Under the pieces are notes generated by a model, which ran no database searches, was not told the origin of the DNA, and saw nothing but the letters and a program-made list of their open reading frames with translations. A stretch of 64,000 bases of DNA from Gammaproteobacteria bacterium 45_16_T64. GTDB taxonomy: Bacteria; Pseudomonadota; Gammaproteobacteria; Pseudomonadales; Ketobacteraceae. Each line of letters opens with the position of its first letter. Position 1 is the first letter of the stretch. Made by a program: the position numbers and the translations under genes. Positions 1 through 64,000 of this stretch are shown here, piece after piece. The DNA lies in the NCBI GenBank assembly GCA_002162955.1, contig MABD01000057.1, positions 248,001-312,000 of the forward strand, in the 5' to 3' direction.

Positions 1-3000
1 TCCGCCATCCCAAGGACCCCAGTTAAACGAAACTACGTGACAGTTAGGGTGCTGCTGCTTAAACCGTAGCGCTGTCTTGTTTAGGATTTCGTTTGCGACT
101 GAGTAATCTGCTTGACCTTCGTTTCCGTAGAAACCAGCACCAGAAGAGAACAATGCTAGATGCTGGAGTTTCTTGACATCTACCGCATTCAGTAACGCCG
201 TCATCCCCTGAACTTTAGTTGAATAAACAGCATCAAAGTCAGCGACTGTTTTCTGCTCAATGTACTTATCTGCAAGTACGCCTGCACCGTGAATAATCCC
301 CGTCACTTCACCGAACACAGAGATCGCAGGAGCAATCCTTTCTGGCATTGCGTTAACATCTGTCACATCAGCGCTGATGTACATCGCCTTGCCGCCAACC
401 CGCTCTATCGTTGCGAGCGCATTGGATATTTCACGGGTAGAAAGTACTGGGCGTAATAACGCATTAACTTTAACTGGCGTTGGCTTGTCGCCTTGCGCAA
501 TCAGTTCCTGCATGGCCAGCTTTTTAAGTTCGCCTTCATCTAAACAGTTTTGAACCCAAGTAGGCTCTTCGCCATCATAGACAGAACGACCTAACAAGAT
601 GAACTTGCACTTATAGCGAGCAGCAATTTTCTCTACGCACTTAGTCGTCACACCCTTCGCCCCGCCACTCACAAGGAATACAGAATCTTGAGTGATCGAA
701 TTACCGGATTCTACAGAGTAGCTATCGATATCTAAGGTTTCCAATGTCACTCGGCCTTTAGCACCGTGACCAACCTCAACCAACTGGCTGTTTACATCAT
801 GAAGCTCAGACACAATACACTTCGCAGCATCTTTAGCGGTCTTCTTAGACGCGATATCAATGGCGCGGCAGAACACATTTGGCCACTCAAGCTTTAGCGT
901 CTTAGTTAGACCAAACAGGCCACCTTGAACAATATCCTCTCCAAGAGAGTTACCGTAGCCTAATGAACCATCCATTCTTGCAACCGTCACAAATGCGCTT
1001 CGACCCGTAGTCGCTGCACTGTTCAGGGTTGCTTTAAGGTGCTTCGCAAGTAAGAAGCTATTTAGCAACATTGCTTTGCTAGCTTCTGGATAGCTAATGC
1101 CTTCTTTCGTTGATGCCGCAGCAGGCTGAATGGCAAATACTGAACCAATAGCACCCACATTCGCTTGAATGGTATTCAGACTATCAACCAATGCTTCTTC
1201 AGAAACATCAGCCATCTGAACACACGTCGCATCTTTAACACTACTAGGCTTCACGATAGTAGTAGGTAACTGTAGTACCGCAGGCTTCCAACCTTTCGAC
1301 ACTAGCTCTTTCGCAAGTATGCCCGCGATTTTAGAACCATCATCTACGATCAGTGCAACATTTTCTGCTGGCACTTCAATAGCTAGAGCATCAGCTTCTG
1401 GAAGCACTATCACTTCAGCAATACTGCTCGGTGCCCAACCATCATCTGCGACTTCAACAGGTGTTGTTGCTACAGACGATGATGCAGACGCTACATTGGC
1501 GCTAGCGGAAAAAGCTGTTGCATTTAGATAGTCAATGATCTCGCCTAGCGTACGTAATTCCGATAACTCATTTGCATTCAAATCAGGCAACCCAGTCAGC
1601 GTGTCTTGTACGCCACCTAGGATTTCAACACGCTTGATAGAATCAATTCCCAAATCAGCCTCAAGGTCCATTTCGACCTCTAGCATTTCCTCGGGATAAC
1701 CCGTCTTATCAGCCACCACTTGCATCATGACCTGGGTAATCTCTGCGATACCGGGTGCAGCACCAGCCGCTGGGACTGCCGCTATTGGCTCAGCTACTTG
1801 AGAACCAGAAACTTGGGCAGTCATATAATCGACGATTTCCCCTAGTGTTCTCAGCTCTGATAATTCATTCGCGTTTAGCTCAGGTAACTCAGGTAACTCA
1901 TCCTGTACAGCACCTAGAATCTCAACTCTCTTGATTGAGTCAATGCCTAGATCTGCTTCCATATCCATTTCAAGCTCAAGCATTTCCTTCGGATAACCCG
2001 TCTTCTCTGCAACGGCAGCCATCATTACAACGTTTATCTGAGCAAGATCCAAAGAAGATGACGGCGCCGCAGCGACTGGCGCGGCAACCGCAGGGGCTGG
2101 AGCAGCACTGCTTGGCACTTGCTTCTGCATGTACTCAACGATCTCACCTAAGGTTCTCAACTCAGACAATTCGTTTGCATTAAGCTCCGGTAATTCAGGC
2201 AATTCATCCTGAACCGCACCCAATATCTCAACACGCTTGATTGAATCGATGCCGAGGTCGGCCTCCATATCCATTTCAAGCTCTAACATTTCTTCCGGGT
2301 AACCCGTCTTGTCAGCAACGGCAGCCATCATTACCTGATTGATCTTACCAAGGTCAAGTGAAGGGCCAGCAGCAACTGGCGAAGATGCCGTAGGTGCTTG
2401 TGCCTGCATATAGCTGACAATTTCACCCAAGGTTCTTAACTCTGACAAGTCATTAGCATTGAGCTCAGGCAAGCCAGGTAGTTCGTCCTGTACCGCTCCC
2501 AATATCTCAACACGCTTAATGGAATCAATGCCAAGGTCAGCTTCCATATCCATTTCTAATTCAAGCATTTCTACGGGGTAGCCAGTTTTATCAGCAACCG
2601 CCGCCATCATTACTCGGTTAATTTCCGCTAGATCTAGTCCTGCAACAGGTGCAGCGGCCGACACAGCTGGAGCAGCCCCTCCAGCAGGAACTTGCGCTTT
2701 CATATAATCAACGATCTCACCCAACGTACGTAACTCGGATAGATCATTAGCATTAAGTTCGGGAAGATCAGGAAGTTCATCCTGAACCGCACCCAGAATT
2801 TCAACACGCTTGATTGAATCGATACCTAAATCGGCTTCCATATCCATTTCTAATTCAAGCATTTCTACAGGGTAGCCAGTCTTATCGGCAACCGCTGCAA
2901 GCATAACCTTGTTAATCTGTTCCAAATCCATGCTCGGCGCTGTACTCACCGCAGCGGGAGCTGAAGACGCTGCCGACGCTGTAGGGACCTGAGCTTTCAT

Positions 3001-6000
3001 GTAATCAACGATCTCACCCAAGGTTCTCAACTCAGACAAATCGTTTGCATTCAGCTCTGGCAATTCTGGCAATTCATCTTGAACCGAACCCAGAATTTCA
3101 ACACGCTTGATGGAGTCGATACCTAAATCGGCTTCCATATCCATTTCTAGCTCTAGCATCTCTTCAGGATACCCAGTCTTATCAGCAACCGCTGCCAACA
3201 TGACTGAATTAATTTTAGCTAGATCTAAACTCGGAGCAGCAGCAACAGGAGCAGGAGCAGGAGCAGCTTGTTTAACAGGTGCAGTCTTAGCTACGACAGG
3301 CGCCGGAGCAACAGGAGGTTTCGCTACAGGCGCTGGAGCAACCGGCGCAGGTGCAACCGTCTTAGGTGCAACAGGAGCCTGCTGAACAACGTTCGCCGCT
3401 GGTTCAGATACTGCAGGAGCAGGAGCAGCAATAGATGCTGGTGCATTATATACAGGAGCCGAATCTAGCGCGCTTACACCGCTTTTAAACTGATTTTTCA
3501 TCAATCGCAACGCGGCAGTAGAATTATCTGTTTGTCCCTGCAAATACTGTTCGTGCACACGCAAAGTGTCGGACTGATAAGAATGGAACATCATCATACT
3601 GCGCTGAACACTTTCTGGAATCTCTTTGCCTTGTGCTGCTAATTCGAGCTGCTGAGACATCAGATTTTCAAATGCGCTGGAGTATTGCTGTGGAGATTCT
3701 AAATACTTCTCATGAACATTAAGTATGTCATTTTGATTTTGATAGAAACTATTTAATCCACGCTCGATGCTATCCGCTAACCCAGCCGTGTTCTCCACTG
3801 ACACTGAATTATCTGCTCTCGCAGGTGCTGCTTGTTGCACGGCCTTTTGTACGACAGCTGCAGCAGGCTTTGCGTTCGTTTGTGGCTTAGCCACAATTGC
3901 GACGGGCGCAACAGGCGGAGGAGTCACTGAAGCCGACACTGTTACCGGTTCCTTAACGACTGGCTTAGCAATCACTTTTGCCGCAGGCGCAGGTTCTTTT
4001 ACAATAACTTCCTGAATAGGGCCTTTCACTTGGTGGCCATCAGTAAGCGCATCCTGATAGATCTTCTGTGTCTTATCACTCACATGGTGATTTCCGCTCA
4101 GACTTAACGTAAGCGGAGATTTCTTACGCAAGGTAATGTCTTCTCTTTCCATTTCATGGGGATCAACATCTGCCAAACTAATACCCACAACCGCAAGCTG
4201 TATGACCGCTTGTCTGAATTGCACATCAGAATCTTTCTTAGGATTCGCGTTCAACGCTATTGAAACGTGAGGCTGGTCACCCAGAATGTTCTCAACCAAT
4301 TTCGAAAGTACATTTTTAGGACCGAATTCAACAAATACTCGACCGCCAGCATCGTAAATATTCTCAATTGAGTCCTTAAATTTAACGGGCTCAAGAATAT
4401 GATTTTTTAGCGCTTTCTTAATAGACGCCGGCGCACTTGGATGCGCCACCCCTGTTCCGTTTGCAAACACAGGCACAGTAGGCTTGTTAAATTTGGTATT
4501 TTGAATCACATCAGCAAAAGGCTTTTGTGCATGACCTACGAGTGGCGTATGGAAAGCCGCAGAAACTGGCAACGAAACCACTTTATACCCTTTCGCTTCC
4601 AATTGCTCTTTCGCGGTGTTTATCGCTGCAGTCTCACCCGCGACAACCACTTGATTCTTTGAATTGAAGTTTGCGATCGAAATACCGTTGATTCCCGATA
4701 TTTCTGATTCCAAAGAAGACACGTCTCCTACTACCGCAATCATCGATCCCGCATCAAATGAGGCATCATCAGGAGCAGCCATTGCCGCGCCTCTTGCCTG
4801 AGCTAGACGATAATAATCTTCTTCCGAAACCACACCCGCTGCCCACAACGCCGTTAGCTCACCAAAGCTATGGCCGGCAACAAAATCAGTAGAGAATCCT
4901 GCGTCGCTAAATAGCTTGAACAGGCCAGAACTGATCACACCGATGGCTGGCTGCGCGTTCTCTGTTCTTTGTAATTCAATATCAAGTTGACGACGAGCTT
5001 CTTCGGTAAATACTGGCTTAGGATACAACGCTTCCGCGATCGACTTCCCTTGCTCTGCAAACACAGCGTTCATACTTTCGACGCTATTCATCATCGTCGG
5101 ATAGTTAATCGCTAACTTAGAACCCATGTTAACGTATTGAGAACCTTGACCCGAGAACAATGAAACCACTTTACCTTTCGCGTCCAGACCTTCTTCACGA
5201 TAGTAAACACCCGTTGGCAGATCCCAAGAAGTCTTAGCTGGCTGAGCGGTTAACGTCTTTATAACAGACTCAAGCATCTTAACGGTTTCATCAAGAGATG
5301 TGGTCACAAAACCAACACGAGACTGACTCACGTTAAGCTCTCTTAAGCCATTCTCCTTTAACATGGAATAGTGAACCTTCTCACTTTCTGCACCCTTCAG
5401 CGCAGCAAGCAACGATTCACTTTGAGATTTCAATCCAGCCTGATTGTCAGCGGCGAGTAGTACGAATTGTGCTGTACTTTGTAATCGGAAAGCCCCTGTA
5501 TTCTTTGGAGTATATTCTTCAAGCACATAGTGGAAGTTAGTACCACCAAATCCAAACGCACTAATTCCCGCTCGTCGCGGTGTGCCATCTTGACGGGAAA
5601 CCCATGGGCGAGTATCTGCATTCACATAAAATGGAGAGTTCTCTATTTCCAATTTCGGGTTCGGCGTGTCTACATTTATAGTCGGTGGCAATACCTTATG
5701 ATATAGGGCCAACGAGGCTTTGATAAACCCTGCAGTACCTGCTGCCGCTTTGGTATGACCAATTTGTGACTTAACACTACCCAGCGCTATATATTGCTTT
5801 TCATCACGTCCGTCATCAAACGCTTTCATCAAACCGCCAAACTCAGCAACATCACCCGCTGCTGTACCAGTACCATGAGCTTCGATCAAACCAACGGTTT
5901 GTGGATCAAAACCTGCATCTTCGTATGCTTGGTTAAGCGCTTTTGCTTGCCCTTGTGGTCGCGGAGCATAAATACTCTTAAACTTACCATCACTGGAAGC

Positions 6001-6930
6001 ACCGACACCTTTTATAACACTATAGATTCGATCGCCATCTCTTTCTGCGTCTTCTAAACGCTTAAGGGCAACCATACCCAGACCTTCACCAACCAACATA
6101 CCTCGAGATTTTTCATCGAAAGTCTGTACACACTCAGCGTCAGTGAATGCTGGAGTTTTACTAAAACTCATATACATTACGATTGAGTTATCACAGCAGA
6201 CACCACCCGTGACCATTACCTCACTTCGACCGTCTAACAACTCAGTCAATGCCATCCGAGTTGCTGCAAGCGATCCAGCACACGCTGCATCAACAACACA
6301 GTTCATACCGCCAAAATCGAAACGATTAGCAATTCTGCCTGCAATAACATTACCTAGCATTCCGGGGAATGAATTCTCTTCCCAGCCAACATAGGCTTTC
6401 TTAAACTTATCGATAATGACATCAACATCTTCATCCGCAACGCCACTGCTCTTCAATACCTTCTGTAGAATCGGATACTGTAAACGAGATACCAATGGCG
6501 CCAACAATTTCTGACCACCACCTACACCCAAAGTAATACCTATTTTCTGAGAATCGTACCCGGAGTCTGGACCTATACCCGCGTCCTCTAGCACATCCTT
6601 CGCTACAATTAGCGACAATAACTGAGCAACATCTGTTATTTCCAGGATGTTAGGTGGCAATCCATATTCCATTGGGTTGAAATCAAGGTCTGGTATAAAG
6701 CCACCACGCTTACAGTAGGTCTTATCTTCTGCCCTTTTGTCCGCGTCATAGTAATCTTCGATTTTCCAGCGGCTCTCTGGAACATCGATGATGCAATCAA
6801 TCTTATTGAGAATGTTATCCCAATACGATTGGAGGTTTTTTGCCTCGGCAAAAACACTGGCCATACCAACTATGGCTATTGGTGTTTCTTGTAGTCGAGA
6901 ATTCAGTCGAGAGATATTTTCCTCGCTCAT
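1..6930 (-). CDS. pfaA: PfaA-type polyunsaturated fatty acid synthase subunit, KS-MAT-6xACP-KR (C-terminus off window)
   Basis: Multidomain PUFA synthase subunit that builds long-chain polyunsaturated acyl chains on tandem acyl carrier proteins in the cytoplasm. The visible 2,310 residues hold a ketosynthase with active-site Cys217 in DAACAGS, a malonyl-CoA acyltransferase with Ser688 in GHSFGE, a helical linker (about 930-1100), a Pro/Ala-rich spacer, and six ACPs. Each ACP carries a phosphopantetheine Ser in a GIDSIKR motif (Ser1273, 1372, 1470, 1563, 1665, 1764). A ketoreductase follows with the SGGAKGV nucleotide-binding loop near 2080 and a catalytic YSVAN near 2275. Family members are about 2,500-2,900 residues, so the C-terminal few hundred are missing at the left edge; pfaB, C and D would be expected beyond it. 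The start at 6930 has AAGGA nine bases upstream; an in-frame ATG at 6960 lacks one. The domain order is diagnostic of PfaA. Confidence 0.95.
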   Translation of the reverse strand, partial: MSEENISRLNSRLQETPIAIVGMASVFAEAKNLQSYWDNILNKIDCIIDVPESRWKIEDYYDADKRAEDKTYCKRGGFIPDLDFNPMEYGLPPNILEITDVAQLLSLIVAKDVLEDAGIGPDSGYDSQKIGITLGVGGGQKLLAPLVSRLQYPILQKVLKSSGVADEDVDVIIDKFKKAYVGWEENSFPGMLGNVIAGRIANRFDFGGMNCVVDAACAGSLAATRMALTELLDGRSEVMVTGGVCCDNSIVMYMSFSKTPAFTDAECVQTFDEKSRGMLVGEGLGMVALKRLEDAERDGDRIYSVIKGVGASSDGKFKSIYAPRPQGQAKALNQAYEDAGFDPQTVGLIEAHGTGTAAGDVAEFGGLMKAFDDGRDEKQYIALGSVKSQIGHTKAAAGTAGFIKASLALYHKVLPPTINVDTPNPKLEIENSPFYVNADTRPWVSRQDGTPRRAGISAFGFGGTNFHYVLEEYTPKNTGAFRLQSTAQFVLLAADNQAGLKSQSESLLAALKGAESEKVHYSMLKENGLRELNVSQSRVGFVTTSLDETVKMLESVIKTLTAQPAKTSWDLPTGVYYREEGLDAKGKVVSLFSGQGSQYVNMGSKLAINYPTMMNSVESMNAVFAEQGKSIAEALYPKPVFTEEARRQLDIELQRTENAQPAIGVISSGLFKLFSDAGFSTDFVAGHSFGELTALWAAGVVSEEDYYRLAQARGAAMAAPDDASFDAGSMIAVVGDVSSLESEISGINGISIANFNSKNQVVVAGETAAINTAKEQLEAKGYKVVSLPVSAAFHTPLVGHAQKPFADVIQNTKFNKPTVPVFANGTGVAHPSAPASIKKALKNHILEPVKFKDSIENIYDAGGRVFVEFGPKNVLSKLVENILGDQPHVSIALNANPKKDSDVQFRQAVIQLAVVGISLADVDPHEMEREDITLRKKSPLTLSLSGNHHVSDKTQKIYQDALTDGHQVKGPIQEVIVKEPAPAAKVIAKPVVKEPVTVSASVTPPPVAPVAIVAKPQTNAKPAAAVVQKAVQQAAPARADNSVSVENTAGLADSIERGLNSFYQNQNDILNVHEKYLESPQQYSSAFENLMSQQLELAAQGKEIPESVQRSMMMFHSYQSDTLRVHEQYLQGQTDNSTAALRLMKNQFKSGVSALDSAPVYNAPASIAAPAPAVSEPAANVVQQAPVAPKTVAPAPVAPAPVAKPPVAPAPVVAKTAPVKQAAPAPAPVAAAPSLDLAKINSVMLAAVADKTGYPEEMLELEMDMEADLGIDSIKRVEILGSVQDELPELPELNANDLSELRTLGEIVDYMKAQVPTASAASSAPAAVSTAPSMDLEQINKVMLAAVADKTGYPVEMLELEMDMEADLGIDSIKRVEILGAVQDELPDLPELNANDLSELRTLGEIVDYMKAQVPAGGAAPAVSAAAPVAGLDLAEINRVMMAAVADKTGYPVEMLELEMDMEADLGIDSIKRVEILGAVQDELPGLPELNANDLSELRTLGEIVSYMQAQAPTASSPVAAGPSLDLGKINQVMMAAVADKTGYPEEMLELEMDMEADLGIDSIKRVEILGAVQDELPELPELNANELSELRTLGEIVEYMQKQVPSSAAPAPAVAAPVAAAPSSSLDLAQINVVMMAAVAEKTGYPKEMLELEMDMEADLGIDSIKRVEILGAVQDELPELPELNANELSELRTLGEIVDYMTAQVSGSQVAEPIAAVPAAGAAPGIAEITQVMMQVVADKTGYPEEMLEVEMDLEADLGIDSIKRVEILGGVQDTLTGLPDLNANELSELRTLGEIIDYLNATAFSASANVASASSSVATTPVEVADDGWAPSSIAEVIVLPEADALAIEVPAENVALIVDDGSKIAGILAKELVSKGWKPAVLQLPTTIVKPSSVKDATCVQMADVSEEALVDSLNTIQANVGAIGSVFAIQPAAASTKEGISYPEASKAMLLNSFLLAKHLKATLNSAATTGRSAFVTVARMDGSLGYGNSLGEDIVQGGLFGLTKTLKLEWPNVFCRAIDIASKKTAKDAAKCIVSELHDVNSQLVEVGHGAKGRVTLETLDIDSYSVESGNSITQDSVFLVSGGAKGVTTKCVEKIAARYKCKFILLGRSVYDGEEPTWVQNCLDEGELKKLAMQELIAQGDKPTPVKVNALLRPVLSTREISNALATIERVGGKAMYISADVTDVNAMPERIAPAISVFGEVTGIIHGAGVLADKYIEQKTVADFDAVYSTKVQGMTALLNAVDVKKLQHLALFSSGAGFYGNEGQADYSVANEILNKTALRFKQQHPNCHVVSFNWGPWDGG

Positions 6931-8038
6931 CGCATATTCCTTTTGTATAAGTTCAGACATAAATTGAGTTTTGACAATGCCTTTACAGCACTTCGATTAT
7001 TTTCTTTAAAAACGGACACAGGCTTCCACCATATACATATGGCAAGAGCACTAAAAAAGGGAAAACTAGGTACTAAACTAAGTAACACTGAGGGGACAGA
7101 AGGTTGACTGGTAAGTTTCAAACAACGCATCAGCAACACGCCACCCATAGACCTAATAAGGTGCATGTTAGATTACGTGAATAGACTGTTAAGCGCCGAA
7201 TACCAAAGCGCACATGTTTGGATATATGTCTTATTAGCATTTGTTAGGAAACTGTCGTTTATTGTTTTTCTTTTATTCCGTACCAAGCAAACCAAGTACG
7301 CTGGCTACCATTAGCGATATCAATCAGTGCTGTTAATTTATCAGCCCATCTTGACGACACTATGACGCATTGGGTTATCCACGCAGCATTTTACTTCGCT
7401 GATTACGGCCAATATTTACTGATAAACACCATACCTGAGTTAACCCAAAGGCATCAATCTATTATTGTCCCTATATGTAAACATTTGTTTATTTTTCCAA
7501 ATTACGGGCATTTGCGCACAAAACACTAATCTTTAGATTAGCCATTTATTAACAATTTATGCTGCGAAACCCAAAAACAAAACACTAGTTCACTTTTTTC
7601 AAAAGACGAACAGCAGAGAACCAAATGGGACAAGATACCGGTAAGATACACAATCATCACGACTTATCGCCGCCAAATAGATTATTTTGCAGTCAATCGA
7701 GCGGTAAAGCTACCTCCAGACACACATTGCCCAACAGGAAGGGCTGAGTGTTGCCGCCTAGGAGAACCGTTCAGGAGAGTCCAAGGAGTGCTTTGGCCAG
7801 AAAACCTCACCATATGACCGATAAAGGCCAAATCGTAGTGATTCCGCATATTCCAGTAATGCCGGGCCAACAACAATGACCATTATGCGCCATACCTATA
7901 CCGATTAAGCGTAGTTATTAGGATATTCGATGTGTCAATTATACGGCTCTAGTGATTAATGTTAACAAGATACCTGTAACTGTATACACGCTAGAAATGG
8001 TAGCCCAAATACAATCCAACACACGGAGAAGGCGCTCA
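6931..8038. other. 1.1 kb gap between pfaA and the regulatory operon
   Basis: This stretch separates the pfaA start from the end of the LysR-type gene. I see no open reading frame with recognisable homology, no tRNA and no strong rho-independent terminator. The parts at about 7200-7330 and 7440-7600 are AT-rich. It most likely holds the pfaA promoter, a long 5' leader and binding sites for regulators, possibly the adjacent LysR-type protein. Two short minus-strand frames (6927-7166 and 7682-7876) look like chance. This reading is inference from position only. Confidence 0.5.
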
Positions 8039-8953
8039 TCAAAGACCCTGACACAAATTGATTAGTGTTTTTCGCAAAAAATCAAGCTGCTTTTGCTTTC
8101 CCTTCAATTTTTCCGTAGCCCAATAACACCTTACCGACATTTTTGAGGGTATTTCGATACAAATAGAAGACAAAACGCGAAGATCCATCCAGTCCAACTT
8201 AGCAACCCTACCAGGAAGTACTGACACAACGTCTGCCCGATGGGTAACCCCTGCATTTATAGTGCTATCTGAATACACAACAACATTGCCCGTCACTTCT
8301 TTTTGAAAACACCGATAAAGCTGGCTAGGCACCGCGAAACATAGCTCACTTAACTCCGCTTCTGAAAATTGAGCCTTCATTATCGGGCTAACCGCCCCTA
8401 CCCATTCATCCTTCATCAAATTACAACTCTGAACCAAGGGACTTTCATATTCAGGAGGCACAAACCGTGAAGTCACAAACAAATCTACCGTCCTTGAGGC
8501 AACTTTCTCAATTCCTTTTTCTACATCGCCTTCGTATTCGTAATCCAAAATAAAATCACTATTAGTCCCATTAATGAGCGATTCTGTTAATGATGGTTCT
8601 ATAATTTTATGAAAGTAACCGTCGCCCGATATCTTAAATGCTGTTTTCTGCCCATTTTTGAAATGGCTAAATGAATCATCATAGAGCAGCCCCCCCAAAA
8701 TACTTTCTATTTGCTTAAGGCTCTCATAGACTTTTTTGGCCATATCATTAGGATGCAAATTTTGCCCATCCCTTCGAAACAGCTGCTCGCCAAAAAGTTC
8801 TTCGAACTTTTTAAGTGTATATGTCATTGAGGTTTGATGTATTCCTAACCCTCGAGCTGCCTTAGTCTGGTTTTTGGCACGATAGAGGGCCAAAAATCTT
8901 TTTACATCCACAAGACTAACAGCTTGAAACGGATCATTATCTATCTTCTCCAT
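8039..8953 (-). CDS. LysR-type transcriptional regulator
   Basis: 304-residue DNA-binding regulator. An N-terminal winged helix-turn-helix (about residues 14-75) shows the family pattern FLALYRAKNQTKAARGLG, then HQTSMTYTLKKFEELFG and QLFRRDG. A linker helix and a two-lobed periplasmic-binding-like effector domain (about 105-300) follow. The length is normal for LysR. Its start overlaps the end of the upstream receiver gene by 13 bases, so the two are probably translationally coupled. It is the last gene before the 1.1 kb gap and pfaA, in the same direction. LysR proteins usually control a neighbouring gene, so pfaA is the obvious candidate target, but this is inference. The effector is unknown. 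Confidence 0.85.
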   Translation of the reverse strand: MEKIDNDPFQAVSLVDVKRFLALYRAKNQTKAARGLGIHQTSMTYTLKKFEELFGEQLFRRDGQNLHPNDMAKKVYESLKQIESILGGLLYDDSFSHFKNGQKTAFKISGDGYFHKIIEPSLTESLINGTNSDFILDYEYEGDVEKGIEKVASRTVDLFVTSRFVPPEYESPLVQSCNLMKDEWVGAVSPIMKAQFSEAELSELCFAVPSQLYRCFQKEVTGNVVVYSDSTINAGVTHRADVVSVLPGRVAKLDWMDLRVLSSICIEIPSKMSVRCYWATEKLKGKQKQLDFLRKTLINLCQGL

Positions 8954-9696
8954 GCCAAATTCCTTAATTTCAACCCGCTAGCTTCAGTAAAAGGCTTGGT
9001 CACATGGCTAGCGCCTAGTGCATATATTTTAGCCATTTGCATGGTCCGGCATTGACTCGAAGAAAAAACAAATACCGGCCTACCCTCCCACCCAGACCTA
9101 AGCTGATCGAACACATCAAATCCGTTTAAGCCCGGCATAACAATATCAAGCGAAATCACGTCTGGAGAAAAACCAATACAAACATCAAGAGATTTCTGCG
9201 GATCGGTAACAATTTTTAGGTCAAAATATAGCTCACAGTAGCAGGCTAATTCTGTCGCCATAATTTCGTTATCATCCACGATCAATAACTTCTTCTTCTC
9301 ACCGACAGCATATCGCCCTCTCGATTGAGGTATAGCTAGGCTACTAATTACATTGTTAATGACTGATGAATGCACTGGTAATCTAAAGTATTCACAGATT
9401 CCACCTTCAAATATCGCTGGAGATCCATCACCAATACCAATTTCAGAATATGCAATCACATCACGCGCCACCGCCAGATGGCTCAATTCAAGCATCAATC
9501 TGTTGAGATTTTCTTGGCACCCAATATCAACCAAATAAATAGGGGCACAATCACGCCGAAATTTAGCAAGGAATTCACTGAAGGCAAAAAGTCTTGTATA
9601 GTTGCACTCTAGACTTTCAAGTATTCCTATATCCGTATCACCACCTATAAAGACGATCAGCTCTCTATCCAACGCCTTCTCCTCCAATTTTAGCAA
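8941..9696 (-). CDS. Stand-alone response-regulator receiver protein
   Basis: 251 residues. The C-terminal half (about 118-251) is a canonical receiver: acidic pair in LLIVDDNE, phosphoacceptor Asp184 in SLDIVMPG, a Ser in FVFSSSQ, and Lys in VTKPF. Residues 1-110 contain beta-strand-like stretches (ELIVFIGGD, APIYLVDIG) and may be a degenerate receiver. There is no DNA-binding or enzymatic output domain. It starts 32 bases inside the end of the giant kinase gene and overlaps the LysR gene at its own end. The likely role is to take phosphate from that kinase and act by protein contact, possibly on the LysR partner. The receiver call is firm; the partner is inferred. Confidence 0.85.
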   Translation of the reverse strand: MLKLEEKALDRELIVFIGGDTDIGILESLECNYTRLFAFSEFLAKFRRDCAPIYLVDIGCQENLNRLMLELSHLAVARDVIAYSEIGIGDGSPAIFEGGICEYFRLPVHSSVINNVISSLAIPQSRGRYAVGEKKKLLIVDDNEIMATELACYCELYFDLKIVTDPQKSLDVCIGFSPDVISLDIVMPGLNGFDVFDQLRSGWEGRPVFVFSSSQCRTMQMAKIYALGASHVTKPFTEASGLKLRNLAWRR

Positions 9697-12600
9697 TTCG
9701 CTTAGCCGCTAGAAGCAAAGCGCCATACCAGTTACACACTTCTAACACCATATCCAGATTTGCGTCACCTGACCTAACTTCGTCTTCAAAACAAATAAAT
9801 TTTGCCGACGAACCAGGTATGAAAATTTTCGAAAAATAGATGAGATCATGTATTCTATTTGCCAGTGCTTCATATTCGTTATTGTCGTACATTACCCTCA
9901 ATGCTGTCTTGAAATCTTCTTTTTGATAAAAGTCCAAAGCAAGATTCGCTATATTTTTCTTTTCTCGTAATATTTTGGTGCTTTCCAATACGTCATAAAC
10001 ACACTCCTTCTGTAAAGGTTTATCGACAAAATCAACTGCTCCCGATAGCAACATCTCGTCTTTTCGTATGGGGTTTGAACTCATCCCAACAATTGGGATA
10101 CTCCCCCCTTGCATTGCAAGTATCGTCTTAATCACGCTAAGCCCGTCGGAGCGATATAACGTGTAGTCAACGAAAATCAGATCGTAGCGTTTCTTGGATA
10201 TAGCATTAAAATACTCCTCTTCATTACAAGCTATATCGGCAAATAAACCCTGACCAAAACCAGGTAAGTCCACCGGTGTCATACTGTCATCAATGAACAG
10301 GATGCTCGTAGTTGTGATCTGTGGCGCATCTTCAAACGTAAAGGACAAACCATCTATCAGGGACCCCGCCTTATCCAAGGCGTACCTAGGCAAAAACAAA
10401 ATCCATTTTGACGCCGCTGATCTAAACGATTCATTGTCGGACAAAACAACTGCGCCAACCAAACGATGCTGATTCTCATATTTGTGTAAGATCGTTTCTA
10501 CGTCGGTTAACTCATCATCTGTTGCAATTAATACAACCTTGCGAGACGTATTAATAAGATTGTTTTCCGTAATCGCTTTATACACCCATCCAAAAGACTC
10601 GCTATCGTTAATGCATTCGTTCAGGATAATGACGTCATACACTCCGAGTAGATTACCATGCCTCGCATCAGAAACGGGAAAAGTGAACTTAAAATGTGCG
10701 CCTACATCATTTTTTACACACTCCAAATTTGCCCCCATTGCTTGGGCGAACTCACGACAAGTTGCAAGCCCAACACCAGACCCTTTGTTTGACGTTGTAA
10801 AGTAATAGCCAAAAATATGATCTTGGAGAGCCTCGGATATCCCGAGCCCATTATCTTTGACATGTACCTCATACTTGGTCTGATGCTCAATGCAACTTAT
10901 GTCTACCGAAGTCCCTTTTGAATGCCGTATAGCATTAGACAAAAGATTATGCACGATATGGGTAACATAGCCTTTGTCGGAATAGACATTCATGATCGAC
11001 GACAAAGGACCACTAACGCCCAGGGATATACCACCATCAATTGCCTCATATTTGAAAACCGAGAGCAAATCAAAGCACAGCGAAACAGGCGAAAACTTCT
11101 TAAGCTGCATTGATTCTTTCTCGTAGGCTCGTCCCAAATGCATAACCTCATCCATTGCGTGCGTCATCCTTTCGATCAATTTTCCTTGCCTATAAAGAAC
11201 CTCTCTCTGCTCCTCGCTATTGGTTTGATCAATCGCTTTTAAATTAAGCCCCATCACAGATTGCATGGGATTTTTGATTTCATGGCTTATACCTGAATAT
11301 TTTTTTGCTTGATTGATCAACCTTTCGGCATAGATAGCGCGATTAATTTGATCCGAAATATCGACGATAGATCCATTGATATACTTGTTTTGGTGATTAA
11401 CAATGCTAACGGATATATGCCTATTATTGCCTTCAACAAAACCAACTTCTTTAAAAAGGACATCAGGTTGACAGATTGCTTTCTCCACAAAACTAGAACA
11501 ATCCAATCGAGTAACGTTTTCGAAAAGGTCTAATATATCCATCCGACCAACAGGTCCGTTTTTAACACCAAATATATTTAGCGCCTCTACATTTGCTCGA
11601 TTGAGTCTTCCACTAATATCTGCGTTAAAAAGCCCAGAGGAGCTCAACTCATATGACTGTCGATATTTTTTCTCATCTTCTCTTAGAGAGAGCAGCCTAA
11701 TTTGAGTTTCGTTATGATAGGAAATTAATTTAAAACAATTTCTAAGATCTGCAATGCTACTTTTAAGTTGCGTACTACGACCAGGGTGATCAAGAATAAA
11801 CCGTAGAACCCCGCAATCCTTCCCGAAATTGGATGCATCGACATGCACGTCTGTTGCTCCTCTGAACTCGACATCGACTGAAATCGTCCGTTCTGGCTCA
11901 TACTCCCATTGACTTGCAGACAAAATATTACCGAGAAATATCATGATTTTTTGCCTGTCCAGATACCCCATTTCACCGAGAGATTCAATCGCGCTTACTG
12001 TTAACGTATTTTCTTCCTCTGATAACTCACGAAGTAATCCTCGTGCCCCCCAAACCTCCAACACCCCCTTCAATCTAGACTTAGTAGGTATCGAATCGTC
12101 TCCTAAGAGTTTCAATACAAATATTTTTGCCTGAAGTGCAATGATCTGATCAACGGTATGGCCATGACGAACAGCTGTTTTTTCTGCGGAATTAAACAAC
12201 TTCAACGCTTTGGACTTCGCACCCTTCAGCAAGTAGCAATAACCTTTTAGACACCGGACCTTTGAGACAACGCTGACAGAGCCTTGCTTCTCCAATTTTT
12301 GTAAATAGTTCAGCTCCTTAGATAAAGAAACCGAACAACTATTTTTGAGTCCAATCCGTGACTTTGCGACTCCGAAATGAAAAGCAAACAGTGCTTCACC
12401 ATAGGTCCCCCGAATTCCATCTACATATTCCTTAGCTAAATCAAAATGCTTCAGTGCACTTTCATACCTTTCATACAAATTGCACCCTACACCGGCAAAA
12501 TGGTTCGCAATAAAGACTGCAGAACGATCGTTGGCAATGCCTGATGGCGTAATATCTCGTTGAATATCAAATACATCACCTGCCATTAAAATTTTTGGCG

Positions 12601-14767
12601 ATTTAGTTTCAAGGTCAATGACTAACTGACAAACCGACCTTATCCACAAGTCTGCATTTTCCTGCCTAAAACGACCAAGCTTATTCCTGTATAAACCCAC
12701 CCTCTCTCGGATTTCACGCAAAGGTATCACTGAATCAAAACCATGAAAGACCGACAAGTGAGCAGCATATGCAGCAAAATCAAGGGAGCCTACAGATAAT
12801 TGGGAATGAAATACACCATCCAGTTTTTCAGTACTTTCACTGATACTTTTTGAATGCGCACCATAGAACGCTTCAACCGAAAATACGCTCCTCTGCCTGT
12901 AGTAGCCCGTAGAAAGAACAAGTTCTATCTTTTTAGCTAGGCGAAGAAGAAAGGGCGTATAACGATAATCTCTGAATATACCGGAAGAAATCGCAGTAGC
13001 ATATAGCGTGAGCGTGTAGCTGGTTTCCTCAGTTATGCCATATTTGACTGCATCGTTGATAATAACAAACACAAGATACCCAGCAAGAAAAAAATTAGTA
13101 CTATAACAGGCTATCAGACACTTACTTAACAGAGCAGCCTTAGATTTTGCAACTGGATCATTGCAAACGGAAAAATGGCGATTCAGCTTGCTAATAGAAA
13201 TAACAGTCCGAGAGAGCTCCGTCGCCACAAGCAAGGGTAGCGTTAAGGCGTCATCATGGGGCATATCCATACCCAATAATGCCAGCCCTTCCCGGGCAAT
13301 CGCTACAGCCTTTAGCATTTCATTCTTCGACATGTACCCATCGACGAGGATTTGATACATGTTCATTTTATCTTCTAATGGGATATTTTGAGCCAGAACG
13401 AAGCTCAGAACCTCTTCCATTTGCACCAGATCATTTGCGAAATAACTGGAAATTGCAATTTCACGACAAGCATCGACGGCCCGACTTGACAGTTTTTTAT
13501 CAGTCTTAATTAGCTGAAATAATCGACAACCTATTTTATAACGAAGCTCTGCTTTACTCTCCAAGGCCGCTTCCACGGCACCATTTAGATACAAATTGAA
13601 AAGAAAGGCTCTAGGGATTTCTATGCTCTCCGATGTGATTTTTAAAAGTATGGAAGCAATCAAAAAGTCCGTCACTTCTTTTCTCTTAGCCTGCCCCAGA
13701 TATAAGGATAGAGACATTTCTTTAAGGACTTTTTTTTCAACCTCATGCGGGAACAACATCAAACACTCTGCATGATCCAGGTCATGTACAAAGCTAAAAG
13801 TATCTTCATCAATCTTCTCGAGGAACAATCCCTTTTGCAGACTTTCCAGCGTTGCAAATTCATAACCTGGAAACCCTACCTCCAATACCAACCGATTAAA
13901 CGTAAAGCCTAGTAGAGCCGCACGAAACAACATTCGCCTCTCAATATCAGAAAGCATCTGAACACCCACCTGATTGTTTAGTTTTCGCACAATACTGCGC
14001 AAATTGCCGCCGCCATGCTCAGCAATACGTACCACTTGTGTACGTTCGATATTACTGGAAATTATTTTCTGAAAATTGAGAATAAACGAAATTGACTCTT
14101 GCATCGTAAGCAACGAGAGCTCCATTATTACGTTGCTTATAGAGTGGCGACGCAAGCGCATGTTAATTTCATCCAGGCTCTCTTGATAGCACCTCTCAGA
14201 ACGGGACAAAAAAATCATTTTTGCATCAATTCGTTCATCCCTGATTAGCTCAAAAATAAACTCCATGTCTTCATGATCTGCCCACTGAACATCATCGAAA
14301 ACAAAAAAAAGCAATCGATCAACATTATCTGAAATTACTCGACAAAGCTCTTTGATAGCAAGGTGTACAACCGCAAACTCCTGGATCGGCGAACCAATAC
14401 TTTCTAAATTTACAATAAACTCGCTCAGCTTGGGTGCAAATGAAAGGAGGCAAGAAAAATCAGCAGGTGCATTATTAAGAATAGTGGCCCACTTAATACC
14501 AGAACCCTTTTCGTTTTCGACAATTAACTCAACTAAATACTCGACAAACTCATTAAAAATTCCCGTTGATCGATCTGCAGCGAACTTGATGTTAACAGAA
14601 AGAATATTATGCCGGCTGAGGCATTGTTGCATAAACGTGGTTTTTCCCGAACCTCCCAGTCCTGATATAAGTAACAGCCTGCCTTCACCAATAGCGTAAT
14701 TGTCAAATGTACGGTGATCAACATCTCTAATTGGACCAACATAAGTACTTTCAATCATGCCTTTCAT
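9665..14767 (-). CDS. Giant hybrid sensor kinase: AAA/STAND-type ATPase, helical repeats, PAS, histidine kinase, receiver
   Basis: 1,700-residue soluble sensor with no evident membrane segment. The N-terminus is a nucleotide-binding domain with Walker A GLGGSGKTT (36-44) and Walker B LLFFVFDD near 152-159. A long alpha-helical region (about 350-920) resembles the TPR-like sensor of MalT/STAND proteins. A PAS-like segment (about 1035-1150) leads into a histidine kinase with His1162 in SGISHEIKNP, and N, G1 and G2 boxes (HNLLSNA, DNGLGI, GSGVGLA). A receiver with Asp1534 in IFVDYTL and Lys in VDKPL follows, then about 90 more residues. A stretch at about 1395-1490 could be a second, degenerate receiver. 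It overlaps the receiver gene downstream and is first of three regulatory genes facing pfaA. The ligand is unknown. Confidence 0.88.
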   Translation of the reverse strand: MKGMIESTYVGPIRDVDHRTFDNYAIGEGRLLLISGLGGSGKTTFMQQCLSRHNILSVNIKFAADRSTGIFNEFVEYLVELIVENEKGSGIKWATILNNAPADFSCLLSFAPKLSEFIVNLESIGSPIQEFAVVHLAIKELCRVISDNVDRLLFFVFDDVQWADHEDMEFIFELIRDERIDAKMIFLSRSERCYQESLDEINMRLRRHSISNVIMELSLLTMQESISFILNFQKIISSNIERTQVVRIAEHGGGNLRSIVRKLNNQVGVQMLSDIERRMLFRAALLGFTFNRLVLEVGFPGYEFATLESLQKGLFLEKIDEDTFSFVHDLDHAECLMLFPHEVEKKVLKEMSLSLYLGQAKRKEVTDFLIASILLKITSESIEIPRAFLFNLYLNGAVEAALESKAELRYKIGCRLFQLIKTDKKLSSRAVDACREIAISSYFANDLVQMEEVLSFVLAQNIPLEDKMNMYQILVDGYMSKNEMLKAVAIAREGLALLGMDMPHDDALTLPLLVATELSRTVISISKLNRHFSVCNDPVAKSKAALLSKCLIACYSTNFFLAGYLVFVIINDAVKYGITEETSYTLTLYATAISSGIFRDYRYTPFLLRLAKKIELVLSTGYYRQRSVFSVEAFYGAHSKSISESTEKLDGVFHSQLSVGSLDFAAYAAHLSVFHGFDSVIPLREIRERVGLYRNKLGRFRQENADLWIRSVCQLVIDLETKSPKILMAGDVFDIQRDITPSGIANDRSAVFIANHFAGVGCNLYERYESALKHFDLAKEYVDGIRGTYGEALFAFHFGVAKSRIGLKNSCSVSLSKELNYLQKLEKQGSVSVVSKVRCLKGYCYLLKGAKSKALKLFNSAEKTAVRHGHTVDQIIALQAKIFVLKLLGDDSIPTKSRLKGVLEVWGARGLLRELSEEENTLTVSAIESLGEMGYLDRQKIMIFLGNILSASQWEYEPERTISVDVEFRGATDVHVDASNFGKDCGVLRFILDHPGRSTQLKSSIADLRNCFKLISYHNETQIRLLSLREDEKKYRQSYELSSSGLFNADISGRLNRANVEALNIFGVKNGPVGRMDILDLFENVTRLDCSSFVEKAICQPDVLFKEVGFVEGNNRHISVSIVNHQNKYINGSIVDISDQINRAIYAERLINQAKKYSGISHEIKNPMQSVMGLNLKAIDQTNSEEQREVLYRQGKLIERMTHAMDEVMHLGRAYEKESMQLKKFSPVSLCFDLLSVFKYEAIDGGISLGVSGPLSSIMNVYSDKGYVTHIVHNLLSNAIRHSKGTSVDISCIEHQTKYEVHVKDNGLGISEALQDHIFGYYFTTSNKGSGVGLATCREFAQAMGANLECVKNDVGAHFKFTFPVSDARHGNLLGVYDVIILNECINDSESFGWVYKAITENNLINTSRKVVLIATDDELTDVETILHKYENQHRLVGAVVLSDNESFRSAASKWILFLPRYALDKAGSLIDGLSFTFEDAPQITTTSILFIDDSMTPVDLPGFGQGLFADIACNEEEYFNAISKKRYDLIFVDYTLYRSDGLSVIKTILAMQGGSIPIVGMSSNPIRKDEMLLSGAVDFVDKPLQKECVYDVLESTKILREKKNIANLALDFYQKEDFKTALRVMYDNNEYEALANRIHDLIYFSKIFIPGSSAKFICFEDEVRSGDANLDMVLEVCNWYGALLLAAKRIAKIGGEGVG

Positions 14768-14906
14768 TTTATTGTCTCTTCAAGGTAAAACCAACCCTCA
14801 GATATTAGAACATTTCTTATGCGTTATGAATAGATTCAATTGGCCCATCAAACAATCTTCAATCAATATCTCCACATCCCTCTGATTCTATTCAGGAACA
14901 AGTGCA

Positions 14907-15668
14907 ATGTATCGAGTCCACTCGCCTAGTAACAAAACTCAACCGATAACCCTTTTATTTATTCCGGGAGCTTTCCATGGAGACTGGAGCTTTACACACT
15001 TCGTGGAGTTCTTTACGAGCAACGGCTTTGAATGTGTCACCTTCAATTTCCCCACTCCTAACAAGTGGACGCCTATCAACGTGTATACCAATCACCTAAC
15101 TCAATGCATAGCCTCCCTAAATAGGCGTATCGTCTGTATCGCACACAGCATGGGGAGTTACGTCCTCGCCAAATATACAGAAAAACATTTTATTGAAGGC
15201 GCCATATTACTTGCACCCATGCCCCTAACAGGATGGTTCTTTAGTTTCATCAAGGCAGGGTGGAAATTCCCAATTACCACCTTAGAAAGCTTGATCAGCT
15301 TCGACATTAACAGGTTCATACTCAACGACAGCGCGCTAAAGAACTACTTTTTCTCTGACAAATATAATGAACACCAACTTGTGAGATATAGGCAAAAACT
15401 AACCAAAGAATCCAGTTTCGCGCTATGCATTGAGACCACCACTAGGCCCGTGAACACATCAAAATCAAAAAATAATATTGGATTTATTTCGGTATTAGCA
15501 TCCAATAACGACGGACTTTTTCCACTAAATTCAGCTCGAGATACCGCTAAAATATACCGAGCTAACCTACTTGTTTTAGATGATTTTTCCCACGATCTAA
15601 TGTTAGATCCAAAATGGACCCTGCCTGCAAATATAGTGTTCGAAGAGATCATGAAAAACACGACCTGA
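14907..15668 (+). CDS. Alpha/beta-fold hydrolase
   Basis: 253-residue serine hydrolase of the alpha/beta fold. It shows an oxyanion-hole-type segment (LLFIPGAFHGDW), the nucleophile elbow AHSMGS with Ser near residue 81, an acidic segment near SNNDGLFP, and a candidate catalytic His in DDFSHDLML. No signal peptide is evident. It is divergent from the giant kinase gene, with 139 bases between their starts, so both promoters lie there. The substrate cannot be told from the sequence; a small ester or thioester is possible given the lipid-related neighbours, but that is speculation. Confidence 0.75.
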   Translation: MYRVHSPSNKTQPITLLFIPGAFHGDWSFTHFVEFFTSNGFECVTFNFPTPNKWTPINVYTNHLTQCIASLNRRIVCIAHSMGSYVLAKYTEKHFIEGAILLAPMPLTGWFFSFIKAGWKFPITTLESLISFDINRFILNDSALKNYFFSDKYNEHQLVRYRQKLTKESSFALCIETTTRPVNTSKSKNNIGFISVLASNNDGLFPLNSARDTAKIYRANLLVLDDFSHDLMLDPKWTLPANIVFEEIMKNTT

Positions 15669-15789
15669 TATTAAATTAATTATAATCAGATATGAAGGTT
15701 TTCAATTGGAATGACAGTAAATTTTCTATCAATATAACAGCGTGTATTACGAAAGATCGTTTAGGTCAATTTCATTAAAGAAAAACAAT

Positions 15790-16923
15790 ATGCTGAAGAG
15801 AATCCTTACCCAAGCCATTTCAAGAAAGCCCAAACGAAGATCACCTAATCAGTTTCGGGCAAAAAAAGGCCAGCAGTTGCTATCAAGTGAAGATAGACAA
15901 CGAAAGATTTCCCACCTCAGGCTGTTATATTCAGACTTAGCTACCAATATATGGGAACAAGATTACCTTTACGCGTTAGAACAATTTGCAGAACTCGCCC
16001 AAGAGATCACAACTAAGGGTATCGATGAACACACAAAGCCTCCAAGCTTTATTGATCACACTCTACAAATGCTTATTCTCAACGCAAAAGATACTCCAAG
16101 GTCGAAAGAGCATCACTCCTTAGAGAATTCTACGATTGCCTCAGATAGGCGAAAGTTTGGGGTTTTCACCATACTTCTTGCATCGAATATGCAAGAGATC
16201 ATCTCCGGGGTAGAGGTATCTTTCCAAAAAAAAACGGGACGCTTTCAGCAGTGGCACCCCTGGCACGGTGCAATGCCTCTGGGCACGCTCTACACTTTTC
16301 AACACAAACAACATCTCTCTAACCATAAAACCCCTGAGCTCCTCAACCAAGCTGCAATCATCCCGATACTGCCTTATCTAATTAGGGGAAACTCTACGGT
16401 GTGGCTATTTGAAGATCACGCCTTACTAAATCAGCTATTCGACTGCCTAAAGCAGAAAGCCAACCCAAAGGATTACAGCAACCCAACAATGCTTCTTCAC
16501 GAAGAAGTAATGGACTCCCTTAGAGAGCTCATCCATAAAAACGCTTTAATTACGAATAGACCAGGTGCAGATATTTGGGTAACCGAAGAAGAGACCTGGG
16601 TCCTATCAAAAACAGCTATAGAAACCGCAAGAACCCAACTGGCTATCGAAGGTCTCCAGTGCGCGCCAATAAATGTGGCAAAGATTTTCAAATCGCTACG
16701 CGCTAATCATCTGATTATTGAAAACCCAGAAGGTGGGAGCGTATGGACTGCTAAAGTTACCCATCACGCCACAAAATGGCAACAAAAGCAGACTTTTCTG
16801 AGGATTAAGAACGACATAATCGACCCACCTATAAGTGAGAATATATTTGACGGAAATATTGTTCCGATAGATCGAAGCGGCAATCCAATCACAACATGTA
16901 TTCGTCACGAACACCTAATTTGA
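15790..16923 (+). CDS. Degenerate TraI_2 (MobH relaxase)-like protein
   Basis: 377 residues from an ATG at 15790; a GTG at 15742 in frame is an alternative. The layout follows the TraI_2 N-terminal domain of MobH-type relaxases of integrative conjugative elements, plus the C-terminal TraI_2_C-like domain. Residues 84-94 (PPSFIDHTLQM) sit where the family has a His-rich GGLxxHxLE motif. Residues 123-137 (FGVFTILLASNMQEI) sit where it has the HD motif (LLHDIGK). WHPWHG (155-160) matches the family's WxPWxG. The metal-binding His/His-Asp residues are largely gone, so an HD-type activity is unlikely. No conjugation genes lie nearby. The homology is my own motif-based reading; a domesticated or decaying gene is the best guess. 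Confidence 0.55.
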   Translation: MLKRILTQAISRKPKRRSPNQFRAKKGQQLLSSEDRQRKISHLRLLYSDLATNIWEQDYLYALEQFAELAQEITTKGIDEHTKPPSFIDHTLQMLILNAKDTPRSKEHHSLENSTIASDRRKFGVFTILLASNMQEIISGVEVSFQKKTGRFQQWHPWHGAMPLGTLYTFQHKQHLSNHKTPELLNQAAIIPILPYLIRGNSTVWLFEDHALLNQLFDCLKQKANPKDYSNPTMLLHEEVMDSLRELIHKNALITNRPGADIWVTEEETWVLSKTAIETARTQLAIEGLQCAPINVAKIFKSLRANHLIIENPEGGSVWTAKVTHHATKWQQKQTFLRIKNDIIDPPISENIFDGNIVPIDRSGNPITTCIRHEHLI

Positions 16924-17025
16924 AGCTCTAGGATGGCATCTTGAATATCAGAAAGGAATTTGGTGCGAAGGTAAAAATTCCGCTATGGGGCGGGACCTTC
17001 TAGGAAAATCAAAGACTTCACAACT

Positions 17026-17113
17026 TGGCGGAGAGGGAGGGATTCGAACCCTCGATACCTTGCGGTATACACACTTTCCAGGCGTGCTCCTTCGGCCACT
17101 CGGACACCTCTCC
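17026..17113 (-). tRNA. tRNA-Ser (anticodon GGA)
   Basis: 88-nt class II tRNA on the minus strand with encoded CCA. The acceptor stem GGAGAGG/CCTCTCC, the anticodon loop reading CTGGAAA (GGA), a long variable arm (TATACCGCAAGGTAT), and a T-arm with GGTTCGAATCC are all visible. It stands alone between the TraI_2-like gene and a nitroreductase. Confidence 0.95.
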
Positions 17114-17168
17114 AAGTTGTAAGGCGCGTAAGATATAGCTTTTCAAACAATAATTCAAATGAAATCCG

Positions 17169-17732
17169 CTATTTATCCCAAAATTCTACACATTCGCTCA
17201 TTTCTTGTGGCTTTATCTCCTTTGGTTCCCCTACTGGCGTCCCCAAATAGAGGTAACCTACGATCTGATCTTCCGCTTCCAAATCAAAATGAGCGCGCAC
17301 CACTTCACTATAGGCCATCCCCCCCGTTCTCCACATTGCACCATAGCCAAGGTCAATCGCTGCGAGTTGCATATTCTGGATGGCAGCGGCAGTTGCAGCA
17401 ACCTGCTCAATAACAGGTACCTTGTGCTCTGCTGTCACCTTCGCGATAGCTACAATAATTAACGGAGCGCGCAAAGGCATTGACCGTGTTTTCGTTTTCT
17501 TGGCCTCACTTGCTTCTGGAGTACTACTAAGCAAGGATTTCTCAAATAGCGCCCCAAGCGCCTCCAGCCCTTCACCTTGAACAACAACAAATTTCCACGG
17601 CTTTAGTCGACCATGATCCGGGGCTCTTGTTGCACACTCAACAATCTTGAGGACTTCTGAACGAGCAGGTCCTGGAGAACATAATTTTGGGCTCGATACC
17701 CGGCGAAGTATTGAATCTGTAACTGAGCTCAT
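17169..17732 (-). CDS. Nitroreductase family FMN oxidoreductase (YdjA-like)
   Basis: 187-residue flavoprotein. It contains the family's N-terminal FMN-binding segment (RAPDHGRLKPWKFVVV), a central helix (AATAAAIQNMQLAAIDLGYG) and the C-terminal GYLYLGTP. The spacing matches the small YdjA subgroup of nitroreductases, which act as NAD(P)H-dependent FMN dimers. The start at 17732 is chosen because AGGA lies about eight bases upstream and the protein then begins at the usual family position; 17792 would add 20 uncharacteristic residues. It is transcribed alone, toward the tRNA-Ser gene. The physiological substrate is unknown for most of this family. Confidence 0.85.
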   Translation of the reverse strand: MSSVTDSILRRVSSPKLCSPGPARSEVLKIVECATRAPDHGRLKPWKFVVVQGEGLEALGALFEKSLLSSTPEASEAKKTKTRSMPLRAPLIIVAIAKVTAEHKVPVIEQVAATAAAIQNMQLAAIDLGYGAMWRTGGMAYSEVVRAHFDLEAEDQIVGYLYLGTPVGEPKEIKPQEMSECVEFWDK

Positions 17733-18023
17733 TCGATTTCCTACAAAGCGACATTTAGTTAATGCCGCTAGCCTATTCCGTTTAAGAATCATTAACTAGT
17801 TATTTAACTGCTTTGATTCCTAACCTAATAAGGGTAATATGCAGCGCCTTTACGACTTCTTAGTTCCCTTTTACCGATGAATTTTGTAAGTTTCTTGTAA
17901 AACTATGAGGTTGTTATCATTTCTGCAACCTCCTTTGTGAGACTCTTGATGCTACTGGCTGTTTTTTAACCTAACATCCTTATCAGTTTGCTGATCCCTT
18001 CCCGAAAAGCGACAAAAAGAAAC

Positions 18024-18743
18024 ATGAAAACACACCAGCTACATAAATGGACAATTTCACCTGAAGAAGCCAGGTCTATACAGAAAAATCTCTGCGCCTG
18101 GGTTTCCACTCAAGAACGCTGCCAGTCTCCATCGCTAGTAGCAAGAATTGAGTTTAGCGGCAGCCAAGGCGATCAAGGGTCTAGCCAATCAACCGTCACA
18201 ATCAAAAGCTTCCCTTCACTGGGTTTTTTAGAACGTAAAGTTGGCATCAAGAAAAGTGGCTTCCCTCGCGTACCGGGACTTATCTCTTTTCAGAAAGCTC
18301 CCTCTGCCATCTCCGCCCTGGAAAAGCTATCCCACACCCCTGACTTGATCATCTGTGACGGAAGGGGTATCACAGGGCCTGATAGTTTTGGCGTTGCATC
18401 GCACGTAGGTATCCTTGCAAACCTGCCGACGATAGGAATCCGCCCCCCTAAAGCACGCTTTAACTATTCTACACTGGGCGAGCAACGAGGTGACTGGTTA
18501 CCTCTCGCCGATGAGACTGGCAACTCAGGGGTTCTCTTGAGAGTGCTCGATGGCCTAGACCCACTTCTTGTTTCACCCGCGCACAAGATCACCCAGGAAG
18601 ATGCTATAAGGCTGCTATTACAATTTTTCCCAAGCACGATTCCAGCAAGAGAATACATTGAGATTCTCTACCCCGAATCAGATCATGACATTGAAAACGC
18701 AATGCAACCCCAATTAAAGGCTGCCGGTAACAATAACAGTTAG
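18024..18743 (+). CDS. Endonuclease V-like protein lacking key catalytic residues
   Basis: 239 residues that align along their length with endonuclease V (deoxyinosine 3' endonuclease). VPGLISF, PDLIICDGRGI, GVASHVGI and LPTIGI match YIPGFLSF, PDLVFVDGHGI, GVASHFGL and VPTIGV of the E. coli enzyme. The catalytic set is broken. The position of Asp35 is Arg41, Glu89 (SFRE) is Lys91 (SFQK), the Lys139 region (GVAKK) is GIRPP, and HPRR is GPDS; only Asp110 (Asp102 here) and a C-terminal His remain. DNA cleavage is therefore unlikely. It may bind nucleic acid or be a decaying copy. The start is an ATG with a weak ribosome site; a TTG at 17988 is the alternative. Confidence 0.75.
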   Translation: MKTHQLHKWTISPEEARSIQKNLCAWVSTQERCQSPSLVARIEFSGSQGDQGSSQSTVTIKSFPSLGFLERKVGIKKSGFPRVPGLISFQKAPSAISALEKLSHTPDLIICDGRGITGPDSFGVASHVGILANLPTIGIRPPKARFNYSTLGEQRGDWLPLADETGNSGVLLRVLDGLDPLLVSPAHKITQEDAIRLLLQFFPSTIPAREYIEILYPESDHDIENAMQPQLKAAGNNNS

Positions 18744-18897
18744 CGCTGGCCTCCCCCAAAAACGCTGTTGTATGACGAGTGCCTACCAAGTACACTCGAT
18801 CATTCGAATACCAACTATACTATAACGGCCGGGATTGGAGACGCTTGCTGCGCCACACCTATTACAAGCCGAATTAACACAAAGCGATCAGATATAT

Positions 18898-20298
18898 ATG
18901 GGTCAAAACCTAACTTATGAATTCGCTCCATTAGACGAAGAGAACGACGATCTTCCACCACAGCTAGTACGTTTTTTAGCCTACTTTGTGGCCGCACTTA
19001 TATTTGGCACTGGATTTCTTACCGAGTTTTTTAGCGCATCACTTTGGTGGGTCGCACCACTTGCTATCGCCTACCCGCTCATATCCCAACTGCTGAGCAA
19101 ACCCTTCAGTGAAAAGTACACTCTAATAACCAACGCCACCCTCGTCATCATTGATTCGGCTATGTGTGGTGGTGCTTTTGTACTCATGGCATTCAACCCT
19201 GTGCCGACAGTGCTACTGTTTCTTGTGTTAAGCGCTAGCACTATGTCCCTTGGTGGCCTAAGAGGTTGGTTAATATGCCTAGGCGCCCTATTAATTGGCA
19301 TCGCTGCTGCACTCATAATTTTTGGCGTTCCGGTTATTAATGCAGGGATGCCACCCATTTTCTTTATCGCACTAACCTCGGTTGTTTCAACAGTCTTTTT
19401 GACCGTTTTGTCCTATTACTCGTATAAACGCGCTAGATCGTTATTAGAAGCACAACACGAATTGCGATCTCGCCAAAAAGATTCCGCATCACTATCTCGC
19501 AAACTGGCAAAGTACCTACCACCACAAGTTTGGGGGTCGATCTTTTCAGGGCAAACGGAAGTACGCCTAGAAACACAGCGTAAAAAGTTGACAGTATTTT
19601 TCTCAGACATCAAAGGTTTCTCAGAAATATCGGAAGAACTCCAACCCGAAGCTCTGACAGATCTGCTAAATAGTTATTTTACCGAGATGTCGAGGATCGC
19701 TATGAAATATGGCGGCACTATCGATAAATTTGTCGGCGACGCCATATTGATATTTTTTGGTGACCCAACATCTAGAGGCCAGAAACAAGATGCAGTTGCC
19801 TGCGTAGCAATGGCAATTGAAATGCGCAAGAAGATGAAAATCATGCGTCAGAAATGGAGCAGCTATGGCATAAATAAGCCACTGCAAATTCGCATGGGCG
19901 TGAACACAGGGTACTGTACCGTCGGCAACTTTGGCGCTGAATCACGCATGGACTACACGATCATTGGAAAAGAAGTTAACCTTGCCAGTCGGTTAGAGAG
20001 CGTCGCTCAGCCCAACGAAATATTGATTTCTGAAAGCACTTACAACCTTGTCCGGGATACCATTATGTGCAGGGACAGAGGCCAAATCAATGTTAAGGGC
20101 TTTACCAAATCAGTGCCTATTTACGACATTGTCGACCACCGCAAGGAGCTCGGCGCAGCCCAAAGTTTTGTCGAATGCGAACTCGATGGCTTTTCCATGT
20201 ACGTAGATATCGACAAAATCCGTAACTACGATAAAGACCGCGTAATCGAAGCACTGGAAAGTGCAAGTAAGCGAGTTAGAGATAAGCTTATCGTCTAA
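18898..20298 (+). CDS. Membrane-bound class III adenylate cyclase
   Basis: 466 residues from the ATG at 18898; a TTG at 18835 is possible. The N-terminal half has about six hydrophobic helices (MASE-like). A linker with KLAKYLPPQVWGSIF precedes the cyclase homology domain, as in many bacterial cyclases. The catalytic domain has metal-binding Asp in FFSDIKGF (residue 237), purine-selecting Lys in DKFVGD, and Asn/Arg in NLASRLES, with a DYTIIG segment at the other purine contact. These point to ATP rather than GTP and to an active enzyme making cAMP. It is single and converges with queF, only 14 bases separating the stop codons. Confidence 0.88.
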   Translation: MGQNLTYEFAPLDEENDDLPPQLVRFLAYFVAALIFGTGFLTEFFSASLWWVAPLAIAYPLISQLLSKPFSEKYTLITNATLVIIDSAMCGGAFVLMAFNPVPTVLLFLVLSASTMSLGGLRGWLICLGALLIGIAAALIIFGVPVINAGMPPIFFIALTSVVSTVFLTVLSYYSYKRARSLLEAQHELRSRQKDSASLSRKLAKYLPPQVWGSIFSGQTEVRLETQRKKLTVFFSDIKGFSEISEELQPEALTDLLNSYFTEMSRIAMKYGGTIDKFVGDAILIFFGDPTSRGQKQDAVACVAMAIEMRKKMKIMRQKWSSYGINKPLQIRMGVNTGYCTVGNFGAESRMDYTIIGKEVNLASRLESVAQPNEILISESTYNLVRDTIMCRDRGQINVKGFTKSVPIYDIVDHRKELGAAQSFVECELDGFSMYVDIDKIRNYDKDRVIEALESASKRVRDKLIV

Positions 20299-20312
20299 CT
20301 CAACCCTGTCAG

Positions 20313-21194
20313 CTACTGCCTACCTAATTTTGTATTATCTACACAAGATTCAAAATTGGAGCGAAAGGGATTGATATCAATCCCTCCTCTCCTTGTATAA
20401 CGAGCATAAACCGACAAGTCTGTAGGCCCACACGCCCTCATAACATCAACAAAAATTCTCTCGACACATTGCTCGTGAAAATCATTGTGATTACGATAAG
20501 AAATAATATATTTTAGAAACGATCCCCGACAGATCTTTTTGCCTCTGTAGTGAACAAACACCGTAGCCCAATCCGGCTGCCCCGTCACTGGACAATTAGA
20601 CCGCAACAGGTGGCTTGATACACATTCATCAACCACTTCATCATCTGACTGATCCAAGCACAGCAATGCAGGCTCGATACTATAGTGTGTGATATCAACA
20701 TCCAAATCATCCACGCAAACGGCATTACGCAGATCGAGTAAGCCTTCTACAGCAGCTGGACTGACCACCCTTGAAGGCTGACCAACCAACAACTCCATGT
20801 CTACAACCACATCCCCACGCACGATTGCCTGAACATCGCCTTTGATAATGTTAGCTACTTCATCCACAGAACGATAAACTGATTGGTTTAAAGATCCCAA
20901 ATACAGCTTTAGAGATTTTGATTCTACAATATTCTCCGATAACGCTGATACGGCAAGCACTGCAATAGCTACCCGCGGCTTGCCCTTCGGGTCCAACCAA
21001 GAAACCTCATAGGCGTTCCAAATATCAACCCCGTTAAACGGCAAGCTTTCAATGTCATCCAATTCCCCCCGCCCTTGAGATCGCGGGATCGGGTACAACA
21101 GTGATGGATCATACTGATCTGGATAAGCACTATCTTTGCCAAGAGGCGAATGCTCTGGGCTACCAACTACATCTTTCATACGAATCTCACTCAA
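20313..21194 (-). CDS. queF: NADPH-dependent 7-cyano-7-deazaguanine (preQ0) reductase, type II
   Basis: 293-residue QueF of the long tandem T-fold form. It reduces the preQ0 nitrile to preQ1 in queuosine biosynthesis, which modifies tRNA wobble positions. The thioimide-forming Cys is in LRSNCPVTGQPDWA, and the substrate-binding YRNHNDFHEQC and the C-terminal RRGGIDINPFRS are family-typical. Its start overlaps the end of the upstream ABC permease gene by four bases, so it is probably co-transcribed with the exporter. The length matches the E. coli type (about 280). Confidence 0.95.
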   Translation of the reverse strand: MSEIRMKDVVGSPEHSPLGKDSAYPDQYDPSLLYPIPRSQGRGELDDIESLPFNGVDIWNAYEVSWLDPKGKPRVAIAVLAVSALSENIVESKSLKLYLGSLNQSVYRSVDEVANIIKGDVQAIVRGDVVVDMELLVGQPSRVVSPAAVEGLLDLRNAVCVDDLDVDITHYSIEPALLCLDQSDDEVVDECVSSHLLRSNCPVTGQPDWATVFVHYRGKKICRGSFLKYIISYRNHNDFHEQCVERIFVDVMRACGPTDLSVYARYTRRGGIDINPFRSNFESCVDNTKLGRQ

Positions 21195-21964
21195 CTTCTA
21201 ATACCTGATCCACGATTCAGTAGGTATAAGGCCCAACTATAAAATACACCGATAAACATCAGGATCATTCCGTACGTTATCCAAAGACTAACATCCGTCA
21301 CACCCAGTATCCCATACCTAAAGCCATTCACCATATACACAATGGGGTTCGCTAAAGATACGTAATACCAAAACTCCGGCAGCATTTTCAATGAATAGAA
21401 AATCCCTCCCAAGTACGTCAACGGCGTTAGCACGAACGTCGGCACAATGCTAATATCATCAAAACTCGTAGCAAACACAGCGTTAATAAAACCCGCCAGT
21501 GAAAACACAATAGCGGTTAAAAATACTATGCTCGTCATCACCAGCCAATTATGGATCGTCAGGTCAGAGAAGAAAAGGGATAAACCGGTCACTATCAACC
21601 CTACTGAAAGGCCTCGAGCCACCCCCCCCAATACATAACCAATCAATATGACATGATTCGGCGTCGGCGACACCAACAGCTCTTCAATACTACGTTGAAA
21701 CTTTGTGCTGAAAAATGACGACACAACATTCGAATAGCTATTGGTAATCACTGACATCATGATGAGGCCAGGCACAATGAACTGCATATAATCAAAGCCA
21801 CCCATCTCGCCTATTCGACTGCCGACCAAATTTCCAAAAATCACAAAATATAACGCCACCGTAATCGCAGGCGGCAACAATGTCTGAATCCAGATTCGAG
21901 TAAAACGTCGAACCTCTTTTACAACAATTGTTTCCAATGCAACAAATTGTTTTTGAATTTCCAT
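21191..21964 (-). CDS. yadH: ABC-2 type transporter permease (YadH-like)
   Basis: 257-residue inner-membrane permease with about six transmembrane helices. The segment PLTYLGGIFYSLKMLPEFW and the ending helix GVFYSWALYLLNRGSGIR are characteristic of the ABC-2 YadH/NodJ group. It pairs with the ATPase gene 39 bases upstream to form an export complex whose cargo in E. coli is not well established. It overlaps queF by four bases, a common translational-coupling arrangement. Confidence 0.9.
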   Translation of the reverse strand: MEIQKQFVALETIVVKEVRRFTRIWIQTLLPPAITVALYFVIFGNLVGSRIGEMGGFDYMQFIVPGLIMMSVITNSYSNVVSSFFSTKFQRSIEELLVSPTPNHVILIGYVLGGVARGLSVGLIVTGLSLFFSDLTIHNWLVMTSIVFLTAIVFSLAGFINAVFATSFDDISIVPTFVLTPLTYLGGIFYSLKMLPEFWYYVSLANPIVYMVNGFRYGILGVTDVSLWITYGMILMFIGVFYSWALYLLNRGSGIRS

Positions 21965-22003
21965 AATATCCTTTCTATCTCGTCAGTAAACCAGTACAAC
22001 TCG

Positions 22004-22927
22004 CTAGTCAGTTATGCTCTTTTCAACAATACTGACAAACAACTCTTCTAGACGGTTTGTCTTGTTGCGCATACTCTTAACCTCCACCCCACTATCGGAG
22101 AACACCGCAAATACCGGCGTTAACGTTTGCGATTTAGCGACATCAACTTCGACAGTGTGCGCGTCAACTAATCGAAACGCATAGCCCGCCAATTCAGGTA
22201 ATTCTTCAATGTCTTTCGCTAAATCTAGCACAAACGTCTCGCTATCTAATTTTCTCAATAGCGATTTCATATCCGTATTTTCCACGATCTCGCCATTATC
22301 GATAATGGCAATATTGCGGCATAGCTGCTCTGCTTCTTCAAGATAATGCGTGGTAAGAATGATTGTTGTACCTTGCTTATTTATCTCGACCAAGAAATCC
22401 CACATTGACCGACGCAGCTCGATATCCACACCCGCAGTTGGCTCATCAAGAATCAGCAATGCCGGCTCATGCACCATCGCTCTTGCAATCATAAGCCGAC
22501 GCTTCATACCACCCGAGAGGTTTCTGGACACCTCGTCTCGCTTCCCCCACAAACCCAGTAGCTTGAGATATTTTTCAGCTCTCTCGCTAGCAATATCCTT
22601 ATCAATACCAAAGTACCCTGCCTGAGTTCGGACAATATCGGCAACTTTCTCAAATTGATTGAAATTGAACTCCTGCGGCACTACGCCCACAAATTTCTTT
22701 GCTAACGAAAAGTCCTTGTCTATATCAACGCCCATAATTTCCACAGAGCCGGAAGACTTATTGACCAAAGAACTGATAATACCGATAGTCGTAGACTTAC
22801 CCGCACCATTTGGCCCGAGCAGCGCCATAAAATCGCCCTGCTCCACCTGAAAGCTAATGCCCTTTAGGGCTTGAAACCCGCCTTTGTAAACTTTATTCAG
22901 ATCCTTTACTACCAACGCCGCTGTCAT
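22004..22927 (-). CDS. yadG: ABC transporter ATP-binding protein (YadG-like)
   Basis: 307-residue ATPase of the YadGH exporter. It has Walker A GPNGAGKST, signature LSGGMKRR, Walker B LLILDEPTAG and the H-loop TTHYLEEAEQ, followed by a C-terminal extension of about 90 residues usual in this family. The start at 22927 (MTAALVV) aligns with E. coli YadG and has GGAAA just upstream; in-frame ATGs at 22936 and 22960 are alternatives. It is first gene of a yadG-yadH-queF unit. Confidence 0.92.
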   Translation of the reverse strand: MTAALVVKDLNKVYKGGFQALKGISFQVEQGDFMALLGPNGAGKSTTIGIISSLVNKSSGSVEIMGVDIDKDFSLAKKFVGVVPQEFNFNQFEKVADIVRTQAGYFGIDKDIASERAEKYLKLLGLWGKRDEVSRNLSGGMKRRLMIARAMVHEPALLILDEPTAGVDIELRRSMWDFLVEINKQGTTIILTTHYLEEAEQLCRNIAIIDNGEIVENTDMKSLLRKLDSETFVLDLAKDIEELPELAGYAFRLVDAHTVEVDVAKSQTLTPVFAVFSDSGVEVKSMRNKTNRLEELFVSIVEKSITD

Positions 22928-23206
22928 TATTTCCATCTCTAACCTAGGGGAAGCCCGCAATTATATAAAATATCTGCAGCAGATACATCGAACTTAGTGC
23001 ATTGAAATAGTGTTTCCCAGCAAAGTAAACCAATTAGGCAAAAGCATTTACCTGTAGTCGATTTTGGAACAATACTTTCCCAAATATGACTATTGAACAT
23101 TCAGGAACGCTAGAACATACTTTGACGGAGCGTCACAGAATGACAAAACGCCATGACACTCAACAAACACCACAACCACTTCTTATATATCAATAGGTTA
23201 GCATTA

Positions 23207-23956
23207 ATGAACACGATAACTCGCAAGCAACGAGAATTACAGCAACGCGAAAAGCTCTTCTTAGACACTGCGCGGCAGGTTATTCGTGACAATGGGGTCT
23301 CGGCACTAACCATGGAAGTTATCGCTGAAATAACCGAATACTCCAAAGGCACCGTATATAAGCACTTTACCTGCAAAGAAGACATTATGTGCGCGCTATG
23401 CGCGGAAGGCGTCGAATACTTAATCAGCCTTTGCTCACAAATGACTGAATTCCCCGGCAGCCCAAGAGAGAAATCCATCATTATTGCACTCTCCTACTTG
23501 CTATATGCAGAACGCTACCCCGAAGAATTCGACCTACTTGTTGCCTCAAAAAATGCCAACATCCGTCAAAAGGCTAGCCCAGAAAGATTAGCAGTAACCG
23601 ATGAAGCAGACCAAAAGATAACGCAGCTTATCAAGGACCAAATCCACGCAGCCATTCAGTGCGGTGACTTGACGCTAACACCCGATGCTACCGTAGATCA
23701 GCTTTGCCTTGGCCCATGGGCCATCAGCTTGGGTATCACTGCACTTTACGAAGCCCAAGACATGATTAGCAGCATTGAGTTTCCGCCCTTACAAGACACA
23801 CTTTATCAACAACTTAATTTTCTACTCGACGGCTATCAATGGCGCCCGTTGAGCACTGAGTTTGATTACAAGAAAACGCTAGCAGACGCAGCATTACAGC
23901 TTGCAAAAAACACGGACGATTTTTCAATTAGCGACACCTTAGGAGTACAAGAATGA
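23207..23956 (+). CDS. TetR-family transcriptional regulator
   Basis: 249 residues. The N-terminal helix-turn-helix is clear: LFLDTARQVIRDNGVSALTM, then VIAEITEYSKGTVYKHFTCKEDI. The C-terminal ligand domain is not recognisable beyond being helical. Its stop overlaps the start of the RND exporter (ATGA), so regulator and pump are one transcriptional unit, and it probably represses that operon in response to a pump substrate. The ATG at 23207 starts at the normal distance before the HTH; an upstream start at 23153 would add 18 residues. Confidence 0.9.
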   Translation: MNTITRKQRELQQREKLFLDTARQVIRDNGVSALTMEVIAEITEYSKGTVYKHFTCKEDIMCALCAEGVEYLISLCSQMTEFPGSPREKSIIIALSYLLYAERYPEEFDLLVASKNANIRQKASPERLAVTDEADQKITQLIKDQIHAAIQCGDLTLTPDATVDQLCLGPWAISLGITALYEAQDMISSIEFPPLQDTLYQQLNFLLDGYQWRPLSTEFDYKKTLADAALQLAKNTDDFSISDTLGVQE

Positions 23957-26370
23957 AAACAACACTAAGCCGCAGCATCGCAAACTGGCTGGTTGACCAC
24001 CGCCTCTTCGCATTCCTGACCACCATGATTATTATTGGCGCCACGCTTCCTGGTATTGGAAAGCTCACATTCACCGCCGACTACAAGATTTTCTTTGACG
24101 AAGATAATCCGCAACTTGCCGCCCATGAATTTATCGAAACAACGTATTCGAAAATTGATAATGTGCTTTATATCCTAGCGCCCAAGAATGGCGACGCTTT
24201 CACTCAGGAAAATCTCGCGGCTGTTGAATGGCTAACCCAACAATCCTGGCTGCTGCCCTATTCTCAGCGTGTGGATTCCGTCACTAACTTCCAGCATACA
24301 ATGGCGGATGGCGATGACCTACTTGTAGAAGATTTGGTCGAAGGTGCCATCGAAAAAACTGATGCAGAAATTCAGACGATAAAACGCATTGCCACTAGCG
24401 ACCCACTACTCATACATAGGCTTATCTCTCCTACCGGTCACGTCACTGCTGTTGATGCAATGCTCGCTTTTCCCGATGACAAACCTACAGAGTCGCTTGC
24501 CGAGCTTATCCCTGCGGTGAGAGCACTTGCAGATCAATTTAGAACGCGCTACCCAGATTTTGATCTCTATATTTCTGGCATGGCTCCGTTTAATAACGCA
24601 TTTGATGAAATCGCAAATCAAGATGCCGAACGTCTCATGCCCATAATGATAGTAGTTGTTCTGATCTTAGTTAGCTTCTTGCTCCGTTCTTTAGCATCCG
24701 CAGGCATTACGCTAATTATCGTTATCATCGGTGTTGCGGCGACTTTCGGTGTCGTGGGATTTTTTGAAGTTGAACTTAACAGTATCAATACAGCCGCCCC
24801 TACAATTATCCTCACCTTAGCAGTAGCAGACTGTGTACACCTACTGTCTCACTTTATTATTCAGAGACAAAAAGGTAACAGCAAAATCGAGTCGATGAAA
24901 ACAAGCCTGGATGCAAACTTACTGCCTGTATTCCTCACTAGTTTCACTACCGCCATCGGCTTTTTAAGCATGAACTTTAGTGACTCCCCACCGTTCCGTA
25001 CACTGGGAACCATTGCTGCGCTGGGCGTTGCATTAACGTTTATCTTTTCTATCACAGTACTTCCTCAACTCGCGATTTGGCTCACCAGAAAAGTACCCAA
25101 AACGGATATTGAACGCAGCAAAGGGTTCGGGCTACTCGCGGCATTTACAATCAAGCACCAGAATGCGCTATTTTGGGGAACTCTCGCGGTATCATTTGCC
25201 TGTATGTACTTTATTCCATACAACCAACTTAATGACGACAACATTGAATACTTCAGCAAAAATGTCGACATCCGCAAAGCGGCTGATTTTGCTGAACAAA
25301 ACCTTACTGGCGTTAACATCATCGAACACTCACTATCCGCAGGGGAAACCAACGGCGTTAACAGTATTGAGTTTTTGTCCACGATCAGTGACTTTGTCGA
25401 ATGGTATAGAGCGCAGCCGGAAGTACTTCACGTTTTCACCTACACCGACATCATCAAAAGGCTCAATAAAAACATGCACAATGATGATGAAACCTGGAAC
25501 AAGCTACCGGAGTCCCGCGAGCTAGCAGCCCAGTACTCGCTGATGTATGAATTGTCCCTACCGTTTGGCATGGATCTCAACAATCAGATTAACCTGGATA
25601 AATCTGCCATTCGGATAACCGTTACCCTTAAGAATGTAAAAGCGGTAGAGATCATCGCATTGGAAAAACGCGCTCAACAATGGCTGGCGGAACACGCCCC
25701 ACACATTGCCTCCCCGGGTGCGGGCCCGTCTGTCATGTTTGCCAACATTGGGCAACGTAACATTGAAAGCATGATCACTGGAACCATCATCGCGACACTA
25801 TTGATATCACTCACCTTAATGCTATCCCTCGGCTCATGGAAGCTTGGACTTCTCAGCTTAATTCCTAACGCCTTCCCTGCCTTAATGATGTTCGGTATAT
25901 GGGGCTATTTTGTGGGTGAAGTAAACCTAGGTGCCGCTGTGGTATTGAGTATTACGCTGGGTATCGTGGTAGACGACACCGTGCATTTCCTCAGTAAATT
26001 CTTACGAGCTAAGAGAGAACACAAACACACTACAGAGGAGGCGATACACTATGCATTCACCCATGTTGGTTCTTCGTTACTGATTACCACCTTCGTACTT
26101 GCACTTGGCTTTGCTACGCTATTCTGGTCTAACTTCACCGTAAACTCGACATTGGGTATTATGGTGGCGTTTACCATCATCATAGCCATTGTCTTTGATT
26201 TCCTTTTTCTTCCAGGCTTACTCATCAAGGTCAGTAACTTGTCGAGGGATACCTCCGACACAGCGCCTACTAATCCTCAGGCCTTACCCAAAGAAAAAGT
26301 AGACGAGCCTCACAAAAAAACATCAAAAGATAGCAAGACTAAGGAACCAGAGGAAGAAATGGCGCTCTAA
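23953..26370 (+). CDS. RND superfamily exporter (MMPL type)
   Basis: 805-residue inner-membrane protein with the RND two-fold layout: one N-terminal helix, a periplasmic loop (about 50-215), five helices (about 225-380), a second helix and loop (about 400-600), and five helices (about 610-760). Acidic residues sit in membrane segments, for example LAVADCVHLLSHF and GIVVDDTVHFLSKF, as expected for proton coupling. The size and the absence of a fusion partner match MMPL/hopanoid-type lipid exporters rather than AcrB. The last 40 residues are a highly charged Lys/Glu/Pro tail. It is coupled to the TetR gene and ends before a strong terminator. A hydrophobic or lipid-like substrate is likely. Confidence 0.88.
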   Translation: MKTTLSRSIANWLVDHRLFAFLTTMIIIGATLPGIGKLTFTADYKIFFDEDNPQLAAHEFIETTYSKIDNVLYILAPKNGDAFTQENLAAVEWLTQQSWLLPYSQRVDSVTNFQHTMADGDDLLVEDLVEGAIEKTDAEIQTIKRIATSDPLLIHRLISPTGHVTAVDAMLAFPDDKPTESLAELIPAVRALADQFRTRYPDFDLYISGMAPFNNAFDEIANQDAERLMPIMIVVVLILVSFLLRSLASAGITLIIVIIGVAATFGVVGFFEVELNSINTAAPTIILTLAVADCVHLLSHFIIQRQKGNSKIESMKTSLDANLLPVFLTSFTTAIGFLSMNFSDSPPFRTLGTIAALGVALTFIFSITVLPQLAIWLTRKVPKTDIERSKGFGLLAAFTIKHQNALFWGTLAVSFACMYFIPYNQLNDDNIEYFSKNVDIRKAADFAEQNLTGVNIIEHSLSAGETNGVNSIEFLSTISDFVEWYRAQPEVLHVFTYTDIIKRLNKNMHNDDETWNKLPESRELAAQYSLMYELSLPFGMDLNNQINLDKSAIRITVTLKNVKAVEIIALEKRAQQWLAEHAPHIASPGAGPSVMFANIGQRNIESMITGTIIATLLISLTLMLSLGSWKLGLLSLIPNAFPALMMFGIWGYFVGEVNLGAAVVLSITLGIVVDDTVHFLSKFLRAKREHKHTTEEAIHYAFTHVGSSLLITTFVLALGFATLFWSNFTVNSTLGIMVAFTIIIAIVFDFLFLPGLLIKVSNLSRDTSDTAPTNPQALPKEKVDEPHKKTSKDSKTKEPEEEMAL

Positions 26371-26414
26371 TATTGCAGATTGAATAGATTTCTAGATATA
26401 CCGTGCTGACTCTC

Positions 26415-26438
26415 AGGCCTGCTTTGCAGGCCTTTTTT
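26415..26438 (+). terminator. Rho-independent terminator after RND exporter
   Basis: Perfect 8-bp stem AGGCCTGC/GCAGGCCT with a 3-nt loop, followed by TTTTTT on the plus strand. It ends the TetR-RND operon before the convergent acyltransferase genes. Confidence 0.92.
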
Positions 26439-26464
26439 ATTGGGTCCGAAAAGATTGCAGCCAA

Positions 26465-27436
26465 CTACACGCCAGCCAGTACTTCTTCCATCCACAAATC
26501 CAGCGTGTCGCGCTGAAGATCAGCCTTATGCCCACCGACTATCGAAGGGTGTAATTTAAGGCAAAACGTTACACTTTCACCCCACTCTATAACCCCCGTT
26601 GACACTGGATACGAAGGACTCCCTGGGGCGCAGATTACCCACACCTCATTTTCAATAGCAGCAGCACTTCTAGGCCATTTCCCTAGAGCGCTGTATGAAC
26701 CGGCGTAGACTCGTTTTGTTGACGCCTGTGAATACAAACGTCGCACTACACGATCGCCAAACAGCGTTCCTAAATGGCCTTGTATTAACAATCCCCAGTG
26801 CCTATTCTCACGCAGTTGATCCTTACAGCGCTCAGAAAACGCCGTCAAATCGATATCACTGTCGCTATTGATATACACGCCCGACGAGTGATTGCCATAG
26901 CGATTTGATTTTATAAATGGCCCCCGCATATTCGTCGGATAGAACCAAGTAAAATCACTGTTGCTTTTGATCAGGCTCGTTGCGACAACCTTATTCAGAC
27001 ACCAAAATAGATAGGCATTGGTAGACACACCCTGTTCTTTCGAATACCGATCAATCCCCGCCTTTTCTTTCGCTGACAACACCCGCCAAGCAGGATACAT
27101 TACGCTATTATCCGCGACAGGCTCTTTCACCTTCCACTGAGTCGATAATGGCCTCTGTGAACCGAAAATATTCAAAGTGGACCCGATCAGCTTGTACCAT
27201 GCAGGCCTTTGGTGACGAGAGATTGGCATTTCTTGTTGTGGATAGCCATTGGCTTCTAGCGCATGGGCCATCACACCCACCCCATCAAATTCTCGATGGG
27301 AATATTGCATCCAATCCACCAATCCACTATTCAGGTTTACCTTTCCGAGCATGATGGTATCGTCAACGCCTAGCTCAACTCTGGCTTTGAACCACTTTCC
27401 CAAATAATCAATATCAGATGAAAACAGCATACTCAC
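26465..27436 (-). CDS. Condensation/acyltransferase-superfamily protein (HxxxDG type)
   Basis: 323 residues. HREFDGVG near residue 48 fits the HxxxDG catalytic motif of the CoA-dependent acyltransferase superfamily (chloramphenicol acetyltransferase, condensation domains, wax ester synthases). A later segment (FYPTNMRGP and GNHSSGVYI) resembles the floor-loop and latch region of those enzymes. At 323 residues it is shorter than typical condensation domains or wax synthases (about 450). It overlaps the upstream acetyltransferase gene by four bases and is the last of a three-gene acyltransferase operon. An acyl transfer to an amine or alcohol is expected; substrates are unknown. Confidence 0.65.
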   Translation of the reverse strand: MSMLFSSDIDYLGKWFKARVELGVDDTIMLGKVNLNSGLVDWMQYSHREFDGVGVMAHALEANGYPQQEMPISRHQRPAWYKLIGSTLNIFGSQRPLSTQWKVKEPVADNSVMYPAWRVLSAKEKAGIDRYSKEQGVSTNAYLFWCLNKVVATSLIKSNSDFTWFYPTNMRGPFIKSNRYGNHSSGVYINSDSDIDLTAFSERCKDQLRENRHWGLLIQGHLGTLFGDRVVRRLYSQASTKRVYAGSYSALGKWPRSAAAIENEVWVICAPGSPSYPVSTGVIEWGESVTFCLKLHPSIVGGHKADLQRDTLDLWMEEVLAGV

Positions 27437-28539
27437 CAGCGACCGGGCTCAAAATAAGTGGGTATAGTTAGATCCAACCGATCTCTCGGATCAAAATCAT
27501 CGTATGTAGCGACAAAATGAGAAACCTCATTGGATCGATAGCGATAGCCCTTAAGCGATTCTTTGAGTGGGTCACCATCTGACAAACCACAAACGAAAGC
27601 ATCACAACCGAGCTCTCTTAACACAGTATATATTTCCCTTATCACTATCGAAAAATACTCGGGGTTATTATCTTTAATCAAAATACTATGCAGCATTTGG
27701 TAATTTAACGTACTGCCCGCTGCAGGGAGAACTAAACCACCAAAAAGGCGGGAGTATGCGTTATACAAAGGCTTTAGAATCTTAAACACCCCCTTATATT
27801 CAAGGAATCGCGTTTGCCTAAATGCCTGTTGATCCCACACGCCAACAACCCCAAGTAGCTCATCATTTCTAAACAACAAAAAGTAATCTTCAATATCGAT
27901 TCCTCGATAATAATCAGAGCACCCTATTTTTGAAAAATCATATACCGGAAAAAATTGCTTGCGAGGACCATGTAGGTCAAAATACGCTTGCATCGCAGCA
28001 ACGTCCGCCTTTACAGCTCTTCGTACGGTATAGCCTTTTGACAGGCTTCTCTTGCCCTTTCCAACATAGATAAGATTGGAGGTCACTTTGTTCAGAAACC
28101 GATACTTTGGCAGACTGGCTCGGCCTTTGGAAATAGCATTAATCGACCTCTCGTTATCACTTAGTATTGCTGTGTGACACCATTCGCCGCTATCAAATAG
28201 TTTACTCGCTTCTTTGTACAATTTTATCAATGTACGCCCTGTCCGATAATCTTCGTGTAAATGCAGATCATTACCGTAACGAAGCCTTTGTGACTTTCCA
28301 TTGATAAACACGCTCTTTCTGCCAAAACTAACTGAACCTACTATTTTCCCATTGAGCGAATCTTCAGCCAACAAGGTTAACGGCTCTTCTGAAATCACTC
28401 CAGCTCCCCAGAAAAAATTGGGAGATCGTTCAAAGTTAATAACAATTTGCCCTTGCTGTGGAGTACTTCTGAATAGCTCAACCAATCCAGCTGAATCACG
28501 CTCACCAGCCTCACGAATTATTATGCGGGAAGAGGACAT
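27433..28539 (-). CDS. GNAT-family acyltransferase, probably tandem domain
   Basis: 368 residues with an N-terminal GNAT domain (about 5-140; RIIIREAGERDSAGLVELF and the acyl-CoA-binding region LHEDYRTGRTLIKLYKEA, a variant of the usual RGxGxG loop) and a second GNAT-like half (about 175-340; YTVRRAVKADVAAMQAYF, FRNDELLGVVGVWD). Its end overlaps the HxxxDG acyltransferase gene and its start lies two bases after the stop of the gene upstream, so the three are clearly one operon. No signal peptide or membrane segment is seen. The substrate is unknown. Confidence 0.7.
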   Translation of the reverse strand: MSSSRIIIREAGERDSAGLVELFRSTPQQGQIVINFERSPNFFWGAGVISEEPLTLLAEDSLNGKIVGSVSFGRKSVFINGKSQRLRYGNDLHLHEDYRTGRTLIKLYKEASKLFDSGEWCHTAILSDNERSINAISKGRASLPKYRFLNKVTSNLIYVGKGKRSLSKGYTVRRAVKADVAAMQAYFDLHGPRKQFFPVYDFSKIGCSDYYRGIDIEDYFLLFRNDELLGVVGVWDQQAFRQTRFLEYKGVFKILKPLYNAYSRLFGGLVLPAAGSTLNYQMLHSILIKDNNPEYFSIVIREIYTVLRELGCDAFVCGLSDGDPLKESLKGYRYRSNEVSHFVATYDDFDPRDRLDLTIPTYFEPGRW

Positions 28540-28541
28540 AT

Positions 28542-29093
28542 TTACACAACACTCACTATCGGCTTGGCCTTAGCACGCAGGCCCTCAACATTAGCAACCA
28601 TAATTACCGCATTAGGTTCGCCAACACTATCCCCAGGCTCGATCATTGCAGGATCATAAAATGGCTCCCCCAACTCAACAAACCCCAGCCTCTTATGAAA
28701 AGATCGAATGGAATAGCGTGCCTCAATTATAAAATTATCAAGACCGTATCTGCCGCCGAGCTCCCAACATTCCGAATACGCTGAACGGTTCAAGGTTTTT
28801 CCACGATACGTTGGCAAAATAGCCATTCTGGATATTTCACCAACTTTGCCTAAGCCATCTAGCACATCGCCTTCAGTAACATCCTCCAGAGGTATTTGAC
28901 TCCCCGAGCGCTTGATCACGATTCTTAGCGCACCGATGACCACTTTATCAATGTGAGCGTACATATAGACAGACTGCGGCTCATGAGCATCAGGAATAAC
29001 AAGATCAAACCCATGCTCTATAACAAACACTTCCCGTAGGACATTTTGGCACTCAGATATCTCTGACTCACTATTCGCAACTGATATTTTCAC
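28542..29093 (-). CDS. GNAT/autoinducer-synthase-like N-acyltransferase (FeeM-like)
   Basis: 183 residues. The pattern of an N-terminal FVIEHGFDL segment, a beta-strand VVIGALRIVIK, then GEISRMAILPTYRGK and a final RLGFVELGEPFYDP resembles N-acyl amino acid synthases (FeeM, NasY) and LuxI-like proteins, which use acyl-ACP or acyl-CoA to acylate an amino acid. It is the first gene of the three-acyltransferase operon, with its promoter in the 226-bp divergent region before 29320. The fold assignment is reasonable; the acyl-amino acid product is inference. Confidence 0.6.
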   Translation of the reverse strand: MKISVANSESEISECQNVLREVFVIEHGFDLVIPDAHEPQSVYMYAHIDKVVIGALRIVIKRSGSQIPLEDVTEGDVLDGLGKVGEISRMAILPTYRGKTLNRSAYSECWELGGRYGLDNFIIEARYSIRSFHKRLGFVELGEPFYDPAMIEPGDSVGEPNAVIMVANVEGLRAKAKPIVSVV

Positions 29094-29319
29094 ACATCTA
29101 CCTTGTTATTCTAAGTCGAACACCACAACCATGAAACATTCCCAAAACCAGGGAAAAGACGCACTTTAAGGGAATTAACGTTGCTTATCAAACAACCCCG
29201 CACATTCTTATCTATATCTTCGACCAATCGAAGATTGCCGCACCAATACCCTAAATTTATTTTTCTCACAACAATATCACTGTATAGTGATCTGCATTTT
29301 AACGCATAGGGAGACGGCA

Positions 29320-30069
29320 GTGAGGCCACAAGATATCGAGGGGCTATTTGCACTAGGCATGGTGGCGCTATTTGTCGCCGCAGAGAGAATGCGTCCACTC
29401 AGAGCAACAAACAAAAAACGAGACTTTAGATTAGATCTTGCTGGATTCATCTGTATTGTTCTGTTCGGGAAGTTTTCACGCCTCCTCCTTCATCATTGGG
29501 GTGTCGAAGTCGGGGACATTTACCAAGCCACCCTGTCAAGGGTTCATTCCGGCTACGAGATCCTCCCTTCAATATTGCGTGTATCCGTTGCAATTATTAT
29601 TACCGACTTTATTCTTTATTGGATTCATCGCTTTATGCACAATCCTAAGTTTTGGCGCTTCCACATTTGGCACCATTCAACAGAAGAGCTCTACTGGTTC
29701 TCTGGATTTAGAGCGTCATTTTTCCATACCTTCCTCTTTTTGACGCCACAAGTCTTGCTCATCTATCTATTAGGTCTCGGCGTTTACGAAGTGTTATCCG
29801 CAATGTTATTCGGTATTTTTATTCAGTTTTGGCAACATACCAATATTACCTTTAGCTTTGGATTTCTCGATAAATGGCTCATGACCCCAAAATATCACTT
29901 CGTGCATCACGCTGTCGAAGAACAATATCGAGATAAAAATTTCGGCACGGTCCTAGTCATTTGGGATCGAATTTTCGGCACCTATATTGACCCAAAAAAC
30001 GTCGACGCTGGCGTACAGCTCGGTCTTAAAAAGAAAAAGCCCGTGTGGCAAATGATTGCTGGAGTATAA
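29320..30069 (+). CDS. Sterol desaturase/fatty acid hydroxylase family membrane protein
   Basis: 249-residue integral-membrane di-iron oxygenase. The histidine clusters are present in order: HRFMH, HIWHH, QHTN, and HH in FVHHAVEEQYRDKNFG. These bind the di-iron centre in the family that hydroxylates or desaturates sterols and fatty acyl chains. About four to five hydrophobic helices flank them. The GTG at 29320 is chosen because AGGGAG lies at 29308-29313; a GTG at 29287 is possible. It is followed after two bases by an Asp/Asn beta-hydroxylase gene, so two different oxygenases are co-expressed. Bacterial members often act on lipids, but the substrate is unknown. Confidence 0.88.
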   Translation: MRPQDIEGLFALGMVALFVAAERMRPLRATNKKRDFRLDLAGFICIVLFGKFSRLLLHHWGVEVGDIYQATLSRVHSGYEILPSILRVSVAIIITDFILYWIHRFMHNPKFWRFHIWHHSTEELYWFSGFRASFFHTFLFLTPQVLLIYLLGLGVYEVLSAMLFGIFIQFWQHTNITFSFGFLDKWLMTPKYHFVHHAVEEQYRDKNFGTVLVIWDRIFGTYIDPKNVDAGVQLGLKKKKPVWQMIAGV

Positions 30070-30071
30070 CG

Positions 30072-30761
30072 ATGAAAATCCCTAATCCTTTCAGAATATT
30101 CAATCCCTTTTTTGATCTATGGGTGGGTGGAAAAAATCGACCTATATTCTTTGACGTAGACCAATCATTTCCTTCTTTGCGTTCTCTTGATGATCACGTC
30201 GACACCATCAAAGAAGAACTAATGGGAGTATTACAAAGCCCAACTACAATCCCTAAATACCATGAGCTGGATAAGTTCCAATACCCAATCTCTGGCGAAA
30301 TTGACGCAGACAAAGACTGGAAAGTATTTTTGCTTTACGCCCTCGGTCAGCGACCTGACGCAAACAGAAAGCGATGCCCAAAAACCGTTGCGCTACTGGA
30401 TGATATCCCCCATGTATTCCAAGCCTTCTTCTCAATACTCGAAGCGGGAAAGTCAATTCCAGCCCATGAAGGTCCTTATCGGGGGTATCTTAGATACCAC
30501 CTCGGCGTTGACGTGCCTAAAGATAATCCTCCCTCCATTCGTATACATGATCAATGGTACACATGGAAACAAGATGATAGCGTATTCTTTGACGACAGCT
30601 GGAATCATGAAGTCGTCAATTCATGTAAAGAAGATCGCGTGGTTCTGATTGTTGATGTGTTCCGACCGATGCCCAAGTTCCCAAACAGAGTAAATCATTT
30701 TGTTCACGATGTTTTCGGCACTCTCTATGGCAAGTTGCTCACAAAAAATATCGACACGTAG
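30072..30761 (+). CDS. Aspartyl/asparaginyl beta-hydroxylase family protein (LpxO-like)
   Basis: 229-residue Fe(II)/2-oxoglutarate-dependent dioxygenase. The family core is evident: IPAHEGPYRGYLRYHLGVDV, then SWNHEV with the metal-binding His, and VVLIVDVFRPM ending in the 2OG-binding Arg. LpxO, which 2-hydroxylates lipid A acyl chains, belongs to this family, so a lipid substrate is plausible. The first 40 residues contain little hydrophobic sequence, unlike membrane-anchored LpxO. The ATG at 30072 has GGAG upstream, within the preceding gene's last codons. The gene pairs with the fatty acid hydroxylase and precedes a small outer-membrane protein. Confidence 0.85.
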   Translation: MKIPNPFRIFNPFFDLWVGGKNRPIFFDVDQSFPSLRSLDDHVDTIKEELMGVLQSPTTIPKYHELDKFQYPISGEIDADKDWKVFLLYALGQRPDANRKRCPKTVALLDDIPHVFQAFFSILEAGKSIPAHEGPYRGYLRYHLGVDVPKDNPPSIRIHDQWYTWKQDDSVFFDDSWNHEVVNSCKEDRVVLIVDVFRPMPKFPNRVNHFVHDVFGTLYGKLLTKNIDT

Positions 30762-30773
30762 CAAGAATGCACC

Positions 30774-31280
30774 ATGAAAAAGACTCTACCCTTATTGACA
30801 AGCGCCATTATCGGACTGGCTTCAACTCACTGTATCGCCGACAGCTCAGGCCCTTACATCGGCGCGAAAACTGGCACCATGCAAGTTAACCTGTCAGCCT
30901 ACGATGACGTTAGCGCCAACGGATTAGCTATCGGTTACAACATCAATAAGTGGCTAGGATTAGAGTTTGAACTAGTAAACTCATCTAGCGGTGATTACGA
31001 TTTTTATTATTCCCAGGGCGAATATGAAATATCAACAAGAGCATTTTACACTACGTTCAGAACCCCTGGAGCGTTCTATTTCAAAGGTAAGGGTGGAATC
31101 ATACAAGAAGAGCTTGAGATTAGTCGTGGATACGATGATGATGACGACAATGATGAAATCGGAGGCTCTGTAGCGGTAGCCCTTGGATACAATGCGGGCC
31201 CCGTTAGCTTCGAAGTGAGCTATACCTTGGTTGAAGAAGACGTCACTTACACAGCAGCTGGGCTGTACGTACACTTTTAA
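30774..31280 (+). CDS. Small outer-membrane beta-barrel protein
   Basis: 168 residues with a signal peptide (MKKTLPLLTSAIIGLASTHCIA, cleavage about residue 22). The rest alternates polar and hydrophobic residues and ends in an aromatic (LYVHF), typical of an eight-stranded OmpA/OmpW-like barrel with a C-terminal Phe for BAM recognition. It contains an acidic patch (DDDDDNDE), probably an extracellular loop. It lies 12 bases after the LpxO-like gene and so may be co-transcribed with it. The exact family is not recognised. Confidence 0.75.
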   Translation: MKKTLPLLTSAIIGLASTHCIADSSGPYIGAKTGTMQVNLSAYDDVSANGLAIGYNINKWLGLEFELVNSSSGDYDFYYSQGEYEISTRAFYTTFRTPGAFYFKGKGGIIQEELEISRGYDDDDDNDEIGGSVAVALGYNAGPVSFEVSYTLVEEDVTYTAAGLYVHF

Positions 31281-31297
31281 TTTCAGCAGCATTAAAT

Positions 31298-31339
31298 AAT
31301 CGCTAGCTTGTAGAACTAACAACTCTCAGGCTAGCGATT
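31298..31339. terminator. Inverted repeat between convergent genes, probable bidirectional terminator
   Basis: Perfect 10-bp arms AATCGCTAGC/GCTAGCGATT with a 22-nt loop between the end of the outer-membrane protein gene and the end of the sensor kinase gene. No long T-run follows, so termination efficiency is uncertain. Confidence 0.55.
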
Positions 31340-32700
31340 TACACTGGAATTTTTAGCGAAAAAGTACATCCCTTATCGTCATTGTTTTTGACAGACAAGT
31401 TACCTTCCAATAACAAAGTCAAATTATAACTACTCGCCAATCCTAGCCCAATCCCCTCGTATGCTCTCGAAATAGACATATCCTGCTGAGTAAATACTGT
31501 AAATATCTGATCCATTTTTGTCTCGTCTATGCCAATACCTTCGTCCTTGATATCACATAAAAAATACGATTTACCTTCGTGTTTATGGATTCTACCGGTT
31601 ACCAAGACACTGCCTTTTTGAGTATATTTAAGAGCGTTATCGACTATATTATCAATGATTTTCTTAATTTTTTCGCCATCGGTTACCACGGCCTGGCCTT
31701 TGATAAGCTCATACTCAAAATCCAGGAAATTTTCAGTCACAGCAACTCTTTTTGAAAAGGAGCTCTCTATTGCCATAAATAAATCATCAACGACAATCGA
31801 TGCCCGAGAAATCTCAACCCTATCAAATACAATTTCTGTGAATTCCAATAGATCATTAATCTTTTTCAACAACTCTTCAGACGAGTGACCTATTTGCACA
31901 GTACATGCTTTCCCTCTATCAGGCAGATCGACGGCTTCCAACACTCTCGTAAATCCAATAATGCTATTTAGCGGAGTACGTAACTCATGACTTATGGCAG
32001 CCAAGAAGTTATTTTTTGCCGCCGCCGCCTCTTGCGCACGCCATTCAGCCTCAGTTCTTGCACACATCTCCACCTCCAACTTTCTCGTGTAGGCGCCTAC
32101 TTCTTTCTCAGACAACCTCGACGATATCAACAAGCTATTGAAAGCCAAAAATGCAACCACGATAGATATACAAGTGAGCACTAACGCTAGCATTGGTTGG
32201 TTAGCTTGAGCAGTAATGTTGGCCGGATGGAAACCGTAAACCTGCAACCCAGTAGAAACTAGGCTGATTAGTAACACGTACCCAAAACTAAAGGCGGCGA
32301 CTCTAACCCCAAGCAAAAGCGCACTAATCATTGGTACCACCGGTAACATAGCAGCTCCGTAGAATGCAATACCTCCGTTAGTCACCAGCCCACTCGTAAC
32401 AATCACGTGCACGCCAAAAACCGCGACAACCGTGGGCCACTTTAGAGGGGCGCTATTCTTATATAAGATACAAAAACAGATCAACATGACAAGCGCGACC
32501 GTTGTATTAACGACTTGTCGTATTAATAAACCCTGCATAAATGCAATCACACTCACGAGCATTGCCGCTAGAATCATGACACCCAGGGTCATCAGCGTGT
32601 AACGCCGAGTTTTACGCAGACCTATTTCATCCAGAGCGCCAAATTGGCCATCTACCACTGAGTTTATCTCACTGTTTTCACTCGAAATCTTCTTCATCAA
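31339..32700 (-). CDS. Membrane sensor histidine kinase
   Basis: 453 residues. About six transmembrane helices fill residues 35-215, with little periplasmic sequence, as in MASE-type sensors that detect membrane or intramembrane signals. A short coiled coil leads to the HisKA domain (FLAAISHELRTPLNS) and the HATPase boxes DNIVDNALKY, DEGIGIDE and GIGLGLA. There is no receiver. It is divergent from the Rieske oxygenase gene and shares a 164-bp intergenic region with it. No response regulator is adjacent, so its partner is elsewhere. Confidence 0.9.
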   Translation of the reverse strand: MMKKISSENSEINSVVDGQFGALDEIGLRKTRRYTLMTLGVMILAAMLVSVIAFMQGLLIRQVVNTTVALVMLICFCILYKNSAPLKWPTVVAVFGVHVIVTSGLVTNGGIAFYGAAMLPVVPMISALLLGVRVAAFSFGYVLLISLVSTGLQVYGFHPANITAQANQPMLALVLTCISIVVAFLAFNSLLISSRLSEKEVGAYTRKLEVEMCARTEAEWRAQEAAAAKNNFLAAISHELRTPLNSIIGFTRVLEAVDLPDRGKACTVQIGHSSEELLKKINDLLEFTEIVFDRVEISRASIVVDDLFMAIESSFSKRVAVTENFLDFEYELIKGQAVVTDGEKIKKIIDNIVDNALKYTQKGSVLVTGRIHKHEGKSYFLCDIKDEGIGIDETKMDQIFTVFTQQDMSISRAYEGIGLGLASSYNLTLLLEGNLSVKNNDDKGCTFSLKIPV

Positions 32701-32805
32701 TTAAAGTGTAGATGAACAACCTAAAGTACGCCGAGAGAGCGACTGCTTTTGACCTGTCCTATTTAAACCGTTGATCGTGATCACAGATTGATCAAAAATA
32801 ACGCC

Positions 32806-32836
32806 TTAATGACCATTAAATTATATTGGTCATTAA
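32806..32836. promoter_or_regulatory. Perfect inverted repeat, candidate operator upstream of Rieske oxygenase
   Basis: Arms TTAATGACC (32806-32814) and GGTCATTAA (32828-32836) are perfectly complementary with a 13-nt AT-rich spacer, 28 bases before the oxygenase start and between two divergent genes. The 22-bp centre-to-centre spacing fits two adjacent major-groove sites for a dimeric regulator. Which regulator binds is unknown. Confidence 0.55.
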
Positions 32837-32864
32837 CTTACTTCCTAACTCACAAAGGCACAGC

Positions 32865-33872
32865 ATGCACACCCAAGACAGAGAGAAACGAACCTATCCT
32901 TTTCCCGAATTTCCTAATGGATGGTACGTTCTGGCAAATAGTTCTGACATTAACGTAGGAGACGTTAAGTCGTACCATTACTTCGGCAAGGACATTGTTA
33001 TCTACCGAAGCAGTAATTTAGCAGTGCATATTGTAGACGCCTATTGCCCACACCTTGGAGCCCACCTTGGAAAAGGAGGCACAGTCGTAGGGAACAACCT
33101 GCGCTGCCCGTTCCATCATTGGCAGTTTGACGAATCCGGTAAATGTGTCGATATACCCTACTCAGAACCACAGCCGAAAGCCTGCCTAAAGCACTGGGCA
33201 GCGATAGAAAGAAATGGACAAATCATCACGTATTTTTCCACCGATGGGTCAGCCCCTCACTGTGAGGTTCCAGAAGTTAACGAATTACAAGGGGATAAGT
33301 TTCCAGGATGGAGCCAATCTTATTTTAGTAAGTTTGAATATACAGCCCACGTGCAAGAAGTGGTTGAAAACATTGTAGACCTCGGCCACTTCATTCCAAT
33401 ACATCATGTTGAAGAAGTCCCGCACATAGATGAAATGACCTTTTCAGGTCCTAGAGCAACATTACGCTACAGCACAAAAAACAAAGTCCTGGGAAAAATA
33501 TTCAAAGCCATGCTGCACTTTGAATATTATGGTCCAACCTATACCGTCGTTAAGGTAAAGACCATGACAGACATTGTCTTGATCGCATCCATGGCCCCTA
33601 CTGCAAACGGCCAACTAAGGCACCGCTTTCATTTCCGAATGAAAAATATGATCCCACTACTTAATCCCATACTTCTGCGTATCATGGCAAAACAAATTGA
33701 ACATGATTTTATGGGTGACCTCCCCATTTGGGAACACAAGATATACAGAGAGCACCCGATATTGTGCAAAGGAGAAGGAGCCATCATGAAAATGCGAAAT
33801 TGGTTTAAACAATTTTATTCCAGTGAAACTCCCCCGACCAAAAACGCAATACCACTCAAAGAGGTCAGTTAA
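32865..33872 (+). CDS. Rieske non-heme iron oxygenase, KshA/cholesterol-desaturase type
   Basis: 335-residue oxygenase component. The N-terminal Rieske 2Fe-2S domain has CPHLGAH and CPFHHW (near residues 65 and 85). The C-terminal domain has the mononuclear iron site in ENIVDLGHFIPIHH and an acidic ligand probably in EHDFMGDLP. The layout and size are closest to 3-ketosteroid 9-alpha-hydroxylase (KshA) and the Neverland/DAF-36 cholesterol 7-desaturases, not to ring-hydroxylating dioxygenases. The ATG at 32865 is preceded by AAAGG. No reductase or ferredoxin gene is adjacent. A steroid or isoprenoid substrate is likely by family, not shown here. Confidence 0.82.
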   Translation: MHTQDREKRTYPFPEFPNGWYVLANSSDINVGDVKSYHYFGKDIVIYRSSNLAVHIVDAYCPHLGAHLGKGGTVVGNNLRCPFHHWQFDESGKCVDIPYSEPQPKACLKHWAAIERNGQIITYFSTDGSAPHCEVPEVNELQGDKFPGWSQSYFSKFEYTAHVQEVVENIVDLGHFIPIHHVEEVPHIDEMTFSGPRATLRYSTKNKVLGKIFKAMLHFEYYGPTYTVVKVKTMTDIVLIASMAPTANGQLRHRFHFRMKNMIPLLNPILLRIMAKQIEHDFMGDLPIWEHKIYREHPILCKGEGAIMKMRNWFKQFYSSETPPTKNAIPLKEVS

Positions 33873-33887
33873 ACCACAACGTTATCG

Positions 33888-34673
33888 CTACTTTATCGCG
33901 TTCAGTGCAGTGATGGTTAACCCTAGCGATTCAGGTTGCTGCGTAACATTGGCATTTAACCGGAAATAGCGACGCAAATTATCTTCTGTGAGTACCTGCT
34001 TCGGAACGCCATCTGCTTGCAGAGTGTTATTCGCGAGCAGTAAAATGCGATCACAAAAACGCGACGCCATAGAAAGATCGTGAATTGCCGCTATCACTAA
34101 CTTACCACTATCCGCCAGTGCCTTAGCTAGCGCCAATATCTCTAACTGATAGCAAACATCTAGATTCGCGGTAACCTCATCCAATAATACAATCGGTGTT
34201 TGTTGAGCGATTGCCCGCGCAACAAACACACGTTGACGCTCCCCACCAGAAAGCTCATTGATAGGCTGCGTAGCAAATTGTGCTACGCCCACCTGCTCCA
34301 TCGCAGTTTGGATTATTTTATCGTCATGACGAGACGGAGGATGAAACCTTCCAAGCCAAGGATTCCTTCCCATTGAAACTATATCCTCAACGGAAAAGCT
34401 ATAACCAATATGGGTATCTTGTGGTACCAATGTAATATGCTTCGCCAGCTCACGCCTCTTAATCCTGTTAATACACCGATTATTGAGACGAATCTCCCCA
34501 AGTTCTGGCTTAACCAGTCCAATCAACGCATTTAACAATGTCGATTTTCCAGCGCCATTAGGGCCAATTAACCCAACCATTCCGCCCTTGGAGAATGAAA
34601 GATCCACCCCCGAAAACACCACATGATCGTCATAAGAAAATTGTAATTGCTTTACCTCTAGACCGGTGCTCAT
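33888..34673 (-). CDS. btuD: Vitamin B12-type ABC transporter ATP-binding protein (BtuD/FecE family)
   Basis: 261-residue ATPase for import across the inner membrane. It contains Walker A GPNGAGKST, signature LSGGERQR and Walker B IVLLDEVTANLD, with Val in place of the usual Pro of DEPT, and an H-loop AAIHDLSMA. It is the last gene of the riboswitch-led operon, overlapping its neighbour by four bases. FecE, FhuC and HmuV look similar; the riboswitch decides for cobalamin. Confidence 0.88.
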   Translation of the reverse strand: MSTGLEVKQLQFSYDDHVVFSGVDLSFSKGGMVGLIGPNGAGKSTLLNALIGLVKPELGEIRLNNRCINRIKRRELAKHITLVPQDTHIGYSFSVEDIVSMGRNPWLGRFHPPSRHDDKIIQTAMEQVGVAQFATQPINELSGGERQRVFVARAIAQQTPIVLLDEVTANLDVCYQLEILALAKALADSGKLVIAAIHDLSMASRFCDRILLLANNTLQADGVPKQVLTEDNLRRYFRLNANVTQQPESLGLTITALNAIK

Positions 34674-35662
34674 AAATTTACCTTATCTTTTTCGCCTGAC
34701 ACATCATCCACTAGCTTATCAAATCGATGCCGCCACTCTTTCAGCAATGACTGCTTTTCAGGATGCAAATACTCATATTGCCTGATTGCTACCCGCACAG
34801 CGGTGCGTAACAAACGGTTTTCACTGAGAGCAATGTCGCTAGGCAATGTATCTGCATCCAACCAGCCAAACACACCCTGCTTCTGTTGGTAGAACCCACC
34901 CACACTGAAGCGCTTCAGCCACTGTTGATATGTATGAAATTGGCGCTCATCAAACGCTTTGCCTTTCCCCAACAAATCCTTACACGGATTCGCCGCGTGC
35001 AAAGTAAACATTGGAAGCATTCTATCAGGTATAGGTATGTTGGCTGAAAAAGCACGGCCGCTCGCCATGAGTTTTGGGAGTACATGGGTGTGTGGACCTT
35101 CCGGTGATTTTTCAATACCTATCGATTGATACACTTCCAACCGCCCCAGTGCCGTAGTAAACACCCGATGAGGGCCAGTTTTGATGATTGCGCCCATTGC
35201 CGGATTACCAGGGGCCAATAAATCACTGCCACAAGCTAGCCGCAACAGTGTGATCAAGGCCTTATCATTAGTACGAATCGCAACATCAACAAAACCACGC
35301 TGCAGCCCCATATCAAACATTATATGGTCACGGTGTTCCACTTTTAACGCACCGTGATCTGGGCCGAGCTCAGTTACCACAGGGTGATTACTCATCATTG
35401 CTTTGTCTGCTTCCAAACAAAAGGCAACCCCCTGGTTCCAATGGCGCGGATCCTTAGTTAAGTACTCATACGCAACGGGCTGAATATCCTCCCGTAGCGT
35501 CACAGCCATAGCACCACGTTCCGTGATACAGCCAAACCTGTCGCCATCTGGAGCACAGCGCTCTTCATTGGCGTCCCACATAAACTCACCAATAGCACCA
35601 AAGCTTCCTATACTCCAACCATTAAGGGGGGAATCAAAGCTCTGCTTAATCAAATCTAACAT
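34670..35662 (-). CDS. Unrecognised protein in the cobalamin uptake operon
   Basis: 330 residues that I cannot place in a family. No signal peptide or transmembrane segment is visible, so it is probably cytoplasmic. The sequence opens with GWSIGSFGAIGEFMWD and is rich in His motifs (EHRDHIMFD, GPHRVF, GPHTHVLPK) and Cys residues, which could serve metal or corrinoid binding. It lies between the permease and ATPase genes, four bases from the former and overlapping the latter, so it is part of the transporter's transcription unit. A role in receiving, releasing or modifying imported cobalamin is the natural guess, but it is not similar to CbiZ, the known corrinoid-salvage enzyme of such operons. 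Confidence 0.6.
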   Translation of the reverse strand: MLDLIKQSFDSPLNGWSIGSFGAIGEFMWDANEERCAPDGDRFGCITERGAMAVTLREDIQPVAYEYLTKDPRHWNQGVAFCLEADKAMMSNHPVVTELGPDHGALKVEHRDHIMFDMGLQRGFVDVAIRTNDKALITLLRLACGSDLLAPGNPAMGAIIKTGPHRVFTTALGRLEVYQSIGIEKSPEGPHTHVLPKLMASGRAFSANIPIPDRMLPMFTLHAANPCKDLLGKGKAFDERQFHTYQQWLKRFSVGGFYQQKQGVFGWLDADTLPSDIALSENRLLRTAVRVAIRQYEYLHPEKQSLLKEWRHRFDKLVDDVSGEKDKVNL

Positions 35663-35666
35663 GGAT

Positions 35667-36713
35667 TTATACCTGCATTAGTTTGCGTTGTTTTATTAAT
35701 AGGAAAAGAAAGAAAGGCGCCCCCAATGTTCCTGTGACAACCCCAAGCGGAATAGCAGCATAGCTAGCATCGCCTCGGACTAAACTGTCCGCCAGCACTA
35801 ATGTTATTGCTCCCAAAAAAGCCGACATGGGTAACAAACTCTGATGCTTCGGACCAACAATGAGTCGCGTTATATGGGGTACCACAAGACCAACAAAACC
35901 AATACCACCCGCAATTGACACAGAACACCCTGTTAACAACGCCGTAACCAACAAAAGATGTAAACGCACCTTGGCTACATCAACGCCAACGGCATTGGCA
36001 TGTACTTCTCCAACCAACAGGATATCCAAATCTCGCTGATAACTAAAAACAATAATAAGGCAGAATAAAAACACCGGTAGCAATAACATAACGTGGTACC
36101 AGTTGCGCCCGTCTAGCCCTCCCATGGTCCAGAAAATAATGGTCCGTCCCACCTCCCACTGCTGCATGGCCAACGCAACAATTAACGAACTCATGGCGAT
36201 ATTAAACGCACTTACCGCAACACCCGACAACAACAACGTCCCCATTGGCGCATTCCCTCTAAATGTTGCAATACGGTACACAAACAACAACGTTACACCA
36301 GCACCCACAAAAGCAAATAACGGCAAGGACCATACATTGGTTGCAGCGAAACCAAGGAATATTGCCACAATAGCGCCTAACGAAGCCCCAGAAGACACCC
36401 CTAGCACAGATGGCGACGCCAGCGGATTTCGAAACAACCCCTGCAACACGGCTCCGCTTAATGACAACGACGCTCCGACCAATGCTGCAATAATCACTCG
36501 CGGCAATCGTACTTGCGACACAACTATCTGCTGCCAGCGCTCAACCTCCATAATGACACCTGAAAAGTGGGCGTTGAATACAATATCTAACACTATTTGA
36601 ATCAACGCGACAGGTTCTATACTTGACGGCCCGACTGTCAGCGCAACGAGCAGGACAAGGCCTAACACCAACAATGCAATGACATTGGTAATATTGATAT
36701 ACAGCGCTTTCAC
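35667..36713 (-). CDS. btuC: Vitamin B12-type ABC transporter permease (BtuC/FecCD family)
   Basis: 348-residue inner-membrane permease with about ten helices. The FecCD-family signature LPRVIIAALVGASLSLSGA, followed by GLFRNPLASPSVLGVSSGA and later GGIGFVGLVVPHITR, is very clear. It forms the BtuC2D2 core with the adjacent ATPase. It overlaps the binding-protein gene by four bases and is controlled by the upstream cobalamin riboswitch. Confidence 0.92.
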   Translation of the reverse strand: MKALYINITNVIALLVLGLVLLVALTVGPSSIEPVALIQIVLDIVFNAHFSGVIMEVERWQQIVVSQVRLPRVIIAALVGASLSLSGAVLQGLFRNPLASPSVLGVSSGASLGAIVAIFLGFAATNVWSLPLFAFVGAGVTLLFVYRIATFRGNAPMGTLLLSGVAVSAFNIAMSSLIVALAMQQWEVGRTIIFWTMGGLDGRNWYHVMLLLPVFLFCLIIVFSYQRDLDILLVGEVHANAVGVDVAKVRLHLLLVTALLTGCSVSIAGGIGFVGLVVPHITRLIVGPKHQSLLPMSAFLGAITLVLADSLVRGDASYAAIPLGVVTGTLGAPFFLFLLIKQRKLMQV

Positions 36714-37744
36714 AATGGACTCTCCACATCAGCAATAGGTTCAAATACTGCTGGATGCAACCAACGGGCTAATTGATTCAACCCCAACACACGAGCAGGA
36801 GTAACAGAAAGCAGTAACGGATTGCGTTCACTATAAACACGGTTATTCTTGATCGCAGGGACTTCTGCCCAAGCATAATCATTCATTAACTGGTCACGCC
36901 CTACACCCTCATCTTGAGCCATACGATCATCCAGCAAAATCACATCAGGTAATAACGAGATAGCCATTTCTTTGGATATTTGTGTGTACCCCTTCAACCC
37001 CGTCTCTGCCACGACGTTATATCCGCCAGCATACACAATAGACTCGTCCATCAATGTCCCTGGTGCGCGCGTCGCTCCGCCCAAGCTATAATAAAGCACT
37101 CGGGGTCTTGTCTGATTTTTCACGGCCATTTGTACCCGATCGATTCGCCGATCCATTTCAGCAATCCATTGCTCCCCGCGACCTTCAACCCCAAGAACCC
37201 GTGATAGTAACCGCACATTATCACGAAGATCTTGGTGACTATGATAATTCGCGACACGCACAACCGGAACACCCGATGCCAACAAGAGTTCCACGCTAGC
37301 CGCATTACTGTATGCGGCGACTAACACAAGATCCGGCTCAACCGACAAGATCTCTTCTATATCACCATGATTTCTCAAAATAGAAGCATCATAGAATCCG
37401 TTAACATTCTTATTGGCAGGTTGATCAACCAAGTACGTCACGCTAACGACATTACGCTGATCAACCAATGCCATAAGCATTTCATCCCCCGCCAAAATAG
37501 CCGAAACAATGCGCCTCGGCTTTTCTGCAATAACCATCTCACGACCCACAGGATCAATGATAGTCAGCGGGTACCTGTCAGATTCATTTGAGTCGACTAT
37601 AGTCGTCTCTCTTAGCTGCCCCCCCATCGCTAGCCATGGGTTTAACGGCATATCGACAAGGGACAACAGCACAACAACAGCACTAATGCACAAGGCAAAA
37701 AAAACTGACGTGTTATGGAAAACACCCATCACCCTGCCTATCAC
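36710..37744 (-). CDS. btuF: Periplasmic cobalamin-binding protein (BtuF family)
   Basis: 344 residues. An N-terminal hydrophobic segment (VFFALCISAVVVLLSLV) serves as signal or anchor. The mature part is a TroA/BtuF-type bilobed domain: RRIVSAILAGDEMLMALV, then VEPDLVLVAAY, a long bridging helix, and LLPDVILLDD. It captures the ligand released by the outer-membrane receptor and hands it to the permease. It overlaps both neighbours by four bases in a receptor-binding protein-permease order. Confidence 0.88.
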   Translation of the reverse strand: MIGRVMGVFHNTSVFFALCISAVVVLLSLVDMPLNPWLAMGGQLRETTIVDSNESDRYPLTIIDPVGREMVIAEKPRRIVSAILAGDEMLMALVDQRNVVSVTYLVDQPANKNVNGFYDASILRNHGDIEEILSVEPDLVLVAAYSNAASVELLLASGVPVVRVANYHSHQDLRDNVRLLSRVLGVEGRGEQWIAEMDRRIDRVQMAVKNQTRPRVLYYSLGGATRAPGTLMDESIVYAGGYNVVAETGLKGYTQISKEMAISLLPDVILLDDRMAQDEGVGRDQLMNDYAWAEVPAIKNNRVYSERNPLLLSVTPARVLGLNQLARWLHPAVFEPIADVESPL

Positions 37745-39693
37745 TGGATGCTTAGTATAAAGCCCGTGAAATACCCAACCCCTGGGGTTTGGTAACCGAT
37801 GACTTCTTCGTAATCTTCATCAAGCACATTATCGACTCTGACAAATAACTGTAGATTTTCATTTACCTGAAAGTCTCCATTCAGGTTGATCACACGGTAG
37901 CTAGACAGCTCTGTTTTCTCCGCCACATATCCATTCGTGAAATAATTACGGTAATCACTATCAAGCATCTCACCGTTATAAATATAATTAAGCGCTACTT
38001 TTGCCTTATCGTTAAAAAATCGATACGCCGTACTTACACTGGCAATATGCAATGGCCTTCGCACTTCCCTATCACCATCTTCTGTTGAATGTGAATAGGT
38101 ATAAGATCCGTCTATGCTTAGTCCAATATCTGACGCATAACTGGCAGACAACTCGACCCCCTCTCGCTTACTGTTATCTTCAGCATTAACCGACGTGCTC
38201 ATTGAATCCGCCAGATCATAAAAATGGGTTATTTCATCCTCAAGGGTGGCCTGAAAATAGGTGATATCAACAATCACACTATCATCAAACAATCGTTGCT
38301 CCACACCCACATCCCAACCTCGTGATTTTTCCGGTTTAAGCTCAGAATTTCCTTTGAAAGAACCAGGGTCAAATCCAAATTGCTGAAAAAAAGAAGGGTT
38401 CGTGACACCAGTACCGTAACTCGTGTGCAGCCGAGTACCAGACTGCTTAATACGGTACGCGATACTCGTGGAATAGGTGATGACATCTTCGAATGCATCG
38501 TTATCATCATGGCGAACAATACTCGATAGAAATACGCTATCCAGAATCTCAGCCCGGTGCTCCAGCCCAAGCCCTGTTAGATTGCGCTCTTGTTCCGGTA
38601 TTTGCGTAGGACTGCTAGGTTCAGTATTCCGGTAGGTCTCTTCCTCTCGTTGCGCAAATACCGTAGCACGGTTTTCCATCGCACTATTTGCACCAAATAC
38701 CCAAGTAGTCTGAGCTGAATAAGCCACACGAGAGGATTCACTACCCGACATAGAATCATAGGTTGCATCAAAACCTTCGGTTTCATTTACCGTTGAGGCT
38801 AATGAGAATTTTGTAAGTGACTTTCCATCGAGCAACGCAATGTGCGTATTTAACCCAATAGAAAAGTCTGTATCTTTGGAATAACTCTTGTCATCAAATG
38901 GCAAGCCCTGTAGAGGACCTCCAGTAGAATCGTAGCCATCTGTCTCCGTATCATTGTCGCTATAACGGGCATTGGCATCAAAAGACACATACCTACTGGG
39001 GCTCCATTTTGCTGATGCAGTAATGGCTAATGCGCGGTCTTTGTCGTCTTCGTCATCAATAACAGAATCATCTGAAGAGGTATCGAACTCAGATTCTCGG
39101 TAACTCACATTGAGGCGTCCACTGGTGATATCATCTCCACCCGCCATAGACACTGCTAACTGACGACTGTCGCTAGAACCCACCTCCGAACTAAGGGTGA
39201 ACTGCCCACCAGGTTTGGCACCCTTTGTGGTAATACTGATGACGCCCGCGGTTGCATTGGACCCATACAAGCCACTCTGCGGGCCACGTAACACTTCAAT
39301 GCTTTCAATATCGGCAGAGAGCAAAGAGGCAAAATCAAATTCCCCACGCCCTGCCGCCGCCACTTCGATACCATCAATCAGTACCAGCACATGGTTACTC
39401 TCGGCGCCACGCATCCGTACTTGGGTTAATCCACCCTGCCCTCCTGAACGACTGACGGCAAGACCAGGGATATGCCTTAAAAGGTCTGCGGCGTATTTAA
39501 TCCCCAAATTATCAATAGCCACTGTATCTAATACACTGATACTGCTTCCCAATGTAGATCTTTCTATTGGCGTGGCAGACCCAATCACCACGATATCTTC
39601 TGATTGATCAGAGGCAATGGCTAAGTGGGGAATAGACGTGGCAAGTACAACTGAAGCTGCTGATACAACAGTAAAAACGTTGCTTCTTCTCAT
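37741..39693 (-). CDS. btuB: TonB-dependent outer-membrane cobalamin receptor (BtuB family)
   Basis: 650-residue receptor. It has a signal peptide (about residues 1-27), a TonB-box-like EDIVVIGSA just after cleavage, a plug domain (PGLAVSRSGGQGGLTQVRMRG, IEVLRGPQSGLYGSNATAGV) and a 22-strand barrel ending YFTGFILSIQ. The size matches BtuB (about 600) rather than the larger siderophore receptors. It is the first gene after a cobalamin riboswitch, which strongly supports B12 or another corrinoid as substrate. Confidence 0.92.
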   Translation of the reverse strand: MRRSNVFTVVSAASVVLATSIPHLAIASDQSEDIVVIGSATPIERSTLGSSISVLDTVAIDNLGIKYAADLLRHIPGLAVSRSGGQGGLTQVRMRGAESNHVLVLIDGIEVAAAGRGEFDFASLLSADIESIEVLRGPQSGLYGSNATAGVISITTKGAKPGGQFTLSSEVGSSDSRQLAVSMAGGDDITSGRLNVSYRESEFDTSSDDSVIDDEDDKDRALAITASAKWSPSRYVSFDANARYSDNDTETDGYDSTGGPLQGLPFDDKSYSKDTDFSIGLNTHIALLDGKSLTKFSLASTVNETEGFDATYDSMSGSESSRVAYSAQTTWVFGANSAMENRATVFAQREEETYRNTEPSSPTQIPEQERNLTGLGLEHRAEILDSVFLSSIVRHDDNDAFEDVITYSTSIAYRIKQSGTRLHTSYGTGVTNPSFFQQFGFDPGSFKGNSELKPEKSRGWDVGVEQRLFDDSVIVDITYFQATLEDEITHFYDLADSMSTSVNAEDNSKREGVELSASYASDIGLSIDGSYTYSHSTEDGDREVRRPLHIASVSTAYRFFNDKAKVALNYIYNGEMLDSDYRNYFTNGYVAEKTELSSYRVINLNGDFQVNENLQLFVRVDNVLDEDYEEVIGYQTPGVGYFTGFILSIQ

Positions 39694-39919
39694 GCTGAAA
39701 TCCTAATAATAATGAAAAGGAGCCACAGCGAGATACGAAAAATATCAGCACACAGATCTAGTCGGCACAGTTATCAAGAACGGCGCGCACCAGAGCATGC
39801 TTACGATATACGGAGATTGATTGTGTCTCGTTGCAGCGATAAATGAACAATGATTTCATGTTCACGCCACTGCAACGGTGATCCGCCCACAAAGAGACCT
39901 CGCTCTATGGCACAGTAAC

Positions 39920-40075
39920 GATTAGCAAAAGCAGGTCTCCTGACTTACACCTCATCGCTTATTTCCGCCTTCCCGCTTTATGAATAAATAAAACAGTGGC
40001 CTTATGGAAATTCGCTAAGTGCTTACAGTTGCGAGGACAGTTACGGATTCACACCGTATTCCCTTTTTCATTCCT
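39920..40075 (-). promoter_or_regulatory. Cobalamin riboswitch upstream of btuB operon
   Basis: Read on the minus strand the element has the conserved landmarks of the cobalamin aptamer in order: GTGTGAATCCGTAACTG near its 5' end, GCAACTGTAAGC, the GCCACTG box, GATGAGG, and AAGTCAGGAGACCTGC (the B12 box) at its 3' end (about 39930-39946). About 225 bases separate it from the btuB start and would hold the expression platform. Cobalamin binding should shut off the five-gene uptake operon. Its 5' end touches the stop codon of the PAS-GGDEF gene. Confidence 0.95.
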
Positions 40076-41486
40076 AACGCGTCAAATATGACACGTGGAA
40101 ACTTATTGCATGGGTGGGAATTGTATGTTTTTTGACGCATTTGTCAAACATGGATAAGAAAAATATTCCCTTACAATTCTCGTCATCGACGCTAAGTTGA
40201 GACATGCCTATACTCAGTGTCACGCTAATTTTTTGATTTGAGCCGATAGAGAATGCATTATTTTCTATCTCCATCACTATTCGCTCCGCAATAACCAATG
40301 CACTTTCAACATCAGTACACGGTAGTACAATGGCAAACTCCTCGCCGCCTATTCGAGAAAAAGTATCACCATACCGAATGTATTCGTTAATTCTTCTCGA
40401 TAATTCAACTAGCACGACATTCCCTGCTTCATGACCATAGTTATCATTAATATTCTTAAATAAATCTATATCCAAAAGCAGTAAAATTAACGATCTGTCG
40501 TACCTCTTGCTGTCCATAAATTCCCTTTTTAGAACCTGATGAAAGTGCCGGCTATTATATATTTTGGTAAGCTCATCAATCAGCGTTAATTTTTCTAGCT
40601 TCTTGTTCTCACTCAACTTCTCCTGCAACGAACAGATAAGATGTTCACGCTCGCTGACATCCCGCATCACAATAATGATGTTAACGCCATACGCGGTATC
40701 CAGCATCCTCATCGCAACGTCAACCAACAGACAACGCTTGTCCTTTGAAAAAACGTTTAAGCCATTCTTACTTAACGACAATTCGTTGTCGGGATTTTCC
40801 GTATACTCTTTTACAACACCGCCGAGATCATCGGCCTCTGGCACCGACAAATCTCGCAAAGTCATTGATTCCAATTCATCTTTGGTAAAGATCAGAATTG
40901 ATGTTGCCGCACTATTCACTTTCAGAATATTCCCCTCAACATCCACTTTAAATACCGCATCGGGGATCGTTTCAAATAAACGCTCGCTTTCCTCAAACGC
41001 CAATTTTGTGGTTGCGTAGGACTTATCAATCTCTCGAATAATGCGCTGAAACTTCAACTCCAATTCTTTTAATTTAGTAATATCATTATGGGCACCAATC
41101 ATTCTAATTGGTTTGCCAGAATCATCTCTTATAGCCATCCCTCGACAACGTATCCAAACGATTGATCCATCTCTATGGGTGTAACGAACTATTTGATCAT
41201 AAGGATGATTGGGATTCTTACAATGGCTTTCAAAATTATCCATAGCCATCGCTAAATCATCTTGATTGATAATACCCTGCCACTCCGATGAGAGGTGCTT
41301 TTTCTCCTTTGGGTCATAACCTAACACCTCCCAAAACCTATCGTTCATCCACTCATTGTCAGGGTTCTCGATATCCCAATACCAAAGACCATCCAGACTC
41401 GATTCCTGTAGAAAATCAAATATTTTGCCATCCGACTGGATCAGCGAATAAAGCTCTTCCTGCAAATAATTCTGACTGTCATTCAT
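40074..41486 (-). CDS. PAS-PAS-GGDEF diguanylate cyclase with atypical C-terminus
   Basis: 470 residues. A first PAS domain (about 20-145; LDGLWYWDIENPDNEWMND, then VRYTHRDGSIVWI) and a second PAS (about 165-290) precede a GGDEF domain (about 310-460). The active site is GGEEF, and an RxxD inhibitory site (RYGD) lies five residues before it, so it should make cyclic di-GMP with product inhibition. The final helix, normally ADxALYxAKxxGRN, is replaced by FDKCVKKHTIPTH, which may impair folding or activity. No membrane segment is seen. The 3' end coincides with the cobalamin riboswitch of the next operon. Confidence 0.85.
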   Translation of the reverse strand: MNDSQNYLQEELYSLIQSDGKIFDFLQESSLDGLWYWDIENPDNEWMNDRFWEVLGYDPKEKKHLSSEWQGIINQDDLAMAMDNFESHCKNPNHPYDQIVRYTHRDGSIVWIRCRGMAIRDDSGKPIRMIGAHNDITKLKELELKFQRIIREIDKSYATTKLAFEESERLFETIPDAVFKVDVEGNILKVNSAATSILIFTKDELESMTLRDLSVPEADDLGGVVKEYTENPDNELSLSKNGLNVFSKDKRCLLVDVAMRMLDTAYGVNIIIVMRDVSEREHLICSLQEKLSENKKLEKLTLIDELTKIYNSRHFHQVLKREFMDSKRYDRSLILLLLDIDLFKNINDNYGHEAGNVVLVELSRRINEYIRYGDTFSRIGGEEFAIVLPCTDVESALVIAERIVMEIENNAFSIGSNQKISVTLSIGMSQLSVDDENCKGIFFLSMFDKCVKKHTIPTHAISFHVSYLTR

Positions 41487-41708
41487 TGTCTTGTGGCCGC
41501 CTATTGAAGGGGATCACCCTGAATAGTAGTACAAAATATAAGCAAACTATATGCAAACAATAACCACCAACAAAACAACGACCTAGCTATACCAACGCAC
41601 ACTAAAGGCACTAGGACTCGAGGCTAGAGATTTGCAATTTTAGCCCTCCAACACTAAATTCAAATGTAGTCGTTTCGTGTACATTCTAATCTCAGGAAAG
41701 CCACCGCC

Positions 41709-42467
41709 ATGCGCATAACCCTTTGTTATTTATTGCTATTTCTACCGTGCCAATGGGCGTTTGCGCAAAACATGCCGCCTCAGCGCGTCGTAGTTGAACA
41801 TTGGCCACCCTGGGAGATTGCACTGGACGAGAAAAGAGAGGTGGTATCTGAAGGCATCGCCGTAACGCTAGTGACAGACATCATGAAGCGTATCGATGTG
41901 CCTATGGAGCTCGCCACCGTTCCTTGGAAGCGTGCACTCGCAGAAATTGAGCAAGGCAAAAGCGCCCTTATTCCCATGATCGCAAAAACCGCCGAGCGCT
42001 CACAATACATGCTCTTTACCGACCCAGTGTTTGAAGACCCACTGCTTCTTGCGTACTCCACTGACAACCTCCCCTCTTTTCAATGGAAAACCTGGAAAGA
42101 CTTAACACCTTACACCTTTCAATTGGTCAGAGGGTACGCATACGGTAATGAATGGAACAAAGCACTCAAACAGCATCGCTATAACCATTCAATGTCCATA
42201 TCTGATGAGCAAAGTTTAAAAATGTTAATGGGTGGGAGAATAGACCTTATTCCCCTGTTTTATGTCAATGGCACGCAATTAATATCAGACTTGCAGTTTG
42301 GCGACAAAATCAAGTTTGCTTCCAAACCGCTTAAAGAAACCACATTCTATTTAGGCATTTCAAAAAAATCACCGCTCGCTCAACGACTCGAGGACATGAA
42401 CAACGCTATCGCTGCCATGAAAAAAGACGGTACATTTAAGAAAATATTGGGGCAACTCTATCGATAA
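41709..42467 (+). CDS. Periplasmic solute-binding protein, family 3 (amino-acid-type)
   Basis: 252 residues with a signal peptide ending about CQWAFA (residue 19). The mature protein follows the SBP_bac_3 pattern: WPPWEIA, SEGIAVTLVTDIMKR, VPWKRALAEIEQGKSALIPMIAKTAER and YLGISKKSPL. It is smaller and more divergent than amino-acid importers' binding proteins, and no ABC permease is adjacent. Orphan proteins of this kind are common in marine gammaproteobacteria and may act as ligand sensors. It is a monocistronic gene, divergent from the diguanylate cyclase. Confidence 0.82.
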   Translation: MRITLCYLLLFLPCQWAFAQNMPPQRVVVEHWPPWEIALDEKREVVSEGIAVTLVTDIMKRIDVPMELATVPWKRALAEIEQGKSALIPMIAKTAERSQYMLFTDPVFEDPLLLAYSTDNLPSFQWKTWKDLTPYTFQLVRGYAYGNEWNKALKQHRYNHSMSISDEQSLKMLMGGRIDLIPLFYVNGTQLISDLQFGDKIKFASKPLKETTFYLGISKKSPLAQRLEDMNNAIAAMKKDGTFKKILGQLYR

Positions 42468-42571
42468 CTCCGTACAAGGGGGCGCAAATACATACCCCCA
42501 AACACTCACTTCCGCTAACCAAACAACGCTGCAGCAAAGAACCAATCACCTCTTCAACCCGCACTTGCTAA

Positions 42572-43720
42572 TCATTCTATACCGGCATCTCTCAGTTTCT
42601 TTAACAAGGTAGCATTCTTTGCCATTTCTTCTTCTAACGCTACTTTCGATTCTGCGAGACGGAATTCAGACTCTCCCAATCTAAACTCTGACTCCCCTAA
42701 TTTGGACTCAGATTCTTTCAATTGATACCTCGTTTTGTTCAACACATCTTCAACGAGAGGCCTTGCCTTGAGCTCATCAACATTCATTAATGGGTAATAC
42801 AGGAGGTAATTCTGAGAATAGTTTTCTTCGGGCACAAATGAATCGATCGCCCTCAAACACTCTTCGTAAACCCAATGCTGAAACGCCTCAACACGCAGCA
42901 TCAAGCGATCAATCTGCTCATCATTAACGTCATAGTGCTCTTTGTATCGCGCATCAATATAAGCATCACAAAAAAAGGAAAAATCCTTTTTGTCCTGCTT
43001 CTCCACTGAGGGAAATATCTCACTAATATGACGGTTAAGCTTTTTGGTCTCAGCCCGCAGCTCGAACAGGCGATGGGTCCTTGGCTTGTAGTGCGTCATT
43101 GTCGCCAAATAGCTGGCAAATAAATGCTCAGTCATTTGGTGCAGATTATAAATGCCACCTACTAACTGACCTCTTTGGAAATTAAACTCAAACATACTAT
43201 GAAACTGCGAGGCTTTTCCAAAGAAACGCTCAAAATATCGAATGCTCAGCGCCCGCCTCTCTGGCAAGGTCAGCGTTTGAGGCTTAGCAAGTTCAAAGCT
43301 ATTATCTAATAGCACCACACCTTCACTTACGACATCTTGATAAAAATACTCCCCCTTTCGCAAGGCAGAGTTAAAACGTGCTGCGCTTTCATAAATGCAG
43401 TGAAAAGGTGCAGATAATCCCTCTATATCTTGCAAATCTGCCAATAGCGGCGGCATCTTCCGCTGAGTTGCATTGGTACTTTTTCCCTGAATTACTACTA
43501 AGATATCCACATCTGATTGGTACTTAGATACCATTCCGTCTTTCGTCACACGAGATTCATTAATAAAATCGCCCCGCGCATAGCTACCAAAAAGCCAAAT
43601 CATGGCAATATCAAAAGGGCAATTTTCAGTCAACCATTGGGTAGCGGTACGAATGTCACCTTGAATATTCTCAGGTACATGGTCCAAACTTGTCTGCAAT
43701 GTTGTTTTATCGTACGCCAT
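42572..43720 (-). CDS. Nucleotidyltransferase (MNT)-HEPN fusion with coiled-coil tail
   Basis: 382 residues. The N-terminal domain (about 15-140) is a minimal nucleotidyltransferase with GSYARGDF and the metal-binding SDVDILVV, though an insertion of about 15 residues separates them. The middle (about 150-300) is a HEPN domain, including a YKPRTHRLFELRAE helix and a RYKEH motif comparable to the RNase-type RxxxxH of some HEPN proteins. The tail (about 330-378) is a coiled coil with a nearly exact heptad repeat (ESEFRLG, ESEFRLA). MNT and HEPN are often separate antitoxin and toxin; here they are one chain. It is monocistronic. The target is unknown. Confidence 0.78.
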   Translation of the reverse strand: MAYDKTTLQTSLDHVPENIQGDIRTATQWLTENCPFDIAMIWLFGSYARGDFINESRVTKDGMVSKYQSDVDILVVIQGKSTNATQRKMPPLLADLQDIEGLSAPFHCIYESAARFNSALRKGEYFYQDVVSEGVVLLDNSFELAKPQTLTLPERRALSIRYFERFFGKASQFHSMFEFNFQRGQLVGGIYNLHQMTEHLFASYLATMTHYKPRTHRLFELRAETKKLNRHISEIFPSVEKQDKKDFSFFCDAYIDARYKEHYDVNDEQIDRLMLRVEAFQHWVYEECLRAIDSFVPEENYSQNYLLYYPLMNVDELKARPLVEDVLNKTRYQLKESESKLGESEFRLGESEFRLAESKVALEEEMAKNATLLKKLRDAGIE

Positions 43721-44014
43721 AGAGGTCTAGTGTGCTCGAAATGATCAGGTCGTGTGGTTTACTTATCAAATACTACCACCTATTCAAATGGATTTACTAT
43801 GCTAGAAGCCCCCTCACACAAATATGCTCAATACGCACAACGAGAACACCGACATTAGTGCTAAATCGCGGGAAATTGCCCCGTTCACTCCAAGCTTTGG
43901 ACACACTTAACCAATCAAACTACTTATATTTACAGCAGAAAGTACGAGTTACCCGACTACATTATGTCAATTTATTTGAGCATGGAGCTTCTAATTAGAT
44001 CTCTTGATTTTAGG

Positions 44015-45148
44015 CTACCTTGAGTATTCATCCATAAAACCCTCAAACACATCAAATGCCGGCTTTTTGATGTACTCACCCTCTTCAAGCCTATACAGAC
44101 CTGATTCCCAGTGGGCAGCCAGGGCACTTTCACTTTGTACCAGCTTAAAATAGTAAGCTTCTTTGATATCCATATCACTCAACGCATCCAAGTATTGCCC
44201 CAACCTTGTTGCTTGAAACTCATCAGAATAAGGCTGCTCCCATATCAAATTCGGGCCACCAAACTCACCAACCACAACGGGAACCGACTCGCCTACCGCT
44301 CGACGTATCGTGCTAAGGTAAGTATTCCAATTCTCAACATCATCATACAAATGCACATCCAAGTAATCGAACTCAGCGGACTCCAGCACTGCATTCAGCA
44401 TATCTTGACTAGACAGCACCAATTCAGAATTACACACTGCTTCGCGCTGAGAGGCATCAACCAAATCACCGGTTTGTTCTTCAAAATACTGATCAATATC
44501 TCCAGCACAATACGAAATAATACTCAGGCTACCGCTGGCAAAACCACCCAACACAACCTTAGTACTAGGCGAGTACCGCTGAACAGATTGGTAAACAATA
44601 TTGTTGTACTCGACAAAGTCCTGAGCAGTTCCTAAAAACCAATAAGACGCTAACCACTCATTCCCAAACTGAATCAATTCAATTTGATTCGGATAACGCT
44701 GTAGCAAGGTTTGTATGTAACCTTCGAATTTATCCGAATCGCTAAACACACAGGTTCTTTCATTTGATAACGTCGGCTCACACGCCCAATCCGGCCCATT
44801 GGATTGCACCGTTAGCATCACAGATATATTGTTATCCGCAAGCCATTGCATGCGCTCATCCAATGGCCCCCAATTAAATTCGCCCTCAACAGGCTCTCGA
44901 TACATCCACGCTTCATCAAACCGAATCCGCGTCAAGGAGAGTGCCTGTAAATTGGTACGGGTAAACTCACGACCCTCAGCATCAGAGACACCAGGATAGG
45001 ACAGGCCAAACTGCACAGGTTCATTTGACGCTCCACCAGGACCAACAGACGATTGAACTCCAGCACTACCTTCCGACCCACCACCAGAGCCGCCCCCACA
45101 ATTGATGAGACATATCAAAACCAGGGGGATAAAACACTTCTTAACCAT
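44015..45148 (-). CDS. Glycoside-hydrolase-like lipoprotein (clan GH-A fold)
   Basis: 377 residues. A lipoprotein signal (residues 1-17, LINC with acylated Cys) is followed by a flexible Gly/Ser linker and a TIM-barrel domain. Candidate catalytic acids sit where clan GH-A enzymes have them: acid/base Glu in FGNEWLAS and nucleophile Glu in VVVGEFGGPN. TRIRFDEAW near the start and YLDVHLYDD match the same clan. The particular family (GH5 or GH39-like) cannot be fixed. It is probably anchored in the outer membrane, acting on a polysaccharide. It is monocistronic. Confidence 0.75.
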   Translation of the reverse strand: MVKKCFIPLVLICLINCGGGSGGGSEGSAGVQSSVGPGGASNEPVQFGLSYPGVSDAEGREFTRTNLQALSLTRIRFDEAWMYREPVEGEFNWGPLDERMQWLADNNISVMLTVQSNGPDWACEPTLSNERTCVFSDSDKFEGYIQTLLQRYPNQIELIQFGNEWLASYWFLGTAQDFVEYNNIVYQSVQRYSPSTKVVLGGFASGSLSIISYCAGDIDQYFEEQTGDLVDASQREAVCNSELVLSSQDMLNAVLESAEFDYLDVHLYDDVENWNTYLSTIRRAVGESVPVVVGEFGGPNLIWEQPYSDEFQATRLGQYLDALSDMDIKEAYYFKLVQSESALAAHWESGLYRLEEGEYIKKPAFDVFEGFMDEYSR

Positions 45149-45596
45149 AAAAATAGACTACCTTACTTATTGCAGGTTGTTAGTGGAGGGACAATAACAA
45201 AGGTGGCTCTTTCTGTATATTGCTCCAGAAAGCGTTAGGTAATTCTGCTTACCCAACACAAAACACTGCTGAGCGTTCAGTATGTTGCGTCACGCTCGCC
45301 ATATCCACTACCCTAAAACCACCATCTCGATCAAGTTTATCAAAATCGAAATCCTAGATCCCTTTGCAAAACTAGCTGACCCGACACCTTCGATCGATTG
45401 TATTTTCCTGTCGTTTCGATTTGAAACCAATCCTATACCACCTTCAGAGGAATCAAACCCGAGCAACAACCAATCAAAGTCCGCATCTTTTATTCTATGC
45501 GATCCAGGGACAACGCTTTATTTATATGATCGCGCCTCTTTACCAAAATAGATTTAAGCTGCCATAAGTTACGCTATGAGCAGCCAAAAAAAATGC
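45149..45596. other. Intergenic region without a convincing gene
   Basis: About 450 bases between the glycosidase-like gene and the tRNA-Gly terminator. A plus-strand frame at 45282-45551 (89 codons) has a biased, low-complexity product without recognisable domains and no ribosome site that I trust. The part near 45150-45250 probably holds the glycosidase-like gene's promoter. Nothing else is seen. Confidence 0.4.
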
Positions 45597-45632
45597 AAAA
45601 AAAAGCCGTTATCTTTCGATAACGGCTTTTTT
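45597..45632. terminator. Bidirectional rho-independent terminator after tRNA-Gly
   Basis: 10-bp stem AGCCGTTATC/GATAACGGCT with a 4-nt loop, flanked by an A-run on the left and a T-run on the right. It ends the tRNA-Gly transcript on the minus strand and could work in both directions. Confidence 0.9.
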
Positions 45633-45636
45633 AATT

Positions 45637-45712
<76 letters not shown>

Positions 45713-45812
45713 TTTGGACTTCGTCCTTAAGTGGGGCGAATATTAAGGATTCCCCCCCCTGTCGTCAACTCTTTATTTCAAAAAACCGATAAAAACTTTT
45801 AAAAACAGCAAG

Positions 45813-46871
45813 TTACTGAACATTCAGGGCTACTGGGACGGCAAACTTACGGCAAATGGCCTTGTTTTTAATATAGCCGTTGGCAACAAACCACTGCACC
45901 GCGTCAAATAGCGTCTCCTCAATTGGCCTAGACGGCAAACCTAATTCATTTTTTGCCTTGCTCGCATCGGCGATAAGACCTGCCTGGGATATTTTCAACT
46001 CTACTGGCGTCATAAAGGGTGGCTGTCCTGTAATGTATTTGGCAACCGCTTCCGTTAGGTGGGCTAACGGCAGTAACGCGCCAGGTTTTACTGATACAAC
46101 TGGACGACGTATGCCAACCACTTTTTGCAATACCTTCATAAGATCGGGGTGGGCCATATTCTCATTCCCCAAGATATAGCTCTCACCGGACCTTCCCTTT
46201 TCAAGAGCCAGCACATGCCCCATTGCGCAGTCGCGTACATCAATATAGTTTGATTCAGTGTGCACGCCGACAATAACAGGCAACTCAAATGCATCGGCAA
46301 CAACCCTGCCAGTAGGCGTTGGACCATAATCCCCCGGCCCCAATGGGCACACTGGATTAACAATAACAATATCAAGCCCATTTTTGGCGTAGGCCTCTGC
46401 CATTCGATGGGATTCGTATTTGGTCTTGGAATAGTAGCTGTAATCTAATGCAAAGGGCGAGGTCTCATCACAGGTTGCATCCATTCCCTGCCCTGCGAAT
46501 CGTGCAAATGAACTGGTATATATCACGCGCGTAACGCCCTGCGCGACACATTCATCAAATAGCTTCTTGGTGCCTTGCACGTTCACTTTGTCCATAACAG
46601 ACATATCTGGCAACCAAAGCGCATAAACGGCAGCGAGATGAAATACAACATCACAACCTGCCACCGCTGCTTTCACGTCATCGGCATTGGTAATATCACC
46701 TGCAAACAACTCAACATCCAACCCCTCTAGATTGATCATATTATCTCGGGGTAAATGCATCACCCGAACTGGCACGCTATAGCGGTCCAGTAAAATTTTT
46801 ACTACATGGGACCCAATAAAACCTGCCCCACCAGTGACCAATATTTTCTTTATATCTATTTGCTTGTCCAA
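45813..46871 (-). CDS. NAD(P)-dependent epimerase/dehydratase family protein (dihydroflavonol-reductase-like)
   Basis: 352 residues of the extended short-chain dehydrogenase fold. The N-terminal Rossmann motif ILVTGGAGFIGSHVV (near residue 10) and the catalytic YYSKTKYESHRMAEAY (YxxxK) are clear, with NPVCPLGPGDYGPTPTG following. The pattern resembles HpnA, the hopanoid-associated sugar epimerase, and plant dihydroflavonol reductases. A TTG at 46871 is taken as start because GAGGGGAGTAGGG sits before it; a GTG at 46886 and an ATG at 46997 would add residues without family support. The substrate is not determinable. Confidence 0.8.
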   Translation of the reverse strand: MDKQIDIKKILVTGGAGFIGSHVVKILLDRYSVPVRVMHLPRDNMINLEGLDVELFAGDITNADDVKAAVAGCDVVFHLAAVYALWLPDMSVMDKVNVQGTKKLFDECVAQGVTRVIYTSSFARFAGQGMDATCDETSPFALDYSYYSKTKYESHRMAEAYAKNGLDIVIVNPVCPLGPGDYGPTPTGRVVADAFELPVIVGVHTESNYIDVRDCAMGHVLALEKGRSGESYILGNENMAHPDLMKVLQKVVGIRRPVVSVKPGALLPLAHLTEAVAKYITGQPPFMTPVELKISQAGLIADASKAKNELGLPSRPIEETLFDAVQWFVANGYIKNKAICRKFAVPVALNVQ

Positions 46872-47039
46872 CCCTACTCCCCTCACACAAGAAACCAGCG
46901 AGTTCTCATTTTGGCACAGCATCGCCAAAAGCACTAGGCACCGAGCCGACAGCTTGATTTTTTTGTCACCGCTGAGTGTGAAATGACATGATCGCAATAG
47001 TGTTTTACCATTAGGGCTACTGTGAGGAGTAACTACGCC

Positions 47040-47522
47040 ATGACCATAAAACGTAAAAAAACACTGTTATCGCTGGGCTTGATCTTTGTGATCTCAACCA
47101 CTAGCTCTTGCGGGTATATGCTTCACCCAGACAGAGTGGGTCAAAAAGGCGGGGAGATAGACCCTGCGGTGATTATACTTGATGCCGCCGGGCTATTATT
47201 TGGCATATTGCCGGGTGTTGTTGCGTTTGCTGTTGATATCACCACTGGCGCGGTATACCTCGCACCTGGAGAACAGTCGGTTATCGACAAACATAAGAAT
47301 CAACACAGCAGTATTACTGTTCCATCATTTTCTCCACTGCACATGGACACTCAACCGTTATCGGACACCGACCGTGCACTGAGTCGGATCAACATAACAT
47401 ATGTCGCCGAGCAACTCTCAAGTGTACTCGGGCAAACCGTCGACGCACATCAGCTATCGTTTTATCGGCCGCGGCTTCCTGTCATTGTTGCGGCTCGACC
47501 CAACACTACGACCAAAAGCTAA
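47040..47522 (+). CDS. Small lipoprotein of unknown function
   Basis: 160 residues from the ATG at 47040, preceded by GAGGAG. The N-terminus is a lipoprotein signal (TTSSCGYM; acylated Cys near residue 24). The segment DRVGQKGGEIDPAVIILDAAGLLFGILPGVVAFAVDITTGAVYLAPG is typical of a widespread family of small proteobacterial lipoproteins whose function is unknown. It is sometimes misannotated as polynucleotide-related. It converges with the DUF971 gene. Confidence 0.75.
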   Translation: MTIKRKKTLLSLGLIFVISTTSSCGYMLHPDRVGQKGGEIDPAVIILDAAGLLFGILPGVVAFAVDITTGAVYLAPGEQSVIDKHKNQHSSITVPSFSPLHMDTQPLSDTDRALSRINITYVAEQLSSVLGQTVDAHQLSFYRPRLPVIVAARPNTTTKS

Positions 47523-47525
47523 CGG

Positions 47526-47921
47526 TTAGTCTTCCCTAGCCTTACCCGCTAGGGAAAGCTTGTCGAGATATTCCTGCCAGTAAACCGATTCGTTTTCAGC
47601 TAAATCCCACAGATAATTCCAGGTATAGACCCCAGTATTATGTTTATCATCAAAGGTTATTTGAATAGCATAGCTGCCTTGTAATTCAATGGTGCTAATA
47701 TTGACGTGCCTCTTTCCTGTCTGCAATACAGCCTGCTCTGGGGTATGGCCTCGCACTTCAGCAGAAGGCGAATACACACGCAAATACTCGGCTCTTAAGC
47801 GCACAGCAGAGCCATCGGTATACAGTAATTCTAAGTCTTGGGATATCCGATGATAAACGATCTCCGTGGGCACTTTAGAACGTTGGATTTTCTTATGTTG
47901 CTGCGAAAGCTCTACGCTCAT
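47526..47921 (-). CDS. DUF971 family protein (gamma-butyrobetaine hydroxylase N-domain-like)
   Basis: 131 residues with the DUF971 core: LELLYTDGSAVRLRAEYLRVYSPSAEVRGH and a C-terminal DDKHNTGVYTWNYLWDLAENE. The same fold forms the N-terminal domain of gamma-butyrobetaine hydroxylase. In bacteria it is often adjacent to, or fused with, mrp/apbC, and here it follows mrp by 16 bases. A link to iron-sulfur trafficking is inferred from that repeated context. No Cys ligands are visible in this copy. Confidence 0.85.
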   Translation of the reverse strand: MSVELSQQHKKIQRSKVPTEIVYHRISQDLELLYTDGSAVRLRAEYLRVYSPSAEVRGHTPEQAVLQTGKRHVNISTIELQGSYAIQITFDDKHNTGVYTWNYLWDLAENESVYWQEYLDKLSLAGKARED

Positions 47922-47937
47922 CTTTTTCCTCCGTCGA

Positions 47938-49071
47938 TTAGTCGTTTACAAAACGAATATTGGGTAATGGGGTAATCAAATCAGGGTGTGCCACATTAAC
48001 AGCCATTCGCAGAGCTATATCTCTATAGCGTAACGCTACGTCTGATTCCGGGTCTGCTAACACAACGGGCATCCCTGCATCGGCTTGCTCTCTTATGGAC
48101 ATCACTAATGGCATAGAACCCAATAATTCGGCATCACATTCAACTGCCATATTTGCGCCACCATGATCACCAAATATATGTTCTTCTTTGCCGCATTTAG
48201 AGCATATGTGTGTCGACATATTTTCTATTACACCAATCACCGGAACATCCACTTTGGCAAACATATCAATACCCCGCCTTACATCGAGCAACGCTAGATC
48301 TTGAGGGGTTGTAACGACGACGGCACCTGCGATGGATAAACTCTGCGACAGAGTGATATGAACATCCCCTGTACCCGGCGGCATATCGATAAGCAAATAA
48401 TCCATATCTCCCCATAGCGTTTGTTGAATGAGCTGCTGTATGGTTTCGCTTGCCACAGGTCCCCGCCACATTAGCGGCGTTTTTTCCGATACCATCAGCC
48501 CCATCGACATGACTTTTATGCCATGAGCAACGACTGGCGCATAAAACCGCATATCACGGGTTTGCGGCGTCGTTCCTTCGGGGATTCCCATCAGTAGTGG
48601 CTGGCTCGGGCCATATAAATCTGCATCCAAGATACCTACGCTTGCACCTTGCTTCGCCAATGCTAACGCTAAATTAGCCGTTGTTGTTGATTTACCAACG
48701 CCGCCCTTTCCAGAAGACACGGCAACGATGTTTTTAATCCGACTGGCTTCTTCTCGCTGGCCTTTATGCGCAGGAATCTTCCAATTCACATCAATTTCGA
48801 TACTGGAAAACTCTTCCAAAAATGCCAAGCCTTCAGATAGCGCTTCTATCATTTCTCCACTGACATTGCGACACGGATAACTTGTCTCGATATTTATCGT
48901 TAATAGATCACGCTGACGCCCAATAAAAACCACAGCACCCGCGTCAATTAAGTTACAACCAAGATAGGGATCCATATAGGAGCGCGCAACAATATCTTCA
49001 ACCCGCTGTCGTAATGAATCATCTAGCGGAACACTTTTATTGCGTCGAAATAAAGAACTAAAAAAAGACAT
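47938..49071 (-). CDS. apbC: Iron-sulfur cluster carrier protein Mrp/ApbC
   Basis: 377 residues. An N-terminal MIP18-like domain (about 15-100) precedes a MinD/Mrp-type P-loop ATPase. The deviant Walker A SSGKGGVGKST (near 121), the switch DADLYGPSQP and the cluster-binding CSKCGKE (CxxC) are all present. It carries and transfers Fe-S clusters in the cytoplasm in an ATP-dependent way. It is followed by DUF971 in the same operon. Length and motifs are typical. Confidence 0.95.
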   Translation of the reverse strand: MSFFSSLFRRNKSVPLDDSLRQRVEDIVARSYMDPYLGCNLIDAGAVVFIGRQRDLLTINIETSYPCRNVSGEMIEALSEGLAFLEEFSSIEIDVNWKIPAHKGQREEASRIKNIVAVSSGKGGVGKSTTTANLALALAKQGASVGILDADLYGPSQPLLMGIPEGTTPQTRDMRFYAPVVAHGIKVMSMGLMVSEKTPLMWRGPVASETIQQLIQQTLWGDMDYLLIDMPPGTGDVHITLSQSLSIAGAVVVTTPQDLALLDVRRGIDMFAKVDVPVIGVIENMSTHICSKCGKEEHIFGDHGGANMAVECDAELLGSMPLVMSIREQADAGMPVVLADPESDVALRYRDIALRMAVNVAHPDLITPLPNIRFVND

Positions 49072-49154
49072 GCATAAGATCTCTCATTGGAATGCTCGCA
49101 GCTTACCCTTTAACAGGGCCTGCTGCCAGAAAACAGCACATTATTTAGTAAGGC

Positions 49155-50027
49155 TTAGCCAGCACGCACTGAGTGATGGAGAAACTCTTTAAGTAACTGC
49201 ACGGACTCATCCATTCTCTCAACAAAACAAAAATGTCCACAACGCTCAATAATAGAAAAGCGGCCATTAGGTACCATATGTGATAGCTCTTCCAACCAAT
49301 TCTCACTGCCCATAAAGTCACAATCGCCACTTATCAACAATACGGGCTGAGCCACCCCTCTAAGCTTGGACCTAAGTAGAGGCAGAGCGGCGACCTCCCT
49401 CTTCACTAGGTCAACAAAAACACCTTCGCTCATTGTTTTTTTAGAAGCCCTAAGCAAGTAGTACTTAATAACATTGGGGTACGCCGGAGGACTAAAATAA
49501 AGATTGTCCAGGTATTCGGTGACGTCATCGACTGTATCAAAACCTACAAGTAACCTCTCCCACGCAGGGATATTGCCAGTACGCAAGCGCTCAAAGTCTG
49601 GTGCACTAAACCAGGTTAGCGTCTTCACTCGGCGCGGATTTGCGTGCGCATAGTATGACGCGACTCCGCCGCCCGACCCTTGTCCGACCAAATGAACGCT
49701 TTCAATATCCAATGCATCACAAAAGGCGTCGAGCCATTTAATCGTATTGCCTCTATTAGCCTGCGCGCCGGACAGTTCAACGCTGAGATTCAACCCAGGG
49801 ATATCAGGGGAGATGACTCTAAAGTCAGAGGAAAGTGCATGCATTAGTGAGCGCCATAGCACTTTCGAGTTGGCGATCCCGTGCAGGAACAGAACCACCT
49901 CGCCGGAACCGCCGTCTAAGTATTTCCACTTTCTCCCGTTAAAAGTGCAGCTGGTGGACTTGAGATCCCCCAGATATGCCGCACCTATTTGAGCAAGCCT
50001 TTTAAGCCTCTCTCTCCCCTTAGGCAT
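49155..50027 (-). CDS. Alpha/beta-fold hydrolase (haloalkane dehalogenase/lipase-like fold)
   Basis: 290-residue soluble hydrolase. The oxyanion segment LFLHGIANSKVLW, nucleophile elbow VGQGSGGG with Ser, an acid in LISGDCDFMG, and a catalytic His in RCGHFCFVE form a complete triad. It lies 83 bases upstream of mrp on the same strand, but co-transcription is uncertain. The substrate is not determinable. Confidence 0.8.
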   Translation of the reverse strand: MPKGRERLKRLAQIGAAYLGDLKSTSCTFNGRKWKYLDGGSGEVVLFLHGIANSKVLWRSLMHALSSDFRVISPDIPGLNLSVELSGAQANRGNTIKWLDAFCDALDIESVHLVGQGSGGGVASYYAHANPRRVKTLTWFSAPDFERLRTGNIPAWERLLVGFDTVDDVTEYLDNLYFSPPAYPNVIKYYLLRASKKTMSEGVFVDLVKREVAALPLLRSKLRGVAQPVLLISGDCDFMGSENWLEELSHMVPNGRFSIIERCGHFCFVERMDESVQLLKEFLHHSVRAG

Positions 50028-50302
50028 AACGTTTCTTACCGGCCATCACCAACACCCACCTGATCAAATAACAGCCCAACAAAGATGCCAACAAGCTACC
50101 ACACTTCAATAATCCAGTCACAATATTGGGAAACAATCTCACCCGCCCCCTTGACTCTCCACACCTAACCGTAATCGATTAGCAATCTATCGATGGCGAT
50201 ACGCCACACTATTGGGTAAAATGAGCGCCAATTTTTTGCAATGCTTTCTTGCAAGAGGGGTTTAAAATCCCCTCTCTCCCTACGCTACAACGGTGTAACC
50301 AT

Positions 50303-51634
50303 TTGAATACTAAAGAAAAGAACAAAACAGTCGGGTTTATCTCATTAGGGTGCCCCAAGGCGCTAGTGGATTCAGAACGCATCCTTACCCAACTAAAAAC
50401 AGACGGTTACGATATTGTCCCAACCTACGACGATGCAGATATCGTTGTTGTTAATACCTGTGGGTTTATTGATTCAGCGAAAGCCGAATCACTAGAAGCG
50501 ATCGGTGAGGCAATTGCTGAAAATGGTAAGGTCATCGTCACCGGGTGCATGGGTAAAGATCAAAAAGTTATTACCGACTTGCACCCCAAGGTACTGGAAG
50601 TGACTGGGCCACAGGCCTATGAAGAAGTTGTTGGTGCCGTCCACAAATACGTGCCGCAGCCTAAAGAGCACAACCCTTACACCGATCTTGTTCCACCCCA
50701 AGGCATCAAGCTCACGCCTAAGCATTATGCCTACCTAAAAATATCGGAAGGTTGCAACCATAGCTGTTCTTTCTGCATCATCCCCTCACTTCGAGGCAAA
50801 CTGGTTAGTCGCCCCATTGGTGACGTGATGGACGAAGCCGAGCGACTGGTCAATGCCGGCGTTAAAGAGCTTCTCGTGATATCCCAAGATACCAGTGCTT
50901 ACGGCGTAGATACTAAATATCGCACCGGATTTTGGCAGGGGCGCCCAATTAAAACGAGAATGCAGGAGCTATGTGAAGCGCTAGGTGATTTAGGCGTATG
51001 GACTCGATTGCATTACGTATACCCCTACCCTCACGTCGACAAGATCATTCCGTTGATGGCTGACGGTAAGATCCTGCCTTATCTCGACATTCCATTTCAG
51101 CACGGCAGCCCTCGCATCCTTAAACTTATGAAGCGACCGGGTGCGATCGATAATACACTCGAGCGTATACACACCTGGAAGAGGACCTGCCCAGATATCA
51201 CCTTACGCAGCACGTTTATTGTGGGCTTTCCTGGCGAAACCGATGACGATTTTGATCAGCTATTGGGCTTTCTGGATGAAGCACAACTGGATCGCGTCGG
51301 ATGCTTCCAGTACTCTCCCGTGGAAGGCGCACCCGCCAACGAATTAGGCGACCACGTTCCTGATGAGATAAAGCAGGAGCGATTTGAACGCTTTATGCAG
51401 AAACAGCAGGAAATCAGCGCCAAGCGTTTATTGGCGAAAGTCGGCACACAACAGAAAGTCATTATTGATGAGGTTGACGAAGAAGGTGCCGTAGGCAGAA
51501 GCATGGCTGACGCTCCTGAAATTGATGGCATGGTATATTTGAACGGTGAGCAATCGGTTAAACCGGGAGATATTGTAGATACCACTATCACCCACTCTGA
51601 CGAATATGACCTTTGGGCTGACCTTAAGAAATAA
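50303..51634 (+). CDS. rimO: Ribosomal protein S12 methylthiotransferase RimO
   Basis: 443-residue radical SAM enzyme that methylthiolates Asp89 of ribosomal protein S12. It has an N-terminal UPF0004 domain with cluster Cys in [13 protein letters not shown], a radical SAM core with CNHSCSFC, and a C-terminal TRAM domain ([20 protein letters not shown]). It is very close to the E. coli sequence. The TTG at 50303 gives the family's length (E. coli 441); a TTG at 50249 would add 18 residues of unrelated sequence that overlap a small hairpin (GAGGGG/CCCCTC at 50253-50277). Confidence 0.95.
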
Positions 51635-51642
51635 CGGCTATA

Positions 51643-51687
51643 AAGGGCTGCATCGGTGTCGAATGGCGCCACAAACATGCAGCCCTT
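51643..51687 (+). terminator. Long hairpin after rimO, terminator or RNA-processing signal
   Basis: Perfect 11-bp arms AAGGGCTGCAT/ATGCAGCCCTT. The loop can fold further (GGTGTC with GGCGCC). There is no T-run after it, so simple intrinsic termination is doubtful; it could stabilise the rimO mRNA 3' end. Confidence 0.55.
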
Positions 51688-51863
51688 GTGCATTAATCAT
51701 GCGTATAAAATCCCAAAAGTTGAAACAAAATGGGTCATTTCTAACAGTTCTATAACATTCTATAGAATTTTCATAACATCCCCTGCTTGGGGCTTTTCTC
51801 TTCTGCAAAATTTAGCCACACTGACCTTATCAGCGATTAAAACATCATTTAACGAGGTAAGTC

Positions 51864-52970
51864 ATGAAAACATCTATCGGCGGATATCTACTAGGAGCAC
51901 TACTGTTGGCTGGCTGCTCTCAGAATGCAGAAACCGCTTCTTCCCCAGCGCTAGCGGCGTCATCCACCCTTACTACTGCAACCTTTGCGGGCGGCTGCTT
52001 TTGGTGCGTAGAATCTGATTTCGAGAAAGTTGAGGGGGTTCACGCCGTCATTTCTGGATACACCGGTGGAAAGAGGGAAAACCCAACCTACAAACAAGTC
52101 GCGTCTGGGTCAACGCGACATGTTGAGGCTGTTGAAGTCAAATATGACCCAAGCATTGTCGCCTATAGTGAACTGCTTGATGTATTCTGGCGCCATATCG
52201 ACCCCACAGATAGCGGAGGTCAATTTGTCGACAGAGGGTACCAATACCATTCAGTGATATACACTCATAATGACGAACAAAAGCTAGCCGCCCAGAAATC
52301 CAAGCAGGCACTAGATAGTTCTGGCCGCTTTGATAAGCCTGTTGTCACAGAAATCATCTCATCGTCTCGCTTTTACGTTGCCGAAGATTACCACCAGGAT
52401 TATTACGAAAAGAACCCGATACGATACAACTTCTATCGCTTCAATTCTGGGCGGGACCAGTTCTTGGCCGAGCACTGGGAAAAGGATGACCGCAAAACGG
52501 TAGCCAAGGAACAAAAGTACATGAACAACGACACCTACAAAAAGCCGTCCGACAAAGAGCTCAGAATGCAGTTAAGCGAGCTAGAATACGACGTCACGCA
52601 AAATGACGCCACAGAGCGCCCGTTTAGCAACAAATATTGGGACGAGAAACGCGCGGGGATTTTTGTCGACGTAGTCAGTGGCGAACCACTTTTCTCCTCT
52701 AAGGACAAATATAAATCAGGCACCGGCTGGCCTAGTTTCAGTCGCCCCATTGAAGGCGGTCGTATTTCAGAGAACACCGACTTTAAACTTTTTGCCCCAC
52801 GCACAGAGGTCCGCAGCAAAAGCGCAGACTCACACCTAGGCCACGTTTTTAATGATGGTCCAAAGCCAACGGGGTTACGCTACTGCATTAATTCAGCGTC
52901 TTTACGTTTCGTCCCGCTAGAAGCCATGGAGAAAGAAGGCTACAAAGCTTATATAGTAGCGGTAAAATAG
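51864..52970 (+). CDS. msrAB: Bifunctional peptide methionine sulfoxide reductase MsrA-MsrB, lipoprotein
   Basis: 368 residues. A lipoprotein signal (LLLAGCSQ, residues 12-19) shows that it is anchored in the envelope. An MsrA domain with GGCFWC (near 47-52) reduces the S-form of methionine sulfoxide. A C-terminal MsrB domain, with GTGWPSF and the catalytic Cys in [10 protein letters not shown], reduces the R-form. The zinc-binding CxxC pairs of many MsrB proteins are absent (SGEPLF where CGxPLF is common). Such fusions repair oxidised envelope proteins. The start has GAGG upstream. Confidence 0.95.
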
Positions 52971-53027
52971 CACTCTAAATACCCACACAAGACCGGAGCG
53001 CAAGGCAGAAACACAAAGCAGAAACAC

Positions 53028-53059
53028 AAAGGGGTCTCGACAAATATCGAGGCCCCTTT
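53028..53059. terminator. Bidirectional terminator between msrAB and membrane protein gene
   Basis: AAAGGGG-T-CTCG/CGAG-G-CCCCTTT imperfect 12-position stem between two convergent genes, with A and T runs at its ends. A 13-base tandem duplication (GCAGAAACACAAA) lies just to the left. Confidence 0.75.
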
Positions 53060-53495
53060 ACTTGAATTTCTTTCGCAAAATCGGATTCAGTAGGCAAAGA
53101 TAAATGCAAGCACTGACTGAAAAAATAGACCACAAGAATGGCATTCCATTTACGCTCAAATCCAACGTCAAGCGTCCCGCAAAATACCACAACCCCGTCA
53201 ACAATATCGGCGCTAGCCAGAACAAAGCCACCATAAACACCGTGAGCGTTTGCACCATTGTTGTCCCCGTCTTTTTCACCACACCTTCCATTGTTCTGCG
53301 TAAATCATAGTGCGTCGCGATCAAGATCACATCTTTCTTAAAATACGAAAGAGAACTATAGAAGCTAGCGATCACAAGCAAATGCATAAATGAAAATGTC
53401 TGATAATCGACATTGGCCAGAGGCCCAACCCCAAACAGCAAACCAAGTGAAACAAGGGCAAGAACAGCGCTTAGTAGTCTAAAAATTAACAGCAA
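53058..53495 (-). CDS. Small integral membrane protein of unknown function
   Basis: 145 residues with four predicted hydrophobic helices (about 2-25, 35-55, 80-105, 115-138) and a positively charged C-terminus (ILRKKFK). I do not recognise a family with confidence. It starts with TTG right after an in-frame TAA, with GGAG about ten bases upstream. It lies 27 bases after the IsdG-like gene and is probably the last gene of the lysine-catabolism operon. Its stop overlaps the terminator. Confidence 0.65.
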   Translation of the reverse strand: MLLIFRLLSAVLALVSLGLLFGVGPLANVDYQTFSFMHLLVIASFYSSLSYFKKDVILIATHYDLRRTMEGVVKKTGTTMVQTLTVFMVALFWLAPILLTGLWYFAGRLTLDLSVNGMPFLWSIFSVSACIYLCLLNPILRKKFK

Positions 53496-53522
53496 TTATC
53501 ATTCTCCATGCTAACCCAAACA

Positions 53523-53825
53523 TTATACAACTGCCGTAAACCCTTCAAATTCAGGATGACCAATATACACACCTTTACTTCCACCCGCGCCTGCATGCGC
53601 CTTTCTAAATGCCTCAGACTTCGTCCAATCTTCAAAGCTCTGGTGACTTTCCCAAACCGAATGGGAGGCAAAAAGCGTATGCTCTTCATTGGTCGCACTT
53701 TGCATTAAATTAAAACTCTTGAAACCAGGCACCTCATCAAGATAAGTCTTCCTTTGCTTCCAAATATTGATAAACTCGTCTTCCTTGCCCAATACGATTT
53801 TAAATCGGTTCATTGCTACGTACAT
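53523..53825 (-). CDS. Antibiotic biosynthesis monooxygenase/IsdG-like heme-degrading protein
   Basis: 100-residue dimeric alpha-beta barrel. It contains MNRFKI near the start, PGFKSFNLMQ, and a C-terminal helix FEDWTKSEAFRKAHAG. The Asn-Trp-His triad of IsdG-type heme oxygenases is matched (Asn in NRF, Trp in EDW, His in KAH). This makes heme degradation a real possibility, although many ABM-domain proteins have other activities. The start at 53825 has GGAGAG upstream; longer frames upstream are artefacts. It follows the aldehyde dehydrogenase gene by 64 bases. Confidence 0.75.
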   Translation of the reverse strand: MYVAMNRFKIVLGKEDEFINIWKQRKTYLDEVPGFKSFNLMQSATNEEHTLFASHSVWESHQSFEDWTKSEAFRKAHAGAGGSKGVYIGHPEFEGFTAVV

Positions 53826-53889
53826 AGTTTGCTCTCCAGTAAATATCAGTACTGGTGACGTTAGACTAGAAAAAACCGAATAGCAACCA

Positions 53890-55506
53890 TCAAAGATCGA
53901 ATCGAATACCCTGGGCCAATGGTATTTCTGAACCGTAATTGATCGTATTGGTCGAGCGCCGCATATATTGCTTCCACGCATCAGAGCCAGACTCTCGGCC
54001 TCCGCCAGTATCTTTTTCTCCGCCAAAGGCCCCGCCGATTTCCGCGCCAGAGGTGCCGATATTCACATTAGCAATACCGCAATCAGAACCGGAGGCCGAC
54101 ATAAACAACTCGGCTTCTTGCAAGTTTTGCGTGAATATCGCCGACGATAGACCCTGCCTGACATGATTTTGCCACGCGATGGCATCTTCCAATTCTGAAT
54201 ATCGAATCACAAACATCAATGGCGCAAAAGTCTCATCCTGCAAACACGGATCATCAAAGGATACCTCAACAATAGCCGGCGCAATATAAACACCGCCTTT
54301 TGCAACACCCTCCTTCAACCTTTCACCACCAACCAATAATTTACCGCCTCTCTCAACGACATCGGCTAACTTTTTCTTCATTTCATACCAGACATGCTCT
54401 CCAATAACCGGACCACATAAATTGCCTTCGCTTCTAGGATCTCCTACCGCGATAGTACTGTAGGTAGCAATTAACTTCTGAATAAAACCTTCTGCAATAT
54501 CATCCTGTAAATATAAACGTCGCAAACTGGTGCAGCGCTGCCCACTCGTGCCTACCGCAGAAAAAACCACGCCCTTTAACGCCATATTGAGATCAGCCTG
54601 TGACGAAACGATAAGCGCATTATTACCCCCCAACTCCAGCAGTGATCGGCCCAACCTTCTGGCCACGCACTCTGCCACGTGACGCCCCATGGGTATTGAA
54701 CCTGTTGCGGATACCAACGGCAAAAGATCGTGCTTAGATATCAGCTCTCCGACTTCATGATGCCCATTTAACACTACCGACACCCCTTTAAGATGACCCA
54801 TATTCATGTCTTGCAAAGAAGCGATAAGCAGCCTGTGACAGGCCAATGCACAAAGTGGTGTTTTTTCAGAGGGCTTCCACACCAACGTATTCCCACACAC
54901 CAGGGCAAGTGCCGCATTCCACGCCCACACCGCCATAGGAAAATTGAACGCAGAGATCACACCCACAACACCCAAAGGATGCCACTGCTCCATCATTCGA
55001 TGTAACGGCCGTTCACTCACAATCGTCAGACCATGCAACTGCCTAGACAGGCCAACGGCAAACTCACATACATCAATGACTTCCTGAACCTCCCCGACAG
55101 ACTCTTGCCATGTTTTTCCCGCCTCAATCGTGATTATCTTCGCTAACTCATATTTCTGCTGCCTTACCTTTTCACCAAACCGCCTAACCAATTCACCACG
55201 CTTGGGGGCTGGCACCACCCGCCATTCACGAAAGGTATCATGAGCAATAGATATCGCATTTTCCGCCAACAACTCATCCGCTACGCCACTGCAACCGAGC
55301 AACTTATTATCGATTGGAGAATGCAGCGTAAACAATGTCGGGTGTCCATCGGCGTCAGGGTAAATTTCATCGGCACCAACACACAACGCCGGGTATAACG
55401 GCTCGCCCCCTTTGCCCTTTAATGCCGTCTCAACAAGCGGCATTTTTTCCTCATCACTACTTAGCCATTTACCATTGTTTGATGTGAAAATTTGAGTAGA
55501 TTCCAT
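53890..55506 (-). CDS. ALDH7-type aldehyde dehydrogenase (L-aminoadipate-semialdehyde dehydrogenase)
   Basis: 538 residues of the aldehyde dehydrogenase superfamily. It shows the NAD-binding FNFPMAVWAWNAALALVCGNT, the Glu in LLELGGNNALIV, and the catalytic Cys in GTSGQRCTSLRR. Features such as PVIGEHVWYEM and FGGEKDTGGGRESGSDAWKQYMRRSTN fit the ALDH7 (antiquitin) group, which oxidises 2-aminoadipate-6-semialdehyde in lysine degradation. It follows the saccharopine dehydrogenase-like gene by 38 bases, the partner expected in that pathway. The start at 55506 is preceded by AAGGG. Confidence 0.9.
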   Translation of the reverse strand: MESTQIFTSNNGKWLSSDEEKMPLVETALKGKGGEPLYPALCVGADEIYPDADGHPTLFTLHSPIDNKLLGCSGVADELLAENAISIAHDTFREWRVVPAPKRGELVRRFGEKVRQQKYELAKIITIEAGKTWQESVGEVQEVIDVCEFAVGLSRQLHGLTIVSERPLHRMMEQWHPLGVVGVISAFNFPMAVWAWNAALALVCGNTLVWKPSEKTPLCALACHRLLIASLQDMNMGHLKGVSVVLNGHHEVGELISKHDLLPLVSATGSIPMGRHVAECVARRLGRSLLELGGNNALIVSSQADLNMALKGVVFSAVGTSGQRCTSLRRLYLQDDIAEGFIQKLIATYSTIAVGDPRSEGNLCGPVIGEHVWYEMKKKLADVVERGGKLLVGGERLKEGVAKGGVYIAPAIVEVSFDDPCLQDETFAPLMFVIRYSELEDAIAWQNHVRQGLSSAIFTQNLQEAELFMSASGSDCGIANVNIGTSGAEIGGAFGGEKDTGGGRESGSDAWKQYMRRSTNTINYGSEIPLAQGIRFDL

Positions 55507-55544
55507 AACGCCCTTCTTTATACATGGCCTGACAAACACTGCAC

Positions 55545-56651
55545 CTAGATATTACAATTCTGATACACGCGGCCAAATCGGTTGCTTTCAAATAAATGTA
55601 GCTCAACTTGCTCCTGGCGCACAAACCCAGAGCTCGGCAAGAGGTTTTCAAAATGTAAATCTAATACAGCACAAAGAGACGATGCCGTGGTTATTTGAAT
55701 CGAACTCCAATGCTCGCCGAATAGATATTGGTGGTAAATTTTTCTCGCATCCGTACTTTGCTCTAATCGTCCATCCCTATACCCCTTAACCGAAACAAAC
55801 GTAAGAACAACATCCTGCTTGGTAATCGGCACAGACGTTTCCATTATCTGCTTTAAAAGAGGCCGACGCTCCTCTGTATCCAGATGAAGATCCTGCATCA
55901 AGAATTGCATCAAATATTGATGCCCTTTATACCTCACCGTCTTATAGTTTAACTCATCCACTTGCCCTTCCATCGTTTCACACAATGTACCTAAGCCCCC
56001 AGAAGTATTAAACGCTTCATACTCCACGCCATCCAAAGAAAAACACTCGAGCCCCTCCAAAGGTACAAGCTTTATACGGCGTTTTTTCTCAATAGCTTCA
56101 CACAGGTTACAATATTCATTGATCAGACCGTCGGTTGACCAGGTTAGGTTATACATCATCTTATTAGTGGGATATTTAGGCAGTGCGCCAACGCGCATAT
56201 TTACGGAGACAACCTCTTCAAATTGCGCTGCTAAGTTATAAGCAAGAATACCAATAAACCCCGGCGCCAAACCGCACTGAGGCATAAACACTTGACCCTC
56301 TACCGCCTTACTAGCAATCCTCTGAATCTTTTCCGTTGTTCCTACATCTTCAGTTAAGTCGAAATAACTGCAACCATGCTCTAAGGCTGACTGAGCGATA
56401 CAGGGATTAACATCATAGGAACACGCAGACACCACTGCATCTTGATTTTCAAGGGCTGATGATAAGCGCCCGGAGTCACTCACTTCAAATTGAAGAATGC
56501 TAACCCCTGCACTCGCCCGCAGCGCCTCTAACAACGAGAGATCACGATCTGCAACCGTCACTTGATAAGAACCACATTCCGCCAGTAACCGAACAATGGC
56601 AGCGCCAATTTTTCCGGCACCAACAACTAACACGCGGGAAAGAGTAGACAT
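55545..56651 (-). CDS. Saccharopine dehydrogenase family protein (lysine degradation)
   Basis: 368 residues. An N-terminal Rossmann domain (VLVVGAGKIGAAIVRLL) is followed by a saccharopine dehydrogenase catalytic domain with CGLAPGFIGILAYNLA and YMLTWSTDG-like sequence (YNLTWSTDGLINEY). By family it forms 2-aminoadipate semialdehyde and glutamate from saccharopine. The next gene encodes the enzyme that oxidises that semialdehyde, which supports the pathway. No lysine-ketoglutarate reductase gene is in the window. The strong ribosome site GGAGGTG fixes the start at 56651. Confidence 0.85.
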   Translation of the reverse strand: MSTLSRVLVVGAGKIGAAIVRLLAECGSYQVTVADRDLSLLEALRASAGVSILQFEVSDSGRLSSALENQDAVVSACSYDVNPCIAQSALEHGCSYFDLTEDVGTTEKIQRIASKAVEGQVFMPQCGLAPGFIGILAYNLAAQFEEVVSVNMRVGALPKYPTNKMMYNLTWSTDGLINEYCNLCEAIEKKRRIKLVPLEGLECFSLDGVEYEAFNTSGGLGTLCETMEGQVDELNYKTVRYKGHQYLMQFLMQDLHLDTEERRPLLKQIMETSVPITKQDVVLTFVSVKGYRDGRLEQSTDARKIYHQYLFGEHWSSIQITTASSLCAVLDLHFENLLPSSGFVRQEQVELHLFESNRFGRVYQNCNI

Positions 56652-56947
56652 GAGCACCTCCATGGGCAACAACATCTACGCTACGCCGATTACCTAATAA
56701 AATAAAGCCACGAGCCTTTTTATTCGAACAACACCCTGCCTTATTCGACCTGGCTATATGCCTAACTTGATCAAAGTATGCACTGCGCGCAATACGCTAA
56801 CTTAATGTTGTCAATCCACCTTTTTGTAAGGAAAAATTAATATTTAGGCAGAACATTCTAATTTGCGCCGCTAATATGCTTCCAAATTAAATGAAACGGC
56901 ACATTATGAGGCTGCTTCCACCCACTGGGAATAACGAGGAATCAACA

Positions 56948-57376
56948 ATGCAAGATAAAGTAAAAGCACAATTCGACCAGATTCAAGAGCAAGTAAACAA
57001 GCAACTAGACAGCGCTAAAGTTGAAGGGTACCGAATCCTAAAAGAACTAGGTGCAAACGTTGAATCTGAAGAATTGAACCTTTCTGACGTTGTTTCCGAC
57101 CTTCGTGAAGCCAATCCTACTGTTAAAGAATTTGTTCGCAATCTAAATGTTGCTACATACGACAACCGCTTCCGTGCTAACTGGAATGCGACTATGGGTA
57201 CTGCGCTTGCTAAACTAAATGTTGAAAAAGCATATGTTCGCAACGTAAAGCCACGCATTGCTGAAGCTCGCGACACTGTTAACGCACGTGTACGTGACAT
57301 CCAAGAGCGCACTCAAGAATTAACTGAAAAAGCGCAAGACAAAGCACAAGAGCTTCGCTCTAAAATCGCCAGCTAA
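56948..57376 (+). CDS. Phasin-like coiled-coil protein
   Basis: 142-residue helical protein with no signal or membrane segment. It is rich in Lys, Glu, Gln and Asn and forms long amphipathic helices (KVKAQFDQIQEQVNKQL, and ERTQELTEKAQDKAQELRSK at the end). Composition and size resemble phasins that coat polyhydroxyalkanoate granules. A PhaC-like gene lies 2.4 kb away, but it may not be a true synthase. The ATG at 56948 has GAGGAA upstream. A strong terminator follows. Confidence 0.6.
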   Translation: MQDKVKAQFDQIQEQVNKQLDSAKVEGYRILKELGANVESEELNLSDVVSDLREANPTVKEFVRNLNVATYDNRFRANWNATMGTALAKLNVEKAYVRNVKPRIAEARDTVNARVRDIQERTQELTEKAQDKAQELRSKIAS

Positions 57377-57407
57377 TAAGCAGCGACTTTTTACCTTCTT
57401 CTTTTTG

Positions 57408-57435
57408 GGCTCCCTTCTATGGGGGCCTTTTTTTT
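57408..57435 (+). terminator. Rho-independent terminator after phasin-like gene
   Basis: 7-bp GC-rich stem GGCTCCC/GGGGGCC (one G-U pair) with a 6-nt loop and eight T residues. Confidence 0.9.
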
Positions 57436-57514
57436 GCATTGACGACAGCACCCGAAGCCAGTTAGCATCTCAAGGAGCCCTACGACCGGAACATAAAACC
57501 AAGGTCAAACAAAT

Positions 57515-58009
57515 ATGACCAACTCAACACGCCCGCTTCGCATCACAGCCCAAATCACCACAGAGCCATTGGCACTGGACCATGACTCTGTTTCTGTTTC
57601 AGAGACCCAAAGTGCATTTGCGACGCTGGTTGAACAACTTAATCGAGGCGAAACACTAAGAAGCTCCCCTAAAATCGCCTGCAAGGCCTGCCACTACACG
57701 ATCACTTCACCGCTATGCCTTTACCCTATTCAGGGCAGCGCTCACCACGTATTTACCAACCCTTCGGGGATGACCTTCGATCTGCAAACATTCGACAACA
57801 CTGAAGGCTGCATTATTAGCGGAACCCTACTCAAACAGTTTTCGTGGTTCCCAGGGTATTGCTGGCAATATGCGTACTGCAAAGGCTGCGGGGAACATCT
57901 TGGATGGCACTATGAAAGGACTGCCCGCGAAGAGGGCCATGGCGAACAAAAACACGAGATACCTAGGTTCTATGGCCTCGTAACCGACCACCTAGTTTTT
58001 ATCGAATAA
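57515..58009 (+). CDS. CULT-domain (cereblon thalidomide-binding-type) protein
   Basis: 164 residues. A zinc-binding CxxC pair is formed by CKACHY and CKGCGE. Three aromatic residues of the ligand cage sit in FSWFPGYCW and LGWHYE, in the order seen in cereblon and bacterial CULT proteins such as Magnetospirillum MsCI4. An FTNPSG...FDLQTF segment also matches. In eukaryotes this fold binds glutarimide or C-terminal cyclic imide degrons; bacterial function is unknown. No signal peptide is seen. It is monocistronic between the phasin terminator and the tRNAs. The fold call is firm. Confidence 0.88.
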   Translation: MTNSTRPLRITAQITTEPLALDHDSVSVSETQSAFATLVEQLNRGETLRSSPKIACKACHYTITSPLCLYPIQGSAHHVFTNPSGMTFDLQTFDNTEGCIISGTLLKQFSWFPGYCWQYAYCKGCGEHLGWHYERTAREEGHGEQKHEIPRFYGLVTDHLVFIE

Positions 58010-58020
58010 AAATAGAAACA

Positions 58021-58054
58021 AAAAAGGCCTAACAGAAACCTGTTAAGCCTTTTT
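58021..58054. terminator. Bidirectional terminator: CULT gene end and tRNA-fMet copy 1
   Basis: Stem AAAAAGGC-C-TAACAG/CTGTTA-A-GCCTTTTT with a 4-nt loop, just downstream of the CULT gene on one side and the tRNA-fMet transcript on the other. Confidence 0.88.
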
Positions 58055-58061
58055 GTAAAAT

Positions 58062-58138
58062 TGGTAGCGGGGGCTGGATTTGAACCAACGGCCTTCGGGT
58101 TATGAGCCCGACGAGCTACCAAACTGCTCCACCCCGCA
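58062..58138 (-). tRNA. tRNA-fMet (initiator, CAT), copy 1
   Basis: 77-nt initiator tRNA on the minus strand with encoded CCA. The anticodon stem has the three consecutive G-C pairs of initiators (GGGCTCATAACCC). The 1:72 position is a mismatch, but U1-U72 instead of E. coli's C1-A72. Confidence 0.95.
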
Positions 58139-58206
58139 TCAATGAGGATCGAATTATACAGAACATCCTATATAAATCAACAACTTACTGCACTTCAATG
58201 TATTCT

Positions 58207-58238
58207 AAAAAAGACTCGACATAAACTATCGTGTCTTT
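58207..58238 (-). terminator. Terminator of tRNA-fMet copy 2
   Basis: On the minus strand AAAGAC-A-CGA/TCG-A-GTCTTT with a 9-nt loop and six T residues; it lies between the two initiator tRNA genes, so each has its own terminator. Confidence 0.75.
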
Positions 58239-58245
58239 GCAAAAT

Positions 58246-58322
58246 TGGTAGCGGGGGCTGGATTTGAACCAACGGCCTTCGGGTTATGAGCCCGACGAGC
58301 TACCAAACTGCTCCACCCCGCA
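58246..58322 (-). tRNA. tRNA-fMet (initiator, CAT), copy 2
   Basis: Identical to the other copy over all 77 positions, 184 bases away, with the same U1-U72 mismatch. Some flanking bases (AAAATTGG and CATCAA) are also shared, consistent with tandem duplication. Confidence 0.95.
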
Positions 58323-58460
58323 TCAAAGAGGAGCGTAATGTACAGCGATTACCTATATAGGTCAACAACTTAAGGGGTCATTTTAGATTTAACGTTGAAA
58401 CCAACAAGACTAGTAAACATAGCTAACAAAGGTTCTGCAAAACACCGACTAAAAGGGCAA

Positions 58461-59039
58461 TTAACTTAACTCATCCAGCGTTAATCGATAGCTGGGGACA
58501 AATTTTTCTAGGAAAAACTCAACCTCTGGCAACCCTGATGCATCAAGTAAATTCTGCACTCTATCTTTGGCCACGGTGAACTCACGATTACCGGCATCCA
58601 CTTCTTGAATGCACTTCAAGTAAGCCGAGATAATATCGGCGCTCTTGATAATGCTACTCACCTCTGGACCTGCAAGCTTATAGTTTGTCAGCGGTAAAAA
58701 ATCCTCTCGCATGGCCTCCGGCAACATCATAAGCAACTTGTCTTCCGCAGCCTGCTCCACCCCTTTGTAAGCTTCTGCAATGGATGGGTTAAAGTACTTA
58801 ATTGGGCCCGGCAAGTCCCCTGTGAGCACCTCCGTCGCATCATGATATAACGCCATCAACGCAATACGCTCAGCATTCAATTCACCACCGAAATATCTAT
58901 TTTTAATGATTGCCAAAGAATGAGCAATGATAGCCACGTCAAAGCTGTGCTCCTTTACATTTTCATCCTCAACATTACGCTTTAATCCCCAGCGCAATAT
59001 ATATTTCAATTTCGAAACATAAGCGAAAAAATGATACAA
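58461..59039 (-). CDS. yfbR: 5'-deoxynucleotidase YfbR (HD domain)
   Basis: 192-residue HD-domain phosphohydrolase that dephosphorylates dNMPs in pyrimidine and purine salvage. Metal ligands are in VKEHSFDVA and YHDATEVLTGDLP, and the C-terminal FLEKFVPSYRLTLDELS matches E. coli YfbR closely. The start is a TTG at 59039: the in-frame stop TAG lies only nine bases upstream, and GAGGTG forms the ribosome site. It is downstream of, and on the same strand as, a HAD phosphatase gene. Confidence 0.95.
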   Translation of the reverse strand: MYHFFAYVSKLKYILRWGLKRNVEDENVKEHSFDVAIIAHSLAIIKNRYFGGELNAERIALMALYHDATEVLTGDLPGPIKYFNPSIAEAYKGVEQAAEDKLLMMLPEAMREDFLPLTNYKLAGPEVSSIIKSADIISAYLKCIQEVDAGNREFTVAKDRVQNLLDASGLPEVEFFLEKFVPSYRLTLDELS

Positions 59040-59140
59040 ATAACACCTCTACAGTCATCAACTTCTTGGAGCGCCAGCTTAAACACTCACCTTACATTGA
59101 CTATAGTTCATTTTTGAAAAGACAAGATGAGGCGATCCCG

Positions 59141-59779
59141 CTACAACTGACCAGACACTACCTGAAATAACTGGTCGAAATTTTCTATCAAATAATCAGG
59201 GCTTTTCTTGGCTAACATATCCGACTTACCATAGCCCCATGTCACCGAGGTCGACAATATTCCTGCATCCTTTGCAGCATCAATATCGCGTACCTCATCT
59301 CCGACGTATATTGTCCGTTGATTACCCGAGCGGCCAACATTACGAATGACTTTTCGTAATTTTTTGGATTTACCAAACAGCGATACACCGCATTCAAAAC
59401 CCACCATGTGATTACTTAGCCCAGCACCCAACACCGAGCGTATATTGGGCTCTGAATTTGAACTCACAACAGCCAATGTGCAATCTATCTCAGCAAGCTG
59501 TTTAATCGCATCCTCTACACCAGGGAATAATGGAATCTCCTCAATACTCTCTGCCATTTTAATTCTCACATGGGCAGCTATCGCCGGGACTTTCCATTTA
59601 GGCACCGCTAGATAATTCAATATATCAGCAAAATTCATGGAGCGAAGCAACTCAACCTCTTCATCATTAAGCTGCTTAAAGCCATATACCAACGCAACAT
59701 CATTAACAACGCTGCGTAACCAAGGCAATGAATTTCCTAGCGTCCCATCAAAATCAAAAATCACTAGCGGTGAAACCAC
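59141..59779 (-). CDS. HAD-superfamily phosphatase (Gph/PGP-like)
   Basis: 212 residues. The HAD motifs are in order: nucleophile Asp in FDFDGTLGNS, motif II VVSSNSE, motif III Lys in KLRKVI, and motif IV VGDEVRDIDAAKDAG. A small helical cap follows the first motif. Phosphoglycolate phosphatase is a plausible activity but others are common in this group. The start is a GTG preceded by AGGGAG. It lies 28 bases after the PhaC-like gene on the same strand. Confidence 0.85.
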   Translation of the reverse strand: MVSPLVIFDFDGTLGNSLPWLRSVVNDVALVYGFKQLNDEEVELLRSMNFADILNYLAVPKWKVPAIAAHVRIKMAESIEEIPLFPGVEDAIKQLAEIDCTLAVVSSNSEPNIRSVLGAGLSNHMVGFECGVSLFGKSKKLRKVIRNVGRSGNQRTIYVGDEVRDIDAAKDAGILSTSVTWGYGKSDMLAKKSPDYLIENFDQLFQVVSGQL

Positions 59780-59807
59780 TTTTACTCCCTAGTATGACAA
59801 ATAGAAT

Positions 59808-60956
59808 TTAAACAGAGCGCTTTGCCAGCCATTCTGCAAGCCGCGGCCAAATATGTATTGGCGCTTTACTACCTGATAATATGCCCATGTGCCCACCAGG
59901 CACATCCATTACCGTTCGATCTCGGCTGTTTACATGATCAAGAATAGCAACACTATTATCCCTCGTCACTATTGGATCCTTATCGCCACACACCAATAAC
60001 AGATTTGCATTAATATTACTCACATCACCTTTATTCTCATCCCCAGATATCGGCAACTTCCCCTTCGTTAGAATATTTTCAGCACACAGGTAATGCACTA
60101 TGTCCTGCATTGCGCCTCCAGGATAAGCAAGCATATCATCTAGAAACGCACTATTGGTCGCATGTGAAACCACATATTCTTCATCATGCAAATTCTTAAG
60201 CAAATCCACATACCCCTGAATACTACCAACAGGATTCGTTAACTTAAATGCCAATGCATTCATCCAACCAGGGGATCGCCACCAGCGCTTGGGGCTATCA
60301 TGAACTTGCCAGCCAGTTGTCTTTTTCAACCACGTTAGCTGCTTATCTAAGCGCTGATATTGCTTACCAAGATCGCCATTTGAATGATAATCAAACGGCG
60401 CCCCTACCAGTGCTATATTCACAATATCCGGATCACCCAATGCCGCATAACAGGTACTAAATAGACCACCTAGACTCCAGCCATGGAGGCTTAGTTGCTG
60501 TTCACCGCTGTGCTTTCTTACTTCAGCCAGTAATTCCGGTAACTTCTCGGCAAAATAGGTCGATAAGGTAAAGTGATTGTGAGGCCACTGCGGTACTCCC
60601 CAATCAACAAGGTACAATTCAAAACCTTTGGCACGTAAATAACGTACCAAGCTGCGCTCTTGAAAAAGATCATAGATATACATATTCGCAGCCAATGGTG
60701 CAACAATGACAAGCGGGATTCGGAATGACTCTTTCTCAACCGTGACATCAGAATCACCCACTTTGATAGTGGACTCCTGAATAGGCGGGTAATAGCGTAG
60801 CTGAACAATATCATCTTCATAGACTACGTCATGCGGGGTCTTCCCTGCCTGCACTAAGGACTCAGCCTCCAGGAAACGTTTTCGTGCGTTTTTCACTACA
60901 CGACCAACGACTTGACCAGGTCTTCGTTGAATACCCATATCTGCTATCTCTGACAT
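59808..60956 (-). CDS. PhaC-like alpha/beta hydrolase (Ser in place of synthase Cys)
   Basis: 382 residues with the overall pattern of class III polyhydroxyalkanoate synthases: PLVIVAPLAANMYIYDL, YLRAKGFELYLVDWG, the nucleophile box LHGWSLGG, Asp in VCGDKDPIV and His in PGGHMGILSG. True synthases use Cys in GxCxGG; this protein has Ser, which usually means a hydrolase or depolymerase. A phasin-like gene lies nearby. It begins an operon-like run with HAD and yfbR. Confidence 0.78.
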   Translation of the reverse strand: MSEIADMGIQRRPGQVVGRVVKNARKRFLEAESLVQAGKTPHDVVYEDDIVQLRYYPPIQESTIKVGDSDVTVEKESFRIPLVIVAPLAANMYIYDLFQERSLVRYLRAKGFELYLVDWGVPQWPHNHFTLSTYFAEKLPELLAEVRKHSGEQQLSLHGWSLGGLFSTCYAALGDPDIVNIALVGAPFDYHSNGDLGKQYQRLDKQLTWLKKTTGWQVHDSPKRWWRSPGWMNALAFKLTNPVGSIQGYVDLLKNLHDEEYVVSHATNSAFLDDMLAYPGGAMQDIVHYLCAENILTKGKLPISGDENKGDVSNINANLLLVCGDKDPIVTRDNSVAILDHVNSRDRTVMDVPGGHMGILSGSKAPIHIWPRLAEWLAKRSV

Positions 60957-61081
60957 ACCTGCAATCCTTTCACTACTACCAATAAGAAAGCAGGCATTTT
61001 ATTGCATTTATAACTCAATAACATTCACCGAGAATGACAACTAAGGTGCCGTTATGGCCAACTTTGCCACACTACTTATGG

Positions 61082-61510
61082 TTACCCTTTACAAAAAACT
61101 TCTGCGGCTTGATACACCTGGTCATTATTATCAAAAAAGACATTTTCTAAGGCACCTAGGATATTCATATATTCGGGGCTTTCATCATCAAAAAAACGAG
61201 CCAAATACGAACGCCTCTCACCCAAATCTTGCTGTGGAGCCCCCTCTGGGAACAAGGCTAAAATCTCTGCAAAATTATCGGCAAGGGTCTCCATTCCCAC
61301 TTTTCGGTATGCTTCGACGAACCACTGATAATCGACATTTTCTTCAATATCATCTTCAAAAAAAGTAATAAACCCGCCCTTATCGATAATCCCTTGAGCA
61401 CTGACACAAAGTATCACTGACTTATCAGGCTCCCCTATTGCACGCAAATCCACATCCTTGTCGTCATATTTTGCAAAAATTGCGTCTACTGCCTGATACG
61501 TGCCGCTCAT
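61082..61510 (-). CDS. DMP19/DUF4375-like small protein
   Basis: 142-residue acidic cytoplasmic protein. The helical pattern GGFITFFEDDIEENVDYQWFVEAYRKVG and ADNFAEILALFPEGAPQ matches the DUF4375 (DMP19-type) family, which occurs in many bacteria as small single proteins of unknown function. AAGG precedes the ATG. It is monocistronic. Confidence 0.7.
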   Translation of the reverse strand: MSGTYQAVDAIFAKYDDKDVDLRAIGEPDKSVILCVSAQGIIDKGGFITFFEDDIEENVDYQWFVEAYRKVGMETLADNFAEILALFPEGAPQQDLGERRSYLARFFDDESPEYMNILGALENVFFDNNDQVYQAAEVFCKG

Positions 61511-61681
61511 AAGATTACCTTTTAATCCACAATCAATTTAGTACAAATCCAGTTCATTATGCACCGCTTGAATATGCAATGGCAACGGATAGATTATGCG
61601 CTTAGTTGTTCTAAGAGATTGTATTTCAAGGCAATCTGCCCAGTGGAGGGGTACACCCCGCCTCTAGGCAGATATCAGATA

Positions 61682-63070
61682 TTACAGGTGGGATTCAGCG
61701 TATTCTGCCAATAGCGACCGGGGCACGCCATTTAGCTGAACACTCGCGCCATGAGGAAAACCCTTAAACCGCTCAGACATATAAGTGAGTCCTGAGCTTG
61801 TAGGGGATAAATAGGGCGTGTCTATTTGGGCCAAATTCCCTAAACAAACGACCTTGCTCCCCTCCCCGGCCCGCGTAATAATCGTTTTAATTTGATGTGG
61901 CGTTAGATTCTGGCATTCATCAATAAGGATCATGCTGCGCTGAAAGCTTCTTCCGCGAATATAATTTAGCGCTTTGAATTGAATGTTGGCTTTCGTTTTT
62001 ACATACTCGATACTACCTTGAGGGCTTTCATCATTGGAGTGAAGCGCTTCGATATTATCTGTTATTGCCCCAAGCCAAGGGTCCATTTTTTCTTCTTCCG
62101 TACCTGGAAGAAAACCTTGGTCCTCTGCCAACGGAGGCGTACTTCTAGTCACGATTATTTTGTTATAGCGTTTGCTTTCGATCGTCATTTCAATCGCGGC
62201 CGCCAACGCCAAAATGGTTTTTCCCGAGCCGGCCGCACCGGTTAGGTTCACTAAGTGAATATCGGGATCCAGTAATTCATTTAGCGCCATTGCTTGGTAG
62301 ATATTTCTTGGCACTAGGCCCCAAGCCTCTTGCTGCATTAATCCGTCTTTACGCAAATGCTGAACCAAAATATGTTCATCATTAATCTCTTTAATCTTGC
62401 CAACAAAATCTCGCTCATCCAATACAAACTGATTAAGAAAAACCTCTTCTTCAAACGTATCCCTCGGGATAGAATGATACGTTGCACTTCCTCTTTGTAT
62501 GGTTTCTACCGTACTGACTTGATCCCAAAACTCCCCAACAAAAGAGATATACCCTTTAGTCAGCTGCTTCACGTCCGACACTAACTGATCATTGTGATAA
62601 TCTTCTGCCTTTATATTGCAAGCTCGTGCTTTTAACCTCATATTAATGTCTTTGGTCACTAACGCATAAAGACAATCAGGGTTTTCCTGTTGCAACTGTA
62701 CAACTCGATTGATAATGATATTGTCATTGGTATTGTTTGCTAAACACGTCTCTGGCGGCTCTCCAGGTTTATTCGTGACAACAGCAATACGCCCCTTGGT
62801 CGGTTCACCCTCTTCCCTATATATCGGTACCCCACCATCCAAACGTTCAGGTGGAACATCACCGATCAACTGATCAATAAGGCGCACAGCGGCACGACAC
62901 TCAGCCGCAACAGATTTGTTTCCGGTTTTTAATTTATCCAGTTCTTCAAGAACTGTCATAGGAATAATAACGAGGTGTTCGGCAAAATTAAGAATGGAAT
63001 TGGGATCGTGAATTAATACATTTGTATCGAGTACGTAGGCTTTTCGGGCGTAAACACAATTAGAGTCCAT
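61682..63070 (-). CDS. phoH2: PhoH2-type protein (PIN domain + PhoH helicase)
   Basis: 462 residues. An N-terminal PIN RNase-like domain (YVLDTNVLIHDP and later YALVTKDINMRLKA) is fused to a PhoH-family P-loop ATPase with Walker A TGAAGSGKTIL and Walker B MILIDECQNLTP. PhoH2 proteins are RNA helicases with sequence-specific ribonuclease activity. The fused layout and length are typical. It is single in this window. Confidence 0.93.
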   Translation of the reverse strand: MDSNCVYARKAYVLDTNVLIHDPNSILNFAEHLVIIPMTVLEELDKLKTGNKSVAAECRAAVRLIDQLIGDVPPERLDGGVPIYREEGEPTKGRIAVVTNKPGEPPETCLANNTNDNIIINRVVQLQQENPDCLYALVTKDINMRLKARACNIKAEDYHNDQLVSDVKQLTKGYISFVGEFWDQVSTVETIQRGSATYHSIPRDTFEEEVFLNQFVLDERDFVGKIKEINDEHILVQHLRKDGLMQQEAWGLVPRNIYQAMALNELLDPDIHLVNLTGAAGSGKTILALAAAIEMTIESKRYNKIIVTRSTPPLAEDQGFLPGTEEEKMDPWLGAITDNIEALHSNDESPQGSIEYVKTKANIQFKALNYIRGRSFQRSMILIDECQNLTPHQIKTIITRAGEGSKVVCLGNLAQIDTPYLSPTSSGLTYMSERFKGFPHGASVQLNGVPRSLLAEYAESHL

Positions 63071-63294
63071 GGTTCATCCTCAAACAAGTCAGGTAAATTC
63101 AACATAGATCGTAGAAACTCTTTCTCTCTATTGAACGCCACCTCCTTATCCAACCTGGACGTCCCCTACTTACATCAGCAAGGGCTTGGTTCGAACACTT
63201 ATTGGTTGTTCTTAAATGTTACTCTCAGCTTATGCCATAAATATAATTTGGCAAACTATTTTTACAGTTTGATGAAACTATACCCTAGATCGTT

Positions 63295-64000
63295 TTATTG
63301 ATGCTCATCAAGCATTTGTTGCATTAACAGGGTGAGTTCCGTGTGCCATTTATCAACAGCCGCATTAAATTCATCTTCGCTCAATCCATCAACAACAGGT
63401 GGTTTTTGAGGCTCACTCAAGTAGTGAACTAAATTGACAGGCCTGGGCAATAACGATAGCCCCAATCCTCGAATCATCGTCGCTGGCAATTTAAATTGCC
63501 GGTAGATCATTTTGGTTAAGCGGTTCTCGTATACGGTATAGAGGTCATCCGCACCAGGGCAACAGGATAACACTATTGGCGTCTGGGTTTTGACTGCAAG
63601 GCGCACAAAACCCTTCCTTGATTCCCAGCGAACTTGATATTTCTCAGTAGATGGTCGCAAGGCTTCCCTCATTCCGCCAGGTGCAACCAATACCAATTGC
63701 TCCCTATCGGTCAGTAAGAACTCGGCGACCTTTGGGTTGGCAGGGACTGCACCCGCTTTCGATATCGCGCGGCCTATAGAGGGAACATAAAAAAGAGAAT
63801 TGTCCGCTAAACTACGTACGATCCTTCCTGTTGTTTCATTCACTTTTTTGGATAACAGCGCGTTATCATAAGTCGCAAAGCTGTGATTAACCGCAATGAT
63901 ACACCGCCCTTCAAGCGGAATATTGTTGATCCCAATCACCTCATGGCGATGGTATCGAGATACCGGTCCATACAACTTATTTGAACGCTTAACCGCGCTT
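63295..64000 (-). CDS. Lysophospholipid acyltransferase family protein (N-terminus off window)
   Basis: At least 235 residues, open through the right edge of the window, so the true start is beyond it. The HX4D catalytic motif is in NHSFATYD, and the conserved substrate-contact motif is in VAPGGMREAL. The pattern matches the plsC/DGAT2-like LPLAT group acting on glycerophospholipids or related acyl acceptors at the membrane. A TTG at 63975 is available but probably internal, since the frame remains open upstream. Confidence 0.8.
   Translation of the reverse strand, partial: SAVKRSNKLYGPVSRYHRHEVIGINNIPLEGRCIIAVNHSFATYDNALLSKKVNETTGRIVRSLADNSLFYVPSIGRAISKAGAVPANPKVAEFLLTDREQLVLVAPGGMREALRPSTEKYQVRWESRKGFVRLAVKTQTPIVLSCCPGADDLYTVYENRLTKMIYRQFKLPATMIRGLGLSLLPRPVNLVHYLSEPQKPPVVDGLSEDEFNAAVDKWHTELTLLMQQMLDEHQ

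Follow-up and report, generated by a model that had tools for sequence, protein, structure and literature searches.

To our knowledge, little has been established about the fate of vitamin B12 in bacteria between the importer BtuCD and the adenosyltransferase. A locus in a 64,000-nucleotide stretch of the genome of Gammaproteobacteria bacterium 45_16_T64 (the window) raises a question that bears on this step: what is the function of a 330-residue protein whose gene stands between the permease and ATPase genes of an apparent B12 importer? A first-pass annotation had described it as an unrecognised, His-rich protein within a riboswitch-controlled B12 uptake operon, and had suggested that it might act as a chaperone of corrinoids, as an enzyme that processes cobalamin or as a regulator of the transporter. 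We find that proteins of this kind are encoded with a B12 importer in many bacteria, and propose that they most likely receive or chemically prepare the imported vitamin. The B12 uptake system would have, in them, an undescribed, probably cytosolic component.

The open reading frame starts with ATG, has exactly the extent first given for it and lies on the minus strand, which had been left unspecified. The order of transcription is riboswitch, BtuB, BtuF-like, BtuC, the protein of interest and BtuD (Table 1), confirming its place between permease and ATPase. Neighbouring genes overlap by 4 nt at BtuB/BtuF, BtuF/BtuC and DUF6925/BtuD, and a 4-nt gap separates BtuC from DUF6925; all five genes thus overlap or nearly touch, as had been claimed. 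Riboswitch control was likewise borne out by a complete aptamer about 220 bases ahead of the BtuB-like start, so that a cobalamin riboswitch precedes a TonB-dependent receptor and a FecCD-type ABC importer. A sigma-70-like site abuts the 5' edge of the riboswitch; it is a consensus match only, and the region holds nine such sites where shuffles give 12.4.

Table 1. Features of the B12 uptake operon in the window.
Feature	Position	Strand	Basis
BtuD-like ATPase (ABC_tran), 261 aa	33888..34673	minus	PF00005
DUF6925 protein (PF21973), 330 aa	34670..35662	minus	331 bits, E 9.4e-99
Codons S186-P196 (SPEGPHTHVLP)	35075..35107	minus	P187, G189, P190, H191, H193 invariant in 79/79
Codon C82	35417..35419	minus	Cys in 78/79 aligned sequences
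BtuC-like permease (FecCD), 348 aa	35667..36713	minus	PF01032
BtuF-like substrate-binding protein (Peripla_BP_2), 344 aa	36710..37744	minus	PF01497
BtuB-like TonB-dependent receptor, 650 aa	37741..39693	minus	PF07715 + PF00593
Cobalamin riboswitch aptamer RF00174	39913..40121	minus	113.7 bits (gathering 31.5), full length 1-189/189
Sigma-70-like promoter site TTGACA-16-TACAAT	40120..40147	minus	11/12 consensus positions

The naming of the four neighbours as BtuB, F, C and D stands on their domains, the riboswitch and, for receptor, permease and ATPase, the ranking of best hits. The top NCBIfam matches were TIGR01779 TonB-B12 for the receptor (229 bits, under the cut-off of 599.7), NF007081 BtuC for the permease (292 bits, under 461) and NF007082 corrinoid ABC ATPase for the ATPase (299 bits, under 537). 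The BtuF model gave only 24 bits, with other NCBIfam models scoring higher, so the BtuF-like label is assigned by position. None of the four transport proteins of the window reached the curated BtuB, BtuC, BtuD or BtuF equivalog cut-offs of NCBIfam. Since the B12 and corrinoid matches are under cut-off, B12 specificity in the window rests mainly on the riboswitch and the best-hit ranking.

The protein itself turned out not to be unrecognised: it is a full-length member of Pfam family PF21973 (DUF6925), matching profile positions 4-299 of 300 at a score far above the cut-off of 27 bits. This family is catalogued without an assigned function, and the linkage to B12 is an addition of the present analysis. 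All 79 sequences of our alignment, the window protein included, matched DUF6925; two further sequences, of loci L038 and L059 (loci carry our own L numbers), were left out because of in-frame stops. At E up to 10, 15 other Pfam families were matched, each by 1-4 of the 79 sequences and at best with E 0.011, and neither PF01955 (CbiZ) nor PF02310 (B12-binding domain) was among the 16 families so matched. The absence of any match to a CbiZ model agrees with the earlier statement that the protein is not CbiZ. We took as chance the matches to Pfam NMB0537_N (4 of 79 sequences, best E 0.011), to NCBIfam NF038252 cable pilin (the best for the window protein, E 0.094) and, in the PDB, to RuBisCO (E 0.42) and CFAP141 (E 0.096); sequence searches of the PDB gave no solved relative better than E 0.096. 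No internal repeat was listed when the family was compared with itself by hhalign. A literature search found the name DUF6925 in no paper and its link to B12 in no title or abstract; an earlier notice is possible, as two older studies of B12 genes across genomes lay outside the search. A table in PMC3621897 lists btuB, F, C and D as Mchl_5676-5679 on plasmid pCMU01, and the parts of that paper examined do not mention the DUF6925 gene that adjoins them there.

A genome scan with the window protein alone returned no relative, and a scan with the alignment returned 514 stretches encoding one in a collection of one genome per species; the best 80 were analysed. Given 514 such stretches, a known function for DUF6925 would annotate many hypothetical proteins. 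The family was found in 10 of 398 evenly drawn genomes of the window's phylum and in 6 of 96 relatives of the window genome (the window's own counted in both), and in none of 14 control genomes; the window's genome has a single copy. As only 10 of the 398 phylum genomes carry it, a B12 importer would appear to need no DUF6925 in general. Within the genus, the BtuC of the three genomes that carry DUF6925 is 59-100% identical to that of the window; in the two that lack it, of 84 and 87% completeness, no BtuC exceeds 36% identity. Matches were also present in 49 plasmid records, and the 12 regions examined all come from Alphaproteobacteria. Two of the 80 loci, L076 and L090, are the two ends of record CP051234.1 and are probably one locus counted twice: the loci are alike and two CbiC matches of equal score lie near the ends, probably the uncut overlap of a circular chromosome.

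To describe the neighbourhoods, homologues of btu, cbiZ, cbtA/B, cobQ and exbB were located around the 80 loci by tblastn. Such markers alone cannot tell a B12 importer from a siderophore importer. A locus was counted as linked when homologues of at least two of btuF, btuC and btuD lay on the same strand and their centres fell within 6.5 kb, and 67 of the 80 best among 514 loci were linked by this rule. The order btuB-F-C-D-DUF6925 was the commonest of those recorded (36 of 80), followed by btuB-F-C-D-cbiZ-DUF6925 (16); the order of the window, with DUF6925 between C and D, occurred in five. All 12 plasmid regions examined have DUF6925 beside a btuBFCD-type importer, divergently in L017. The linkage among the 80 is biased toward close relatives because these are the closest of the 514, and the phylum sample is less so biased. 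Of its ten loci (the window's excluded), six belong to btu clusters that include a cobalamin riboswitch, one of them, L163, having btuC/D/F homologues on the opposite strand; three (L164-L166) are unlinked, and L167 has cobU and a cobQ-like gene, not btu, as neighbours. DUF6925 is thus in general tied to B12 importers beyond the locus of the window.

The 13 loci that failed the linkage rule are of several kinds. L088 and L091 have btuB and L074 has btuD; L080 and L093 are on short contigs, the latter with a btuF fragment directly downstream (100 bits, the limit being 120); cobalamin riboswitches are found close by in L029 and L073. In the remaining six (L022, L033, L034, L043, L070 and L099), whose flanks both exceed 2 kb, neither a btu gene nor a cobalamin riboswitch was found. 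These six, without any B12 neighbour, argue against a strict importer partnership. One linked locus, L072, has btuC/D-like genes some kilobases away and a cobalamin riboswitch of its own 165 nt upstream of DUF6925. Near DUF6925, riboswitches also precede other genes: in L073 (5065-7721) one stands directly ahead of a gene for cobalamin-independent methionine synthase, and in L072 (3330-6358) and L029 (7021-9266) one precedes a gene for a ribonucleotide reductase large subunit with ATP cones. Profile search and neighbourhood analysis, both proposed in the first-pass annotation, hence gave a family without assigned function and with btu-type linkage at most of its loci, rather than a well-known family unrelated to corrinoids and linked to B12 genes in the window alone. 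We consider it very probable that DUF6925 acts on or with corrinoids in some way.

Regulation and gene packing were similar at other loci. RF00174 lay directly upstream of btuB in 15 of the 18 btuB-bearing loci scanned against Rfam; in L045, L054 and L088, the last with btuB at the start of its contig, none was found directly upstream of that gene. In L078 and L017, the riboswitch ahead of btuB is not followed by DUF6925. Gaps were computed for 67 loci in which a btu or cbiZ gene precedes DUF6925 by no more than 2.5 kb, a set different from the 67 that passed the linkage rule, and with start codons picked by rule the approximate gap was -60 to 60 nt in 53 of them. A tonB gene is found between btuD and DUF6925 in L042 (6861-7961, plus strand), and a gap of about 1 kb at the same place in L026, L038, L042, L049, L050, L063 and L074 perhaps reflects the same insertion. 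In 12 of the 80 loci, exbB-like genes also follow DUF6925 at a distance of at most 1.5 kb.

Over 53 complete loci and the window, the mean pairwise identity was 0.488 for DUF6925 and 0.465 for BtuD, the two being about equally conserved. The distances of DUF6925 correlated with those of BtuF, BtuC and BtuD at 0.86, 0.82 and 0.87, and at most at 0.26 in 200 shuffles; the three Btu proteins correlate mutually at 0.85-0.92, and shared species history accounts for part of the correlation with DUF6925. A gene packed so tightly with btuC and btuD, with distances that track BtuC and BtuD, could encode an accessory subunit or regulator of BtuCD, which would bind at the cytosolic face and gate import (for instance by trans-inhibition once corrinoid is bound), leaving the corrinoid unchanged. 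We consider this quite improbable, given the loci without nearby btuC/D, including the BtuB-DUF6925 pairs L088 and L091, and given L072, where the riboswitch is directly ahead of DUF6925 and the btuC/D-like genes are distant. The invariant polar residues described below would also seem to exceed the needs of a docking protein. Among the three roles first suggested, a chaperone or a processing enzyme is the tentative leading reading, and regulation a lesser rival.

We then considered the physiology of 50 bearer genomes, namely that of the window and the 49 behind the 80 loci. CbiC, a marker of ring synthesis, was present in 40, CobS in 41, CbiZ in 17 and a PduO-type adenosyltransferase in 45; the window's genome has CbiC, CobS and adenosyltransferases of both PduO and BtuR types, and lacks CbiZ. 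The 40 bearers with CbiC, the window's included, probably make B12; DUF6925 is hence no hallmark of auxotrophs, and a role confined to auxotrophs was rejected. Seven bearers (L033, L034, L042, L043, L045, L054 and L099) have neither CbiC nor CobS, which may partly reflect incomplete assemblies. A B12-binding domain was present in all seven (barely over cut-off in that of L054), a PduO-type adenosyltransferase in five and a BtuR type in none, leaving two with neither. In L042, L045 and L054, a btuBFCD cluster contains or adjoins DUF6925; L033, L034, L043 and L099 are among the six loci without any B12 neighbour, which weighs against the use of these genomes as support. If these genomes are complete, intact imported cobamides would be their sole usable source, and the task of DUF6925 there would be other than preparing cobamides for rebuilding.

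Since the seven keep B12-binding domains and mostly an adenosyltransferase, we infer that DUF6925 acts on intact corrinoid. Imported intact cobalamins need removal of the upper ligand, which is a chemical step. The reading that we favour, tentatively and somewhat short of calling it probable, is that of a cytosolic acceptor which prepares the imported intact corrinoid for adenosylation by removal of the upper ligand or by reduction. The protein would belong to the BtuBFCD cobamide uptake system as a soluble part residing in the cytosol, a location suggested by the lack, on inspection by eye, of a signal peptide. It would take over the corrinoid delivered by BtuCD, most likely bind it and remove or exchange its upper axial ligand, or hold it for reduction, after which cob(I)alamin adenosyltransferase would act on the prepared corrinoid. 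Co-regulated with the importer and recurring beside it, the DUF6925 gene offers a candidate protein for the step after BtuCD. If the protein strips or swaps upper ligands, this would help to explain the use of varied environmental cobamides.

The main rival to this acceptor is a cobamide-remodelling enzyme, which would hydrolyse the nucleotide loop of foreign cobamides, as CbiZ and CbiR do, for rebuilding with the cell's own lower ligand. The genomic setting resembles that of cbiZ and cbiR, which are found in transport operons; the excerpted text of PMC7733943 describes CbiR as a cobamide phosphodiesterase that belongs to the AP endonuclease 2 superfamily and whose gene is often found next to cobamide genes, and so provides a precedent for a protein of unexpected family tied to corrinoid processing. 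Most bearers could rebuild, judging by CobS and CbiC; cobU and cobQ are neighbours in L167, and cobQ in L017; the many invariant charged residues and the HxH motif have an enzymatic look. Set against this are the seven genomes without CbiC and CobS, where rebuilding would be impossible if they are complete, and the presence of CbiZ, a possible redundancy, in 17 of the 50 genomes, its gene being a neighbour of DUF6925 in 18 of the 80 loci. Moreover, DUF6925 matches neither CbiZ nor any other hydrolase family, and has no Pfam match of the AP endonuclease 2 type, unlike CbiR. CbiZ (adenosylcobinamide amidohydrolase, PF01955), a corrinoid protein, is like DUF6925 encoded in btu operons, although the sequences do not match, and as both occur together the two are not simple alternatives. 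On this balance we judge remodelling to be rather unlikely.

The neighbours in L167 and L017 fit equally well a role in handling incomplete corrinoids, in which DUF6925 would pass cobyric acid or cobinamide from uptake to CobQ and CobU in a salvage branch. In L167 (6764-7651, plus strand), a DUF1289-DUF6925 fusion of 295 aa is followed by cobU, with the cobQ-like gene on the other strand; its DUF6925 part stops near profile position 227 of 300, by a real end or a frameshift. L017 pairs DUF6925 with cobQ, and CbiZ, the product of which is cobyric acid, is a frequent neighbour of the family. Cobinamide would be of no use in the seven genomes that lack both CobS and CbiC, and we regard this role as improbable.

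Which residues might serve the acceptor was considered from the alignment. G19, G22, A23, E26, F27, G50, W75, G100, D102, D117, G119, R130, R166, R174, E176, Q179, P187, G189, P190, H191, H193, R286, R294 and Q295 are invariant in all 79 sequences. The description as His-rich was overstated, with 12 histidines among 330 residues, yet H191 and H193 do stand out as the only invariant ones. C82 or the H191-x-H193 pair could ligate cobalt or a helper metal. In a more specific form of the acceptor reading, possible but on the whole not likely, DUF6925 would be a soluble bacterial counterpart of CblC, dedicated to the BtuBFCD system, that accepts cobalamin from BtuCD, strips the upper ligand by the C82 thiol, with metal assistance from H191-x-H193, or by both, and hands the product to adenosyltransferase. 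Upper-ligand processing of imported cobalamin, the function proposed here, is that of BtuM and of CblC/MMACHC. According to the excerpted text of PMC6072759, upper-ligand removal is achieved by one cysteine in BtuM and by a flavin in CblC, and Cys80 of BtuM ligates cobalt and is required for decyanation. The single conserved cysteine of BtuM finds a parallel in the near-invariant C82, whereas BtuM is a membrane protein and CblC uses flavin (same excerpt of PMC6072759). DUF6925 has no Pfam match to another family.

An AlphaFold2 model of the window protein (mean pLDDT 94.4, pTM 0.91) shows a core of about 230 residues, rich in beta structure, and then a helical part. The DUF6925 protein annotated in L016 (Azospirillum brasilense, 6992-7705, plus strand) has 237 aa and is missing the helical C-terminal part; in eight Azospirillum records the match is similarly limited to query residues 1-221. 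Foldseek gave no match in the PDB at E 0.001 for either the full model or the trimmed core, and none among viral structures at the same threshold. With VIA-align the top match was 3na2, an uncharacterised Leptospirillum protein (Z 7.0 with the full model, 5.9 with the core), which was not among the matches of the PDB sequence searches. Z values below 8 may reflect merely a common arrangement, and no solved structure appears to match the predicted fold clearly. Corrinoid enzymes such as MMACHC and BluB were absent from the VIA-align lists, an absence that carries no weight.

Right behind 3na2, with the full model, came the heme-carrier proteins PhuS (4mgf; Z 5.0, 137 residues aligned at 4.1 A) and ChuS (Z 4.8). 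This ranking, together with the likeness of the operons, prompted us to consider whether DUF6925 is a true distant member of the HemS/ChuS/PhuS fold recruited to cobalamin. A btu operon with DUF6925 would then mirror hmuRSTUV; HemS/ChuS/PhuS and ChuX/HutX are cytosolic tetrapyrrole proteins of a related TonB/ABC uptake operon. PhuS was found again behind 3na2 with the core (Z 5.3, 136 residues at 4.0 A), but ChuS was unlisted for it; at Z of about 5 the resemblance may mean just a common arrangement, and we count it as no more than a lead. The sequences give no support: likeness to the HemS/ChuX profiles (PF05171/PF06228) by hhalign amounted to E 0.11-0.42 over 15-22 columns only, in comparisons with small alignments (7 rows for HemS, 8 for ChuX), and the Pfam scan of the DUF6925 sequences gave no match to either family. 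With neither a Foldseek match at E 0.001 nor profile similarity, and with a different ligand, this is a weak rival, which we hold to be very improbable. Our literature search found no paper linking 3NA2 with HemS.

Two further genes of the window lie near the operon on the plus strand, encoding an aspartyl/asparaginyl beta-hydroxylase (30045-30761) and a KshA-like Rieske oxygenase (32826-33872). Near its DUF6925, L017, on a Novacetimonas plasmid, likewise encodes a hydroxylase of the Asp/Asn type (34% identity) and a Rieske protein (26% identity over 167 residues). The recurrence of the pair in both places may be due to chance.
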